From Mariniblastus sp. (GTDB lineage Bacteria; Planctomycetota; Planctomycetia; Pirellulales; Pirellulaceae), in NCBI GenBank assembly GCA_023300235.1, contig JALZWN010000143.1, forward strand, positions 1 to 59,421: a DNA stretch of 59,421 bases, written 5' to 3'. Numbering within the stretch: the first letter of the stretch is position 1; each line of letters opens with the position of its first letter. Below the pieces are notes generated by a model that did no database searches, was not told the DNA's origin, and saw only the letters and a list, made by a program, of their open reading frames with translations. Positions 1-59,421 of this stretch are shown here, piece after piece. The position numbers were made by a program, and so were the translations under genes.

Positions 1-21
1 CAACTTCAGTTCCATCGTCAA

Positions 22-2607
22 ATGAATTTAAAAGCAACCTTCCTCGTCAACTGCTTGTTGTTTGTGATCCCGTGTAATTTTTTTGCGATCCCAACAACCG
101 CAATCGCTCAAGTTGCTGGGAAAACGCTGTCCACTAGTTCTCGCGACACCCTCGGGACCGAAACCAATCGTTCAGCATCGGTTCGTTTAGGCGACGTCGA
201 CGGCGATGGAGATTTGGACGCGGTTGTCGCCAACGGTCGGCATTGGCCGCAGCAAAACTTTTTGTTCTTAAATCAAGGCCGCGGTAAATTCTCGGTGATG
301 CGACCGTTGGGGAACGATCGAGCAACCTCCTACGCTTGCGAACTAGCGGACTTGGACGGCGACGGCGACCTTGATGCCGCGATCGGCAACGACATGGCGC
401 TTGGCCAAATTTTGCTCAACGACGGCGACGGGAACTTTGAAACTTCTGGCCCGTTTGGCAAAGTCGCCAGCGTTCGCAGTTTGACCGTCGCAGACATCGA
501 CAACGATGGCGACAACGATATCTTGGCGACTTGCCGAGGCATACAGAACCAGATGTACCTGAACGATGGCAAGGCCAATTTCACTGCCGGGCCGACCTAC
601 GGCACTCGTCGCGATTCGACGATCGACGTTGCTGTTGCGGACGTCAATCAAGACGGACACAACGACTTAATCCTCGCCAATCGCGACCAGCAACGAAGCT
701 CGGTGCTGCTAAATGATGGCAAGCTTGGCTTCAACCAACCGATTCCTTTTGGCCCAGCCAAAGGCCAGTCACGAGCGGTTGTCGTGGGCGATCTAAACGG
801 CGATGGCAAACTTGACTGGGCGACCGGCAACATCGGCCAACCGAATACAGTGTACCTTGGTGATGGCAACGGCGGCGTGAGCAAGTCGATTGCATTTGGA
901 GCCGCCGACAGCCGAACCTACTCGCTTGCCCTGTCCGACATCGATGGCGATGGAAGTCTCGACATCGTGGCCGGAAATGCTGGCCAGCCGAACGTAGTTT
1001 TCTTCAATGAAGACAAAGCGGGTCGCTTTCGGGAGGAATCGTTTGGTGCTGCGAACGCCACTTATGGATTAATCGCAGGCGATTTGAATGGCGACGGACG
1101 ACCTGACGTAGCGGTTGCGAACTCAGACGCGTTGAACTTTGTTTATATCAATGCAATCAAAAACAAGGTTTCCACCTTGCGCAAACTAAAACCAACTTCA
1201 ACCATCCAGGTCTCTGTAGCGCAGAAAGCGAAGACCGAACAAGCGGCCATTGACGAAACTCCATTTCGCAAACGAGCCGTCTACCAGCAAACCGACTGGC
1301 CCGCGTTTCGCGGCGCTGGCGGCAGAGGCGTCGCCGAAGGGTTCTCGATTCGCACTAAGTGGAATGGGGATCCGGCGGCCAATGAAACGCCCGCCGATCG
1401 CCAAGCCAACGGCATCCTCTGGCAAACCAAAGTCCCGGGCTTAGGTCATTCAAGCCCCGTGATTTTTGGAAACAAAATCTTCTTGGTCACCGCAGTGGCC
1501 ACAGCAGACGACGTCCCGCTACAAACCAAACGCGGCGGCAACACCGCCGCCGCCGATGACAACGGCGAACAAGAATGGCTCGTCCTGTGCTACGACAAAA
1601 CCACCGGCAACGAACTGTGGCGCAAGACCGCTCGCAAATCAAAACCACGAGCCACTCGCCACCCCAAAGCCACTCACGCCAACACCAGCGTTTGCGTCGA
1701 TGGTCAACACGTACTTGCGTTCCTCGGCTCCGAAGGCCTGCACTGTTACGACATGGACGGCAAACTGATATGGGAAAAAGATCTCGGCACGATCGACGTT
1801 AGCAAGTACGGCATCGGCTGGGGCTTTGCGAGTTCGCCAGCGATCCACGGCGATCGAATCGTGATCGTCTGTGATGCTCCGGATGATCCTTATTTGTCAG
1901 CGTTGCGGCTGAGTGATGGGGAAGAGATCTGGCGGAAGTCACGGCACGGAATTTGCGAACGCGGTTGGGGCACGCCTTTGATCGATGGCGATGGTGAAGA
2001 CGCTCAAGTGGTGGTCAACGGCTTCCCGTGGATTTTGTCTTATGATTTAAAAACTGGCGAAGAGCGTTGGCGAGTCAAAGGCGGCGGCGACAATCCGATC
2101 CCGTCGGCCTTCGAGGCTCATGGCAACTTTTACATCGTCAGCGCTCACGGTGGTCCGGCGCCGATCGTTGTTGTTCGCAAGGACGCGAGTGGCAACTTGA
2201 GTGAAGCCAAGGGCGAACAGGCTGACGCTCAAGCCAACCCCGGATTGGTTTGGCGATCGGAGCGAGGCGGATCGTACATGTCCACGCCGGTGGTTTACGA
2301 GGATTTTATTTACTTGGGCAACTCCAACGGATCGGTTCGCTGCTTCAACGCGAAGACCGGCAAGCCGGCTTATCAAGCTCGCTTGGGACGCGAGGCGGGT
2401 GTGATTGCCTCGTTGGTCGCCGCTGACGGTAAGATCTTTTGTGCTTCAGAAAACGGTAAAGTCTATGTCCTGCAAGCCGGTCTGAAGTTTGAAATCCTGG
2501 CCACTAACGAAATGGGTTCGCCATGCTTCGCGACGCCGGCGTTTTCACAAGGCGTGCTGTTTGTCCGGACCACCGATCGCTTGGTAGCCATTGGAGGCCA
2601 AGAGTGA
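22..2607 (+). CDS. Exported FG-GAP/VCBS repeat protein fused to a PQQ-like (outer membrane protein assembly BamB-like) beta-propeller
   Basis: 861 aa ORF; N-terminal signal-like hydrophobic stretch; repeated 'D(I/L)DGDGxLD' FG-GAP/VCBS calcium-binding motifs in the N-terminal half; C-terminal half with 'WPAFRG', 'LCYDKTTGNELWRK', 'SSPAIHGDRIVI', 'GSVRCFNAKTGKPAY' PQQ-propeller motifs. Confidence 0.85.
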   Translation: MNLKATFLVNCLLFVIPCNFFAIPTTAIAQVAGKTLSTSSRDTLGTETNRSASVRLGDVDGDGDLDAVVANGRHWPQQNFLFLNQGRGKFSVMRPLGNDRATSYACELADLDGDGDLDAAIGNDMALGQILLNDGDGNFETSGPFGKVASVRSLTVADIDNDGDNDILATCRGIQNQMYLNDGKANFTAGPTYGTRRDSTIDVAVADVNQDGHNDLILANRDQQRSSVLLNDGKLGFNQPIPFGPAKGQSRAVVVGDLNGDGKLDWATGNIGQPNTVYLGDGNGGVSKSIAFGAADSRTYSLALSDIDGDGSLDIVAGNAGQPNVVFFNEDKAGRFREESFGAANATYGLIAGDLNGDGRPDVAVANSDALNFVYINAIKNKVSTLRKLKPTSTIQVSVAQKAKTEQAAIDETPFRKRAVYQQTDWPAFRGAGGRGVAEGFSIRTKWNGDPAANETPADRQANGILWQTKVPGLGHSSPVIFGNKIFLVTAVATADDVPLQTKRGGNTAAADDNGEQEWLVLCYDKTTGNELWRKTARKSKPRATRHPKATHANTSVCVDGQHVLAFLGSEGLHCYDMDGKLIWEKDLGTIDVSKYGIGWGFASSPAIHGDRIVIVCDAPDDPYLSALRLSDGEEIWRKSRHGICERGWGTPLIDGDGEDAQVVVNGFPWILSYDLKTGEERWRVKGGGDNPIPSAFEAHGNFYIVSAHGGPAPIVVVRKDASGNLSEAKGEQADAQANPGLVWRSERGGSYMSTPVVYEDFIYLGNSNGSVRCFNAKTGKPAYQARLGREAGVIASLVAADGKIFCASENGKVYVLQAGLKFEILATNEMGSPCFATPAFSQGVLFVRTTDRLVAIGGQE

Positions 2608-2642
2608 GTTGAGTTGATCGAGAATCGAACAACGTAGGCTCA

Positions 2643-4847
2643 CTAGCGTCGTTCGAAGATGCGACGCAGGTTGTCGCCGATGCGAGTTTCTGGTTTGTCG
2701 TTGGTTGGGACCAGAGGAGCCTGAGCGACTAACCGGTCGTCCAATTCTACGCCCAGCCACCCGTCGTGAATCACCAAGCGGGAAATCATTAACGACTGGG
2801 CTTGGGGGCGATCACGGAATTGCTTCGGCAACGCGTTCATTGAGTAGATCGGTTCGAACAGCATCTTCATGACGGTGCTGACCACCGCTCGATCGCCAAT
2901 GCGAAGTCGTTTGCCGCGGCTGGTGACGCGTGTTCCCGAATCGTCTTGGACCAATCGGATTTGCATGCCGTCGGCTTGGATCTCGTAAGCAGCGGTCATC
3001 GATAGGCGACGTATTGGTTTGGCTGATCCACCGACTTGTAACGAGTCCATGTTGATGACGAATTTGATTCGGTTGTCTTCAAAGTCGATGCGGATCGGAT
3101 CGTGGGATGCGAATTTGAATTGGGCGTCTTTCTGTTCGTTGTCGGATTGCGCCTTTGCTTTGATTCCAATTACCTGTTTCAGGTGTGCGGCTAGTTCTTG
3201 GCTGTTGAACGATTCCCCATTTAGACCAAAGCGAGCGATGGCGTTGTTGATCAAAGACTGGTGCAATTGGATTGCGACCATCGATTGGTCGGTGGTTGCG
3301 GGGCGAGCGGTGTTGGCGGCCATTTGCTCGCTGCCGGCAAGGCGATAGCGAACGATGATCTCCGAGTTGGTGGTGGCAAGTTGCATCGGAGTCGGTTCTA
3401 GGTCCAACGCAATCAAAGGCTCCAGCAAGTTGTCGTTGGCGGACTGGCGGACAGTTTTGATTCCTTTGGCGATTTCCTCTTCGACGCGTGCCTCGGCAGC
3501 CTGGGATACTTTCCGGCGGAACAACTGGTTGGTTTCGGAGGATTGCTCGCGGACCTTTTTCGTGGCGACGCGGCGAGCGATGTTACCAAAAACTGGTACG
3601 TTATCGATCTTGGACTGAATGCCAACTAGCAACTGTTTGGCGTTCGAAGTTGAGTACGCTTCTTTGCTCGCGTCGATGCCGTTGGCGTCAACGGTGATTT
3701 CTTTGTAAACCAAAAAGTTGGCTTGGCCTTGGCTCATGATACGGAAGCCTTTGGTCTTCGCAACGGTTTTTGACTGCACGTGTCCGTTGGTTTGAATCTG
3801 AAAGTTGAGCCGATTTTCGTCTGGGATCAACGCGACATTCAATTCGTTACTGACTTGGCTGCTACCCGATATTTTGGCGCCTTGGATAGTTTCGGATACC
3901 GGTTCGGCGATGGTCGGCAGTTGAGGAAGCAAGCGATTCATGAAGGCTTCCGAGATTGTCAAACGAAAGTTCGCATTGCGGTAGTGGCTTTGGATCGCTT
4001 GGGCGGCTTGTTGGTAAGCCGGGTCGTTCGACCAAAGCAAGTCTTGGACGGTGTCGTTGAGCAGGTAGCCGCTACGAGAACTTGGCTGCGTCTCGTACAG
4101 CTCCAAACGGTTGGCAAGATTGGACGGATCGACTTTCCGGCTGGCGTGCGATTTCAACAGCTGAAGGTCGCCCTCAGAGAATAATGCTTGAACGTAGTTG
4201 GATTGAGTTGTTTGGAGTGAGGGTGAATAAATCCGGGTCAACGTTTTGCGAGCGGCCAAACGTTTTGCTTTTTCGTCGTCTTCGGCTGCGAAAGCGGTTC
4301 GGAGTTCGTCGAGCTTGAGGTATTCGGACCACTCTGCTGCAACGCCGCGTAGCTGAAGATGAACCGCTGCTTGAGATGGGGGGGTGTGGTCGCTGGCGGT
4401 CGCGTCGAATTTGGCCAGTGCCGACCATGTGGTGATGCGGCGGGCGAGTTGGTACTGGAGTTTCTGAAGCTGAGCCCAGGCCAACTGGCGATCGTTCGCT
4501 GACGAGATTGATTGCGAAATGTTGTGGTACAGCCGGTCGATGCTGAGCCGCTGTTGTTCCAGCCGAGCGATACGGGTAAGTCGCTGCTGCGGAGACAGGT
4601 CGCCGGCAGTGGCGGATTCAAGAACTTGCTTGGTTTGAGCGGCCCATTGGGCGACAGCAGGGTGCTCGGCCAGATGGTCGATTGTTTCGCTCAACAGCTT
4701 CGTTGAAACCCACGGCTTGGGTTCGCTCTGTGGAGCGGCCAAAGCGGCGCTGAACGCGGAAAGGGCTAGCGATAGCCCGATGATGCTAGCAAGCAGCAAG
4801 CGGGCAGGCGATAAAATGATCTTCGGTCGTTGAGAGGTGATTTTCAA
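2643..4847 (-). CDS. Hypothetical exported protein (734 aa)
   Basis: Long ORF with N-terminal signal peptide (LLLASIIGLSLALSAFSAALAAP); no family recognised. Confidence 0.7.
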   Translation of the reverse strand: MKITSQRPKIILSPARLLLASIIGLSLALSAFSAALAAPQSEPKPWVSTKLLSETIDHLAEHPAVAQWAAQTKQVLESATAGDLSPQQRLTRIARLEQQRLSIDRLYHNISQSISSANDRQLAWAQLQKLQYQLARRITTWSALAKFDATASDHTPPSQAAVHLQLRGVAAEWSEYLKLDELRTAFAAEDDEKAKRLAARKTLTRIYSPSLQTTQSNYVQALFSEGDLQLLKSHASRKVDPSNLANRLELYETQPSSRSGYLLNDTVQDLLWSNDPAYQQAAQAIQSHYRNANFRLTISEAFMNRLLPQLPTIAEPVSETIQGAKISGSSQVSNELNVALIPDENRLNFQIQTNGHVQSKTVAKTKGFRIMSQGQANFLVYKEITVDANGIDASKEAYSTSNAKQLLVGIQSKIDNVPVFGNIARRVATKKVREQSSETNQLFRRKVSQAAEARVEEEIAKGIKTVRQSANDNLLEPLIALDLEPTPMQLATTNSEIIVRYRLAGSEQMAANTARPATTDQSMVAIQLHQSLINNAIARFGLNGESFNSQELAAHLKQVIGIKAKAQSDNEQKDAQFKFASHDPIRIDFEDNRIKFVINMDSLQVGGSAKPIRRLSMTAAYEIQADGMQIRLVQDDSGTRVTSRGKRLRIGDRAVVSTVMKMLFEPIYSMNALPKQFRDRPQAQSLMISRLVIHDGWLGVELDDRLVAQAPLVPTNDKPETRIGDNLRRIFERR

Positions 4848-5081
4848 CGAGCTTCTCCGGGGCGAACGGTGGGTACCATTTACTTATCGGAGCAAGTTGG
4901 CTGTAGGTTCGATACAAATTAAATCACTTCTGAGTTTTCGATGACAGCACTTGTTTTGCATGCAATTTCGCGACAGGCCGGCTTGCGGTGACTTTGCCGA
5001 ACAGGTGGTAAAGAGCCGAGTTTTTAGCACAACCGAATTTTACTTCGGCAAATTCGATTCAATGATCGAATTTGGCTGGAG

Positions 5082-5720
5082 TTATCGTTTCAGCGTTGCG
5101 ATGACTGCGGGCGAATATTCGCGGATCGCCCAGTCGTCGGCCAAGGGCAAATGGGTGTGCTCAAACCGGCGGTCCGATTCAACCACGAAAATGCTCTCCG
5201 GCGGGGCAAGCGAGATGAGGCTATCGAGCATGGTCATGAGTTCTTCGGTGCGGTCGACAAAGAAATCGTAGGGGGGGCAACAAAAAACCATCCACGGTTC
5301 GGCGGGGTGGTCGGCGGGGTTTTTGACGAACTGTCGCACCCAAAAGAACGTATCAGAGGCATGGACTTGTGCCGCTGCGGCGACGTCGAGTGTTTGAATG
5401 TTTTGCTGGATGATTTTGACGGTTGGAAAGTGGCGTTCGATCATTGTAGCCGCGGTGGCTCCGCGACTGACGGCTTCCAAGCCGATGGCGCCGGTGCCGG
5501 CGAACAGGTCGAAGACGGCTTTTTCTTTGACCCAGCCACCGACTAGGTTAAAAAGGGCTTCGCGAATATTGTCTTTCATGGGCCTGGTGACCGGATCGCC
5601 CGAGTAGTCGATGATTCGCCCACGGAAGGTTCCGCCAATGATGCGGAGTTTCCCTTGCGGCGCTTGGGCTTGGTTGGAGTTCCAGTTTTTCAGGTGTCTG
5701 CCGCGTTTATTTCGAGTCAT
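5082..5720 (-). CDS. rsmD: 16S rRNA (guanine(966)-N(2))-methyltransferase RsmD family
   Basis: 'GKLRIIGGTFRGRIID...TRPMKDNIREALFNLV...VFDLFAGTGAIGLEAVSRGA' is characteristic of RsmD; the usual DPPY/F motif reads CCPPYDFF. Confidence 0.85.
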   Translation of the reverse strand: MTRNKRGRHLKNWNSNQAQAPQGKLRIIGGTFRGRIIDYSGDPVTRPMKDNIREALFNLVGGWVKEKAVFDLFAGTGAIGLEAVSRGATAATMIERHFPTVKIIQQNIQTLDVAAAAQVHASDTFFWVRQFVKNPADHPAEPWMVFCCPPYDFFVDRTEELMTMLDSLISLAPPESIFVVESDRRFEHTHLPLADDWAIREYSPAVIATLKR

Positions 5721-5844
5721 GAAGTTTGTCGCAAGAGTCTTTGAGTGTGGTGAGCGAGTGGTTTGAAGTCGCTTCGCTTCTAATCTTTGAATGTTCGTTA
5801 TACTCTATAGTATTAGTAGTCCATCAAAATAGTATCCCCACTGT

Positions 5845-7113
5845 TTGAATCAGCTCATGACGTTTTCATTTTCGACCATCAAATTGACGAGTTTGGCTCT
5901 CTTTTTCGCCTGTGTGCTTGGTATCAGCAGCGGTTGGGCTCAGATTATGCAACCGGATGAAAAGCCCGCGCCACCGCCTAAGAACGTGGTCTTGGCGTAT
6001 CCGGTCGGCCAATTGGAAGCGATGTCGTTGGACCAGTTGAATGCCGAATTGGACGGGTTATTGCCTGGTTTTCGTGAGTCTCTGAAGGCCATGTGGGCGG
6101 CCAAAGCCCAGTATCAGCACGCTTCAAAAAACGACTCTTACGGCTACGGCAAGGCTTGGCGGGAGAATGCAACGCTTGGGCAAGTGAGCTACCAAAAGAT
6201 CAAAGAGCTTTCGCTGGAGATTTATCTGAAGGCCCAACAGCCCACTGAGGATCAATTCCGTTTGGCGTTTCAAATGGCGTTAGTGTCCGGCGATGACGGC
6301 CGGATCGGGGCGGCCAATCGCGTGCTGAAAAAAATGCTGGAGCTTCGCCCAGACGATGAGTCGGTTTGGGGGAGTGCCGCTCGGATTGCGGCTTTCACCA
6401 ACGACTATCAAATCGCCGATCGCTTGCTTCAAGAGAAGCCCAAGCTGATCGAAGAATTGCCTCAGCAAGAGACGATTCTGTTTGCGACGCTTAAAGGATT
6501 TGGTGAGCGATGGGAAAAAGAGAAAACGATTCGTGAAGCCGAGGCCAAGGCTGATGATTTGCCGCGAGTTGAGTTCACGACTTCAAAGGGCAAGATCGTG
6601 ATTGAGCTGTTTGAAAATGAAGCCCCTGATACCGTGGGCAACTTTGTTCATTTGGTAGAATCTGGGTTTTACGAGGGTGCTTTCTTTCATCAAGTACTGC
6701 GGAATTTTCGGGCGCAAACTGGGCTGTACTCTAGAAATCGACGTCCGCCGACAGACTATGAGATTACCAGCGAGGCCAAAGCTGACAACGCACGTAAAAT
6801 TTTTCGTGGCACGATCGCGACAATCCCTCGAGGCTTCACCGTCGGTGCTTCGGAATTCAGTATCTATACCGCACCGAATCCGTTTGCGAACGAAGAATAC
6901 GAAGAAACGGTCTTTGGCCGAGTTATCGCGGGGATGGATGTCGTCGATATACTGAAAGTGAACGCTCGTTTTCGCAAAGGTTCGTCCGTCAGTGAGCGTG
7001 TAAATTCGAAGCAAGGCGATATGCCGGACGACTATATCGTGTCCGCAAAAGTTCTCAGGAAGCGGCCGAATGTGGATTATCAGCCAAAAAAACTATCAAC
7101 GAGCAAAAAATAG
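5845..7113 (+). CDS. Exported cyclophilin-type peptidyl-prolyl isomerase-like protein
   Basis: Signal peptide; C-terminal 'VEFTTSKGKIVIELFENEAPDTVGNFVHLVESGFYEGAFFHQVLRNFRAQTG...FGRVIAGMDVVD' cyclophilin fold motifs. Confidence 0.8.
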   Translation: MNQLMTFSFSTIKLTSLALFFACVLGISSGWAQIMQPDEKPAPPPKNVVLAYPVGQLEAMSLDQLNAELDGLLPGFRESLKAMWAAKAQYQHASKNDSYGYGKAWRENATLGQVSYQKIKELSLEIYLKAQQPTEDQFRLAFQMALVSGDDGRIGAANRVLKKMLELRPDDESVWGSAARIAAFTNDYQIADRLLQEKPKLIEELPQQETILFATLKGFGERWEKEKTIREAEAKADDLPRVEFTTSKGKIVIELFENEAPDTVGNFVHLVESGFYEGAFFHQVLRNFRAQTGLYSRNRRPPTDYEITSEAKADNARKIFRGTIATIPRGFTVGASEFSIYTAPNPFANEEYEETVFGRVIAGMDVVDILKVNARFRKGSSVSERVNSKQGDMPDDYIVSAKVLRKRPNVDYQPKKLSTSKK

Positions 7114-7182
7114 CGTTTCGCTGATTCTGATAAATTCGATATGATTGACGACCGACGCAAACTGTTCCAATAAAGCAAAGCA

Positions 7183-8799
7183 ATGATCAACCCTTCTCAA
7201 GTGAACCTTCGAAATGTTGTTGCGAACTGCCTTACGGTTTCGCTGTTGATATTGCCCAGCTTCGCATCCGCTCAGGGATTGCTTGGGACGCCCAACGATT
7301 CTTCGGGGCTCCAAGTCGAATCTGCGTCTGACCCAGTCGTTCAAGAGCCCACCGTTGTGACGCTTCCGGGAGCGATCTCTGAATTCGGTTCCGCGACCAA
7401 AGAGGCTGGCTCGATGACCAAAGATGCTGCTGGTTCCACAACTAAAACCACCGATGCAACGAACAATGGTGGTGAATCGGAGGACGGGCTGACAGTGGAG
7501 GAACAGCGAGCAGCTTGGAGGGCTGAACTAGAGAAATTGACGTTTGCCGAGATTGTCAAAAAGATTCGCGACGATGAGAGGAAGATTAATTGGCGGTATA
7601 TAAACATCCCGCTAGGGTACGCAGCGAAGCAACGAGAGTTTCAAAATGCGATTAAGGCTTTGAAAGGCGAAGTCGTTGTTTTGAATGAATTGTTGGAGCC
7701 AGCGGCGGTTGAGGCTTTTCGTTCGGATCCGACAGGCAGTCGAGCTGCGGCAGCGAAAGTCTTTGAGGTGCTGGCGAGTAAGTTGTCGCCGCGTGGACGG
7801 GATTCAAGATACGATCCTCAAGAAGGCCTGCGTTTGGTGAACACGATTCTTGAAATCAAAGGCGGCGACATCGGCAAGGATCCGGGAGTTAGGCCGTTGC
7901 CTGAAGACGAATCGTTTATCAATGTGATCTATCAAGGCTACCTGGCGAGCTATGGTCTGCAAGACTTCGAAAGTGCCGAAGCGTTTATTTCGCGGCTAGA
8001 GAATATGGACATCGGGCTAGATCCAGAGGTGCGAAAGAACTTTGATGCAACCGTTGAAGCTTGGGAAGAAGAACAAGCACTGCGGGCCGAAGAGGCGCGA
8101 GTTGATAACTTGCCTCGAGTAAAGTTGGAGACAACTCATGGCGATGTGGTGATTGAGTTATTTGAAAACCAAGCTCCCAATACCGTGGCAAACTTTATCA
8201 AGTTGACCCAGGAAGGCTACTACGATGGTTTGGAGTTCTTCCAAGTTGTGCCCAGCAATTATGCTCGATCTGGCTGTACGACCAACGACGGAACCACACA
8301 TCCAGGCTATCGGATTCGCAATGAGTTTGAAAACGGCCGGAGACATTTTGCTGGAACAGTCGTCATGCAGAATGATGGTGAAGACACCGCTGGGGCCCAG
8401 TTTATTATCCTGCACCGACCGGACCCCAACCTCAAAGAAAAGGTCGTTTCGTTTGGTCGTGTCATCGAAGGACTAGAAAACGTTTACTCTTTTAAAACCG
8501 TAAACCGTATTCGCACTGCTGGTGGTGAGGCAACGATCATTAACAAAGCGACTGTGGTTCGTGCGCCATCGTTCGAGCACAAGCTAGAGACCATCGATGA
8601 TGCCTCGGGGTTGCTATTTGAAGACCCCGACAAGGTTCTACCGAAAGGCTCGTCGTCCCGGACATCAAACAATTCGGTTGCTCGACCTAAATCAAGCTAT
8701 CTTCCGACCACTCTGCCACCAAGTGGATTTTCGGCTCGCCCGGCTGTGGTCCCAAGTGGTTCGGCGAATCGTCCCTCGAGCGGTTCTGGCACTCGTTAG
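7183..8799 (+). CDS. Exported cyclophilin-type peptidyl-prolyl isomerase-like protein (tandem paralogue of upstream gene)
   Basis: Signal peptide; 'VKLETTHGDVVIELFENQAPNTVANFIKLTQEGYYDGLEFFQVVPSNYARSG...FGRVIEGLENVYS'; Ser/Pro/Arg-rich C-terminal tail. Confidence 0.8.
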   Translation: MINPSQVNLRNVVANCLTVSLLILPSFASAQGLLGTPNDSSGLQVESASDPVVQEPTVVTLPGAISEFGSATKEAGSMTKDAAGSTTKTTDATNNGGESEDGLTVEEQRAAWRAELEKLTFAEIVKKIRDDERKINWRYINIPLGYAAKQREFQNAIKALKGEVVVLNELLEPAAVEAFRSDPTGSRAAAAKVFEVLASKLSPRGRDSRYDPQEGLRLVNTILEIKGGDIGKDPGVRPLPEDESFINVIYQGYLASYGLQDFESAEAFISRLENMDIGLDPEVRKNFDATVEAWEEEQALRAEEARVDNLPRVKLETTHGDVVIELFENQAPNTVANFIKLTQEGYYDGLEFFQVVPSNYARSGCTTNDGTTHPGYRIRNEFENGRRHFAGTVVMQNDGEDTAGAQFIILHRPDPNLKEKVVSFGRVIEGLENVYSFKTVNRIRTAGGEATIINKATVVRAPSFEHKLETIDDASGLLFEDPDKVLPKGSSSRTSNNSVARPKSSYLPTTLPPSGFSARPAVVPSGSANRPSSGSGTR

Positions 8800-9146
8800 A
8801 ACCCGTGCGGTAACGCTTAATCTTCCTCGTTGCCGCCAAATTGGTCGATGATTGTGTAGTCGGTTGCAAGCATGTTGTTGGCGGATCATTTTAAGCCGTT
8901 GGTGTCATGGGATACATTCCGTGCACCTTGCTTGCTGTTGGCTACTCGAAAAGATGGACCAGAATGTCCACTTTACGGTAAACGCCAGTTTAGAGATTGA
9001 TTGATCGCCCCCAGGACGACAATAATAACACAAGGTGTTGCGCGAGTTTTGGTGTTAGCGATCCTCGATTCGCAAGCCGAAGACATTGCAGCCCTCTTCC
9101 AGATAAGCTTTTTACGTTTATTTCATATTGTTTTTAGGAAGTTATA

Positions 9147-10121
9147 ATGCGATCAAATTCTTCATCGCGAGGTTTTACCCTCGTCGAATTACTCGTGGTC
9201 ATTGCGATTATTGGTATCTTAATCGGGATGTTATTGCCTGCGGTGCAGCAGGTGCGTGAAGCGGCTCGCCGTACTCAGTGCTTGAACAATTGCAAACAAA
9301 TTGGTTTGGCTGCGCTCAATTATGAGAGCGCTCTGATGAGTTACCCTCCGATTGTATTTTCGGTCCCGGGCTCCACCTTGAGAGGCCATTCAACTTGGCT
9401 TCAACTGTTGCCTTACATGGAACAGCAAAGCTTGCAGGACGCGATATACGAACGAGCTCGAAACACTGTGACCGGAAGATCTCTTTTTAATTTGGACCAT
9501 GACACGCCGGTTGAGTTTGATTCTCCTGTATTCCTCCTCTGCCCAAGTATGATCGAAGCAGAGGTTGTAGTGGACGTTGAAGAAGGCAATCCGACCAATC
9601 AATCATCACGCGTCGACTTCTTGCCCGTCATTGGCACTTTTAAGTCACCGTCGGGCAACGGCAGCGGAATTAAAATAACTCCCGGGATTTCCGCTAACTT
9701 TGAACTCGATATTAATTTCTACACTCGGCCCTATAACGGCGTTCCGATAGGTGGTATCACCGACGGTACATCAAACACAATGTACGTTGGTGAGTCCCAA
9801 GGACAGATGTTTGGAAATAGGCGGACACAAGCCTCGAATATTTTCTCAAACACAGGGGCTTCGATCAACTATGGTTCTTTTTTTGGCCCCGGCGTTGACG
9901 CCTTTGTTGGCCTCGAAAATGTCTACCTCAATCCAATAATAACTCCTAGCGGAGATACGGAGCAAGTGTTCGCAGTAGACCAACTTAGCTCGCCACACCC
10001 AGGAACAGTAAATTTTACATTTGGTGATGGATCAACCCACGCTATTCCTCGCAGTACCGACGATGTCGTTTTGGACGGTTTAGCGACCTGTTCTAACGGT
10101 GAAGTTATCGGCGAATTCTAG
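9147..10121 (+). CDS. DUF1559 domain-containing protein with prepilin-type N-terminal cleavage/methylation signal
   Basis: 'RGFTLVELLVVIAIIGILIGMLLPAVQQVREAARRTQCLNNCKQIGLAALNYES' and C-terminal 'HPGTVNFTFGDGSTHAI', typical of planctomycete DUF1559 proteins. Confidence 0.93.
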   Translation: MRSNSSSRGFTLVELLVVIAIIGILIGMLLPAVQQVREAARRTQCLNNCKQIGLAALNYESALMSYPPIVFSVPGSTLRGHSTWLQLLPYMEQQSLQDAIYERARNTVTGRSLFNLDHDTPVEFDSPVFLLCPSMIEAEVVVDVEEGNPTNQSSRVDFLPVIGTFKSPSGNGSGIKITPGISANFELDINFYTRPYNGVPIGGITDGTSNTMYVGESQGQMFGNRRTQASNIFSNTGASINYGSFFGPGVDAFVGLENVYLNPIITPSGDTEQVFAVDQLSSPHPGTVNFTFGDGSTHAIPRSTDDVVLDGLATCSNGEVIGEF

Positions 10122-10177
10122 TAAAACTGCTCGAGTGATTTTCTGCCAGTTTAATCCATTGGCTCTGTCAATTTAAT

Positions 10178-10212
10178 GCCCATCCGTATCTTCGGGTGGG
10201 CCTTTATCTTTT
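10178..10212 (+). terminator. Rho-independent terminator after the DUF1559 gene
   Basis: gcccatccg-tatctt-cgggtgggc hairpin followed by ctttatctttt. Confidence 0.7.
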
Positions 10213-10228
10213 AAAGTTGGAGGTTTGC

Positions 10229-10405
10229 GTGTCCCGTTTACTTGTTGCTGTTGTCTTCGTCAGTTTCTTTGTCGGTTGTTACCCTCAGCCAGATGTGGAG
10301 CCGGTCCGACCTACCGCTGAGCACATTGAGCAAATGCGTAAAGCAACTCTTCCCGATGGAACGCCACTCTCCGGCGGTGGAGCAAGCGGCCGGCAAAAAA
10401 ACTGA
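10229..10405 (+). CDS. Small lipoprotein (about 58 aa)
   Basis: GTG start at 10229 preceded by GGAGG at 10219-10223; 'VSRLLVAVVFVSFFVGCYPQ' lipobox. The track start at 10196 lies inside the terminator hairpin and is unlikely. Confidence 0.65.
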   Translation: MSRLLVAVVFVSFFVGCYPQPDVEPVRPTAEHIEQMRKATLPDGTPLSGGGASGRQKN

Positions 10406-10461
10406 AAGCGAGCCAAACGCACGGAGTGCAGAACTCTCGCCGGGCTCGTTTTGAGTCCGGT

Positions 10462-13400
10462 TTATTCTTCTTCCTCGCGACCGATTTGATCGATGATCTT
10501 GTCGTAGTTTTCAAGCGTGGCGTCGGCGGCTCGTTTCAAGCCGTCGGCTTCGGGGAATACTTCCGATAGCTTTAAGATCGGCTCCATCCACGTCTGTAAA
10601 ACCCGGAACTGGTTGCGAATGATGTCCAAGAAGATATTCGGGACCTTGTTGATGATCTCGATCTTCTGCTCCGACGGAGCCATTGCCATTGGGGTTGCAG
10701 CGCCCGGCGATCCACTGGCGGTTGCCGACAGGGCACCCGTTTCTAGCATCGTCTTCATTTGCTCAAGCGACTTATTAAAGCTCGATAGTTCGCTAACCAC
10801 TTGGCCGACTTGGTTCATCGTCGTGGTTTCGGTTTCTGTCGGTGCTTGTTTGGCGGTCAAGTGTTGCACGCCAGTGTCCAACGCCGATCGAATGTGGTGT
10901 AGACCTTCGCTAAAACTGGTTAGCTGCGCAATCACTTGGCCCAGTTGACCGTCGTCGCCGGCGGCACCGAGTACGAGATTCCGTTTGAAGGTCCGTTTGA
11001 TATCAGACCAGCGTGCGAGTTCTTCGCCAGCCAGTTTGCCCGTCAGTTCGCCCAGCTTGAGTAAGTTCGCTTGTGCGCCCGAGGTCAAGGTTTGGGCTTG
11101 GTTTAGGTAGTGACCGTCGATCAAGGTGTCCAGTTCTTGGTCGTTCATGATCGGAGCGATCGCTTCGGAGATTTTGTTCATATCACGATACGAACCTTGC
11201 AGCTTGAACGCCGGTTCGATTCGGTATTCGTCCGCTTGAGCGGCCGAGTCGATGTACTCGCGGTTGACGCGAAGAATTACGTCGCGAGCGATCAGCAATT
11301 TTTTCATCACCGATACGAACTCGTTGATCTCTTCGATCGAGTAGCTGCCTTCGAGCGTTTGCGGTTGGTCGTCGCCCTGTTCGGCCATCTTGATGATCGT
11401 GTAAACGTCGGCACGTGAACGAGAGTTTAAACGAGCCAGCGTCGAGTTGGACGTTAAGCAGTTTTCCAGATAGCTGAGTTCGAACGAACCTTCGTTGCCG
11501 CCGATGACGTCACCCAAGTTGTAGGTGTCCGCACGTGAGGCGAGCATGTCAGGGATCTGGAACTTCTCGCCCGATTCAGTGTACGGGTTACCGGCCATGA
11601 CGACCGCGACTTTGCGACCACGAAGATCGTAAGTCCGCGTCTTGCCGCCGAATACACCTTCGATACGACGCGTGGCGTCACACAACGAGATGAATTTTTG
11701 GAGTAACTCTGGGTTGCAGTGTTGAATGTCGTCCAAGTAGATCATCACGTTGTCGCCCATTTCCAGTGCGAGGTTTAGTTTTTCAACTTCTTCGCGAGCA
11801 CTGGCGTTGGGGGCTTCGGTCGGATCGAGCGAGGTGACTTCGTGGCCGATCGCCGGGCCGTTGATCTTCATGAAGGTAATGCCAAGTCGGTTGGCAATGT
11901 ATTCCATCAACGTCGTTTTACCGTAACCTGGAGGCGATACGAGCAACAGCAAGCCCATCAGGTCGGTACGTTTGTCTTCGCCAACAACGCCGATTTGCTT
12001 GGCGAGGTTCGCACCGACCATTGGCAGGTAGGTGTCGTTGATCAATTGGTTGCGGACAAAACTGGTCAACACGCGTGGCTTGAACTCTTCCAATTTGAGT
12101 TCTTCGCGGCGAGTGTCGATGATTTCCTTTTTCAAGTGCACATAGGCTTCGAAGGCTGGGACCGTCGTTGCTGCAAACAAGTTCAAGCGAACGATGAAGT
12201 CGTTGTAGTCCAGGTGATACGTTTTGCCTTCAACTCGGCGATGGTCGCCCAGCAGGCCCGTGACATTTTGTTCGGGCGAGATGGCGGTGGTGGTTCGTTT
12301 TTCGATGGAACCGTCGACCAGCATCATCGCTACTTCTTCGACGTAGCGAGCGTCTAACGAATCGGTCGATTGGTCAACGAAGGCAGCGATCCATTGCTTG
12401 GCGGCGCCAAAGCGTGCCACGGCGGTCAGTTGACTGCCGTTGATCGCAGCAAATTGGTCGGTCGCTGATTTCTTTTTCAGGAAGGCCAAGAACGAATCCG
12501 CGATGTGCTTCGCGTCTTGACTGCAAGCCAGTTTTTCTTGGGTGGAAAACTGATCAAACAAATAGTTAGCGGCTTCGCTGGCAAATTGATCATTCGCAAA
12601 CGGTTGGCGTTCTAGTTCTTGTTCAATCTCTGCGTGTAGAGCACTGACGTACTTTTGACGGTCGGTGATGTTGCCAAAGACCGTCCGCGCCGATTGGAGG
12701 ACGCTGAATTGGTTTTCCCAATCGGTGCGCCAGTCGGAGCCTTCTTTGATGAGCCAGAAGACGCCGGCCAATGTGCGGGCTTGGGTCGAGTACTTCAACA
12801 AGCCCAAGTTGCGGTCCAGCTTTAACAGTGGCTTGAGGATCTTGGCGGCGTCGTGATCGTGAACACCTTTGACGTAGCCTTCGCTGTATCGCGGGGCCAT
12901 GAAGGCTTGCACCGTTTCGAGAAGCCTCGCATCATCGTCGGCTTCGGTTGGGTCTTCTGATTTTGGTAGTTCAATTTCGCCAGCATTGATTTGATTCAAC
13001 ATCAAGTACGCTAAGTACTCGCCGCGGTAAACTTCGCGGTTTTCAGAAACCACCGGTTGGTTCCAAACGGCCTTCGTTGCCATGAGTTCTGGGTGGGTGA
13101 CTTTTTCGAAGTAGTTCGTACCACTTAAGTGGAAGAACATATCGCCGTCTTTGATGACGGTGGTCAATTCCAAGGCTTGCGTGTTGACCGAGAACTTATG
13201 CTTTCCGAACTGGATGATGTTCTGGCCATCGACGTACAGTTCGTTTTTGTCGCGCAGTTGGCGGACGGTATCTTCGCGAACCGTCTTTAGTCGGCTTTGT
13301 ACATCGTCGACTTTGACCGATTCGCCCATCTTCGCCAGTTTGTCGATGATGTCACGGACCTTGTCGATCATCAAATCACTAGCAAAGTAGCTGTTGATTT

Positions 13401-15801
13401 CGTCAACCGATTCAAAGTTTGAAACGCGAGACGCAATGCCTTTGATGATTCGATCGGCAGCCTGCATCAACGAGGTCGCTCGTTTGTTGCGAGATTCGAC
13501 CAGTTGTAGTTTTTTGGTATCGAAAGCCGCGTAGATCTCTTCACGCTTTTCGGCCAGCTGGATGATAAATTCGTCGAACTCAGCAAACTTGCCTTCGAGT
13601 TCTTCGACTTGCACCATCATCTTGGTTAAGTATTCATCGCAGCGTTCTGGCGAATCGCAAACGTCCAAGTAGTTCACGACCGCTTGGCTGATCAGTTTTA
13701 ACTGGCTGTTAAATTCAGCAGCGCCTTCGACAGACAGCAAGGCCTGTGATTTTTTCTTGAGCGTGGCGCGGGTTTGGTTCAGGCTGGAATAGATCGCTGA
13801 GATGTTGTCGATGATTCGAGTGCGTTGAGTGGCGTCTTCGATCTTCAGGTTGCTGACGATCTCGATCAGCATCTCAAGCTCCCCTGCCCCGGCAGCGATT
13901 TCCTGGTCCAGCTTTTTGGCTTGTAGGCCGGTCTTGAGGGCTTCGATTTGTTGAAGTTGGTCGGCGACACGCTGGGTGTAAGGGGCGAGTGAGTTTTCTT
14001 TGAGCAGGAACTCAACGCAGCGAGTGGACAGTCGGTCTGAGTTTTCAGCAACTTTGGTTTCTAGTGTTGCGACATCTTCGAGGTCGACGTACTTGAGTTC
14101 TTTCAAGCTGATGACTTGGCCGCGCACGGTGCGCAGTTCGGCCAGTGACTGCACAAAGTCGTCGATGTGTTTGAAGTGCCGACTGGTGGCGGTGACGACT
14201 GCATCGGTAGCTGCTTTGGCGACGGTCGCAAACTGTTCGGCAGTGTTCTTGCGAACGCGAACGACTTTGTCGAACTCGTCGACCGCAGCGGTCGCAGCAT
14301 CGCGGATTTGGGACAGCGGTTCTGATAGCTGGAACGTGTTTTCGTCGGTTAACCAGAAGTAGGAGTCTAAGATGTCGGTCGACTTCTTGACCAAGTCCAC
14401 GTACAAACTGGTGTAGCTGTCGTCTTGGTCGATCAGGTTCATGACCTCGTGCGATTCTGACATCGCGCGGACGATTTCTTTGTTGCCAATTTTGTAGACG
14501 TAAGAATCGGTTTGCTCGCCAACCTGAAAGTCTTCGCCAACGTAAGGCGTTTGCCAGACCTGCATCGCGTGGTGCTTTTGCGGATCGACGTCGGATTTGA
14601 AGTAAACCAATTCGCCGTTGTCAAAGATCGAGAAGCCACTGCAAACGATCGGCGTCGCGACGACTTGTTCGATCATGTTGTACGACAGCAAAACCTTTTG
14701 GCCGGTGTCTGGGTTTGAGAAGACGTACAAATAGTCTTCGCCGTTGCTGGCTGCGATGCGGCGTTCAAACTGCAGGTTGCTGACGTTGCTTTCAAAGGTT
14801 TTGAAAACACCGGTCTGCAGGTAATAGCCGTTGGAGAAAATCAGGCCGTGGTCTTCTGGCAAGAAAACACAGGCGTCGGCGATTGAATCCAAGCGTCGAG
14901 CGGTTTGAGTTTTTTCGTTGAAGACGAGGTAGCGATAAGCGTCTTCTTTGAATGGCTTGATCTTGAGCAAGATGATGTTGCCAACGATCGAGTAAAAGTA
15001 CTCGGCGTCGTCGAGCGTTTGATCGGGGTCGTCGACGGGTTCGGCGTAAATTCCGGAGCCGTCTTCGGTGTTGTCTTCGATTTTGATTGTCAGGTCGCCG
15101 CCGACGGTTTCTACAAACACGCGGTCGTCGATCGAAATGTGCGGGTGTTCGCCGTCGCGGTGTAGGTCGCGCTGAGTGCGAATCCATTTGAAATCGTGCT
15201 GGGGTGGTTTGACGATTTCGTGATCGCTGCGGTTGTCGATGTAGGTTAACGTGCCATCATCGCCAACGACAAATTTGAATGATTTGATGTCGGTGTGTGA
15301 TTTTCCGATTTGAAAAACCAGGTGCAAGTGTGGGCCCGCGGTGTAAAACCGTTGGAAGTGGGTGTCTTTGTAGTATTTGTATAGACCTGCGAAGTCCTTT
15401 AGGAACTGGGGATCGCTGAGCAATTCGAGCGATTGCTCGTGCATGCTGCCTTCGGCGAACTTGTAAATGCCAAAGACGTCTGCGAGGTCGGTGGTGGTTT
15501 TCAGGCCCAGGTGGACGTTGTAGCCAAAGATGAATTGTTCGCCCAGCGGGAAGATGTCTTGGGCGACGCAGTTGTTGGCGGTGGTGATCCGCTGAGTTGA
15601 AATCAGTTCGGTGGGGATGCTGCCGAAAACGGATCGGCGTTCCTCGTTCAATAAGCCAAGGCGCGAACGGAGTTCGGTCGCGTACGATTGCAAGCGGCTT
15701 TTGATGATCTCGTAGGTGCCACGTTCTAGCTGCGGTCCGGCGGATGCAGTTTCTTCGACGGGCGTGTCGAGATTTTCAGGTTGGTTTTGATCGGTGGACA
15801 T
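10462..15801 (-). CDS. Giant AAA+ ATPase, 'DNA repair ATPase' / DUF3686-like family (1779 aa)
   Basis: Walker A 'LVSPPGYGKTTLMEYIANRLG', Walker B 'VMIYLDDIQHCNPELLQKFI', sensor-1-like 'VAVVMAGNPYTESGEKFQIPDMLASRAD'; long central coiled coil; N-terminal domain like the planctomycete/actinobacterial 'ATPase involved in DNA repair' family. Confidence 0.8.
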   Translation of the reverse strand: MSTDQNQPENLDTPVEETASAGPQLERGTYEIIKSRLQSYATELRSRLGLLNEERRSVFGSIPTELISTQRITTANNCVAQDIFPLGEQFIFGYNVHLGLKTTTDLADVFGIYKFAEGSMHEQSLELLSDPQFLKDFAGLYKYYKDTHFQRFYTAGPHLHLVFQIGKSHTDIKSFKFVVGDDGTLTYIDNRSDHEIVKPPQHDFKWIRTQRDLHRDGEHPHISIDDRVFVETVGGDLTIKIEDNTEDGSGIYAEPVDDPDQTLDDAEYFYSIVGNIILLKIKPFKEDAYRYLVFNEKTQTARRLDSIADACVFLPEDHGLIFSNGYYLQTGVFKTFESNVSNLQFERRIAASNGEDYLYVFSNPDTGQKVLLSYNMIEQVVATPIVCSGFSIFDNGELVYFKSDVDPQKHHAMQVWQTPYVGEDFQVGEQTDSYVYKIGNKEIVRAMSESHEVMNLIDQDDSYTSLYVDLVKKSTDILDSYFWLTDENTFQLSEPLSQIRDAATAAVDEFDKVVRVRKNTAEQFATVAKAATDAVVTATSRHFKHIDDFVQSLAELRTVRGQVISLKELKYVDLEDVATLETKVAENSDRLSTRCVEFLLKENSLAPYTQRVADQLQQIEALKTGLQAKKLDQEIAAGAGELEMLIEIVSNLKIEDATQRTRIIDNISAIYSSLNQTRATLKKKSQALLSVEGAAEFNSQLKLISQAVVNYLDVCDSPERCDEYLTKMMVQVEELEGKFAEFDEFIIQLAEKREEIYAAFDTKKLQLVESRNKRATSLMQAADRIIKGIASRVSNFESVDEINSYFASDLMIDKVRDIIDKLAKMGESVKVDDVQSRLKTVREDTVRQLRDKNELYVDGQNIIQFGKHKFSVNTQALELTTVIKDGDMFFHLSGTNYFEKVTHPELMATKAVWNQPVVSENREVYRGEYLAYLMLNQINAGEIELPKSEDPTEADDDARLLETVQAFMAPRYSEGYVKGVHDHDAAKILKPLLKLDRNLGLLKYSTQARTLAGVFWLIKEGSDWRTDWENQFSVLQSARTVFGNITDRQKYVSALHAEIEQELERQPFANDQFASEAANYLFDQFSTQEKLACSQDAKHIADSFLAFLKKKSATDQFAAINGSQLTAVARFGAAKQWIAAFVDQSTDSLDARYVEEVAMMLVDGSIEKRTTTAISPEQNVTGLLGDHRRVEGKTYHLDYNDFIVRLNLFAATTVPAFEAYVHLKKEIIDTRREELKLEEFKPRVLTSFVRNQLINDTYLPMVGANLAKQIGVVGEDKRTDLMGLLLLVSPPGYGKTTLMEYIANRLGITFMKINGPAIGHEVTSLDPTEAPNASAREEVEKLNLALEMGDNVMIYLDDIQHCNPELLQKFISLCDATRRIEGVFGGKTRTYDLRGRKVAVVMAGNPYTESGEKFQIPDMLASRADTYNLGDVIGGNEGSFELSYLENCLTSNSTLARLNSRSRADVYTIIKMAEQGDDQPQTLEGSYSIEEINEFVSVMKKLLIARDVILRVNREYIDSAAQADEYRIEPAFKLQGSYRDMNKISEAIAPIMNDQELDTLIDGHYLNQAQTLTSGAQANLLKLGELTGKLAGEELARWSDIKRTFKRNLVLGAAGDDGQLGQVIAQLTSFSEGLHHIRSALDTGVQHLTAKQAPTETETTTMNQVGQVVSELSSFNKSLEQMKTMLETGALSATASGSPGAATPMAMAPSEQKIEIINKVPNIFLDIIRNQFRVLQTWMEPILKLSEVFPEADGLKRAADATLENYDKIIDQIGREEEE

Positions 15802-15839
15802 GTTATTCAGTCGCTAGTCGGAAAACATTCAGGGCCTCG

Positions 15840-15897
15840 TCACAAACTCGCCTGTCACTGAGCGTAGCGTTGGGCGACAGATGCGAGAAGTTTGTGA
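15840..15897. repeat. Intergenic imperfect inverted repeat (hairpin 1) between flotillin and ATPase genes
   Basis: tcacaaactcgc + ctgtc ... gacag + at + gcgag(aa)gtttgtga. Confidence 0.7.
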
Positions 15898-15938
15898 AGT
15901 TCGTGAAGTTGAGGCGAAGGGGTTGAAGTGCGTCTTCG

Positions 15939-16003
15939 GCGACGAATGTCTGGTGTTAAAAACCGGACATCTGGATGCCAGTGTTGAGCCTCGCATTCGT
16001 CGC
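15939..16003. repeat. Intergenic nested inverted repeat (hairpin 2) between flotillin and ATPase genes
   Basis: Perfect 10-bp arms gcgacgaatg (15939-15948) / cattcgtcgc (15994-16003), with internal tgtctgg/ccggaca pairing. Confidence 0.7.
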
Positions 16004-16018
16004 TCGGGTTAGTACGCG

Positions 16019-18067
16019 CTACGACTTAACCGCTTTGACTGCGTCCAGTATGGTGCCAGCGTTTTGGTCGGCGACTCCCGCACGGCTGGCGGTAGTCATC
16101 AATGATTGCAATTGGCCAAGGACTCCTTTGTCCGAAGTCGATGCCATCATCTTACCGATCAAGACTGCTACTGAAAGGTTTTTCAGGTCTTCTGAGGTCA
16201 CACCGAACATGTCGACGTACTTGGTGATCTGCTCTTGAAGTTGAGCAGGATCGCCGGTGAAGAAGGTATCCTTCACGTCTGAAAGCACTTCGCTGTTGCC
16301 GACCAAGCGATCGACTTGCTTGCCAGCAGTGATCGAGTTGACGATGCTGTCGAAGAACTTGTTGTCGCCGCCGACGATGTCGATGTTGGCATTGACCAAA
16401 GCTTCGGCAATCATCTTGGCTTGAGCTTCGGCGATCAGGCGTTGGGCGTCGATGGCTTGCAGTTCGATGTCCTTTTCCTTGTTCAGCTTGAGCTTGAACT
16501 CTTCGTGCTCGCGTCCGACACCGTCGAACAGCTTCATCGCTTCGGCTTTTTCGGTGATGCCTTGTGCGTCGGCTTTGAACTTCAGTTCAGCAACTTTGGC
16601 TTCGGCAGTACCTTCTTTTTCGATGGCGGCTGCTTTTTCCATGGTAACTTGAGCTTCGGCCAAGCCAAGAGCGGCGGTTTCCGCTTGAGTCGCTTCGGCC
16701 AGCATTTTCTTGGCCTCGGTTTGCTTTTCCGCCGCGGTGCGTTCAGCTTCTGCTCGAACGATCACGGTTTCGGCTTCCAGTTCAGCGGCTTGCTTTTCCG
16801 CTTCGGCTGCTTTGACTTCGGTGACCAGTTTCTGTTCGGCTGCTTCTTCGGCCGCGGTGACTGCGACTTGTTTTTTACGGTCAGCAGCAGCGAATTCGCG
16901 GGTGTCTTTGATCTTTTCTTCTTCTTCGACAACCGTTCGTTCGACCATCACGCGGTCTTTGATCACGTCTTGGATGTTTTTCTTTTCGACTTCGATCGCT
17001 TTTTCTTTTTCGATCTCTGCCAACGTAACGACTCGTTCGCGTTCGGCGATTTCCAAACCACGGTCTTTTTCGACGCGTTCGGTTTCGACGGCGTCGGTTC
17101 GTTCCTTGCTCTTGGCGGCAACGATCACGGCACGCATGCGGTTTTCTTCGGCGATTGCGATTTCTTCGTCGGCAGTGATCCGAGCCAATTCGGATCGCTG
17201 GCGTTCTTGTTCTCTGACGACAGCTGCTTCGGCTTCTTGACGAGCGGTGATTTCAGCGATTTCGCGTTCTTGTTTTTCTTCAGCGTCAACTTGCTGGCGT
17301 TCGAGTTGCAAAATGGCTTCGCGAGCTTCAACGTCTTGTTTCTTGAGTGTCTTTTCTTTTTCGCGAGTAATCTGGTTTGCCAGCGTGATCTCGTGAGAAG
17401 TCAAGTCGGTGATCTTCTTGATACCTTCGGCGTCCAGAACGTTGTTTGGGTTGAGCTTCTCAAGTTCGGTTTGTTCTAAGTAATCGATGGCACAATCGTC
17501 CAGGACGTAACCGTTCAAGTCGGAACCGATAACTTCAAGGATTTTGTTGCGGAACGCTTCGCGGGTATTATAAAGTTCGACAAAATCAAATTGCTTACCC
17601 ACGGTCTTCAGAGCTTCAGAGAACTTAGGCTCAAAAACGCCACGCAGGGATTCTAGATCAGACGCTCGGCGGCAGCCCAGGAAGTTTGCGACGCGTTTGA
17701 CGTCGTCGACTTCTTTGTTCACGCGAACAAAGAAAGCAACCTTGATGTCGGCACGGATGTTGTCTTTACAGATCAACCCGTCGACGCCGCTTCGGTCGAT
17801 TTCGATGCGTTTGACGGAGATGTCCATCATTTCGACGATGTGCAGTACTGGCACGACCATCATTTTGTCAAAGCTGACTTCGGTTCCGCCTTGACCGGTT
17901 TTGATTAACGCCGTTCCTTGGGGAACTTTGCGAAGGCACTTGATGTAGTAGGCGACGAAGCCAAGTCCTAAAATGGTTATTGGAATAGCCACGATCAATA
18001 AAATATCGAAGACTGTTCCGAACCATCCATTAAAAAATATGCCGGCAAAAATAAGTGTGTTATTCAT
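16019..18067 (-). CDS. Flotillin family protein (YqiK-like, band 7/SPFH)
   Basis: N-terminal TM, 'RKVPQGTALIKTGQGGTEVSFDKMMVVPVLHIVEMMDISVKRIEIDRSG' SPFH start, long Ala/Glu-rich coiled coil, typical flotillin C-terminus. Confidence 0.92.
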   Translation of the reverse strand: MNNTLIFAGIFFNGWFGTVFDILLIVAIPITILGLGFVAYYIKCLRKVPQGTALIKTGQGGTEVSFDKMMVVPVLHIVEMMDISVKRIEIDRSGVDGLICKDNIRADIKVAFFVRVNKEVDDVKRVANFLGCRRASDLESLRGVFEPKFSEALKTVGKQFDFVELYNTREAFRNKILEVIGSDLNGYVLDDCAIDYLEQTELEKLNPNNVLDAEGIKKITDLTSHEITLANQITREKEKTLKKQDVEAREAILQLERQQVDAEEKQEREIAEITARQEAEAAVVREQERQRSELARITADEEIAIAEENRMRAVIVAAKSKERTDAVETERVEKDRGLEIAERERVVTLAEIEKEKAIEVEKKNIQDVIKDRVMVERTVVEEEEKIKDTREFAAADRKKQVAVTAAEEAAEQKLVTEVKAAEAEKQAAELEAETVIVRAEAERTAAEKQTEAKKMLAEATQAETAALGLAEAQVTMEKAAAIEKEGTAEAKVAELKFKADAQGITEKAEAMKLFDGVGREHEEFKLKLNKEKDIELQAIDAQRLIAEAQAKMIAEALVNANIDIVGGDNKFFDSIVNSITAGKQVDRLVGNSEVLSDVKDTFFTGDPAQLQEQITKYVDMFGVTSEDLKNLSVAVLIGKMMASTSDKGVLGQLQSLMTTASRAGVADQNAGTILDAVKAVKS

Positions 18068-18807
18068 TAGTTATTCTCCCACTTAGTTTGTTCAACTAAA
18101 AAGGTCCCGTCTTCATGGTTGTAAGAAATGATTTTTGCGACATCACCTTTGGTAAGGCGGTGTCCCGCTGCGACTCTGATGTTTAAAGTTATTTCTGGTT
18201 CGTTGTCTGGTTTGACTTCCATTTGACCGAAACGTTCGGTGACTTTGTCCGTCTTAACTGTGCCCTTCAAGCCGACCATTTTTAAACGGCCGCGATCTTC
18301 AGGGGCTGATTTGCGTCCGATTGCCGCTGCTGGAATCACGACGACTCGTGCGACCAGCAGTGCCACGATGCAGTTGGGGACAAACCAAAGTAACGATAAG
18401 GCAAACGAACCCGTTGGATTAAAAAGTAAATTTAGCGTGACGTTTGAGATCCAAAATCCAAGCATCAGTGCGGTGCCGACGATGACGACCGGTACGTCAC
18501 TCATGTACAAGAACTCAACCAACGGCCGGAGTGGGCTGTTGCCGGCATTGGAGCTTCCTCCTCCGCCATCCAGCTCAATGTCCGCGCCGCCTGCATCCAA
18601 AACGCTACCGCCGGTATCAACTTCGACTTCAGGTGCGACATCCAAGTCGAGATCAATGTCAACGCCGGGATCGACATCGATATCGATATCAAGTGTGTCC
18701 ATGCCTACTACTCCGACGATCATCAACATCCAGTATGCGACAATGGCGGTCATTGCCAGCGTGGGGAAGACGTTGGCTTCGTTGAACAGTAGGTAGATGG
18801 TTTCCAT
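18067..18807 (-). CDS. YqiJ-like OB-fold-containing membrane protein (NfeD-related)
   Basis: Multiple TM segments, 'GLKGTVKTDKVTERFGQMEV...EITLNIRVAAGHRLTKGDVAKIISYNHEDGTFLVE' OB fold; directly upstream of flotillin with TAATG overlap. Likely start METIYLL at 18807 (track start 18822). Confidence 0.82.
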   Translation of the reverse strand: METIYLLFNEANVFPTLAMTAIVAYWMLMIVGVVGMDTLDIDIDVDPGVDIDLDLDVAPEVEVDTGGSVLDAGGADIELDGGGGSSNAGNSPLRPLVEFLYMSDVPVVIVGTALMLGFWISNVTLNLLFNPTGSFALSLLWFVPNCIVALLVARVVVIPAAAIGRKSAPEDRGRLKMVGLKGTVKTDKVTERFGQMEVKPDNEPEITLNIRVAAGHRLTKGDVAKIISYNHEDGTFLVEQTKWENN

Positions 18808-19225
18808 GTTGGCGGGTAACAATTGGGCGGCGGAAGGTTGTGTTATTTCACCAGGTGACCGAACGTTAGACCAAGGCTAATTGGCGCCAGTAAAACGCGG
18901 GGGCGGAGTGGCAGGCCCCAAGGGGCGTTTATGTCGGTCCGGTTCCCCTTTTAACGGTTGTTTTAATTGTTATTGTAAACGCAGAACTCCGGTTCGCTGT
19001 CGGGCAAAAGTGTGAAATCGTAAGTTCGCCTCTAGTTCGTCGTCGATCCCAGAATATTGCCGAAAAAGCCAGCGAATCTGTTTAGGTGTCGCTGGGCGTT
19101 AAAAGTTAAGGCCAAATCGCGTCGAAGCCGCTGCAAAGAACTGGTTTGGCGATTGACACTCGAAGCCGCCAATCGACAATAACCGCTCGAAATTTCATAT
19201 GTCGATTAACCGAGCAAACAGCAGC

Positions 19226-21004
19226 ATGCCTCTTGTCGTTCAAAAATTTGGCGGAACCAGTGTCGCCGATAGTCAAAAAATTCTCGCCGCCGCTCGCAAA
19301 GCCGTTCGGGCTCAGCAACGCGGTAATCAAGTCGTGGTCGTCGTCAGTGCGATGGGCAAAAACACTGACACGCTGATTGGACTTGCAAACGAAATTAACG
19401 AACGTCCACCGGCTCGGGAGATGGACATGTTATTGTCGACTGGCGAACAGGTCAGTGTCGCGTTGATGGCGATGGCGATCGATTCGTTGGGGGCCAAAGG
19501 AGTTAGCTTGACTGGAGGCCAGATTGGCATCAAAACTGATAGCTCGCACACGAAAGCTCGAATCAATTCGATTTCCACCGAACGTGTCAAAGCGTTGTTG
19601 GACGATGGCAACATCGTGATCGCCGCGGGCTTTCAAGGCGTCGATGACAACCTGAACATTACCACGCTTGGCCGCGGCGGCAGCGATACGACGGCTGTGG
19701 CGTTGGCGGCGGTGTTGGGCGCGGATCAATGTGAAATCTACACCGACGTCGATGGCGTTTACACGACCGACCCGCGCGTGTTGCCGGAAGCTTGCTTGGT
19801 TCGTCAAGTCGGCTACGACGAGATGTTGGAGTTGGCTTCGTTGGGGGCTGGCGTGTTGCATAGTCGGTCGGTGGAGTTTGGCAAAAAGTTCAACGTGCCG
19901 ATCCACGTACGAAGTAGTTTGAGCGACGTGCCGGGGTCATTGATCGTCGACGATGCCGAAACCGCCGGGATGGTGGTTAGCGGCGCAGCGTTGACGAAGG
20001 ACGAAGCGATGTTGTCGATCGTGAACGTGCCGGATGTGCCGGGAGCGATTCACAAAATCTTCGCGCCAATAGCGGACAAGAAAATCACGGTTGATATGAT
20101 CGTGCAAAACGCTTCTGCCAACGGCGAAAGCACCACGATCAGTTTCACGATCCCAAAAGACGAGATCGATGACGCGAAAGAAGCCGTGGCCGGTGCCCTT
20201 GAGGAGCTTGGTTGCGAGCTAATGCCGGTCAACGATAACGTCTCGAAAGTTTCTGTCGTGGGGATGGGGATGGCCGAAAAGAGTGGCGTGGCGAATCGGA
20301 TGTTCCGTAGGCTGGCTGAAGGTGGCGTGAACATGAACATTATCACGACCAGTGAGATTAAGGTTTCCGCGTTGGTCAGTCGCGAGGTGGCTCGGGACGC
20401 TTTGAGGATCGTCCACTCGGAATTTGATTTGGACAAAATCGAACCGACGCCGGGTACGGAGGAAGTCAAAGAGCGAACTGCGTTGAGCCCCGAGGAAGTG
20501 ATCGAGCGGTTGCGGGGTTTGGGGATGGAAGACTTGACGATTGATGAGATCACTTTGGATGACACTCAGTCATTGGTGATTTTGACCAAGGTCCCCAACA
20601 AGCCAGGCGTGGCGGCTGAGTTGTTTGATCAAGTCGCCGCAGCGGGTGTGTTTGTTGATATGATTGTGCAGAGCCATGCCAGCGATGATGTGGCGGACAT
20701 TGCGTTTACGGTCGGACGCGACGATTTCGATCGCGCGGTGGCCAAGACGCAGGCGGTTTCCGATCAGTTTGGTTGCGAAGGGGTTTCTTCGAAGCGTGAA
20801 ATCGCGAAACTGTCGGTTTCGGGTGTGGGCTTGCGAAGTCATACTGGCGTGGCGATCGGAATGTTCGAGGCACTTGGTAGCGCCGGAATTAACTTGGACG
20901 CGATCAACACCAGTGAAGTGCGGGTGAATGTGATCGTTGACGGTTCGGCTGGTAAAGCAGCTGAAAAAGCATTGAAACAACAGTTTGCAAGTTCGTTGCG
21001 GTAA
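19226..21004 (+). CDS. lysC: Aspartate kinase with four ACT domains
   Basis: 'LVVQKFGGTSVADSQKIL', 'TLGRGGSDTTAVALAAVLGADQCEIYTDVDGVYTTDPR'; two ACT pairs C-terminal. Likely start MPLVVQ at 19226 (track start 19199). Confidence 0.93.
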   Translation: MPLVVQKFGGTSVADSQKILAAARKAVRAQQRGNQVVVVVSAMGKNTDTLIGLANEINERPPAREMDMLLSTGEQVSVALMAMAIDSLGAKGVSLTGGQIGIKTDSSHTKARINSISTERVKALLDDGNIVIAAGFQGVDDNLNITTLGRGGSDTTAVALAAVLGADQCEIYTDVDGVYTTDPRVLPEACLVRQVGYDEMLELASLGAGVLHSRSVEFGKKFNVPIHVRSSLSDVPGSLIVDDAETAGMVVSGAALTKDEAMLSIVNVPDVPGAIHKIFAPIADKKITVDMIVQNASANGESTTISFTIPKDEIDDAKEAVAGALEELGCELMPVNDNVSKVSVVGMGMAEKSGVANRMFRRLAEGGVNMNIITTSEIKVSALVSREVARDALRIVHSEFDLDKIEPTPGTEEVKERTALSPEEVIERLRGLGMEDLTIDEITLDDTQSLVILTKVPNKPGVAAELFDQVAAAGVFVDMIVQSHASDDVADIAFTVGRDDFDRAVAKTQAVSDQFGCEGVSSKREIAKLSVSGVGLRSHTGVAIGMFEALGSAGINLDAINTSEVRVNVIVDGSAGKAAEKALKQQFASSLR

Positions 21005-21101
21005 CGATTGCTGATCACTTCTAAGATTGCTGATCAATTCTACGATCGGTCACACGTTAGGTTCGTTCAGCTTGCGTTGAACGCTAAAGGATTAAAGCTC
21101 G

Positions 21102-21752
21102 ATGGACTCTTTGCACTTTTGTGTCGCGGTCGTGCCGCTGGCGGTTTACTTATTGATGATGGGGCTGCTGAATTTGCGCCGGCATCCGTTCGTGACCACG
21201 GGGGCTCGTGATGCGGCGACGTTGGGGATCGGAGTCGTTGGTTTTGTGATTGCCGGCCCGATGGAATTGTTTTTCCCTGAGGGGGCGGCCAGTCAGTTCG
21301 GGGCCTGGGTTTGGGTTTCGCTGATCGTATTTTACGGTTTGTGTGTGTCGCTGGTGGTGTTGCTGATGCGACCGAGGCTGGTGGTTTACAATGTGGCGTT
21401 GGAAGAATTGCGACCGGTTTTGAGCAAGATTGCGATGGAGTTGGATCCTAAGAGCCGGTGGATTGGTGATGCGTTGGTGATTCCAAGATTGAAGATTCAC
21501 ATGCATGTGGAAGCGGTTGAATTGCTGCGGAATGTGCAGATGCTGGCCGGCGGAAATCAACAGAGCATGGAAGGTTGGTTGCGGGTCGAGCGTGAGTTGA
21601 GGCAGCACATGGCCAAGGTGACGGTGGGGCCGAATGTCATGGGCGTTCCGTTTTTGATTGCGTCGGGCTTGTTGGCGGTTACGGCGGCGACCTATTTGAT
21701 TTTGGATGGTGAAGCGGTTCAGGTGGCGTGGGATAACTTCTTTCGTCGTTAA
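21102..21752 (+). CDS. Hypothetical membrane protein (216 aa)
   Basis: ORF with several TM segments; no family recognised. Confidence 0.6.
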   Translation: MDSLHFCVAVVPLAVYLLMMGLLNLRRHPFVTTGARDAATLGIGVVGFVIAGPMELFFPEGAASQFGAWVWVSLIVFYGLCVSLVVLLMRPRLVVYNVALEELRPVLSKIAMELDPKSRWIGDALVIPRLKIHMHVEAVELLRNVQMLAGGNQQSMEGWLRVERELRQHMAKVTVGPNVMGVPFLIASGLLAVTAATYLILDGEAVQVAWDNFFRR

Positions 21753-21800
21753 GTAGTGATGGCGGCGGCAGTGCCCTCGGCTGGTTGCTTCAGCGCATAA

Positions 21801-21830
21801 AAAACGACCGGGCGTGAGGCCGGCCGTTTT
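21801..21830. terminator. Bidirectional Rho-independent terminator between convergent genes
   Basis: aaaacgaccgg...ccggccgtttt. Confidence 0.65.
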
Positions 21831-21909
21831 CTTGATCAAGTTGATCTACACAAGATGTTTCTGAAGCACAGAGTTCTCGGGGGTAAAGAGTCTGTGCATT
21901 CGGTTAGGT

Positions 21910-22866
21910 TTAGTAACCAATCGTTGGTGGGTTTGGATCCAAGAAGTCGCGAGGAGCCCGAGTGGTGTAGTACGGGTAAGCGTACGTTGGGATCTGGCCA
22001 GCTGGTCCGGCTTGTCCGCCACCGTGAATCGTTGGATCGCGGTGTGGAATGGATCCTGCTCCGGGGCCTACGCCCAAAGCAGTTCTAGATGCTTGGAGGC
22101 GAGCGCGGCAGCTGCTGCAAAGACCACCCGGTCCGCCACAACCGCGTGTACCGCATCCGCCACTTTGGTGTGTTCGACTGCTGCGGCCAAAACTGAAGCC
22201 TCTTAGTAGACCGCGACGATCGTTGTGACTGGCAAGTTGAAGTCCGCTCCCTTGGGCTGCACCTTCGAAACCGTGTTCGACGCTGTCGCCCATCGAGAAT
22301 TCAACAGGTCCAGAAGCTGAGCAACCGCAATCGGTTCCCAGCATGGTTGGGGCTGGTGTGCCGCAACCGCAATCGCCAGCGGTGTCGATTTCAGCTGCAC
22401 CGTCGCAACCACCTGCACCGTCGCAACCACCTGCGCTTTTGCAGCCACAGCCACGACCAATGTTGCCGACGTTACTTTGCAAGCGACTTGCGACGCGATC
22501 AGCGAGTTGGGGTCGCTTGAGTTTGCATGTTCGGCATCCGCCGTTGCAGCCTTCTGCTTTGCAAGAAGGTCCTGCTTCACTCAAGCCTAGTCCTAGTCCT
22601 GTTTGTCCGCCGTAGTTTTTGTTGGCAAACGCGTTTGCACTACCGGAGTTGCCACAGTCGCCTGAGCAAGATTGGTCGCCACAGCTGCTCGTCTGGCCAC
22701 ATCCGCAACTGGATTCACCGCCTCCGGAGGAGCCTATGTTGCCTATGACGTTACCGCCGCCAAGGATGCCTTGGCCACAAGAGCCGCCGCAAGGGCTAGT
22801 GCTCGAGCAGCCCGCGAAGTTAAGGGCGAACAGGCATGCGCCCATAGCAAGCATAAGAGATCGCAT
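21910..22866 (-). CDS. Cys/Gly-rich lipoprotein, hypothetical
   Basis: N-terminal 'MLAMGACLFALNFAGC' lipobox; about 25 Cys residues in 318 aa; C-terminal 'YYTTRAPRDFLDPNPPTIGY'. Confidence 0.7.
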   Translation of the reverse strand: MRSLMLAMGACLFALNFAGCSSTSPCGGSCGQGILGGGNVIGNIGSSGGGESSCGCGQTSSCGDQSCSGDCGNSGSANAFANKNYGGQTGLGLGLSEAGPSCKAEGCNGGCRTCKLKRPQLADRVASRLQSNVGNIGRGCGCKSAGGCDGAGGCDGAAEIDTAGDCGCGTPAPTMLGTDCGCSASGPVEFSMGDSVEHGFEGAAQGSGLQLASHNDRRGLLRGFSFGRSSRTHQSGGCGTRGCGGPGGLCSSCRARLQASRTALGVGPGAGSIPHRDPTIHGGGQAGPAGQIPTYAYPYYTTRAPRDFLDPNPPTIGY

Positions 22867-23221
22867 AGTTTCAAGTCCTTTTGAATACTGGGTCTGTTCC
22901 TCAAAGCCATCCTGGCTCTGTTGCGGAACATTATCTTGAGTGGCCGCATCAGGACGCTACGGTTGATTGCAATCAAAGAAACTCGGTTACGGGTGGCGAG
23001 TAAACTTTGAAGCGATCGCGGCTGATAGGCGATTGGCTTCTACGATTACGAAACGAACAAACACGTAGTTTGATCGGACGTACAAGCCTCATCGTCACTA
23101 CATCTAAGAGAATTGAGAAAATCCACAAAGTTGGGTGGAACCGCACGACCGTTCTAACACAATCAGTTTGCGTTAGGTGGTCTTGGTAGAATGTACGGGC
23201 GATTGGTCGATGGGTGAGGGT

Positions 23222-24505
23222 CTAATCGGTAAACTTTAACACGGCGTACTTCTTTTTGCCGCTACGTAAAACGATCGTGGTTTCGCTGGCAAGATCGGCT
23301 GCTGTCAATCGATGGTTCAGGTTGTCGTTACGGCGATTGTTGACGTAGATCGAGCCTTGTTCGATCATCCGGCGAGCGTTGCCTTTACTATTTTGCAGGC
23401 CAGTTGCGACCAAGGCATCGATCAGCCCCAGCCCTTCTCCACCGAGTTGATCCATTGGGAAGCTGCTGTTGGGCACGTCCCCGAAAATTTGCATTAGGTC
23501 AGCGTCTTTGAGGTTCTCGATTTCAGCTCCGAAGAAAATCTCGGTCGCTCGCATCGCTTGATCCAAACCAGCTTGGCCGTGGATCAACAACGTGAGTTGC
23601 TCGGCCAGCTTCTTTTGGCTTTCACGTTGATGAGCGGCTGCTTCGCGAGCGGCGTCCAAGGCGGTGATTTCCTTGTGCGACAACTCGGTCAGGAATCGCA
23701 AGCACTTCGATACGTCCGCGTCGTCGACGTTGACCCAGTATTGGTAGAACTGGTACGGGCTGGTCCGTTCGGCGGACAACCAAATCGCACCGGATTCGGT
23801 TTTACCCATTTTGGCGCCGTCGGATTTGGTTAGCAACGGGCAAGTCATTCCGTATAGCTGTTGGCTGAGCATGCGTCGGCCAAGGTCGATGCCCGCGGTG
23901 ACGTTGCCCCATTGATCGCTGCCGCCAATTTGTAGTTCGCAGCCGAACTGTTTGTTTAAGTGAACAAAGTCGTAGGCTTGCAGCAGCATGTAGCTAAACT
24001 CGGTGTAGCTCAACCCCGCTTCGCTACCGAGGCGGCTCTTCACGCTGTCTTTGGTCAGCATCACACTGATCGGAAAGTTTTTGCCGACGTCGCGTAGAAA
24101 GTCGGTGTAAGAAAACTCTTTCATCCAATCGTTGTTGTTAACCAATACGGCCGATTGGTCGCCGCAGTCGAAGTCCAACACGTGTCGCATTTGAGCTTCG
24201 ATGCCGGCGATGTTGGCTTGGAGTGCTTCGGCGGACAGCAAATTCCGCTCGGCACTCTTGCCACTTGGATCGCCGATCATTCCGGTCGCTCCACCGACGA
24301 TCGCGATCGGGCGATGGCCTGCTTTTTGAAAGCGACGGAGCATCATCAGTGGCAGCAAACTGCCGACGTGCAAGCTGTCGGCGGTTGGGTCAAAGCCTGC
24401 GTACAGCGTTCGCGATCCAGATTCGAGCCATTGCGGCAGGTGATCGTCGGCGGTTGTTTGGTGGATCAGGCCTCGCCATTGGAGGTCGGAGAAAATATCA
24501 GGCAT
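23222..24505 (-). CDS. tyrS: Tyrosyl-tRNA synthetase
   Basis: 'LYAGFDPTADSLHVGSLLPLMMLRRFQKAGHRPIAIVGGATGMIGDPSGK', 'GGSDQWGNVTAGIDLGRR', 'DGAKMGKTESGAIWL', C-terminal S4 domain. Confidence 0.97.
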   Translation of the reverse strand: MPDIFSDLQWRGLIHQTTADDHLPQWLESGSRTLYAGFDPTADSLHVGSLLPLMMLRRFQKAGHRPIAIVGGATGMIGDPSGKSAERNLLSAEALQANIAGIEAQMRHVLDFDCGDQSAVLVNNNDWMKEFSYTDFLRDVGKNFPISVMLTKDSVKSRLGSEAGLSYTEFSYMLLQAYDFVHLNKQFGCELQIGGSDQWGNVTAGIDLGRRMLSQQLYGMTCPLLTKSDGAKMGKTESGAIWLSAERTSPYQFYQYWVNVDDADVSKCLRFLTELSHKEITALDAAREAAAHQRESQKKLAEQLTLLIHGQAGLDQAMRATEIFFGAEIENLKDADLMQIFGDVPNSSFPMDQLGGEGLGLIDALVATGLQNSKGNARRMIEQGSIYVNNRRNDNLNHRLTAADLASETTIVLRSGKKKYAVLKFTD

Positions 24506-24658
24506 TGCGATCAGTAGAAGAAAGACGTTAGGAACGGACGGGTTTGAAGGACCCAGAGCATAGTCGTGCGGTAAGAGTTCGGCAAATGGGAGGTTGGTCT
24601 TCTGCTGCTGGCGCTAGTTTTAGATTCCGGGAAACGCTTGTTGGCGGGGCGTTCATTG

Positions 24659-25687
24659 CTAGGGGATGTCTCGCATTGACATCGGCTGAGGGCGATCGCC
24701 ATTGGCAACGGATTCGATCAGGGCGTGCAAGTTTTGATTGACGTTGTCGTCGGGTTTGATTTTCAAAGCGGATTGGACCGATTTTTGAGCGGCCTCGATT
24801 CGCCCGGCCATGAGGTAGATGATTGACAGGTTTCCTAGTGTTTCGCAGTCATCGGGTTTGAGTGCGGCGGCTTTTTCACCGATTGCGACGGCTTCGTCGA
24901 ACTTGCCGAGTTCTAGACAAACGCCGCCAAGTTCGCGAGCGTAGCCTTCGACTTTGGGGTCGAGTTCGTTGCCTTTGACAAAGTGTTGGTAAGCGGCGCC
25001 GTACTGGCCCAATGCGATGTAGCCTTTACCGCAAAAGAACATCGCTTGAGCAAAGTCAGGATAGTCGGCGATCAACCGTTCAAGGTCGGCAACGGCTGAG
25101 TTGACGGCGTCGGCGTCGTCGCCGGTGACCGGTGGTTCGCCTGGGGTTTTGAAGTGCGGGCGGATGGCCTCACAAGCGGTTTGAAACAAAGCCTCTGGAG
25201 TTCGTGTGCGTCCGAGAAAAACTTCGTCGCCGCTCTGCTTGTCCAAGTAGATTTCGATGTTGCCTTCGACGCGTAGGAATTCTAAATCGTGCAAGTTCGT
25301 TTTGTCGCGAAACAGTAAACCCGATCCGATGGCGGGATCAAAGCCTTCGTGGGCGACGAGGTTTTCTGGATCCGATCCGGCTTTCCAAGCGACGATGGCC
25401 TTTTGGAAGTTGCCCAGTTCGAGCCACTCGCAGTAAGGGTAAATGTCGTGAGTGAACTCGTTGACCAATACCAAGTCGGGGTTGGGGCCGGTGGATCCAT
25501 TCAGGCCGACGGCTTCGAGTTTTTTAACAAACGCCATGGCGTCATCGTTGGACATGAACGAGCAACGCCAGATGTCGCCGTCGTTTAAGAACATGCGGTT
25601 GGGCGGCACGATGCGGTCGTCGTCCAAAAACGGCTGAACGAGCTCGCGTTTGGCGACGACGGAGAATCCTTCGATCGTGATGGACAT
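24659..25687 (-). CDS. TPR-repeat protein with an uncharacterised N-terminal domain
   Basis: C-terminal TPR repeats ('ALGQYGAAYQHFVKGNELDPKVEGY', 'LGKFDEAVAIGEKAAALKPDDCETLGNLSIIYLMAGR'); N-terminal about 180 aa not recognised. Confidence 0.75.
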   Translation of the reverse strand: MSITIEGFSVVAKRELVQPFLDDDRIVPPNRMFLNDGDIWRCSFMSNDDAMAFVKKLEAVGLNGSTGPNPDLVLVNEFTHDIYPYCEWLELGNFQKAIVAWKAGSDPENLVAHEGFDPAIGSGLLFRDKTNLHDLEFLRVEGNIEIYLDKQSGDEVFLGRTRTPEALFQTACEAIRPHFKTPGEPPVTGDDADAVNSAVADLERLIADYPDFAQAMFFCGKGYIALGQYGAAYQHFVKGNELDPKVEGYARELGGVCLELGKFDEAVAIGEKAAALKPDDCETLGNLSIIYLMAGRIEAAQKSVQSALKIKPDDNVNQNLHALIESVANGDRPQPMSMRDIP

Positions 25688-25766
25688 TCAAACTCTCGGA
25701 TTGAACGTGGGTAAGGTTGTCGCCGTCGAGCTGGAAGTCGAGGCGAGGCAAAGGTAAAAGCGAAGT

Positions 25767-27722
25767 TTACATTTTGTCGAGAACTTCAATGCCAAGCAAA
25801 CTCAAACCGGTTTTTAAGGTGCGCGCAGTTAAATCGCAAAGTTGCAGGCGGCTGGTTCGCAGTGAGTCCGACGAGGCATCTTTGACGCTGCATTGGTCGA
25901 AAAACTTGGCAAACAACTGGGCGGTTTCAAACAGATAATTGCACAAGATATTCGGGCGGTAATCAACCAGCATTTCATCGATCGCTTCAGAGAATTGAAG
26001 CAGCTTGACCGCGAGCTGTCGCTCGATCGGCTGTTCAAATTCGAAAGCCACCGGCGACTGACGAATGGCTGCGATGTCGGCTTCGGTTTTGCGGATGATG
26101 CCTTGGACGCGAGCGTAACCGTATTGCAGGTAGGTGGCCGAGTTGCCTCTGACGGATAACATTTTGTCGTAGTCAAACACGTAGTCGCTGGTACGTGCGT
26201 GGGATAGGTCGGCGTATTTGAGCCCGCCCAGACCGACGATTTTTGCGGCTTGAGCCAGTAAGTCGTCGGAGATGTCTGGGTTGTTTTCTTTGGCGATCGT
26301 GGCGGCTCGGGTTTCGGCTTCGTCGAGCAGGCCTTCGAGCCCGACGGTGTCACCCGAGCGAGTTTTGAAGGGTTTGCCGTCTTTGCCCATCACCGTGCCG
26401 AAGCTGACGTGGGTGAGTTCGGTTTCGTTGTAGCCCCATTTGTCGGCCACGTCGAACAGTTTGTTGAAGTGTTCAGACTGGCGATGGTCAACCACGTACA
26501 GACTGGCGTCGGTGTCGAAGTTTTCCATCCGGTATTTGATGGTGGCCAAATCGGTGGTGGCGTATAGGAACGCTCCGTCGCGTTTTTGAACGATCATCGG
26601 AGCGTCATGGTTGTCCAAGAAAACACAAATCGCCCCATCGCTCTCGCGGGTGAATCCTTTGGCTTCGAGGTCTTTCACGACATTGGCGAGTTGGTCGTGA
26701 TAAAAGCTTTCGCCGAGTTCTTTGTCAAAAACGATGTTTAGTCGCGAATAGATTTTTTGGATGTCATCGCGGCACATTGGAAGGAACTGCTTCCATAGGG
26801 CGAGGTTGGTTTCGTCGCCCGCGTGCAAGGCGGCGGTTTCCAACAACGCCGCGTTGCCGATCTCGGCGTGCTGCGCGGCGATTTTAGCGAGGCTTGGAGA
26901 GGTTTCGGTTGCTTGGAGGGTTGCTTGGGCGTCTTCGATTTTACCGGTTAGTTTCTTGGCGGCGGAGATGGCGTTGTTGAGCTCTTTCTTTTGTTTTTTG
27001 GCGGCCTTTTTATCGCCAGTTTCGGGCAACGCTTTGAGTTGTTCGACTTTCTGTTGCGCGGCGACGAGTTCGGCTTGGGTGGTCGGCAATTGTTTTTTAG
27101 TGGAATGGTAGTCCATGATTTGGCGAACAAACTTATACAGTCGCCCCAGTTCTTTGACCGGTTCGGTTTTAAAGGCTGACGAATCCAAAAAGTGTTTGTA
27201 GCCGTAGATGATCATTCCGAACTGGGTTCCCCAATCACCTAGGTGGTTGTCGGTGATCACTTCGTGGCCGGCGAAGCGCAAGACTTTGGCGATCGCGTCG
27301 CCGATGACGGTCGAGCGAATGTGGCCGACGTGCATGGGTTTGGCGACGTTGGGAGAAGAATAGTCGACGACGTATTTTCGCGGCGAGTCGGTAGCGGTTA
27401 CGCCCAGGCGATCATCTTTTATCGCGGCGGCGAGATGGTTGTTGAGCCAAGCGTCTGAGAGCGTCAGGTTGATAAAGCCGGGGCCAGCGATTTCAACGTT
27501 GGAGCAAAGCGAGTCCAGCGAGACGTCGGCGACTAAATCAGCGGCGATGTCACGCGGGGGTTTACCGAGTTGCTTGCCCAACGGCATCGCGCAGTTGGCT
27601 TGGTAGTCGCCGAACTTCGGATCGCCAGCGGGGCGGATCATGCCCAGTGCTTGCGTGGGGTCGTCGACCAATTTGGCGAGGGCGGCGGAAAAGTGTGATT
27701 TGATTTCTGAAAGAGCGTTCAT
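25767..27722 (-). CDS. argS: Arginyl-tRNA synthetase
   Basis: 'VDYSSPNVAKPMHVGHIRSTVIGDAIAKVLRFAGHEVITDNHLGDWGTQFGM', C-terminal DALR-type anticodon-binding domain ending in 'LSLLGIEVLDKM'. Confidence 0.97.
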   Translation of the reverse strand: MNALSEIKSHFSAALAKLVDDPTQALGMIRPAGDPKFGDYQANCAMPLGKQLGKPPRDIAADLVADVSLDSLCSNVEIAGPGFINLTLSDAWLNNHLAAAIKDDRLGVTATDSPRKYVVDYSSPNVAKPMHVGHIRSTVIGDAIAKVLRFAGHEVITDNHLGDWGTQFGMIIYGYKHFLDSSAFKTEPVKELGRLYKFVRQIMDYHSTKKQLPTTQAELVAAQQKVEQLKALPETGDKKAAKKQKKELNNAISAAKKLTGKIEDAQATLQATETSPSLAKIAAQHAEIGNAALLETAALHAGDETNLALWKQFLPMCRDDIQKIYSRLNIVFDKELGESFYHDQLANVVKDLEAKGFTRESDGAICVFLDNHDAPMIVQKRDGAFLYATTDLATIKYRMENFDTDASLYVVDHRQSEHFNKLFDVADKWGYNETELTHVSFGTVMGKDGKPFKTRSGDTVGLEGLLDEAETRAATIAKENNPDISDDLLAQAAKIVGLGGLKYADLSHARTSDYVFDYDKMLSVRGNSATYLQYGYARVQGIIRKTEADIAAIRQSPVAFEFEQPIERQLAVKLLQFSEAIDEMLVDYRPNILCNYLFETAQLFAKFFDQCSVKDASSDSLRTSRLQLCDLTARTLKTGLSLLGIEVLDKM

Positions 27723-28019
27723 TCGGGCGGTCGACGGTTGTAGCGGAGTGATGGGCCTGCGATGGTATTTTGATCGCAGATTTTAGCAGAGGTAATGGCG
27801 ATGGAAGTAGTCAGATTCACGAGGAATTTTGGCTTGGTTGTGATAAAATCCCGGCTGGTTCAAACCCAGGCGGTTCCTGCGGCGGTTTCATGATAGAAAA
27901 CAGACCGACTTGCCGTGCTTGTGGTTCGATGAATGGTTGTTTTTGAAGATTGCTTTTTTCTCAGAAAGTGTTTCGCTTTGCGTTGCATCGATTACCCCAC
28001 CCGAATTTTGTCAGTTTGC

Positions 28020-29849
28020 ATGCTGGCAGTCGCTGTTTGTGCGAACACGTTTGCTGGCGAACCGGTCCGGCCGCATCCAACTTCGTTGGTGAACGCCGAG
28101 GTGTTCGTCAAGCGAAAGAGTTTGTCGATGCGAGTGACTTGCTTCGCCGAAGATCTAGAAATGCTGCAAGGCGTCGAGGCGCTGGAGACGGGGTTCTACG
28201 ATTCTGACGAAATCAAAGACGCAACCCAAGACCACGCAAAGTACTTGGCCGAGCGGTTGACGATTCGCGATGTCAAAGGCGAGCTGCTGACACCAAAAAT
28301 TAGCGAGATTGTTGATGCGGAAATCCCCGCCGGCGGTATCCCCGCTAACAAGCTAATGGAGTATCAGTTGGAGTTTGTGTTTGATTATAAATACGATACG
28401 CCGCCGGAGTTCATCACGATCCAGCAAAACATGGTGGCCGACGGAGCGTTGTTGCCTTCGGAATTTAGCGTGCTGCTCAAGCAGGCGGGGTCGGACAAAC
28501 CTTACCGAAAGATGCTCAAGCCGCTGGAAGCTGAGACCTTTCGATTTGACTGGGACAATCCCGCGTTGAACGAAGAGGATTCGGACGAAGATTGGCAAGC
28601 GTGGTTTGATGTGCAGCGCGAAAAAACGTTGGGCATTTCCAGCTACGGCAGCGTTTATTCTTTTATCTATATCACGGACCATGAAGTCCGACACGAGGTT
28701 TTGATTCCGCTGGCGACATTGGCGTTGTTGGTTGACATTGAGCGGGCAGATGAAAGTTTTTTGGAAGTCGATGAGCAAGCGGCGGCGGCTGAGAAAGTGA
28801 AAGCGTTTTTTGGGGCTGGCAATCCGGTTACGATTGACGGTATCGAAGTCAAACCGGTGTTTGACCGAGTCGATTTTTATGGGTTGGACTTGAGCGACTT
28901 TGCGGTGCGACCAGAAAAACGAAAAGTCTCGATGGCCAGTGGGCGGGTCGGGGTGATCATGTCTTATAGTGCCAAAAGCCGGCCGACGGAGGTTTCGGTT
29001 GAATGGGATTTGCTGAGCAACACCATTCGCGAAGTGGACTCGGTGGTGATCGCTTACCAACAGGTCGACAAAACTAAGTTCTCCAAATTTCTGAGTGAGA
29101 ACGTTTATCGCTGGACCGCGCCGGATCGACCTCCGTTGCCACCGATTACGGAATTGAGTGGAACGATCGATTGGCAGAAGTACCGACCGACGTTGACGGT
29201 ATCTTGGGCGACTATCGGTATGTGGATAGCTGCGGCGTTGCTTATGCTGGTGGGAGCGTTTTTTGCGAGTTCGGTTTGGCCGTACTTAATTCTGGCAGTT
29301 GGTAGTTTGGTCGGTTCCTATTTCGTTGCAGATCTCGCCGTCGCGACTTACGATCACCCTTGGCGGCAGCCCGAGCAGTTTCAGATTTCGGACGACGAAG
29401 CGGCCGATGTTTTTGGTCGGCTGCATGCGAACATCTTTCGAGCGTTTGACTACGTGGACGAAAGCGATGTTTATCAGGCGTTGGCCAAGAGCGTTGATGG
29501 CGACCTGTTGCGAGATTTATATTTACAGGTCAATGCATCGCTGCAAGTTCAGGAGCAAGGTGGTGCCGTTGCGGTGATTGAGAAAGTTCAGCTGGTAGAA
29601 GGGAATCTTCTGCCAGCGTCTGAGGCTGACAAGCGTTCTGCTGTCAGTTTTGGTTACCAGGCCAATTGGACTCTCGATGGGACCATTGAGCACTGGGGGC
29701 ATATTCACCAGCGGACCAATCGGTACCAAGCTCGTTTTGTGGTGGAGCTGTTGGGCGCAGAGGATCGCACGGGCGGCTGGAAAATTACAGGCATCCAGGA
29801 CCAGGAATTCAGGCCGGGGGTGGTCAAGCGTCGTTTGCGGAAGTTCTAA
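28020..29849 (+). CDS. Hypothetical exported/membrane protein
   Basis: Signal-like 'MLAVAVCANTFAGEP' (ATG at 28020; track start 27933), internal TM segments around aa 430-470; no family recognised. Confidence 0.6.
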   Translation: MLAVAVCANTFAGEPVRPHPTSLVNAEVFVKRKSLSMRVTCFAEDLEMLQGVEALETGFYDSDEIKDATQDHAKYLAERLTIRDVKGELLTPKISEIVDAEIPAGGIPANKLMEYQLEFVFDYKYDTPPEFITIQQNMVADGALLPSEFSVLLKQAGSDKPYRKMLKPLEAETFRFDWDNPALNEEDSDEDWQAWFDVQREKTLGISSYGSVYSFIYITDHEVRHEVLIPLATLALLVDIERADESFLEVDEQAAAAEKVKAFFGAGNPVTIDGIEVKPVFDRVDFYGLDLSDFAVRPEKRKVSMASGRVGVIMSYSAKSRPTEVSVEWDLLSNTIREVDSVVIAYQQVDKTKFSKFLSENVYRWTAPDRPPLPPITELSGTIDWQKYRPTLTVSWATIGMWIAAALLMLVGAFFASSVWPYLILAVGSLVGSYFVADLAVATYDHPWRQPEQFQISDDEAADVFGRLHANIFRAFDYVDESDVYQALAKSVDGDLLRDLYLQVNASLQVQEQGGAVAVIEKVQLVEGNLLPASEADKRSAVSFGYQANWTLDGTIEHWGHIHQRTNRYQARFVVELLGAEDRTGGWKITGIQDQEFRPGVVKRRLRKF

Positions 29850-30200
29850 AATACGCTGTTTGCCAGACAAAACAGTGGGTTACGGCAAATACGTTCGTAG
29901 TTTTTTTGGAAAAAAAATCAAGCCAATAGCTAGCAGAGAGGTATATATAGGCATCCCGATTTGCATGTTAAATTTTGCTGGATATAGCGATCAAGTGGAT
30001 ATTGACCACCTAAATAGGCTGGTCTTGCCGGCTGACGGGAGATTTCGCTTTGCCCCGCTTTCGAGGAGTGCGATCTGATTGACGGCTGATTCTGGCTAGA
30101 TCAATCATCGGAACGGTTATGTCGATTGGACAAGAAGAGTCAAATAGTTTACAATTAGCAATTCCGTGAACGTTCCTGATTTGCACTTTGGTAGCAGTTA

Positions 30201-30920
30201 ATGAAGACTTTTATTACGACAACATTGTTTGCTTTCCTTCTACTTAGTGGCAGTTTGCAAATGCGTGTAATTGCTGATGAGATTGTCATCAGTGGAAATG
30301 AGCACGCTGTAACGGTCGGCGACTTCGATTTTATGCCGTGTAACACGGGAACCGCACAGGGTGCTTTGGCGGTATTAAGCCAAGGATCGAACGGAGAGAT
30401 GACCGCTGGCGATCTTTGGAAGTTCTTTTCCGATCGCGGCATTGATTCGGTTGAGAACTTAACGATCTGCATGGATTGGACTCCCGCTCAAGAGGTCTCC
30501 AGTGATATCGGTTTAACAAATCTTCATCTGAAGATTGAGGATCCGGATCAAGTGGGTGGTTTGATTACGAATGTCAGCTTGGGTGGCGACTCGTTGGTTG
30601 TTCCCGGTTTCGAGATCAGTTCGTTTAAGCCTGAGGCTAAACTTGGCGTCTCGTTGGGATACGATTTTATGAAGCGTTTTGGTCCTGAGAGCCCTGAGAA
30701 AATTCTTCTAAATTTTGGTGAGCCTACACAAGCGGGGTTCTTGCCAGAGTTTTCATTTGAAGGCAGTGCGGGTAAACCGGGCCGAATTCCAAATTGGTTT
30801 GGCTTGGTGGGATTCGTCTTGTTTTGGTTGGTCGCATTCAAATGCTTGGCCGTGGTGACCGCTCCGAAGGCTAATGTAGATTCAGCAGTTGCGACTCCGG
30901 GCGAGATTGCTTCTGTTTAG
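30201..30920 (+). CDS. Exported protein with C-terminal membrane anchor, hypothetical
   Basis: Signal peptide 'MKTFITTTLFAFLLLSGSLQMRVIAD'; C-terminal 'IPNWFGLVGFVLFWLVAFKCLAVV' TM. Confidence 0.65.
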   Translation: MKTFITTTLFAFLLLSGSLQMRVIADEIVISGNEHAVTVGDFDFMPCNTGTAQGALAVLSQGSNGEMTAGDLWKFFSDRGIDSVENLTICMDWTPAQEVSSDIGLTNLHLKIEDPDQVGGLITNVSLGGDSLVVPGFEISSFKPEAKLGVSLGYDFMKRFGPESPEKILLNFGEPTQAGFLPEFSFEGSAGKPGRIPNWFGLVGFVLFWLVAFKCLAVVTAPKANVDSAVATPGEIASV

Positions 30921-30962
30921 CGGACAACCGCAGACGCTAGAAACGACGGTTGTCATTTATTG

Positions 30963-30998
30963 AAAAGAGCTTCTTGGTGATTCCAAGAGGCTTTTTTT
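30963..30998 (+). terminator. Rho-independent terminator
   Basis: aaaagagcttcttgg-tgatt-ccaagaggcttttttt. Confidence 0.8.
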
Positions 30999-31248
30999 GT
31001 GCTTTCACAGCGGCGCGGAAACTGTTTTTCGAATTTCTATGACTGCATCGGATCGTTGGATCTGTTAAATTAACGTCTGCTGAGCCAAGTTTTCGCCGCA
31101 GAGAGTATCTTGCGGCTGGCGAAATTATTTGGTGCGTATCCTACATCGCGACAAAGCAGAAAAAGCGTCGCTTTAAAAGGTTTGTAGGGTAAGCTGATAG
31201 CAGTGATAAGTAGCCGTATTGTTAAGTTTTAGATAGCCGAGCCAAACT

Positions 31249-33162
31249 TTGTATACTCTGTTGATTGCGATTGGATCTTTTTTTGGGTTCATCATTGCTT
31301 ACCACACCTATGGGCGTTGGATTGCCACACGCGTGTTCAATTTGGATCCGACCGCGAAGGTGCCGAGTTGTGAGTTCGAGGACGGGGTTGATTTCGTACC
31401 GTCGAAAAAGTCGCTGGTTTTTGGGCATCACTTCACCAGCATTGCGGGAACGGGGCCGATCGTGGGACCGGCGATTGCTGTTTTTTGGGGCTGGCTGCCT
31501 GCTCTGCTGTGGGTCGTGTTCGGCAGTATCTTTATCGGGGCGGTGCATGACTTTGGTGCGTTGGTGGTGAGTTTGCGAAATCGCGGGCAAACCGTTGGCG
31601 AGATTGCTGGGCGGATGATTAGCCCGCGAGCGAAGTTGCTGTTTTTGTTTGCGTTGTTCTTTGCGTTGACGGTCGTACTGGCGATTTTTGGTTTGGTGAT
31701 CGCGTCGATTTTTGAAATATATAAAGGCAGTGTGCTGGCTGTTTGGGTTTCGCTTCCGATTGCGATCGTGTTTGGACTGGCAATGCGCAAAGGAAGCAAT
31801 GCGATGTTGCCAATGTCGATTATCTCATTGGTTTTGATTTACTTGGCAATATATGTCGGCGCTTATTATTTACCGATCTCGCTTAGTTTCGTCGGCAACC
31901 AGGTCGTTGGTTGGACGGTGATTTTATTGATCTATTGCGGGATCGCTTCGGTGTTACCGGTTTGGTTGTTGTTGCAGCCTCGGGATTATGTGAATAGCCA
32001 CCAGTTGTTCGTTGCGTTGACGCTGTTGATTGTTGGCTTGATTGTGGCTTGCTTGTCCGGCACTGCGGATTTGTTTGCTTCGGCACCGGCGATCACCCAA
32101 GACACACCCAAGGGGACGCCACCGATCTTCCCGTTTTTGTTTATCACGATCGCCTGTGGAGCGATTAGCGGGTTTCATTGCTTGGTGAGCAGTGGAACTA
32201 GCAGTAAGCAGTTGGAGAACGAAACGGATGCGCTGTCAATTGGCTATGGTGCGATGTTGCTGGAAGCGGCTCTGGCGGTGATGGTGATTTTGGCTTGTTG
32301 TGCTGGTGTTGGGATGGGAAAGTTTGAATCCAAAGAAGTCGTTCAGGCCGACGGAGAAACGCGGGTCGTTGTCGCAGCTGTGGAAGACGTGGACGGAAAC
32401 GCCCTGGTGGGGCGAGCGGCGTGGCGACAGACGTATCAGTTGGAATATTACGATGCTGAAGCCGGCGAAATGAAACAGAAGACTTGGAAAGAGTTTGGCC
32501 TTGGGAGCAAGATTGGTGCTTTTGTCGATGGCGGTGGAAATTTCTTGGCGGCGCTTGGGATTCCGTTGGCGATGGGAGTGAATATCATCGCCGTGCTGGT
32601 GGCCTGCTTCGCCGCAACAACGCTCGATTCCGCGACGCGGCTGCAGCGTTATGTGGTTCAAGAGCTAGGCGAAACGTTGCGTGTCAAACCGCTGACCAAT
32701 ATGTACGTTGCTACTTTTGTGGCGATCGTTTTAGGCGGTGCAATCGCGATGATTCCTAATGCGGATGGGCTGTACGGCAAAGGTGGTTTGTTGTTGTGGC
32801 CGTTGTTTGGTGCGACCAACCAGTTGCTGGCGGGCTTCGCGTTTTTGGTGACCGCTTTCTATCTGTGGCGCCGATCAAAGCCAGTGGCGTTCGTGTTGAT
32901 CCCAACCGTGATCATGATTGCCTTGCCTGCTGCGGCGTTGATGTGGCAGCTGTTCGATCCAACTTCGGGTTGGGTAATGCCGGGTGAAGGGCAGAATTGG
33001 TTGGCCGGGACGATCGGGTTGATCACGATTGGCTTGCAAGTCTGGATGGTTGTCGAAGCAGTGATCGCGTGGCCGAAGGTCAAGGGCGTTCTGGAGCCGC
33101 AACTGAGCGATGAGGAAATCGTTTCGACGAAGCTGAAAGAAAGTGGTGGGCGGTCTTGTTGA
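31249..33162 (+). CDS. cstA: Carbon starvation protein CstA family transporter
   Basis: 'YGRWIATRVFNLDP', 'FGHHFTSIAGTGPIVGPAIAVFWGWLPALLWVVFGSIFIGAVHDFGAL', 'FWGATNQLLAG'-like motif, many TM segments; TTG start. Confidence 0.92.
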   Translation: MYTLLIAIGSFFGFIIAYHTYGRWIATRVFNLDPTAKVPSCEFEDGVDFVPSKKSLVFGHHFTSIAGTGPIVGPAIAVFWGWLPALLWVVFGSIFIGAVHDFGALVVSLRNRGQTVGEIAGRMISPRAKLLFLFALFFALTVVLAIFGLVIASIFEIYKGSVLAVWVSLPIAIVFGLAMRKGSNAMLPMSIISLVLIYLAIYVGAYYLPISLSFVGNQVVGWTVILLIYCGIASVLPVWLLLQPRDYVNSHQLFVALTLLIVGLIVACLSGTADLFASAPAITQDTPKGTPPIFPFLFITIACGAISGFHCLVSSGTSSKQLENETDALSIGYGAMLLEAALAVMVILACCAGVGMGKFESKEVVQADGETRVVVAAVEDVDGNALVGRAAWRQTYQLEYYDAEAGEMKQKTWKEFGLGSKIGAFVDGGGNFLAALGIPLAMGVNIIAVLVACFAATTLDSATRLQRYVVQELGETLRVKPLTNMYVATFVAIVLGGAIAMIPNADGLYGKGGLLLWPLFGATNQLLAGFAFLVTAFYLWRRSKPVAFVLIPTVIMIALPAAALMWQLFDPTSGWVMPGEGQNWLAGTIGLITIGLQVWMVVEAVIAWPKVKGVLEPQLSDEEIVSTKLKESGGRSC

Positions 33163-33434
33163 TTTTGACTCGATTCGATTGCCGCAAGAATCTTGGTTCG
33201 TTCGGGGATTAAACGCCATTCGTTCGGGCTTTGCCAGTAACGCGGGTGCGAGATTTGCACTGCCTGATGAATACGATTGGAAGAATATAGCACCGAGGCG
33301 TTTGTTTCTTGCTTGCTCAATTGGCTGCAAAGCCAGCCCCCAGTTTAACGACGATCCGGTGGGCGGAGGCGACAGCGTGTAGCTGAGTACCACTGCCTAC
33401 AATGATTCGACAACATTGAATTCTTATACTGAAA

Positions 33435-33464
33435 CTTGATTCGAAGCTTGATTCGAAGCTTGAG
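33435..33464. repeat. 12-bp tandem repeat (cttgattcgaag)2 plus a partial copy
   Basis: Direct reading of cttgattcgaagcttgattcgaagcttgag. Confidence 0.85.
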
Positions 33465-33609
33465 TTCCCCCCCCTCTTTGTGCGGACGGCCAGCAGTTCT
33501 AAGGGCGGCTGAAATATTAGAGAGTGATGTGGGTTGAATTGCCGCTGCCGCCTCCGCCTTCTGGTTGGTCGTTAAACTCAGCCACTAAATTCAGAGAAGC
33601 CCCAGAGCC

Positions 33610-34806
33610 TTAAGCGTAAAGTTCTAGGTAGCCGTGCAGCATCGAATCGAAGGGGAAGTTCTTGGCGGCGTGGTCTTGGCCTTGTTGGGCGAGACGGCTG
33701 CCGGGTTCGGTTTGCTCGATCAAGTACTTGGTCCAGCGAGCGAATTCGTCGCGAGCCCCAAAGTTAGTAGCGAATCCTGTTGTTTGGTGGTCAATGACCG
33801 GGGCGGTACCAGGGCCTAGAACGCTGATCGCTGGGATGCCCATGGCCATCGCGGCCAACAGCGGTCCCGGGAGCGGGCTTTGAAGGTGCGAGTGCCAGTA
33901 GAAGTCTGACGCGGCGATGTAAGATTCAGGTTGCTCGGGCAGGCCCAGGAAATGAATGTGATCTTTCGCTTCGGTTTGCCTAGCAAATTTCTTTAGACGC
34001 CAAAGTTGGCTACCGGTGCCGATGATCGCAAAATGAAAGTCCTCGCGAATACAAGCCAATAGGTCCGTTGCCCAGATCAAGTCTTTCAATCGAGTCCGCG
34101 CTTCGAGGTCTGCGACGGTGATTGCGAGGCGAGCGTTCTCGGGCAGCGACAGCGAGTCGCGGATCGATTTACGCAGGTCGCAGCGGCTGATTGCACCGCG
34201 GTCGACAATGGCAATTTTTTCTTCTGGCGGATACTGGTCACCGACGCGGATGCCGGTGCGAATGATTTGTGTGTTTGCGGCGATCAATCCTTCGTCGGCC
34301 AGATCGTCGGCGACTTCTTCTTGCGGGACGATTAACGTGTCGATTTGAAAGCTTAACTTGTCTTCTAACAACGAGCGAACAAAATTCTTTTCGGGGTGTA
34401 AATTGAGCTCGGTGGCCATCAATCGAACTTCTGGCAAGTTGGTGGCCAGTGGTAGTTTTTGGATTGCGAGTAATGTCAGCCAGATGGCTTCGCCGCACCA
34501 GGCGTGGAGGGTGTCGGGTTCGACTAACCGAATCAGGTTTCGCAGTTCGCGAATCACCGTAAAGGCATCGCGGTGGGTGTGCAATGGCGTTCGGTCGTCA
34601 CCGTTGATGAAGAACACGCGGACACCGGCATCCACCCAGCGGGAGACTTCGTCGGTGCGTTGCCCCAGTACGGCAATGACGATGTCTTTTCCAGCGGCGG
34701 CGAGTTCGGATGCTAACGGAAACAGTAACTGAGCCGGCCCCAGAGGGTACAGGTGCTCGACGGTAAATAAGATGCGCTGGCTCACGGTAGTTTGGGCTCG
34801 ATTCAA
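33610..34806 (-). CDS. Glycosyltransferase (GT4-like)
   Basis: 'LARQTEAKDHIHFLGLPEQPESYIAASDFYWHSHLQSPLPGPLLAAMAMGIPAISVLGPGTAPVI' resembles the GT4 donor-binding region. Confidence 0.75.
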   Translation of the reverse strand: MNRAQTTVSQRILFTVEHLYPLGPAQLLFPLASELAAAGKDIVIAVLGQRTDEVSRWVDAGVRVFFINGDDRTPLHTHRDAFTVIRELRNLIRLVEPDTLHAWCGEAIWLTLLAIQKLPLATNLPEVRLMATELNLHPEKNFVRSLLEDKLSFQIDTLIVPQEEVADDLADEGLIAANTQIIRTGIRVGDQYPPEEKIAIVDRGAISRCDLRKSIRDSLSLPENARLAITVADLEARTRLKDLIWATDLLACIREDFHFAIIGTGSQLWRLKKFARQTEAKDHIHFLGLPEQPESYIAASDFYWHSHLQSPLPGPLLAAMAMGIPAISVLGPGTAPVIDHQTTGFATNFGARDEFARWTKYLIEQTEPGSRLAQQGQDHAAKNFPFDSMLHGYLELYA

Positions 34807-34820
34807 TTTCCGGAATGAGA

Positions 34821-36023
34821 TTATGAGGAAGGTCGTGGTGCGTTGGGCGTCGAAACTTCATTTAAGTAGTTGCCGACGGTTTGTGAAATGTGAAAGTGAG
34901 TCATTGCCCATTCGGCCGCGGCCAACCCGATTTGGATGCGTTCGATCGGGGATTGGATTGTTTTCGCGATTGTGTTGGCGAGGTTTTCTGGGCTGCTGGC
35001 CGCTGCCGTGATGGTTTGCGTCTGGTCGGTCAAACCCAATGCCGTAGCGTTTGGTTCGGTCATGATCGGGCATAAGTTCGCCATCATTGCTCGGGTTAGC
35101 ATGGAGCACGCGATTGATCCTCGTAGCGGATGGACGTAGGCGTCGGCCGCGCGAAAGATGTCTTCGTAGTTGTCAAACTGTCCGGGCATGATAATCGAAT
35201 CGGTCAGGTTTTTGGAGACGATTGTATCCCAGACCTTTCGCGAGCGGGGACCTTGGCTGACGATGAAGAGCTTGGCGGCGGGGATTTTGCGCACGACGAT
35301 CTTCCATGCTTGAACGAGGTCTAGCATGCCTTTGTCGCCAGCGGCCAATGCGCCGCAGATCAACAGTGGTTGTTCGGGGGTGACAGCCAGCATGCCATGG
35401 GAGGCACCTATCGCTTGTCTGGCAACCGCTTTACTGCAGAACTTGGCTGGAGGTGGGGGCTGCGGAAGGATGCCTTCGGGGGTGATGACCAGTTTTGATG
35501 TAGGTAAGCCGGCCGTTTGGAGAATCTGAAAGGTGCTTTCAGATTCGACTAAAATTCGGTCGGCGAGTTTGAGCGAATTTGCTTGTCGATTGTTAACCAC
35601 GCTTGGGCTAGATGTCGAAGCAATGGCGTGGTCATGTAAGCGGACGATAAGCGGTGTTTGGCCAGCAAATGTTTTGGCGAGTGAGCTAAATTCCGAGAAC
35701 GCGTTGAAGAAAATCAAACCGTCGACGGGGTTCTGGTTGAGGTAACGAAGAAGGTTTTTTTGATAACGAAATCCACCCCATGGTGCGGACGTCGAGCGAT
35801 AGATTCGTTGCACGTCGAAGTTGCGAAAGCGAAACGAAGCTGGCAGGGAGGTATTCCAGCCAGGAGTGATGACTTCGACTTGATGGCCGTGTCGGACGAT
35901 TGCTTGGGCTAGGTCGCTGAGTGCGAGCGCATCACTGCCCGAGCAAGGCCAGAATTGAGGCGATAAGATCGCGAGTTTTTTTGGCTGAGCGACGTCGGTT
36001 GTCGGTTGGGTGAGCGTGCTCAT
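34821..36023 (-). CDS. Glycosyltransferase (GT4-like)
   Basis: 'LAILSPQFWPCSGSDALALSDLAQAIVRHGHQVEVITPGW' N-terminal motif; 'SIIMPGQFDNYEDIFRAADAYVHPLRGS' C-terminal region. Confidence 0.82.
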   Translation of the reverse strand: MSTLTQPTTDVAQPKKLAILSPQFWPCSGSDALALSDLAQAIVRHGHQVEVITPGWNTSLPASFRFRNFDVQRIYRSTSAPWGGFRYQKNLLRYLNQNPVDGLIFFNAFSEFSSLAKTFAGQTPLIVRLHDHAIASTSSPSVVNNRQANSLKLADRILVESESTFQILQTAGLPTSKLVITPEGILPQPPPPAKFCSKAVARQAIGASHGMLAVTPEQPLLICGALAAGDKGMLDLVQAWKIVVRKIPAAKLFIVSQGPRSRKVWDTIVSKNLTDSIIMPGQFDNYEDIFRAADAYVHPLRGSIACSMLTRAMMANLCPIMTEPNATALGLTDQTQTITAAASSPENLANTIAKTIQSPIERIQIGLAAAEWAMTHFHISQTVGNYLNEVSTPNAPRPSS

Positions 36024-36052
36024 GGCGGCGAGGACTAAATCGGTTCCGTTTG

Positions 36053-36580
36053 TTAGGCATCGGTTGTCGCGATGTCCGCTGGCTCTAGTACGGCTAGGTA
36101 CGGCAAGTTGCGGTAGACGTCATTGTAGTCCAATCCGTAGCCGACCACGAATTCATCTGGAATATCAAAGGCAATGAAATCCGGACGCCAATCGACTTGT
36201 TGGCATCCGGTTTTAAGCAGCAAGACGGCCGATCGGAGGCTGCTTGGGCCGAGATCTTTGATCCGTTGGGTGACTTCTTGAAGCGTATTGCCGGTGTCGA
36301 AGATGTCGTCGATCAATAGTACGTCTTGCCCTGTGATGTCTAGCATCATTTCGGCGTTGATGGTGAGCGTACCGCGTTCGGTTCCTTTGTAGCTGCTGGT
36401 TTGCACGACACCGACTCGCAACGGCATTTTGAGTTTTCGAATCAAGTCGGCCATCAGTACAACGCTGCCGGTGAGTACGCCCACGATGGTAAGCGGTTGG
36501 TTGCCGTAGGTTTCGTTGATTTGCCGCGCCATTTCTTGGACGCCGTCATTGAGTGCTTTTTCGTCGAGAAGAATTTTCAC
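36053..36580 (-). CDS. hpt: Hypoxanthine phosphoribosyltransferase
   Basis: 'VGVLTGSVVLMADLIRKL', 'DVLLIDDIFDTGNTLQEV' PRPP-binding motif, 'FVVGYGLDYNDVYRNLPYLAVL'. Confidence 0.95.
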   Translation of the reverse strand: MKILLDEKALNDGVQEMARQINETYGNQPLTIVGVLTGSVVLMADLIRKLKMPLRVGVVQTSSYKGTERGTLTINAEMMLDITGQDVLLIDDIFDTGNTLQEVTQRIKDLGPSSLRSAVLLLKTGCQQVDWRPDFIAFDIPDEFVVGYGLDYNDVYRNLPYLAVLEPADIATTDA

Positions 36581-37042
36581 GGGGCGTTCTTCGTAGTTGA
36601 GCTGTTGTCGGTGGATCGATGAAGTCGAATTCTAATGCTTTGCAAGTTGTAATTACAGGGCCGGGCCGACTGCTTGGCGAGATCGTTGTCTTTCAGGGCG
36701 TGGTAGAGCGTTCCTTCAAGGGGGCTTTCTCGAATTAGTCCTTTTCAGATCGCGTAAACATGGCCCCCTCCCTAGCATTGGAGCAGGCTATCTAAATGCT
36801 CTGAGCTGATACCCGCCCACTACATTACCGGAAGAACCAAAAAAAGGCGCCTGTTTATTCAGTGCCAATCGCTTTGTGAACAACGCTAATTTCACGGAGG
36901 CAAAGGCGACTATGGGGGCTTCGCTGACGCGGCGGGCTGCCATTTATGGGGGCTGTCTGATTTGTAAAATTGATTCGCTCTGGCAGTGCACCTAGTTGCT
37001 TTGCCAGGCTGTGAATTGACAGGCTTCCTGCATTGGTGCATG

Positions 37043-37078
37043 AAAAAACGGCCAGTTGATTGGGATCAACTGGCCGTG
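37043..37078 (-). terminator. Rho-independent terminator for the DUF1598 gene
   Basis: Perfect arms acggccagttgat/atcaactggccgt; T-run on the minus strand. Confidence 0.85.
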
Positions 37079-37106
37079 AGTTTTTAAGGTTGGTTATTGA
37101 GGAGCG

Positions 37107-38537
37107 TTAGTCCCACCACCATTGTTCTGCATTGAGGCCAGACAGGTCGATTCCGTCGCGAACTCCGTTCAGCTTGCCCGCTGTGTCGACAGTGATGTAT
37201 TCAGAGTTGAGAGCGATCTTCGCTTGGATTGCTACGCCACCTGCGATCGGTGACATGAATTTTCCGTTCTTCCAGTATGCGTTGGCGATTGGAGCAACTT
37301 GCGTGGCGGCCGAGTATTTTTCAACGGGGAACAGGTTCTCGTCGCCAAGCACGCCCAGTGACCAGTCAGCTTGGCTGTACAAATCCATTTTTTGAATGAA
37401 CGCAGCAGTGATCGACATGTCGATCACGTTGCGAAGTTCAGCCCAGATTGGAGTCGCTTCGGCAAGCTTTGCGTATGTTTTGGTAAAGCTGTTAGTGAAC
37501 GCTCGGCTGGCTCGGCTGGACTTTCCAGTGCCTTTGCGTTTGCCATCGGCGGTAACGGATTCGTCTTCACCGACAAGCTTGACACCTTCACCGGCAATCT
37601 CCATTGCGGTGCGGTCGTCGTTGATCGTGACACAATTGTAGTCAGGTTGGAAGAACCAGCGTTGCAGGCTGTTGCTGCCACTGACAGGATTCGCTTTGGC
37701 AACAAACGAAGTGATGCCTGATACGGCAGGACGCTCGAGCTCCAGGCCGATTAGCTTCATGCGATAATCGGCTTCGACCAAAACACGCGCGAAGTCGGAC
37801 TTGGGTGAGATGCCTGTTACCTTGACGGTTTGTGGGCCAAGGGCTTCTTTGAAAGACGCAACGACTTTGTTTTCCATTCCCGGGCCGAACTGGCCAGAAC
37901 TTTGCCACTGCTTTAAAACTCTTTGAAGACGTGTGATGCCTTCCTGGGTGGGATCGATCGAGCAAGTGATCAGCGATGGTTTGTTCATGTCAGGAGCAAA
38001 GGCTCGTAGAGCAACAACCAAATCTTCAAGCTTTAAGGTCGCTCGGCCTGAGTGCATGCCAACGACAAAGTTTTCTGCACTGAAGAAGAAACCTTCTGCA
38101 GGTCCGGCAATGACGATGTCTTTGGTTTCTGGGTAGAAGAACACGTGAGTAATCTTCGTGAGTCCGGCCAAGTACTTCATCTCCGCAGGAATCGGCTTGC
38201 CGGCTTCGATTAGTTTAGCTACTTCGCTCTCCAATCGATTAAGCGAAACTTTGCGAAGCTGACTGACTTGTTGCAAATCTTTGTTCAAGGCAACTTTGGC
38301 TGCGTTGAAACGCTGAGCGTTTAGGCGTTGAGCGTTTTTCGGAATCGGCCGAGGGGCCAGAAGTCCCTCGGCGCTGATTAATACACCACCGACTTGTGGA
38401 GCGTCGCCATCTCCATCTCCATCTCCATCTCCATCACCGTCGTCGTCCTGAGCCATTAGTGCTGAGGATGAGAGTGTCAGTGCGCAGGCAAAGACGAACA
38501 AGAATTTGAGTAGCCAAGTCCAATTGCGAACAAGCAT
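37107..38537 (-). CDS. DUF1598-like exported protein
   Basis: Signal peptide followed by DDDGDGDGDGDGDGD; 'KDIVIAGPAEGFFFSAENFVVGMHSGRATLKLEDLVVALRAFAPDMNKPSLITCSIDPTQEG' resembles DUF1598. Confidence 0.7.
   Translation of the reverse strand: MLVRNWTWLLKFLFVFACALTLSSSALMAQDDDGDGDGDGDGDGDAPQVGGVLISAEGLLAPRPIPKNAQRLNAQRFNAAKVALNKDLQQVSQLRKVSLNRLESEVAKLIEAGKPIPAEMKYLAGLTKITHVFFYPETKDIVIAGPAEGFFFSAENFVVGMHSGRATLKLEDLVVALRAFAPDMNKPSLITCSIDPTQEGITRLQRVLKQWQSSGQFGPGMENKVVASFKEALGPQTVKVTGISPKSDFARVLVEADYRMKLIGLELERPAVSGITSFVAKANPVSGSNSLQRWFFQPDYNCVTINDDRTAMEIAGEGVKLVGEDESVTADGKRKGTGKSSRASRAFTNSFTKTYAKLAEATPIWAELRNVIDMSITAAFIQKMDLYSQADWSLGVLGDENLFPVEKYSAATQVAPIANAYWKNGKFMSPIAGGVAIQAKIALNSEYITVDTAGKLNGVRDGIDLSGLNAEQWWWD
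38407..38436. repeat. In-frame hexanucleotide microsatellite (ccatct)n encoding Gly-Asp repeats
   Basis: ccatct x4 plus ccatca. Confidence 0.95.
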
Positions 38538-38844
38538 TTAGGTCTCCAGGGGATGTACTTGATGCCCAATGCGGGATGCCCAATGCTTGCGCAGGCAGTC
38601 CATGAGGGAATCGTCAGTTGGGTGTTTCTTCCACGATAATATTAGTTGCAGAATCGTAGATCCACAATAACTTTCGGGGTTTTCGCGCGATTGGGCGCAC
38701 TCAACTAGCACAAACCGGGAATTGCCGGTTCTGCCGGAATTCCAGTGTGCTCTTTTGCGAGATCCCATACGAGACTGGCCGATCCTAAGGTGTTGCAGAT
38801 TGGCTGATGGTGACAAATTGGCAGCCGCGGTTTGCCTGTCGAAT

Positions 38845-41800
38845 TCAGCTCTTCATGCCGACGTCATCAAGGCCATGCTCATCATCGAGGGCGCGGAATG
38901 ATTTTTCATCGCCGCTTTCTTGGATGGCTTTCCAGTGTTTGGCGATCTTTTCCACCGAGTTTCTGATCTGAGCTTCGGTGTGTTTTGCGGTCATGAAGAT
39001 TCGTACTCGGGTCTCTTTTTCAGGGACGGCCGGGTACAAAATCGGCTGGGCGTTGATTCCGTCGTGGAACAGGGCTTCGGAAAGTCTGAGTGCTTTGACG
39101 CTGTGTCCGGTCATGACGGGGACGATGGCGGTGCCTTGGGCCATGCCAGTATCGATGCCGGCCTCGCGAGCAAGTTCAAGAAACAGTTTGGCGTTGCTTT
39201 GTAGTTTGGCGACCAGTTCAGGTTGTGCTTTCAAAATGCGCAACGCCCCCAAAGCGGCTCCTACATTGGCTGGTGGCATGCCCGCGGCAAACACGTAACC
39301 GGGAGTTGTGTAGCGTAGGTATTCGATCAATTGTTGGGAGCCACCGATAAAACCTCCGCAGCTGCCAAGTGATTTTGAGAGTGTGCCCATCCAAAGTTCG
39401 ACTTCTTTACGATCGACGCCGGCGACTTCTGCGATACCGCGTCCGGTGTCGCCGAGGGTTCCGATGGAGTGGGCTTCGTCCACGTATAGCCACGCTTTGT
39501 GTTTATTCTTGACGTCGACAAACCGCTGCAGTTCAGGGTAGTCACCGTCCATGCTGTAGAGCCCCTCGATCGCGATTAAGACTCGGCGGTAGTCACCACG
39601 GATGTTCGTGAGTGTTTGGTTGAGCTCGCGCCAGTTGTTGTGTTCGAATGGTCGGCGGCGGGCTCCTGAGAGTTCGGCGCCTTGGACGATGCTGTTGTGA
39701 GCAAAGCTATCGTGAATGATCAAGTCTCCGGGGCCAACGAGGTGGCCGATCACGGATTCGTTACACGCGTGACCGCCGGGGAAAGTCATCACGTCTTCCA
39801 CGCCGATGAACTCGGCAAGTTCAGCTTCGAGTTCGCGGTGGATGGTTTTTTCGCCAGAAACGATGCGGCTGGCGGAAACGCTGGTGCCAAATTCGTCGAT
39901 TGCGCTTTTGGCAAATGCACTTACGTCCGCTAGGCCGGATAGGCCAAGGTAATTGTAGCTGGCGTAAGAAATTAACTCGCGTCCGTCGATGCGTGTGGTG
40001 TCGCTGATGCGGCCTTCGTGAACGCTAAAGAACGGGTTGCGAATGCCGGTTTCTTGGATGTCTTGCTGGATGCTTTTGAGTCGCAAGAACTCGGGCATTT
40101 TTTCCAGTACGTAATACGACTCGGGAACTGGGCCGTTGTTCTTGGCGGCGGCTCCGTTTGTGTTGGCGACGCCAGCGACTCCGTTGACCGGTTGAGTGCC
40201 GATGTGTTCTTGGATCGCAGTGGCGACCTCGCGGACGGTGTGGACTTCTTGTAGTACGTCTTCGGGCATCCGCCCGCCGAACATCGTTTGCAAGCTTTCG
40301 GCGACGTCCAAGCGTTCGAGTGAGTCGAGACCTAGGTGAACGATGTTGGTGTCGACGGTGACGTTTTTGGCGCGGTCTTGGCCGACTTTTTCGACGAAGT
40401 GAATTACGGCGTCGACGACGACCGATGACAATCCGCTTTCGTCGGTCGAATTCGTCGCAACTGCAGGCGCGGCGATGGCAACTGGTTCGGCTTCGGCGTG
40501 ATGGGATTCTTCCCACGCACTCCAGCGAGCGATGACGTGTTTGTCGAGGTTGTTTTCGAAGTTCTTTTTACAAGCGTGGCGTTGGACTTTGCCGGAAGAG
40601 GTTTTGGGGATGCTGTAGGCACGGACCAAGACGATCGCGTCGGGCGGCAGGTCATGTTCTTCGTTGATCGACGCCCGGATGGCTTCGATGACCTCGTGTT
40701 TGTCGGATTTGATTTTGCCTCGTTCGCTGCGTTCAATTTCGCAGTAGATCACCAAGTGTTCACGGTCCCAGCGAGTCACCGCAAACGCGGCCGCTCCACC
40801 GGATCGGGTTAACGGGTGGCATTGTTCAACTGTCGCTTCGATGTCTTGCGGATATCGGTTGACCCCGCGAACGATGATCATGTCTTTCAAACGACCGGTA
40901 ACGAACAGTTCGCCGCGGTCCATGAAGCCAAGGTCGCCCGAGCGGACGTAGATTTTGCCGTTGTCAGGGTTGAGTCGCGCTTTGAAGGTTTCGTTGGTTT
41001 CTTGTTCGCGCTTCCAGTACCCTGCCCCGCAGCTGGGGCTGTTGATCCAGATTTCGCCGATCTTGTCGTCGGGGAGCGGGCGGCGCGTTTCGGGGTGAAC
41101 GATCAGGACTTCTTCTTCGTCGATCACAGCGCCGCAGCCGACGAGCATTTTTGCGTTCGGGTCGTTTTTGTCCACTCGAACGACGGCGTGTTGGACGATC
41201 TCGTTTTTGTCAAACGGTCGGACGACGGGCGGTTTTTTGTGGTCTCCACCGGTGACGATCAATGTGGTTTCTGCCAAGCCGTAGCACGGGTAAAAACTCG
41301 TGTAATCGAAACCGTAGGGTTCAAACTTTTCAGCGAACTGGCGCATCACTTCCTCACGCACGGGTTCGGCTCCGTTGAAAGCGCACTTCCAAGAAGACAG
41401 GTCGAGTCCTTCGCAGTCTTCGGGCGTGATTTTCATCGTGCACCATGCGTAGGCGAAGTTCGGTCCGCCGCTGACCCAGCCTCTGTATTTTGAGATTGCT
41501 CGAAGCCAACGAATCGGACGAGTCAAAAAAGCGACCGGTGACATCAAGGTGTCTTCGATTCCGCAGTACAGCGGATTCAAGATTCCACCGACCAGGCCCA
41601 TGTCGTGATACAGCGGTAGCCAGCTGATGCAGGTTCCGTGCACCGGTTCCATGCGGAATGACTTGGTGATCAATCGGCAGTTGGCCAAAAGGTTTTGTTG
41701 CGTGATCATCACGCCTTTGGGATTGCCTGTGGAGCCGGAGGTGTATTGGATCAGGCCAAGATCGTCAGGCTTAAGGTTTGGTTTGACCCAGTCGTCGGCG

Positions 41801-42318
41801 TAGTGCGGGTCGATTGATTCGGTGGCCAGCCATGGGATGCGTTGCAAGCCTGGTGAGTCTTGGACAAAGTCTTCGCAGCGTTTAATGATGGTTTGCGTAG
41901 TCAGTGCGACGGCGGCTTCGGCATCGAGTGAAATCGAACTGATTCGATTCATGTTGCGGTTGCGTCGCGGCGGGTAGGCCGGGATCGGTGTGACGGCGGC
42001 GTAGTGACATCCAAGGAACGCTGCTAAAAAATCCAGCCCTGGATCGTACAGCATGAGCGCGCGTTTGCCGGCGTAGCCATGAGCGACAAGGTAGGCTGCA
42101 ATGGCTCGCGCTTTTTTGTCCAACTGCGCGTACGTCAGTTCTGCCGGATTGTCTAATTCACCGGCTTCTAGAAAACGATATGCGGTACGATCGGGCATCG
42201 CTGCCGCCCAGTAACGCAAGCGTTCTAGTAAGTTAGTTTCGGGAGGCGAAAATGGCCGGAATAATTCTTCAACATCCACTACAAGCGAACTCCGGGAAGG
42301 GCGAGGCTTCTGATCCAA
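38845..42318 (-). CDS. Fused fatty-acyl-AMP ligase / acyl carrier protein / alpha-oxoamine synthase (aminotransferase class I/II fold)
   Basis: FAAL: 'LIQYTSGSTGNPKGVMITQQNLLANCRLI', 'SWLPLYHDMGLVGGIL'; ACP: 'NIVHLGLDSLERLDVAESLQ'; AOS: 'ISYASYNYLGLSG', 'LYVDEAHSIGTLGDTGRG', PLP-Lys 'WMGTLSKSLGSCGGFIGG'. Confidence 0.92.
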   Translation of the reverse strand: MDQKPRPSRSSLVVDVEELFRPFSPPETNLLERLRYWAAAMPDRTAYRFLEAGELDNPAELTYAQLDKKARAIAAYLVAHGYAGKRALMLYDPGLDFLAAFLGCHYAAVTPIPAYPPRRNRNMNRISSISLDAEAAVALTTQTIIKRCEDFVQDSPGLQRIPWLATESIDPHYADDWVKPNLKPDDLGLIQYTSGSTGNPKGVMITQQNLLANCRLITKSFRMEPVHGTCISWLPLYHDMGLVGGILNPLYCGIEDTLMSPVAFLTRPIRWLRAISKYRGWVSGGPNFAYAWCTMKITPEDCEGLDLSSWKCAFNGAEPVREEVMRQFAEKFEPYGFDYTSFYPCYGLAETTLIVTGGDHKKPPVVRPFDKNEIVQHAVVRVDKNDPNAKMLVGCGAVIDEEEVLIVHPETRRPLPDDKIGEIWINSPSCGAGYWKREQETNETFKARLNPDNGKIYVRSGDLGFMDRGELFVTGRLKDMIIVRGVNRYPQDIEATVEQCHPLTRSGGAAAFAVTRWDREHLVIYCEIERSERGKIKSDKHEVIEAIRASINEEHDLPPDAIVLVRAYSIPKTSSGKVQRHACKKNFENNLDKHVIARWSAWEESHHAEAEPVAIAAPAVATNSTDESGLSSVVVDAVIHFVEKVGQDRAKNVTVDTNIVHLGLDSLERLDVAESLQTMFGGRMPEDVLQEVHTVREVATAIQEHIGTQPVNGVAGVANTNGAAAKNNGPVPESYYVLEKMPEFLRLKSIQQDIQETGIRNPFFSVHEGRISDTTRIDGRELISYASYNYLGLSGLADVSAFAKSAIDEFGTSVSASRIVSGEKTIHRELEAELAEFIGVEDVMTFPGGHACNESVIGHLVGPGDLIIHDSFAHNSIVQGAELSGARRRPFEHNNWRELNQTLTNIRGDYRRVLIAIEGLYSMDGDYPELQRFVDVKNKHKAWLYVDEAHSIGTLGDTGRGIAEVAGVDRKEVELWMGTLSKSLGSCGGFIGGSQQLIEYLRYTTPGYVFAAGMPPANVGAALGALRILKAQPELVAKLQSNAKLFLELAREAGIDTGMAQGTAIVPVMTGHSVKALRLSEALFHDGINAQPILYPAVPEKETRVRIFMTAKHTEAQIRNSVEKIAKHWKAIQESGDEKSFRALDDEHGLDDVGMKS

Positions 42319-42737
42319 ATGCAGTTAGCAAACACAAACGATTATCGAGTCGGCTAGATGCTGGTTTTGGAGCGACCTTTAAAAGGCAGTAGCTTACCAA
42401 AAACCCTGATTTTGTTCAGCGCTGGTTCGGCTGAAACCGTACGTTCGGCGTTCCTTAAACCCAAGATTCGGTTAATTTGTTTGAAAATGAGCGACTTTTT
42501 TGCATCCGAGCGATGATAAACCCCATTTTGAGGCCGAAGGTCTCGTGCTGCGGCGGAGAGGTGGGGTGCGTAACAGGTCTTCTCCGAGGCGTGAGAGTGC
42601 GTAGAAACCTAAAACGCCAAACGGCAATAGTCGCCTGCTTAACCTGCGCCCATCAGACCGCCAGCACATGTCAGGCTTATTCTTTCCTTCGCGACAAAGC
42701 AGTAAGTGCTTCGCTTAAAAAGTTAATCGGTGAGCGT

Positions 42738-43934
42738 TTATACGCGGACAAACGTTGTTCCTGTAATTCGGCGGATCAGGCGGCGGGTCTCCAGCACCGC
42801 GATGGTCGCGAGGACGCGTGGGGTGGGCAGTTCGACTTTGGCGACGATCACATCAAACGCGGTGGGATCTTGGTTGATCGCGTTAAGGATTTTTCGTTCT
42901 TGCTCGGACAACTTCAGTTCGGCTGGATGGCAAATGGTGTTTTCCGAATCGATTTGAGCGGGTGCGAATAAAGGCCCTAGTTCGTCCAAAATATCGTCAA
43001 CGCTCTGCACCAGTTTCGCGCCGTCTTTGAGTAGTTTGTGACAACCAAAAGACATTCGGCTATCGATTCTGCCGGGCACCGCAAAAACTTCGCGGCCTTG
43101 TTCCATGGCAAGCCGAGCGGAAATCGACGCCCCGCTGCGCGAACCGGCCTCGACCACGACTACGCCGAGGCTCAACCCCGAAACGATTCGATTGCGGCGA
43201 GGAAAACAACCGCTCTTGGGCGCCACTAGCGGGAGTGCTTCGGAGAGCACGGCGCCGTTGGCTTTGATCTCGTTGGCAAGATCTGTGTGTTCGCTTGGGT
43301 AGACGTTTAGGATTCCGCCGCCCAAAACCGCGATCGTTCGGCCACCGGCTTCGAGTGCGGCGCGATGGGCGACGCCGTCGATGCCTCGTGCCAAGCCCGA
43401 GATAACCGTAACGCCAGCAAGCGCCAAACCGCGTGCTAATTGCTCGGCGACTTTTTTTCCGTACTGGGTTGCGTGCCGAGACCCAACGATGGCGACGGCG
43501 ATTTCGTCGACGGGTTTGAGTTCGCCGGCACAAAACAAAACGCTGGGCGGGTCGTAGATCTCGTCCAAAATCGCGGGGTACTCGCGGCTGCCGGCGGTCA
43601 GGATATCGATGCCATGTTCGTTGCACAGATCGATCTGTTTTTGAACGCTGGCGTCATCGGGCGCCGCGGCGATGGCGGAGACGATGCGCGGTCCAACTCC
43701 GGGTACGTTTCGCAACGCCGAAGGTGCCGCGTCGAGCACTTCGCTGGGCGAGCCGAAATGCTTCACCAGGTCGCCAAAGGTTTTGGGGCCGACGCCGGGT
43801 ACTAGTTTTAGTCGCAGGCCGGCTTCGATTTGGTGAGCTTTGACTTGGTGATTCTGTGGGACGCTGATCTCGGGTGCGATCGGCAAAGCGGTTGCAGGCT
43901 GCTGGGGTTTGGGTCGAACGTCGTGGCCACTCAA
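42738..43934 (-). CDS. dprA: DNA processing protein DprA
   Basis: 'AVAIVGSRHATQYGKKVAEQLARGLALAGVTVISGLARGIDGVAHRAALEAGGRTIAVLGGGILNVYP', 'FPRRNRIVSGLSLGVVVVEAGSRSGASISARLAMEQGREVFAVPG'. Confidence 0.96.
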   Translation of the reverse strand: MSGHDVRPKPQQPATALPIAPEISVPQNHQVKAHQIEAGLRLKLVPGVGPKTFGDLVKHFGSPSEVLDAAPSALRNVPGVGPRIVSAIAAAPDDASVQKQIDLCNEHGIDILTAGSREYPAILDEIYDPPSVLFCAGELKPVDEIAVAIVGSRHATQYGKKVAEQLARGLALAGVTVISGLARGIDGVAHRAALEAGGRTIAVLGGGILNVYPSEHTDLANEIKANGAVLSEALPLVAPKSGCFPRRNRIVSGLSLGVVVVEAGSRSGASISARLAMEQGREVFAVPGRIDSRMSFGCHKLLKDGAKLVQSVDDILDELGPLFAPAQIDSENTICHPAELKLSEQERKILNAINQDPTAFDVIVAKVELPTPRVLATIAVLETRRLIRRITGTTFVRV

Positions 43935-43975
43935 AACTCACCTCCTCGAATCCAAAAGAATCACGAATTGAAGCA

Positions 43976-45085
43976 TCAGTCGTTGTGCAGGCTTTCCAAA
44001 ATCGTTTCGTCGTCTGGGGCTTGCATCAATTCAACGTTGCCGATTTCGGTCGGCAAAATCAGTTTTAGTTTTCCGTGCGAGACCTTTTTGTCGCGTTTCA
44101 TTGCTTTGATCAAATCGGCATGCCGCTCGTCGGGGCAAATCGTAGGCAGGCCGATGGCCTCGAACAGCGCCGTTTGGCGTCCCATGAACTCCTGATCGAC
44201 CAAGCCGAGATTGCGTGCCAGTCGTCCGGCGCAGGTCATGCCGATGGAGATCGCTTGTCCGTGCAGGTAGCGACCGTAGCCAAAGACCGTTTCGATGGCG
44301 TGGCCGTAGGTGTGCCCGTAGTTCAGGATCGCTCGACGACCGCTGCGTTCGGTTTCGTCGGCTTCGACGACTTCGGCTTTGCAGCGACAGCACCAGGCAA
44401 TGATCTGGGTCATTGTTTCGTAGTCGCGATTCATGATTTTTTCGACGGACGCTTCGATCGTTTCAAATAACGGCAAGTCCATGATCAAGCCGTACTTAAT
44501 GACTTCCGCCATGCCGGCGATGTAGTTGGGTTCGTCCAACGTCGACAAGACTTGCGGGTCGATGATGACGGCTTTGGGTTGCCAAAACGCGCCGACCATG
44601 TTCTTTGATTTTGGCAAATTGATGCCGACTTTGCCACCGACGCTGCTGTCAACTTGTGCCAACAACGATGTTGGAATTTGGATGAAGTCGATTCCGCGGC
44701 CGAGCGTTGCTGCGAGAAAGCCAGCCAAATCGCCGACGACGCCACCACCGAGCGCGATCACGACGGAGTCACGATCGGTGGCCAGTTCCAATAGTTGTTG
44801 CCAAGCGACGTCGCAGGTGGCAACCGATTTGGACGGCTCGCCGGGAGCCACGACGTACGAGTCGACTCGGCTGGCGATGCGGTTGAGAACGGCGGTGGTT
44901 GAATCGAGGTAGATCGCGGCCACGTTTTCATCGCTGACCAAGACGACGTGCCGGTTTTCGATAAATGGTTTGAGCGTTTGATCGGCGGCCGAGAGGGCTG
45001 CGGGGCCGAGCGTGATTCGGTAGCTGCGCTGGCCAAGGCTGACGGCGACTTCGTTGTTATTGGGAGTTGGTGATTCAGTAGTCAA
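43976..45085 (-). CDS. aroB: 3-dehydroquinate synthase
   Basis: 'ALGGGVVGDLAGFLAATLGRGIDFIQIPTSLLAQVDSSVGGKVGINLPKSKNMVGAFWQPKAVIIDP', 'NYGHTYGHAIE'. Confidence 0.97.
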   Translation of the reverse strand: MTTESPTPNNNEVAVSLGQRSYRITLGPAALSAADQTLKPFIENRHVVLVSDENVAAIYLDSTTAVLNRIASRVDSYVVAPGEPSKSVATCDVAWQQLLELATDRDSVVIALGGGVVGDLAGFLAATLGRGIDFIQIPTSLLAQVDSSVGGKVGINLPKSKNMVGAFWQPKAVIIDPQVLSTLDEPNYIAGMAEVIKYGLIMDLPLFETIEASVEKIMNRDYETMTQIIAWCCRCKAEVVEADETERSGRRAILNYGHTYGHAIETVFGYGRYLHGQAISIGMTCAGRLARNLGLVDQEFMGRQTALFEAIGLPTICPDERHADLIKAMKRDKKVSHGKLKLILPTEIGNVELMQAPDDETILESLHND

Positions 45086-45496
45086 AGAACTGGGCCGGTG
45101 GTCGGGAAAGGTTGTTGTCTGGTTGGGAAAAAGTTGCCGAGGCGCTCAGGCGATGTTGGGCGTCCTAGGCTACGGCGTTGGATCGATTAGCCAGTTTCGC
45201 CAGATTTTGGTCGGATCGCAAGTCAGTTGTGGCTTTTGTTGTTTGTTTTTAACGGTGTTAAAAAGGAATTCCTGGCGGGTTTGAGGTGACCGGCTGAGCG
45301 AACCGGTGTTGGCCTGGGTGTGTCGGATTGTGTTGGTTTTGCGGGTGTTTTGTGTCTTGTCGACCGGGCAACGTGGGCAATTTATCCTTTTTTTTGGAAT
45401 CAAAACGGGGGGGCGTTACTGGGAAGCTAGGTTTCGTCTGTATCTCCAAAACGTTTTGGGGTTTGAAATCATTTGACGTTTAATCCAGTTGATTCC

Positions 45497-46093
45497 ATGA
45501 AACGAATATTCCTTGCCTTGTTGCTGACCATATTGTTTTGCGGCACCGCTCAAGCTGATTTTTTTGTGGATAACTTCTCGATTCTGGACGAGGTCGGCGG
45601 CGGAGCTACCTCGATCGGCTCTAACGGTATTTCGGTTGAAGTCACCGACAACACTGGGACGACGACTGGAACCGTTTTGGACGATGTCTCCAGCCGTTAT
45701 ATCTTTACCGCTAACAACATTGGAGATTCGTTCGTCGTTTCTTACGACTGGGCGGGTGTTTTCGATGATTTGCAGTCAGTCTCGGGCCTCCAGTTGACCC
45801 AATCGCCAGTGGGCTTCTTTGGTAACTGGACGCTGACAATCGACACAGGCGTGGGAACTCCGGTAGCCTTGGGGCCAACCATTCCAACGCTTCTGGGAAC
45901 GCCGATCGAATTGGATGACGCGACTGAGTTGACTTACACGTTTACTTATAACGGCGGCAGCCCGTTGGGGTTCGGAATTGGATCGCTGGGCGGGACATCC
46001 AATCCTTTGTTTGCGACGCCTGAGCCGACTGCGTTCATGATGCTGGGGGTAGCCGGATTGATTATGGCATCCCGTCGACGCCGCACAAGCTAA
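45497..46093 (+). CDS. PEP-CTERM sorting domain protein
   Basis: Signal peptide 'MKRIFLALLLTILFCGTAQA' (ATG 45497); C-terminal 'TPEPTAFMMLGVAGLIMASRRRRTS'. Confidence 0.9.
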   Translation: MKRIFLALLLTILFCGTAQADFFVDNFSILDEVGGGATSIGSNGISVEVTDNTGTTTGTVLDDVSSRYIFTANNIGDSFVVSYDWAGVFDDLQSVSGLQLTQSPVGFFGNWTLTIDTGVGTPVALGPTIPTLLGTPIELDDATELTYTFTYNGGSPLGFGIGSLGGTSNPLFATPEPTAFMMLGVAGLIMASRRRRTS

Positions 46094-46122
46094 ATAAAGC
46101 AAACATTCAATCGCTGGATGTT

Positions 46123-46149
46123 AGCCGCTGGGCTGTCAGCGGCTTTTTT
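46123..46149 (+). terminator. Rho-independent terminator after PEP-CTERM gene
   Basis: agccgctg-ggctgt-cagcggcttttttt-like hairpin and T-run. Confidence 0.85.
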
Positions 46150-46264
46150 ATTGCGCGTAATTGAGTTTCAGGACGATAGCTAAAAAGCGGCCCCCCCCCT
46201 CTTGCGGAGGGTTCTTTCGTGCCGATTTTCTGGTTGTTCTGCAGCAAAGCCAACTTCTTACGCC

Positions 46265-47941
46265 ATGTCTACCAAACCAAAGACCAAGAAACGAAACAGC
46301 TCGGCGATCGCCAAGTTAGCGCTGACGGTCAGCGACTTGTCGGATGCGTTGACGTTACTGGTGAAGCGTCCCGTTAAAGACATCCAAGGCGTGGTGCGAT
46401 ACGAAAGAAAGCAGATCGGTAAGCGTTACAAACGAAAGCGTTCGTCTCTCTGGCGATTGCCGTTTACGTTTGGAGCTTCTCTGCTGTCGGTGTTGGCCAA
46501 GATCTTGTTAGCGCCGTTGGAGCTGTTGGCGACGATTTTTCAGAGGGAAAAATACTCGCGGACGTTGTTGCTTGTTTTGGTTCCCAGTTTTTGCCTGTTG
46601 CTTGGGTGGGCTGGCTATGCGTGGTTCGGATTTCAAAGTCAGCAAGCGATCGTTAGCTTACGAAGTCAAGCGACTGCGGCGTTGGGGCAGCACGATTTTG
46701 CGGAGGCGGCTAGTTGTTTTGAAAAGCTACAGTCTGCTCAGGTAACGCTGACCCCAGAAGAAAAGTTCCGTTGGGCTCAGTCGCTTTCTCAAACGAATCA
46801 GGCCGATCGAGCCAACGCATTGCTGCACGAATTGGCACCGGGGCAAGGTCCGCAGGTTGGATTTCCCCCGGCTCATCAGTTCGCCGCGGTGTCACTGGTA
46901 AGAACTCACAAACAGCCCTATTCGGCAGAAGTGAAGCGATTGTTGAACTGGCATTTGGATGCGGGTGGTGTTTCAGAGGCGGCAGATGTGAACTTTGCTC
47001 GCGCGTTGTATTGCATTTCAGTAGGACAAACTGAGTCGGCGATCGAAGCGATGGAAGTTGCAGCGTCGGCCAATCCCGAATTGAATCTCAATTTGGCTCA
47101 GCTTTACAAGCAAATCAATCAACCAAAGCAAGAGCAGGCGGCGTTGTCGGTTGCCCAAGAGAAATTTGAAAGTCGGTTGCAAGCCGAATCGGCAGACCAT
47201 CAAGCTCGAATTGCGTTAGCGCAGATTTATTTGCGTCAGCGAAATCCGAACCTCGCACAACAGAACTTGCTTGCCGGAGTTGAGTTGGCTCCGGAGATGT
47301 TTCGGCCGCAGTTGTCGGGTTTTTATATGCAGAAGTTTCGTAGCTTGCCGGCTGCGGCGAGCGTTGAGATGAAGATCGATGCGTTGGTGAATGCTTGGCG
47401 ATACGATTGGCAAAACGTAGCGACTTGCCAAGCCATCATTCGACTTTATCGCCAGCAAGAAGGGCCACAGCGCGAGTTCGTTTTGACGGTCATTCAGCAG
47501 GCTGCCGCCGAGCAGCCGGCTGCCGCGTTGCCACAATTCGCGTTGGGTATTATCCACCGGCTTGAAAATCGACTGGAAGAATCTGCGTTGTCAATTCAAG
47601 CGGCTCATCGACGATTGAATCCCGACCAACCTGGGTTCACGGTGGTGGCCAATAATCTCGCTTGGCTGCTGGCCCATGCTCAGCAACCTGATCTGGAGCA
47701 AGCATTTAAGTTGGCTGAGATGGCGGTTGAGCGAGAACCGAAAGAAGGTGGTTTTCGGGACACGTTAGCCACTGTGTTAATGAAGCAGGGACGACATCAG
47801 CAAGCGTTGATCGAGTTTCAGAAGGCGCTGCCGACAGTTCGAGACAAATCACCGGTGCACTTAAAGATGGCTGAAATTTACGACCAGCTCGACCAACCTG
47901 AGTTGGCGGACCTGCACCGCAATCGATCCCAGCCAGAGTAG
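46265..47941 (+). CDS. TM-anchored TPR protein
   Basis: Likely start MSTKPKTKK at 46265; Arg/Lys-rich N-terminus, TM, TPR-like repeats ('HDFAEAASCFEKLQ', 'QGRHQQALIEFQKALPTVRDKSPVHLKMAEIYDQLDQPELA'). Confidence 0.8.
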   Translation: MSTKPKTKKRNSSAIAKLALTVSDLSDALTLLVKRPVKDIQGVVRYERKQIGKRYKRKRSSLWRLPFTFGASLLSVLAKILLAPLELLATIFQREKYSRTLLLVLVPSFCLLLGWAGYAWFGFQSQQAIVSLRSQATAALGQHDFAEAASCFEKLQSAQVTLTPEEKFRWAQSLSQTNQADRANALLHELAPGQGPQVGFPPAHQFAAVSLVRTHKQPYSAEVKRLLNWHLDAGGVSEAADVNFARALYCISVGQTESAIEAMEVAASANPELNLNLAQLYKQINQPKQEQAALSVAQEKFESRLQAESADHQARIALAQIYLRQRNPNLAQQNLLAGVELAPEMFRPQLSGFYMQKFRSLPAAASVEMKIDALVNAWRYDWQNVATCQAIIRLYRQQEGPQREFVLTVIQQAAAEQPAAALPQFALGIIHRLENRLEESALSIQAAHRRLNPDQPGFTVVANNLAWLLAHAQQPDLEQAFKLAEMAVEREPKEGGFRDTLATVLMKQGRHQQALIEFQKALPTVRDKSPVHLKMAEIYDQLDQPELADLHRNRSQPE

Positions 47942-48000
47942 TTGCTTTGGGTTGGCAAGCAGGCAACGTTTTCAAAAAATAAAGGACCTCGTCTTCCGCG

Positions 48001-49878
48001 ATGACTCGAACGCATTCATCAAAATCGGATCACCTTGGCGTCGAGCGATCGGCGGGGGGCTCTCGTTCGATCCAGCGTAGCCGTCAACGCAGGCGTCGCA
48101 AGTTCTTCAGCAAGATTGCGGACACGGTTTGGCAAGTGTTGATCGCCCCGATCAAACTGCTGTTTTTGCCTACCTGTTTGATTGAGTTGTTCTACTTTAG
48201 AGGAATTAAAACAGGACGCCGACGAGGTGTTAGGTCGGCTGGGCAGCGTATTAGGTACGGTTGGAAAGAAAGCTTGAGATTGCCGTATCGATTGATTTCG
48301 AAAGGGTTTAAACGCCAAAATTTGAAAGACTTGGCATTTTTGTTGCCCTCGGTAGCCGCGGTTGGATTGGTGTGTTTTGTTGGCTTTCAGCTTTCGGCCA
48401 ACGATCAGCGGATTCAAGATCGCTACAGCGCGGGTGCGCGTGAGGCGTTGTTGAGCGGGAACTTGGATCTGGCGAGTACTTACTTTCGACGATTGTTCGA
48501 TCGTTCTTCGTTGTCGGCGACCGAGTCATTACAGTGGGTCGTGGTGTTGCGTGCTGCTGGCGAGTACGACCGGGCCGACCGGCTATTGGCGATGTTGGCG
48601 CCCGATGATGGGCAAGGCTGTCCTGCGGCGCATGCGATGCGGGCGATTGAATTGGCGGGGCACGTCGATGGCCGGCGGACGTTTGGTGATCGGAATGTCG
48701 GGGAAGAGGTTAATTTAGATATCGCTTGGATCCAGCCGCCTGACTCAAGCAAAGTTGATCGCGCGATTGAGCAGTTGAGGACGCATCTTCGCAGTGCCAG
48801 TGAAGGTGATCCGCGGATTCATTTGGCTTGGGCGAAGTATTGGTTGTGCCAACGAGATATCGAAGCGGCATGCGAGCGAATCAGGCAGGCTACGCAATCG
48901 CATGAGTTGTCGGCTGAGGCAGTTCATTTGATTGATCGACGCTTGGAGGCAGAGCATTTAGAGCGGCAGGAATGGGGGCAGTTGGTGGAATCGAAGGAGA
49001 GATTGCTCGCCGAAGCTAAAGAACTATTCGAAGGCAAGTTGAAGTTGGATCCTTTGGATCACCACGCTCGGATTCAACTCGCCGCCACAATGGTCAGCCA
49101 AGGCAATTTGCAGCCCGCGAAAGCCTGTTTGCGCGAGGGGATTGTATTTCATGCGGATCCGTCGTTGCGACGTGGGTTGGCAGATGTTTTTGTGCTGGAG
49201 TATCGAGCGAAAACGTTGGAGGAAGGCCGGCAGAAGGCGGAGCAGATTGAAGAAATTTTGCGCGAGCGTGTGATCAAGCTGAAAGCGGCAATCGAGGCCG
49301 ATTCGAGTTATATGTTGCCTTACGCATGCCTAGCGAAATTGCTTAGCGGGCAAGTCGATGCAGATGCAGATGCAGATTTCGCGATTGGCCATTCGGCGGT
49401 GGGTGTGTTTCAGTGGTTGGTCACTTCCGACAGTCCGTCAGCTTTGGATCACATTGGATTGGCGTCGTTGTATTGGCGGCAAGGCGAGCGAGACCGGGCC
49501 GATTGGCATTTAGATCAAGCATGGGCCATCGATCCACAGGTCGGCGAGAAAGCACATCGGTTGGCGGCGGCATTTGTTTTCTTTTCTGAATCGCCCGATT
49601 TGCCGTGGGCAAGGAACCTAGTGGACCGCGCGTTGTTGAGTTGCCCGGACTCTGCGGAAGTTCTATTGTCTCACGGGCGTGTTTTGTTGGAGCAAGGCGA
49701 GGCGGAATTGGCGGTCCGGCAATTGAATCGGTCGCTCGAAAAGTCCCGTTTCCCCGAAGAAGTGCATGAAGCCCTGGAAGTTGGCTACGTGAAACTGGGG
49801 GATCTGTTGCTGGCTCACAAGCATTCTGGCTTGGCCGAGGCGGCTCGCACCCGTCGGATCGTTTCCAAGTGGAAATAG
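48001..49878 (+). CDS. TM-anchored TPR protein (likely paralogue of upstream gene)
   Basis: Same architecture: basic N-terminus, membrane segments, 'SGNLDLASTYFRRLFDRSSLSATESLQWVVVLRAAGEYDRADRLLAMLAPDDGQGCPAAHAMRAIELA', repeated TPR-like units. Confidence 0.78.
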   Translation: MTRTHSSKSDHLGVERSAGGSRSIQRSRQRRRRKFFSKIADTVWQVLIAPIKLLFLPTCLIELFYFRGIKTGRRRGVRSAGQRIRYGWKESLRLPYRLISKGFKRQNLKDLAFLLPSVAAVGLVCFVGFQLSANDQRIQDRYSAGAREALLSGNLDLASTYFRRLFDRSSLSATESLQWVVVLRAAGEYDRADRLLAMLAPDDGQGCPAAHAMRAIELAGHVDGRRTFGDRNVGEEVNLDIAWIQPPDSSKVDRAIEQLRTHLRSASEGDPRIHLAWAKYWLCQRDIEAACERIRQATQSHELSAEAVHLIDRRLEAEHLERQEWGQLVESKERLLAEAKELFEGKLKLDPLDHHARIQLAATMVSQGNLQPAKACLREGIVFHADPSLRRGLADVFVLEYRAKTLEEGRQKAEQIEEILRERVIKLKAAIEADSSYMLPYACLAKLLSGQVDADADADFAIGHSAVGVFQWLVTSDSPSALDHIGLASLYWRQGERDRADWHLDQAWAIDPQVGEKAHRLAAAFVFFSESPDLPWARNLVDRALLSCPDSAEVLLSHGRVLLEQGEAELAVRQLNRSLEKSRFPEEVHEALEVGYVKLGDLLLAHKHSGLAEAARTRRIVSKWK

Positions 49879-49919
49879 TAGCTCCAAGTGGAAATAGTAG
49901 CGCCGGGTGGAAATAGCAG
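49864..49919. repeat. 19-bp period tandem repeat spanning the stop codon
   Basis: tccaagtggaaatagtag c tccaagtggaaatagtag c gccgggtggaaatagcag. Confidence 0.9.
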
Positions 49920-50563
49920 GATTCAGGGGGTAAATCGAGCGTAAGTACCTCAGTCCCTTTGTTTTGCGTACCTTGTCAAGCCCTCGCAGCTTGGTTTTAT
50001 CGTTTTGTTCTGGGGGGAAAGGGTAGGTGCTAGCAATTCTATCGCGTTAAAAACGGGATTCTGGGTAGTTCAGTCTTTTTAGTATTCTGCCTATCGCTTA
50101 TAAAACTCCCAGTCTGCTCTGCAGGCTGTTCGACGGATGGAGGTCGTTGACTGTGTCATAGGTTGAGGAAAATTCGCCTTGAGGCATTTGCCACTTGATT
50201 GTTTGAAAGGATTTCACATGCCCAACTTGTTTTATCTCTCTCTGCCTTGTGCACAGGCACTGGCTGCTTGCCAGATTCACCCAACGGATTTCACGAAAAG
50301 AAAGTTGCAATTGGTTTAACCGATACAAAGCGATGTCGAGCATAAGGTTGCTTTGACTGATCGCTACTATCCGCATCAGGACTTGCGAAGTTGCGGGGGT
50401 AAGTTGGCTTTTCGGCCTAGGTCGTTATTTGAGTGCTAAATTTCATTATCACACAAGCCCCCCGCCCCCCCCAGCAACTGTGTTTTAGGAACCAGCAAGA
50501 TACCCGATCGGCTTTCGGTATTACTGGCCTTCCTCCTCACAGCAACTCCCTCCCCATTCGATT

Positions 50564-51799
50564 ATGATTATCTGTCTAACATCTAACACGGCGTGGAATC
50601 TCACCCACTTTCGTCTAAAGCACATCATGGCGCTTTTGGACATGGGGGTTGAGGTGCATGCAATTGCTCCTCCGGACGGAACCGAGGATAAATTGGCGGA
50701 GTTGGGGGTGAAGTTTCATCCTTGGATCATCGAGCGTCGCAGCATGAATCCGACCAAGGAGCTGGTTTCGATTCGTCGTTTGCAAAAAATCTATCAAGAC
50801 ATCCAGCCGGATTTGGTACACCACTACACCGTTAAGGCGGTTTTGTACGGAACCGCAGCGGCTCGACTGTGCGGCATCAAAGGGATCGTCAACAGTGTTA
50901 CGGGGCTGCCTTACATAATCGTTTCCCCGAAGAAAGGTATCCTCAAGCGAATGGCTCGCTGGGTTGCAATGCGGTGGTACGGTTGGGCGGTTTCTGGCAA
51001 GCATAACGCCACGATTCTTCAGAACGAAGACGATCTAGAATTGCTTAGTTCGTTCGCACCTGAGGTTACCAACAATGCGATTGTCACCAACGGTTCGGGT
51101 GTCGATCTCCAGCGTTTTGCTCAGCAGCCCAAGCGAAATCAATATTCAGATTCACCAGTCAACGTTTTGTTTGTTGGTCGATTCTTGAAAGAAAAAGGCG
51201 TCTTCGAATTGATGGATTCAGTTCGAGAGATGCGAAGTCAAAATGTGCCGTTTGAGATGCACATGTGCGGTGACTTCGACCCTGGTAATCGTTCCAGTGC
51301 GACGGTCGAGGATCTAGAGCAGTGGAAGCAGGAAGGCTTGGTTGACTGGTCTGGCAGGCTGGATGACGTTCGTGGCAAACTGGCCGCAGCGGACATCGTC
51401 GTTTTGCCTAGTTATCGGGAAGGCACCCCGAGATCGCTTTTGGAAGCGATGTCCGTTGGCCGTCCGCTTGTGACGACAGACGTACCTGGTTGTCGCAACG
51501 TCGTCGAAGATTCGGTGAACGGATTTTTGGTTGAATCGCACAATCCTTCGATGCTTGCTGGTGCGATGTCGAAGTTGATCGAGGATGCGAGTATGCGTGA
51601 GCGAATGGGCGAAGCCAGTCGTGAGATTGCCGAAGCGAATTTTGATGAGCGAGAAGTGATTCGGCAGACGGTGGAAGTTTACTGCAAGCTCTCTAGCAAA
51701 ATGCCAGCGGCTGATCAGTGGACCGAAGAAACTGGAAATGCGATTCCGGTGCTGTCCGAGCAGCTTGTGTTCGACGCCCCAGTTCCAATTGCAAGTTAG
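50564..51799 (+). CDS. Glycosyltransferase family 4
   Basis: 'VLFVGRFLKEKGVFELMDSV', 'DIVVLPSYREGTPRSLLEAMSVGRPLVTTDVPGCRNVVEDSVNGFLV'. Confidence 0.92.
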   Translation: MIICLTSNTAWNLTHFRLKHIMALLDMGVEVHAIAPPDGTEDKLAELGVKFHPWIIERRSMNPTKELVSIRRLQKIYQDIQPDLVHHYTVKAVLYGTAAARLCGIKGIVNSVTGLPYIIVSPKKGILKRMARWVAMRWYGWAVSGKHNATILQNEDDLELLSSFAPEVTNNAIVTNGSGVDLQRFAQQPKRNQYSDSPVNVLFVGRFLKEKGVFELMDSVREMRSQNVPFEMHMCGDFDPGNRSSATVEDLEQWKQEGLVDWSGRLDDVRGKLAAADIVVLPSYREGTPRSLLEAMSVGRPLVTTDVPGCRNVVEDSVNGFLVESHNPSMLAGAMSKLIEDASMRERMGEASREIAEANFDEREVIRQTVEVYCKLSSKMPAADQWTEETGNAIPVLSEQLVFDAPVPIAS

Positions 51800-52124
51800 T
51801 GTTTGAAAAAGCTGAATGTTAAGGCGGTTGGATCCGCCTTGGTTTCGTTAGCTTAGCTTGCTCGCCTTCGTTCTATCGGTGAAGTGGTAGTGCTCACTTC
51901 GATCGGTAAGCTGCCTCGGATTCGCGATCCCGGCGATCGACTAACTCGTTGTGGGCATCGCCGACGGGGGTGTCTGGCGTTTAGATCGGCGGCGGACGGC
52001 TTAAGGCGAATGGTCAAACGAGGGCAAGGCTACGTTGTGTCCTAAAAATTGGGGGGACTGTCGGGCGCGTTTTGTCTGACTTACTGAGTGGGTGAGTGAG
52101 TGCCTTGTAAGTCGATCTTTAAGG

Positions 52125-52145
52125 CGTGCGGTAGTGTACCGCGTG
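52125..52145. other. Intergenic hairpin
   Basis: cgtgcggta-gtg-taccgcgtg; six perfect pairs extended by G-T wobbles. Confidence 0.5.
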
Positions 52146-52291
52146 CACTGACGCGTTTTTGCATCATCCCGCAAATTCGTAAGTCCCCTGAGTACTTTTT
52201 AGGTAGATTGTTTTTTCGTGTTGTAAATATCGCAGGCGGCAGGTCTCTAACGGGGCACTATTACACCCCCACCCTATAGCCTGCCTCGCCG

Positions 52292-54700
52292 ATGAATTTA
52301 ATAGATGTTTCTTGTTCGCCGTCTTTCGCCAATGCCACGTTTGCTGCTTCAGTTGCACGGCAGATTTCTAAACCTAATCTTCGCGCACGTTGGGTTGAGA
52401 TTGCAGATATTGAAGCCCGGACGGCCGCTTGGGAGTTTTTGGCTCAAAACGCAGTCCAGTGTAATCCCGCGTTCGAATCAAATTTCTTGATTCCAGCGTT
52501 GAAGTATTTGGCTTCGGAATCAGTGCGTGTGCTGATCGTAGAAGACTTGAATGCTCCGCAAGGAGAAACGTTGGTCGGCGTCGTGCCGATTGAAACCAAG
52601 CAGGTTTACCGGTTGCCGTTTAAGGCCGCTGAAGTTTGGAAGCATGACCAGTGTTTCAACTCAACTCCCTTGTTGTCAAAAAAACATGCTGCGGAAATTT
52701 GGGCAATTGTTTGTGAGCGACTCGCTGCGGATGGTTACTCTTTGCTGAGTCTCGATACGGTCTCGGCTGCTCCGGAATTCGACTGTTTGTTAAAGAATCA
52801 TGAAGCCAACAAAGGCGTCACTCGATATCAACGCGACTACTTTGAGCGAGCAGCGTTCGCCCCGAAGGTTGAAGCGGAAGAGTACGTTAAAAACCGCGTT
52901 TCCAAAAGTCGCAGGAAAAAACTGGAACTTTGTCATAGGAAGCTCGCCAAGGTCGGCGAAGTGACTTGGGAGCGTTCAACCGAGCGGAGTAACTTTGAGC
53001 AATTGGCCGAAGATTTTCTTCGCATCGAATCATCAGGCTGGAAGGGGGCCGAAGGCACTGCCCTAGCCTGCTCAAAATCCACACGAGATTTTTACCGCGA
53101 TCTCATTCGAAAGAGTGCAGCCTTGGGAAAAGCCCGATTTTTGACGCTCAACCTTGATGGGAAAGTGGTCGCTTTAATTTCGGACATCCAGTCTGGATCG
53201 ACCGTGTATTGCTACAAAACTGGCTATCAGAATTCTTTTGCCGAGTTCTCGCCGGGCAGTCAAGTTGAACTCGAAAACATTCAACAGCTTTTTCGAGATG
53301 ACGTTCAGCTTGCCGACTCGTGTACGATGCCGGGCACCTCGAACCTCGACCATCTGTGGGGCGAAAAGCTTGCGTTTCAAAATGTGATTTTTAGTTTGAA
53401 GCCTGGGCTGGCGCAAGCGGCTGTGAAAGCACTTCCCCAGATCCAATCGCTTGTGAAGAAAGTTCGAAGCATACGTTCAAAAAAGATCAGTCGCCAGTCG
53501 CCAAAAAGCACGACGAAGCAAGTATCCAACGTTGGCTCTCCCGCGACAGGTCTCCAGCAGGCTCCCGCGTCAAAGCGAGATGTTTGTGAGGCTCGCGTTG
53601 CCGAGGGCTTCCGCGAATTGGGGCAGTGTTCTGAGTGCAGCGATGACGCTGCGTTGGACCGAGACGTCGTTCAAACGGTAGAGGAATTTGAAGCGATTCG
53701 CGGTGACTGGGAGCGATTTGACACCGATCCGATGAACAGTTTTTCATGGAACCTGTCATGGTGGAAAGCCTTTCAAGTTAATGGCGATTTGCGATTGCTG
53801 ACTTTTAAACGGGCCGGGAAAATCGTCGGTGTCGCTCCGTTTTACATCGATCGTTGGTTTGGTTTGAAGCGTTTTCGTTTTCTAGGATCTGGCGATACTT
53901 GTACCGATTACGTTGACTTGGTTTGCGATCCGCAGTACTACGAGGCTTGTGCAAAGTCACTCTCGGAGTACCTCGTGGGGCAAGCGTTTGACGTGGTTGA
54001 ACTGGAATGCCCGAAAGATAATCGTCTGTCGGACGCGCTGACGGCATCGTTGGAGACTGTTTACGATTCGGATGATCGAGAGGTGGAGCCGAGTTGGGTG
54101 CTGGAGTTGCCCGAGCAATGGGGTGATTTCCTGAAAGGGCGTCGATCTTCTTTGCGACGGAAAATCAACAAAGCGGTTCGTCGGCTTGAATCGGGCGAAT
54201 TGAGGATCACTTCGGTTTCCCAAGGGTTGCCGATCGAAACCGCAATGGAGACGTTACGGGATCTGCATACTCAGCGAATGAACAGCACTGGAAGGCCGGG
54301 CGTGTTCGCAGACGAACGGTTTGATGAATTTCTGACCGAGGCGGTGATGGAGATGAGTCAGAAAGGCCAAGTCGAAATCATTGTGGCGTACAAAGATGAT
54401 GATCCGGTTGGAGTGCAGATCTATTTTGATTCGATGCAGGGCTATCAACTGTATCAGTCGGGTTACTCTCCTGCAGCAATGAAGTTGGAGCCTGGGCATC
54501 TGCTTTTTACAGAGATGATCAAAAGAGCGATCAATCGTGGCGACGAGCGTTTTGATTTCCTTCGCGGCAATGAGCCTTACAAGGAGTATTGGGAAGCGAC
54601 GGCTAAGAAGCAAAACAAGCTGCGGTTGGTCGCAAAGCGATTGCTGCCGCGGTCACTGGCCAGGGTGATCAAAACGGGGCGGCAAGTGATTCGACGTTAA
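52292..54700 (+). CDS. Tandem GNAT/FemAB-like (CelD/BcsL-type, Acetyltransf_6) acyltransferase with two copies of the domain
   Basis: Copy 1 'FLRIESSGWKGAEGTALACS...ARFLTLNLDGKVVALISDIQSGSTVYCYKTGYQNSFAEFSPGSQVELENI'; copy 2 'WNLSWWKAFQVNGDLRLLTFKRAGKIVGVAPFY...VQIYFDSMQGYQLYQSGYSPAAMKLEPGHLLFTEMIKRAINRGDERFDFLRGNEPYKEYW'. Confidence 0.82.
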   Translation: MNLIDVSCSPSFANATFAASVARQISKPNLRARWVEIADIEARTAAWEFLAQNAVQCNPAFESNFLIPALKYLASESVRVLIVEDLNAPQGETLVGVVPIETKQVYRLPFKAAEVWKHDQCFNSTPLLSKKHAAEIWAIVCERLAADGYSLLSLDTVSAAPEFDCLLKNHEANKGVTRYQRDYFERAAFAPKVEAEEYVKNRVSKSRRKKLELCHRKLAKVGEVTWERSTERSNFEQLAEDFLRIESSGWKGAEGTALACSKSTRDFYRDLIRKSAALGKARFLTLNLDGKVVALISDIQSGSTVYCYKTGYQNSFAEFSPGSQVELENIQQLFRDDVQLADSCTMPGTSNLDHLWGEKLAFQNVIFSLKPGLAQAAVKALPQIQSLVKKVRSIRSKKISRQSPKSTTKQVSNVGSPATGLQQAPASKRDVCEARVAEGFRELGQCSECSDDAALDRDVVQTVEEFEAIRGDWERFDTDPMNSFSWNLSWWKAFQVNGDLRLLTFKRAGKIVGVAPFYIDRWFGLKRFRFLGSGDTCTDYVDLVCDPQYYEACAKSLSEYLVGQAFDVVELECPKDNRLSDALTASLETVYDSDDREVEPSWVLELPEQWGDFLKGRRSSLRRKINKAVRRLESGELRITSVSQGLPIETAMETLRDLHTQRMNSTGRPGVFADERFDEFLTEAVMEMSQKGQVEIIVAYKDDDPVGVQIYFDSMQGYQLYQSGYSPAAMKLEPGHLLFTEMIKRAINRGDERFDFLRGNEPYKEYWEATAKKQNKLRLVAKRLLPRSLARVIKTGRQVIRR

Positions 54701-54956
54701 TCCATCTGTCTATGCTCGTGAATGGCGTTTGCACCCTAAATGGCCTCTTAAGGCGTTGGCTGAAGGCCTAAACTTTGTGCACACTAGGCCGTAGATGGCG
54801 ATTGATTTGGCCTTGGAATTAGGTAATGAAGGAAATGTGCTCTTAGATTGAGCATTGATTGATCGATTGACGCGCATTGATGACACGTTAAAGGAATTTT
54901 GTTTTCAATCCCAATTAGCTTCAAAAAAAACTAAGCCTGCTTCGCTTCCGCAAAAG

Positions 54957-55029
54957 TGGCTTGTGGGTTTTTAAGCAACCTTAAGCCAGTTTGCCAAACG
55001 CTCGGTCGCTTCGCCGCACAACGTTTGGC
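54957..55029 (+). promoter_or_regulatory. Putative structured leader with two stem-loops upstream of the reductase operon
   Basis: tggctt-gtg-ggtt...aacc-tt-aagcca (54957-54988) and gccaaacg...cgtttggc (54993-55029). Confidence 0.4.
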
Positions 55030-55119
55030 CTCCGTTTTGCTTTCGAAGAGATCACGCATTGCAAACACCGCTGTCCGGAAGCGGTAAGTCTTGATGCAGT
55101 TCCTCTTGCGAAAATACAA

Positions 55120-56859
55120 ATGGCGAGTGCCTCACACAATTCTGCGAATCAGGCCACGTTGAGTGATTCATCGGCGGCGGATGCTTCGGTTGGATTGATT
55201 GATCGACTCCTCCAAAAACAACAACAACTCACTGCGGTCGAACGCTTCGCCCAGCAACAGGACGCTCGGCTCAAGCCAGAACTTTCGCCCGTTTATCGCG
55301 ACTTGATTCCGTTGGAAAAGCCCAGCGAAGGCGAACAGTATTCCTTCGAAGTTGACTTGGATGCCTGCAGTGGATGCAAAGCCTGTGTCGCTGCCTGCCA
55401 TAATTTGAACGGTCTTGAAGAAGACGAGCTGTGGCGAAATGTCGGTACGTTGGTCGGTGGCAATACCGAACTTCCTGTCATTCAGCACGTAACTGCGTCG
55501 TGTCATCATTGTTTGGAACCGGCTTGCATGGGCGGCTGCCCGGTCAACGCTTACGAAAAAGATCCGATCACCGGAATCGTCGAGCACTTGGATGACCAGT
55601 GCATCGGTTGCAAGTATTGCATGTTCATGTGCCCTTACGACGTGCCGACTTACAGCAGCAAAAAAGGCATCGTCCGTAAATGCAATATGTGCTCGGATCG
55701 TTTAGCCGTCGGTGAAGCCCCGGCCTGCGTGCAAGCTTGTCCGCACGAAGCGATTAAGATTCGCAAAGTCAGCCGCGAAGAAATCATCGAAAACAGTGAA
55801 ACGGATCAGTTGGTCCCCGGTGCTCCCGATGTCCACCTGACCTTGCCGACCACACGATACAACACGAAGAAGGTTCTCCCGAGAAACCTGTTACCCAACG
55901 ACTATTACGTATCCAAGTCACTGCACGCTCACTTTCCGTTAGTGTTTATGCTGACGTTGACGCAGATGGCGTTTGGGATCTTTGCCGCTTGTTTCTTTGT
56001 TCAGCAAGCGTACCCGTCGATTTCGGCTGGGTTGTTTGCGAGGTTGGACGCGATTGGTTTCGCAATACTCTGTGCGGGACTGGGCGTGGCGACGTTGCAC
56101 TTGGGTCGACCATTCAAGGCTTATCGAGCGATGGCGGGTTTGCGAACGTCATGGCTGTCGCGAGAAATTTTGTGTTTCAACCTGTTTGCTGGGGCCGCTT
56201 CAGGGTTGTTGGCTTGGGGTTGGTTGGCAATGCCTGAGCAAATTACGGGCATCTCGCGAACACTTCCTGCCGCCGCGACGGTGATTGCCGGCGCGATTGC
56301 GGTGGCCAGTAGTGCGATGCTTTACATCGCGACCAAGCGTCCGTTATGGACGGCGTTTCGAACGAGCAGCTTTTTCTTTTTAACGGGAGCAATCGTCGGC
56401 ATCGCGACGGTGATGCTCGCGATGCAGTGGGCTTTAGTGGATTCAAAATCGAGTGCATGGCTGTTCGGATCGATTACCGAATCCGGATCGTTCGACATCG
56501 CAGCGGCGTTGAACGTGCTGGCCCAAGCCTTGATGTTGTTCACTGTTTGTAAGCTCGCGATCGAAGGATCTATCTTTGGAAATCTCTGGTCGGTTCAATT
56601 CACTCCTCAGCGACATGCCGCTTCGCTGATGGCCGGTGAACTTCGCTGGACGCTGATCATTCGCTTCGCTTTGCTAGTGTCTGGCGGATTGTTGTTGCCG
56701 TCGTTGTTTTTAGCGAACGCTCAAGCGACTGATGCGGCTGGCAGTGGAGCGGTATTGATGACGTTTTCGGCCGTGATGTTGTTGGTTGGAGAGTTGTTTG
56801 AACGATACATGTTCTTCGCGGTCTCTGTAGCTCGTCGGATGCCAGGAGCACCGAACTAA
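55120..56859 (+). CDS. Fused 4Fe-4S ferredoxin-type electron transfer subunit (DmsB-like) and DmsC-like membrane anchor
   Basis: Four cluster motifs: [42 protein letters not shown]...CVQAC; C-terminal multi-TM DmsC-like domain '[31 protein letters not shown]'. Likely ATG 55120 (track start 54991). Confidence 0.88.
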
Positions 56860-59093
56860 TGAACAAACCAAAAGTTGACGACACGAAAACAGCCAGTAAG
56901 CTGCCGATCCCATCGCCTTTTGAACGCGTTTTTGACGGTCCGTTGACGCAAGATTTATTGTTGCGGCCGGCCGATTTCGGTCTTGGGATGCTACCTGATC
57001 GCGTGCAACCGGACGCCACGACAAAAGTAGTGTGTGGGTTTTGTAGCACGGGTTGTTCACTGAACGTTCACCTTCGCGAAGGCGAAGCCATCAACCTCAC
57101 CCCAGCCACGGATTACCCCGTCAACATGGGGATGGCTTGTCCTAAAGGCTGGGAGGCATTGGCGCCACTGAAGTCAAACGATCGCGGAACGACGCCGCTG
57201 TTGAAAGATCGCTCGGGCAGGTTGCAGCCGACCGATTGGGCGACCGCGATGGAGCAGTTCACCGGCCGCTTCAGAGCCATTCAAGCCGAACACGGCGCCG
57301 AGTCGGTTGCGTTTTTGGGGACCGGCCAAATGCCAACCGAAGAACTCGCGTTCCTTGGCGCGCTTGCGAAATTTGGCATGGGCATGAAGCACGGCGACGG
57401 GAACACTCGCCAATGTATGGCCACCGCGGTTGTCGCTTACAAACAATCCTTTGGCTTCGATGCTCCGCCTTACACTTACGACGACTACGAGCATTCGGAT
57501 GTGATGGTGTTCGTCGGTGCGAATCCTTGTATCGCTCATCCGATCATGTGGCAGCGGGTGTTGCGCAACCAAAACAATCCAGAAATCATCGTCGTCGATC
57601 CGCGGACCACCGAAACTGCCGTCGCCGCGACACACCACTATGCGATCGCACCAAAGTCTGATCTGACTTTGTTCTACGGTATCGCGAATATCTTGATCAG
57701 CGAAGGTTGGATCGATCCAGATTTTATCGACAGGCACGTCAACGGCTTTGAAGATTTCAAACAGCACGTCAGCGAGTACTCAGCCGAACGAGTTGCCAAG
57801 GCAACTGGGATTTCGGTCGAGCGGTTAACCTATCTGGCGTTGGCGATCCATCGCGGAAAACGAGTTTCGTTTTGGTGGACGATGGGGGTCAATCAAAGCT
57901 ACGAAGGCGTCCGCACCGCTCAGTCGATCATCAATTTAGCGTTGATCACCGGAAACATCGGCAGGCCAGGCACCGGAGCCAATTCGATCACCGGCCAGTG
58001 CAACGCCATGGGTTCGCGGCTGTTTAGCAACACGACCGGCTTGTTGGGTGGGCATGATTTTGGCAACCCACAGCATCGCGAAAAAGTCGCCGGCATTTTG
58101 GGCATCGACGAATCGGTGATCCCGCACGAAGCCAGTGACCCGTACGATGAAATCATTAACAAAATCCTCAAAGGCAAAATCAAAGGCCTCTGGATTTTGG
58201 CGACCAATCCGGCTCACTCTTGGATCAACCAAAACTTTTGCAAAGACGTTTTGGATCGGCTGGATTTTTTGGTCGTCCAAGACATGTACCACTCGACCGA
58301 GACGGCCGTGTTGGCGGATCTGTATTTGCCAGCGGCTGGTTGGGGCGAGAAGGACGGCACGTTCATCAACAGCGAACGTCGCATCGGCGTGATCAAAAAG
58401 GTTGCTCGAGCACCGGGCCAAGCGTTGTCGGATTTCTCGATTTTGCAGCTGGTCGCATCTTACTGGGGCTGTCAGGACATGTTCAAAGACTGGAGCGATC
58501 CAGAAGCCGTGTTTAAGATTCTGGCGAAGCTTTCCAAAGACCAACCCTGTGACATCACCGGCATTTCCGACTATCGAATGCTCGACGACAACGGCGGGAT
58601 TCAATGGCCGCTGCCAGAGGGTCAGGCTTTAGAGAACAATCAACGCCGATTGTTCGAAGATGGACGCTTCTTTCACGCCGACGGCAAAGCAAAGCTGTTG
58701 TTCGAAGATCCTAAACCAATGCCCGAACCGGCAACGACAGCGTATCCATTTTTGCTGATGACGGGTCGAGGGACTGCGGCTCAATGGCACACGCAGACTC
58801 GCACCGGGAAATCGGCGGTGTTGCGGCGGTTGTATCCGGCCGAGGCCTACGTCGAAGTCAATCCGCGCGACGCCAAGCGTTTGAAGCTGCGGGCTCATCA
58901 ACGCGTTTTGGTTCAATCGCAACGCGGCTCCATCGACGCTCGAGTCGCCATCACGCCGACGGTGCAGATCGGCCAAGTCTTTATGCCGATGCACTACGAG
59001 GACGTCAACCAACTTACACTCGCACATTTTGATCCTTATTCGCACCAGCCTTCTTACAAGAACTGCGCTGTGAATATTGTTCCCACGGACTAA
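56859..59093 (+). CDS. Molybdopterin oxidoreductase, assimilatory nitrate reductase (NasA/NarB)-like
   Basis: '[40 protein letters not shown]' [4Fe-4S]; '[45 protein letters not shown]' with putative Cys Mo ligand; 'NPAHSWINQ', '[12 protein letters not shown]', C-terminal molydopterin dinucleotide-binding domain. Start overlaps upstream stop (ctaatg). Confidence 0.88.
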
Positions 59094-59139
59094 ATCCTTC
59101 CTTAGTTCAGGGCTTGGCGACAAGTCCGCGAAAGATCCC

Positions 59140-59421
59140 ATGACTGATTCAGAAAACCCAAACCAGAGTGACGACTCTGGAAAATCAAAGGGCTTCTCGC
59201 CCGAGCAACAAAATTACCTGCAGGGCTACGCGTTAGGCGCCGACGTCGCGCGGACCGTTCGTGGGTTGCCAGTGATCTCCGATAGCGCGATTAGATCCAA
59301 TGACGCTGTCGTCCAAGTCGGACCCGTCGGTGCAAACGTGGTTGGCCCGGACGCGATCACCCATGCCGCCGTAGCGGCGACCGAGAGCAGCGGCGGCAAG
59401 CTGTGCAACGAAGAAAAAGCC
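59140..59421 (+). CDS. N-terminal fragment of a CDS truncated by the window edge; possibly a NirA-type nitrite/sulfite reductase
   Basis: Open frame from ATG 59140 to the end: MTDSENPNQSDDSGKSKGFSPEQQNYLQGYALGADVARTVRGLPVIS... Product call comes from operon context and a vague likeness to planctomycete NirA-family N-termini; no catalytic motif visible. Confidence 0.45.
   Translation, partial: MTDSENPNQSDDSGKSKGFSPEQQNYLQGYALGADVARTVRGLPVISDSAIRSNDAVVQVGPVGANVVGPDAITHAAVAATESSGGKLCNEEKA

Follow-up and report, generated by a model that had tools for sequence, protein, structure and literature searches.

A single gene conserved across the planctomycete order Pirellulales joins, in one reading frame, a fatty acyl-AMP ligase (FAAL), an acyl carrier protein (ACP) and an alpha-oxoamine synthase (AOS). 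Its product is probably a single-chain equivalent of the AasR-AcpR-SPT system and would by itself catalyse the entry into sphingolipid (ceramide-type) synthesis. The window in which the gene was analysed, 59,421 nucleotides long and the whole stretch of DNA under study, corresponds to contig C143 of a MAG from Pirellulales; Mariniblastus, Blastopirellula and uncultured Pirellulaceae are among its named relatives. For the system composed of separate proteins, experiments have shown that AasR charges a dedicated ACP (AcpR) with a fatty acid for use by SPT, and yghO/aca together with an epimerase have been named as ceramide genes (PMC9386255). Caulobacter uses bCerS for N-acylation of the 3-keto base and CerR for its reduction (PMC11087976).

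The architecture of the fusion is itself already known. Proteins of the A-CP-PLP2 type, which have the same domain order, were tabulated in 2013 for Blastopirellula marina (A3ZWL3), a member of the same bacterial group, and for Microscilla marina (A1ZVW4) (Milano et al., PMC3870968). That listing presents NRPS/PKS-like architectures annotated as AOSs, the PLP domains being given as 8-amino-7-oxononanoate synthase, without function, partner genes or distribution. What is new is that the fusion is conserved order-wide, that its AOS domain has been assigned to a clade and that the gene is coupled at the genome level to a homologue of ceramide synthase, which together point to a specific pathway.

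Domain organization and proposed reaction sequence

The fusion gene, which is proposed to encode a 3-keto-sphingoid-base (long-chain 2-amino-3-ketone) synthase, occupies positions 38845..42318 on the reverse strand and starts with TTG. Its 1157-residue product begins with the FAAL domain (aa 25-590; 40549..42246, reverse strand), which comprises a Pfam AMP-binding match at aa 35-435 (1.7e-60) and a DIP2/FAAL-type C-terminal subdomain at aa 479-589. The ACP domain follows (aa 634-705; 40204..40419, reverse strand), with a PP-binding match at aa 651-702 (1.6e-7), and the chain ends with the AOS domain (aa 744-1131; 38926..40089, reverse strand), covered by Aminotran_1_2 at aa 782-1125 (7e-45). 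The motifs YTSGSTGNPKG (192), YGLAE (346), GRLKDMIIVRGVNRYPQDIE (475), PKTSSGK (571), GLDSLERL (663) and GTLSKSLGS (978) can be located along the chain. Among the aligned relatives, the core adenylation motifs, Lys577 of PKTSSGK, the phosphopantetheine serine Ser666 in GLDSLERL and the PLP lysine Lys982 are invariant. Pfam, NCBIfam and PDB sequence searches concur on three domains in one frame, and the three folds are also predicted by five AlphaFold models (pLDDT 76). The same fusion recurs within the genus (64-76% identity) and, at 47-58%, in further genera and families of Pirellulales, so that neither a frame nor an assembly artefact accounts for it. The preliminary description of an ORF of this length with FAAL-like, ACP and PLP domains, carrying LGLDSLERL and GTLSKSLGS, is thus borne out, with exact coordinates and intact catalytic residues.

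By both model and structure criteria, the first domain is a FAAL and not an acyl-CoA ligase. The NCBIfam models for FAALs (FadD32, 415 bits; PRK12476, 428 bits) score far above the CoA-ligase model PRK06187 (142 bits), and the best solved relatives of the first half in a PDB sequence search are the FAAL of Synechococcus olefin synthase and a Legionella FAAL. Foldseek matched the FAAL half of the model to the olefin-synthase FAAL bound to C16/C18 (palmitoyl/stearoyl) adenylates, with a TM-score of 0.91 by target. This similarity suggests that the fatty-acid substrate may likewise be of C16/C18 length.

In the proposed pathway, the FAAL domain would use ATP to convert a free long-chain fatty acid into an acyl-AMP, and the fused ACP would take over the acyl group on the phosphopantetheine arm carried by Ser666. 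The next step, assigned to the PLP domain with Lys982, would be a decarboxylative Claisen condensation in which a small amino acid (L-serine being the likeliest) is joined to this acyl thioester, yielding a 3-keto sphingoid base. These first three steps are drawn from domain homology. The base would be N-acylated by a separate N-acyltransferase of the YghO/bCerS family, here called protein A, which is encoded on another contig (C116). The ketone may be reduced by the epimerase-type reductase encoded beside A, or by another member of that family, as CerR does in Caulobacter, and the lipid product would finally be exported. L-serine as the co-substrate is suggested by the gate residue of the AOS domain and by the ceramide partner, and the ketone reductase and final lipid are putative assignments. 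The activation of a free fatty acid, its loading onto the protein's own ACP and its condensation with an amino acid had already been proposed from the initial reading of the DNA, and this scheme fits every feature of the sequence.

The three activities of the fusion are the same as those of AasR, AcpR and SPT (Caulobacter CC_1165, CC_1163 and CC_1162; E. coli BL21 ECD_02851, ECD_02853 and ECD_02854), and all three parts are present in one chain; their fusion suggests that they act jointly. In E. coli BL21, yghO, a gene annotated as fatty acyl-AMP ligase, an NAD-epimerase gene, an ACP gene and spt are separate neighbouring genes. The fusion is 34% identical to the corresponding E. coli part in the FAAL and 33% in the AOS, with a weak match in the ACP (E 0.006). 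A YghO/aca N-acyltransferase and an NAD-epimerase are encoded in the same genome in both systems. The window system differs in being a single polypeptide, in having an AOS from a non-SPT clade and in that the bCerS-like gene is unlinked.

Phylogenetic position of the AOS domain

The catalytic residues characteristic of the AOS superfamily, Lys982, His874, Asp947 and His950, together with the carboxylate residue Arg1106, are conserved in the window protein and its relatives, and Arg1106 matches SPT. The best solved relatives of this half in a PDB sequence search are Sphingobacterium SPT, KBL and ThAOS; in Foldseek, SPT ranks first (TM 0.88), with Sphingobacterium SPT and ThAOS closest. The residue that gates amino-acid size, at the position of Val79 in ThAOS, is Ser in SPT and AONS, Thr in ALAS and Val in KBL (PMC11906848). 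In the fusion it is Ser817, which aligns to the Ser of SPT and, being shared with AONS, is not exclusive to SPT.

In a tree of 70 sequences (IQ-TREE, C20), the fusion AOSs fall in a clade of 38 members with support of 100/99. The clade includes Sinorhizobium meliloti RkpG, recognised by the location of its gene in a capsule region, with a type I PKS/FAS gene on one side and an SDR gene on the other. Other members are capsule-locus AOSs beside type I PKSs, a Planktothrix PKS-AOS, actinobacterial proteins and the AOSs that end 2,570-aa proteins of other Pirellulaceae genera. SPT (98/89), BioF, KBL and HemA all lie outside. On the basis of phylogeny and shared sequence motifs (SASR and HNS, common to the RkpG group and the fusion), the domain belongs to an RkpG-type, carrier-linked clade. 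RkpG of the rkp-1 capsule region and its capsule-locus homologues near RkpA-type PKSs are 46-54% identical to the fusion AOS. Unlike the fusion, RkpG is a separate protein without a FAAL, and in capsule loci its gene lies beside that of a type I PKS/FAS or downstream of it. No report of the product of RkpG was found in the literature.

Classical SPTs (Sphingobacterium 3A2B, Sphingomonas 2JG2, Bacteroides) share the catalytic residues, the carboxylate Arg and the gate Ser with the fusion, but they form a separate clade and are only 33-35% identical to it. The fusion AOS scores below every cut-off of the NCBIfam SPT models NF047599, NF047600 and NF047603 (its best score is 297.5 bits where 640 are required, and the E. 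coli-type model gives 292 with a threshold of 500). Membership of the classical SPT clade was accordingly discarded, a placement of the window lineage inside SPT being rejected (p 3e-6), while a sister relationship with SPT is compatible with the data (p 0.18).

Distribution, the ceramide synthase homologue and their coupling

The full fusion was found in 23 of the 24 congeners sampled and in nearly every other Pirellulales family. In a phylum-wide sample, matches at E 1e-180 or better were confined to the window's own genome. Beyond the order, fusions turn up sporadically, in Phycisphaerales, Desulfobulbaceae and Limnothrix. Two further candidates were set aside: G181, taken for a distant fusion, has FAAL-ACP without an AOS, and L182 (Pseudanabaenales) aligns over the full length but contains two stops and was not counted among the intact fusions. 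Within the window, the fusion is neighboured by aroB, dprA, DUF1598, hpt and two GT4 genes, and in congeners it is flanked instead by genes for an amino-acid kinase, a carbamoyltransferase, RNase PH and GAPDH. Such housekeeping neighbours, which differ among lineages, indicate a stand-alone core gene and not a part of a secondary-metabolite cluster, and an operon inference from the window neighbourhood was dropped since the neighbours are not conserved.

The preliminary description noted that no sphingolipid genes are adjacent, which holds locally but is misleading, because a ceramide-synthase-like gene lies on another contig. A search of the window genome with E. coli YghO, of the sphingolipid N-acyltransferase (bCerS) family, retrieved protein A on C116 (35% identity over 376 aa, full length, E 1e-61) and a second, weaker match on C49. 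The gene for A is divergent from an adjoining NAD-epimerase gene, of the type to which CerR belongs, and this pair recurs in three other families (four in total), once with a CerR-like epimerase. The epimerase beside A, which matches the HpnA model below its cut-off, is only a candidate: searches of the window genome for CerR with the epimerases of E. coli and G030 gave distant hits only, the protein being 23-28% identical to CerR-like proteins and another epimerase, on C133, similarly distant. The genome search suggested at the outset therefore yielded a ceramide synthase homologue but no securely identified ketone reductase.

When 69 Pirellulales genomes were scored for the fusion (both halves in one frame) and for A (at least 44% identity to the window genome's own copy), 62 were found to have both genes, unlinked, and three to have neither (G026, G029, G036). 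Two have the fusion only (G012, a 77% complete MAG, and G143) and two have A only (G004, 80% complete, and G025). Fisher's exact test gives p 0.0018 for all 69 genomes and 5e-4 for those at least 90% complete, with genomes treated as independent. If G097 is counted as lacking the fusion, the values become 0.0036 and 0.0013. Since the genomes are not independent, this co-occurrence is partly confounded by shared ancestry; the cleanest single contrast within a family is offered by f13, in which G108 has both genes and G036 neither. Fusion and A together are present in 17 families. In G025, another AOS lies beside an A-like gene and plausibly replaces the fusion.

Linked arrangements exist elsewhere. 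On the planctomycete contig L192, the fusion, an ABC ATPase, an ABC-2 permease, a glycosyltransferase-like gene and A follow one another on one strand with tight spacing, and a convergent epimerase gene comes after A. In G108, an A-like gene directly follows the fusion, and at locus L202 an HpnA-like epimerase gene adjoins it. Another member of the AOS clade, on an Acidisoma plasmid, is accompanied by an SDR, a YghO-like gene and a gene of the sterol-desaturase family. Additionally, a plasmid of Aureispira (Bacteroidota) groups a gene of the SPT clade with homologues of A (31%) and of CerR, which ties the families of A and CerR to sphingolipid synthesis. At the level of gene content, the sphingoid-base reading first offered for the ORF thus appears supported by the YghO/bCerS homologue in the genome, by the co-occurrence within Pirellulales and by the linked loci in other organisms.

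Alternative readings and implications

Several observations count against the ceramide-base reading. The AOS lies outside the SPT clade and below the SPT cut-offs, its nearest relative of known context, RkpG, belongs to capsule loci, and the gate Ser is shared with AONS, which uses alanine. In G097, whose genome also has A, the AOS of the fusion has lost its PLP lysine. A search of open-access literature found no paper describing sphingolipids in Pirellulales cultures. It is conceivable, albeit rather unlikely, that the fusion is a long-chain amino-ketone synthase that condenses glycine, alanine or cysteate in place of serine, or whose product has another fate, for example a 1-deoxy-sphingoid base from alanine, a sulfonolipid base from cysteate or a lipid anchor of a surface polysaccharide, as the capsule context of RkpG would suggest. 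The clade shared with capsule-locus AOSs next to type I PKSs and the gate Ser found also in alanine-using AONS are in keeping with this, as are the many 1-deoxyceramides reported from Black Sea waters (PMC11334938) and the two GT4 glycosyltransferase genes at 33610-36023, on the same strand as the fusion. These glycosyltransferases, however, are not conserved with the fusion, the window genome has no phosphosulfolactate synthase (ComA), so that this cysteate/sulfonolipid route is absent, and the YghO/bCerS partner with its ceramide-type linkage favours a ceramide-like product whichever amino acid is used.

The window genome also encodes a second, stand-alone AOS (AOS-B, on C49), which is followed by its own YghO-like gene and has been seen only in the window's genus. 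In G005, AOS-B, its YghO-like neighbour, an epimerase and A stand in one row, as do the YghO-like neighbour of AOS-B, the epimerase and A in G011. In G005, A could accordingly serve AOS-B, which likewise weakens the ceramide-base reading. That AOS-B with either its YghO-like neighbour or A makes the sphingoid base in this genus, the fusion being devoted to an unrelated secondary metabolite, is nevertheless improbable, given the restriction of AOS-B to one genus against the 17 families with fusion and A, and given that the fusion is nearly universal and stands alone without biosynthetic-cluster neighbours, as would be expected of a core enzyme. Least probable is a biotin (BioF) or KBL identity of the PLP domain, fused in that case to an acyl-activating module. 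Generic similarity and the annotation of the 2013 survey speak for it, and a grouping of the fusion clade with BioF is not rejected by the AU test (p 0.107). Yet the AOS domain scores below the cut-offs of the bioF model TIGR00858 (334 bits against 426) and of the KBL models (262-298 against 460-493), and the genome has a separate BioF, encoded beside bioB, and a separate KBL, both above the curated cut-offs and apart from the fusion in the tree. The FAAL domain, moreover, is homologous to enzymes binding C16/C18 chains and not to a pimeloyl ligase. A BioF or KBL identity was rejected on these grounds. The phylogeny proposed in the preliminary description hence separates the domain from BioF, within the limit of that AU value, but places it in the RkpG-type clade instead of the SPT clade.

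If the fusion makes a sphingoid base, as we consider likely, Pirellulales probably produce ceramide-type lipids via a route not described before. A wider view, which we hold tentatively and at slightly less than even confidence, is that a one-chain enzyme opens sphingolipid synthesis in this order and that its condensing domain is of RkpG-clade and not of SPT origin. Ceramide-type lipids would then have a second point of entry, recruited separately, and, by extension, RkpG of rhizobial and related capsule loci would make sphingoid-type bases. A recent metagenome survey of the Black Sea, which counted 138 planctomycete MAGs with "Spt-like" proteins, set aside the AOSs that fell outside its SPT-containing clade, regarding a part in sphingolipid synthesis as improbable for them (PMC11334938). 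A route of the kind proposed could thus be missed when sphingolipid producers are defined by SPT phylogeny. The question can already be tested, since hosts such as Blastopirellula marina are in culture. Were the proposal true, a self-contained enzyme whose inputs are limited to a fatty acid, ATP and an amino acid would lend itself to biocatalysis, there would be a definite chemical proposal for what RkpG does in capsule loci, and a whole order of environmentally common planctomycetes would become a predictable source of ceramide-type lipids.

Gene neighbourhoods within the genome

Downstream of the gene encoding the fused fatty acyl-AMP ligase (FAAL), acyl carrier protein (ACP) and α-oxoamine synthase (AOS) in the window, a DUF1598 protein, belonging to a family of unknown function, is encoded at 37107-38537 on the minus strand, and its signal-like N-terminus is followed by a DGDGDGDGDG run. 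Elsewhere in the same genome, contig C49 carries a genus-specific trio (locus L081, 5979-11210) that encodes a protein of 825 aa, a stand-alone AOS whose gate (amino-acid-size) position is occupied by Ala, and a YghO-like N-acyltransferase. In genome G005, the same trio adjoins protein A (a YghO/bCerS-family N-acyltransferase), an epimerase and a KAS II gene.

Plasmid-borne loci with AOS relatives

On a Legionella lytica plasmid (L235, 5875-10746), a stand-alone AOS is followed by a large protein and then by a 2-phosphosulfolactate phosphatase. The large protein is annotated as phosphosulfolactate synthase and is also similar to the FAAL part of the fusion; the locus appears to be an equivalent of the fusion that is based on cysteate, of the sulfonolipid type. 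An Acidisoma plasmid (L093, 3807-8997) combines an AOS of the RkpG clade, the carrier-linked clade that includes the window fusion, with an SDR, a YghO-like gene that lacks annotation, a sterol-desaturase-family gene and glycosyltransferases, making it a candidate compact glycosphingolipid locus in an alphaproteobacterium.

Origins and divergence of the fusions

Full-length FAAL-ACP-AOS fusions also form a second family, at 35-38% identity, represented by L129 (5318-8626, genome G074) and L128 (G090). The AOS of this family has Val (GVR) as its gate residue and is placed in a different clade from that of the window fusion, and the architecture seems to have had at least two separate origins. 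In G097, the fusion (L245) retains intact FAAL and ACP parts joined to a decayed AOS, with GSLGHALGS at the PLP lysine region and the stacking His lost. Within genus g18, the PLP-contacting Asp of the fused AOS (DEAH) is replaced by Asn (NEAH) in all four copies checked (L069, L246, L247 and L248), with the PLP lysine retained. Since the four genomes with this substitution also encode a multidomain protein of 2570 aa whose AOS falls in the same clade as that of the fusion, a shift of role may be under way in the g18 fusion.
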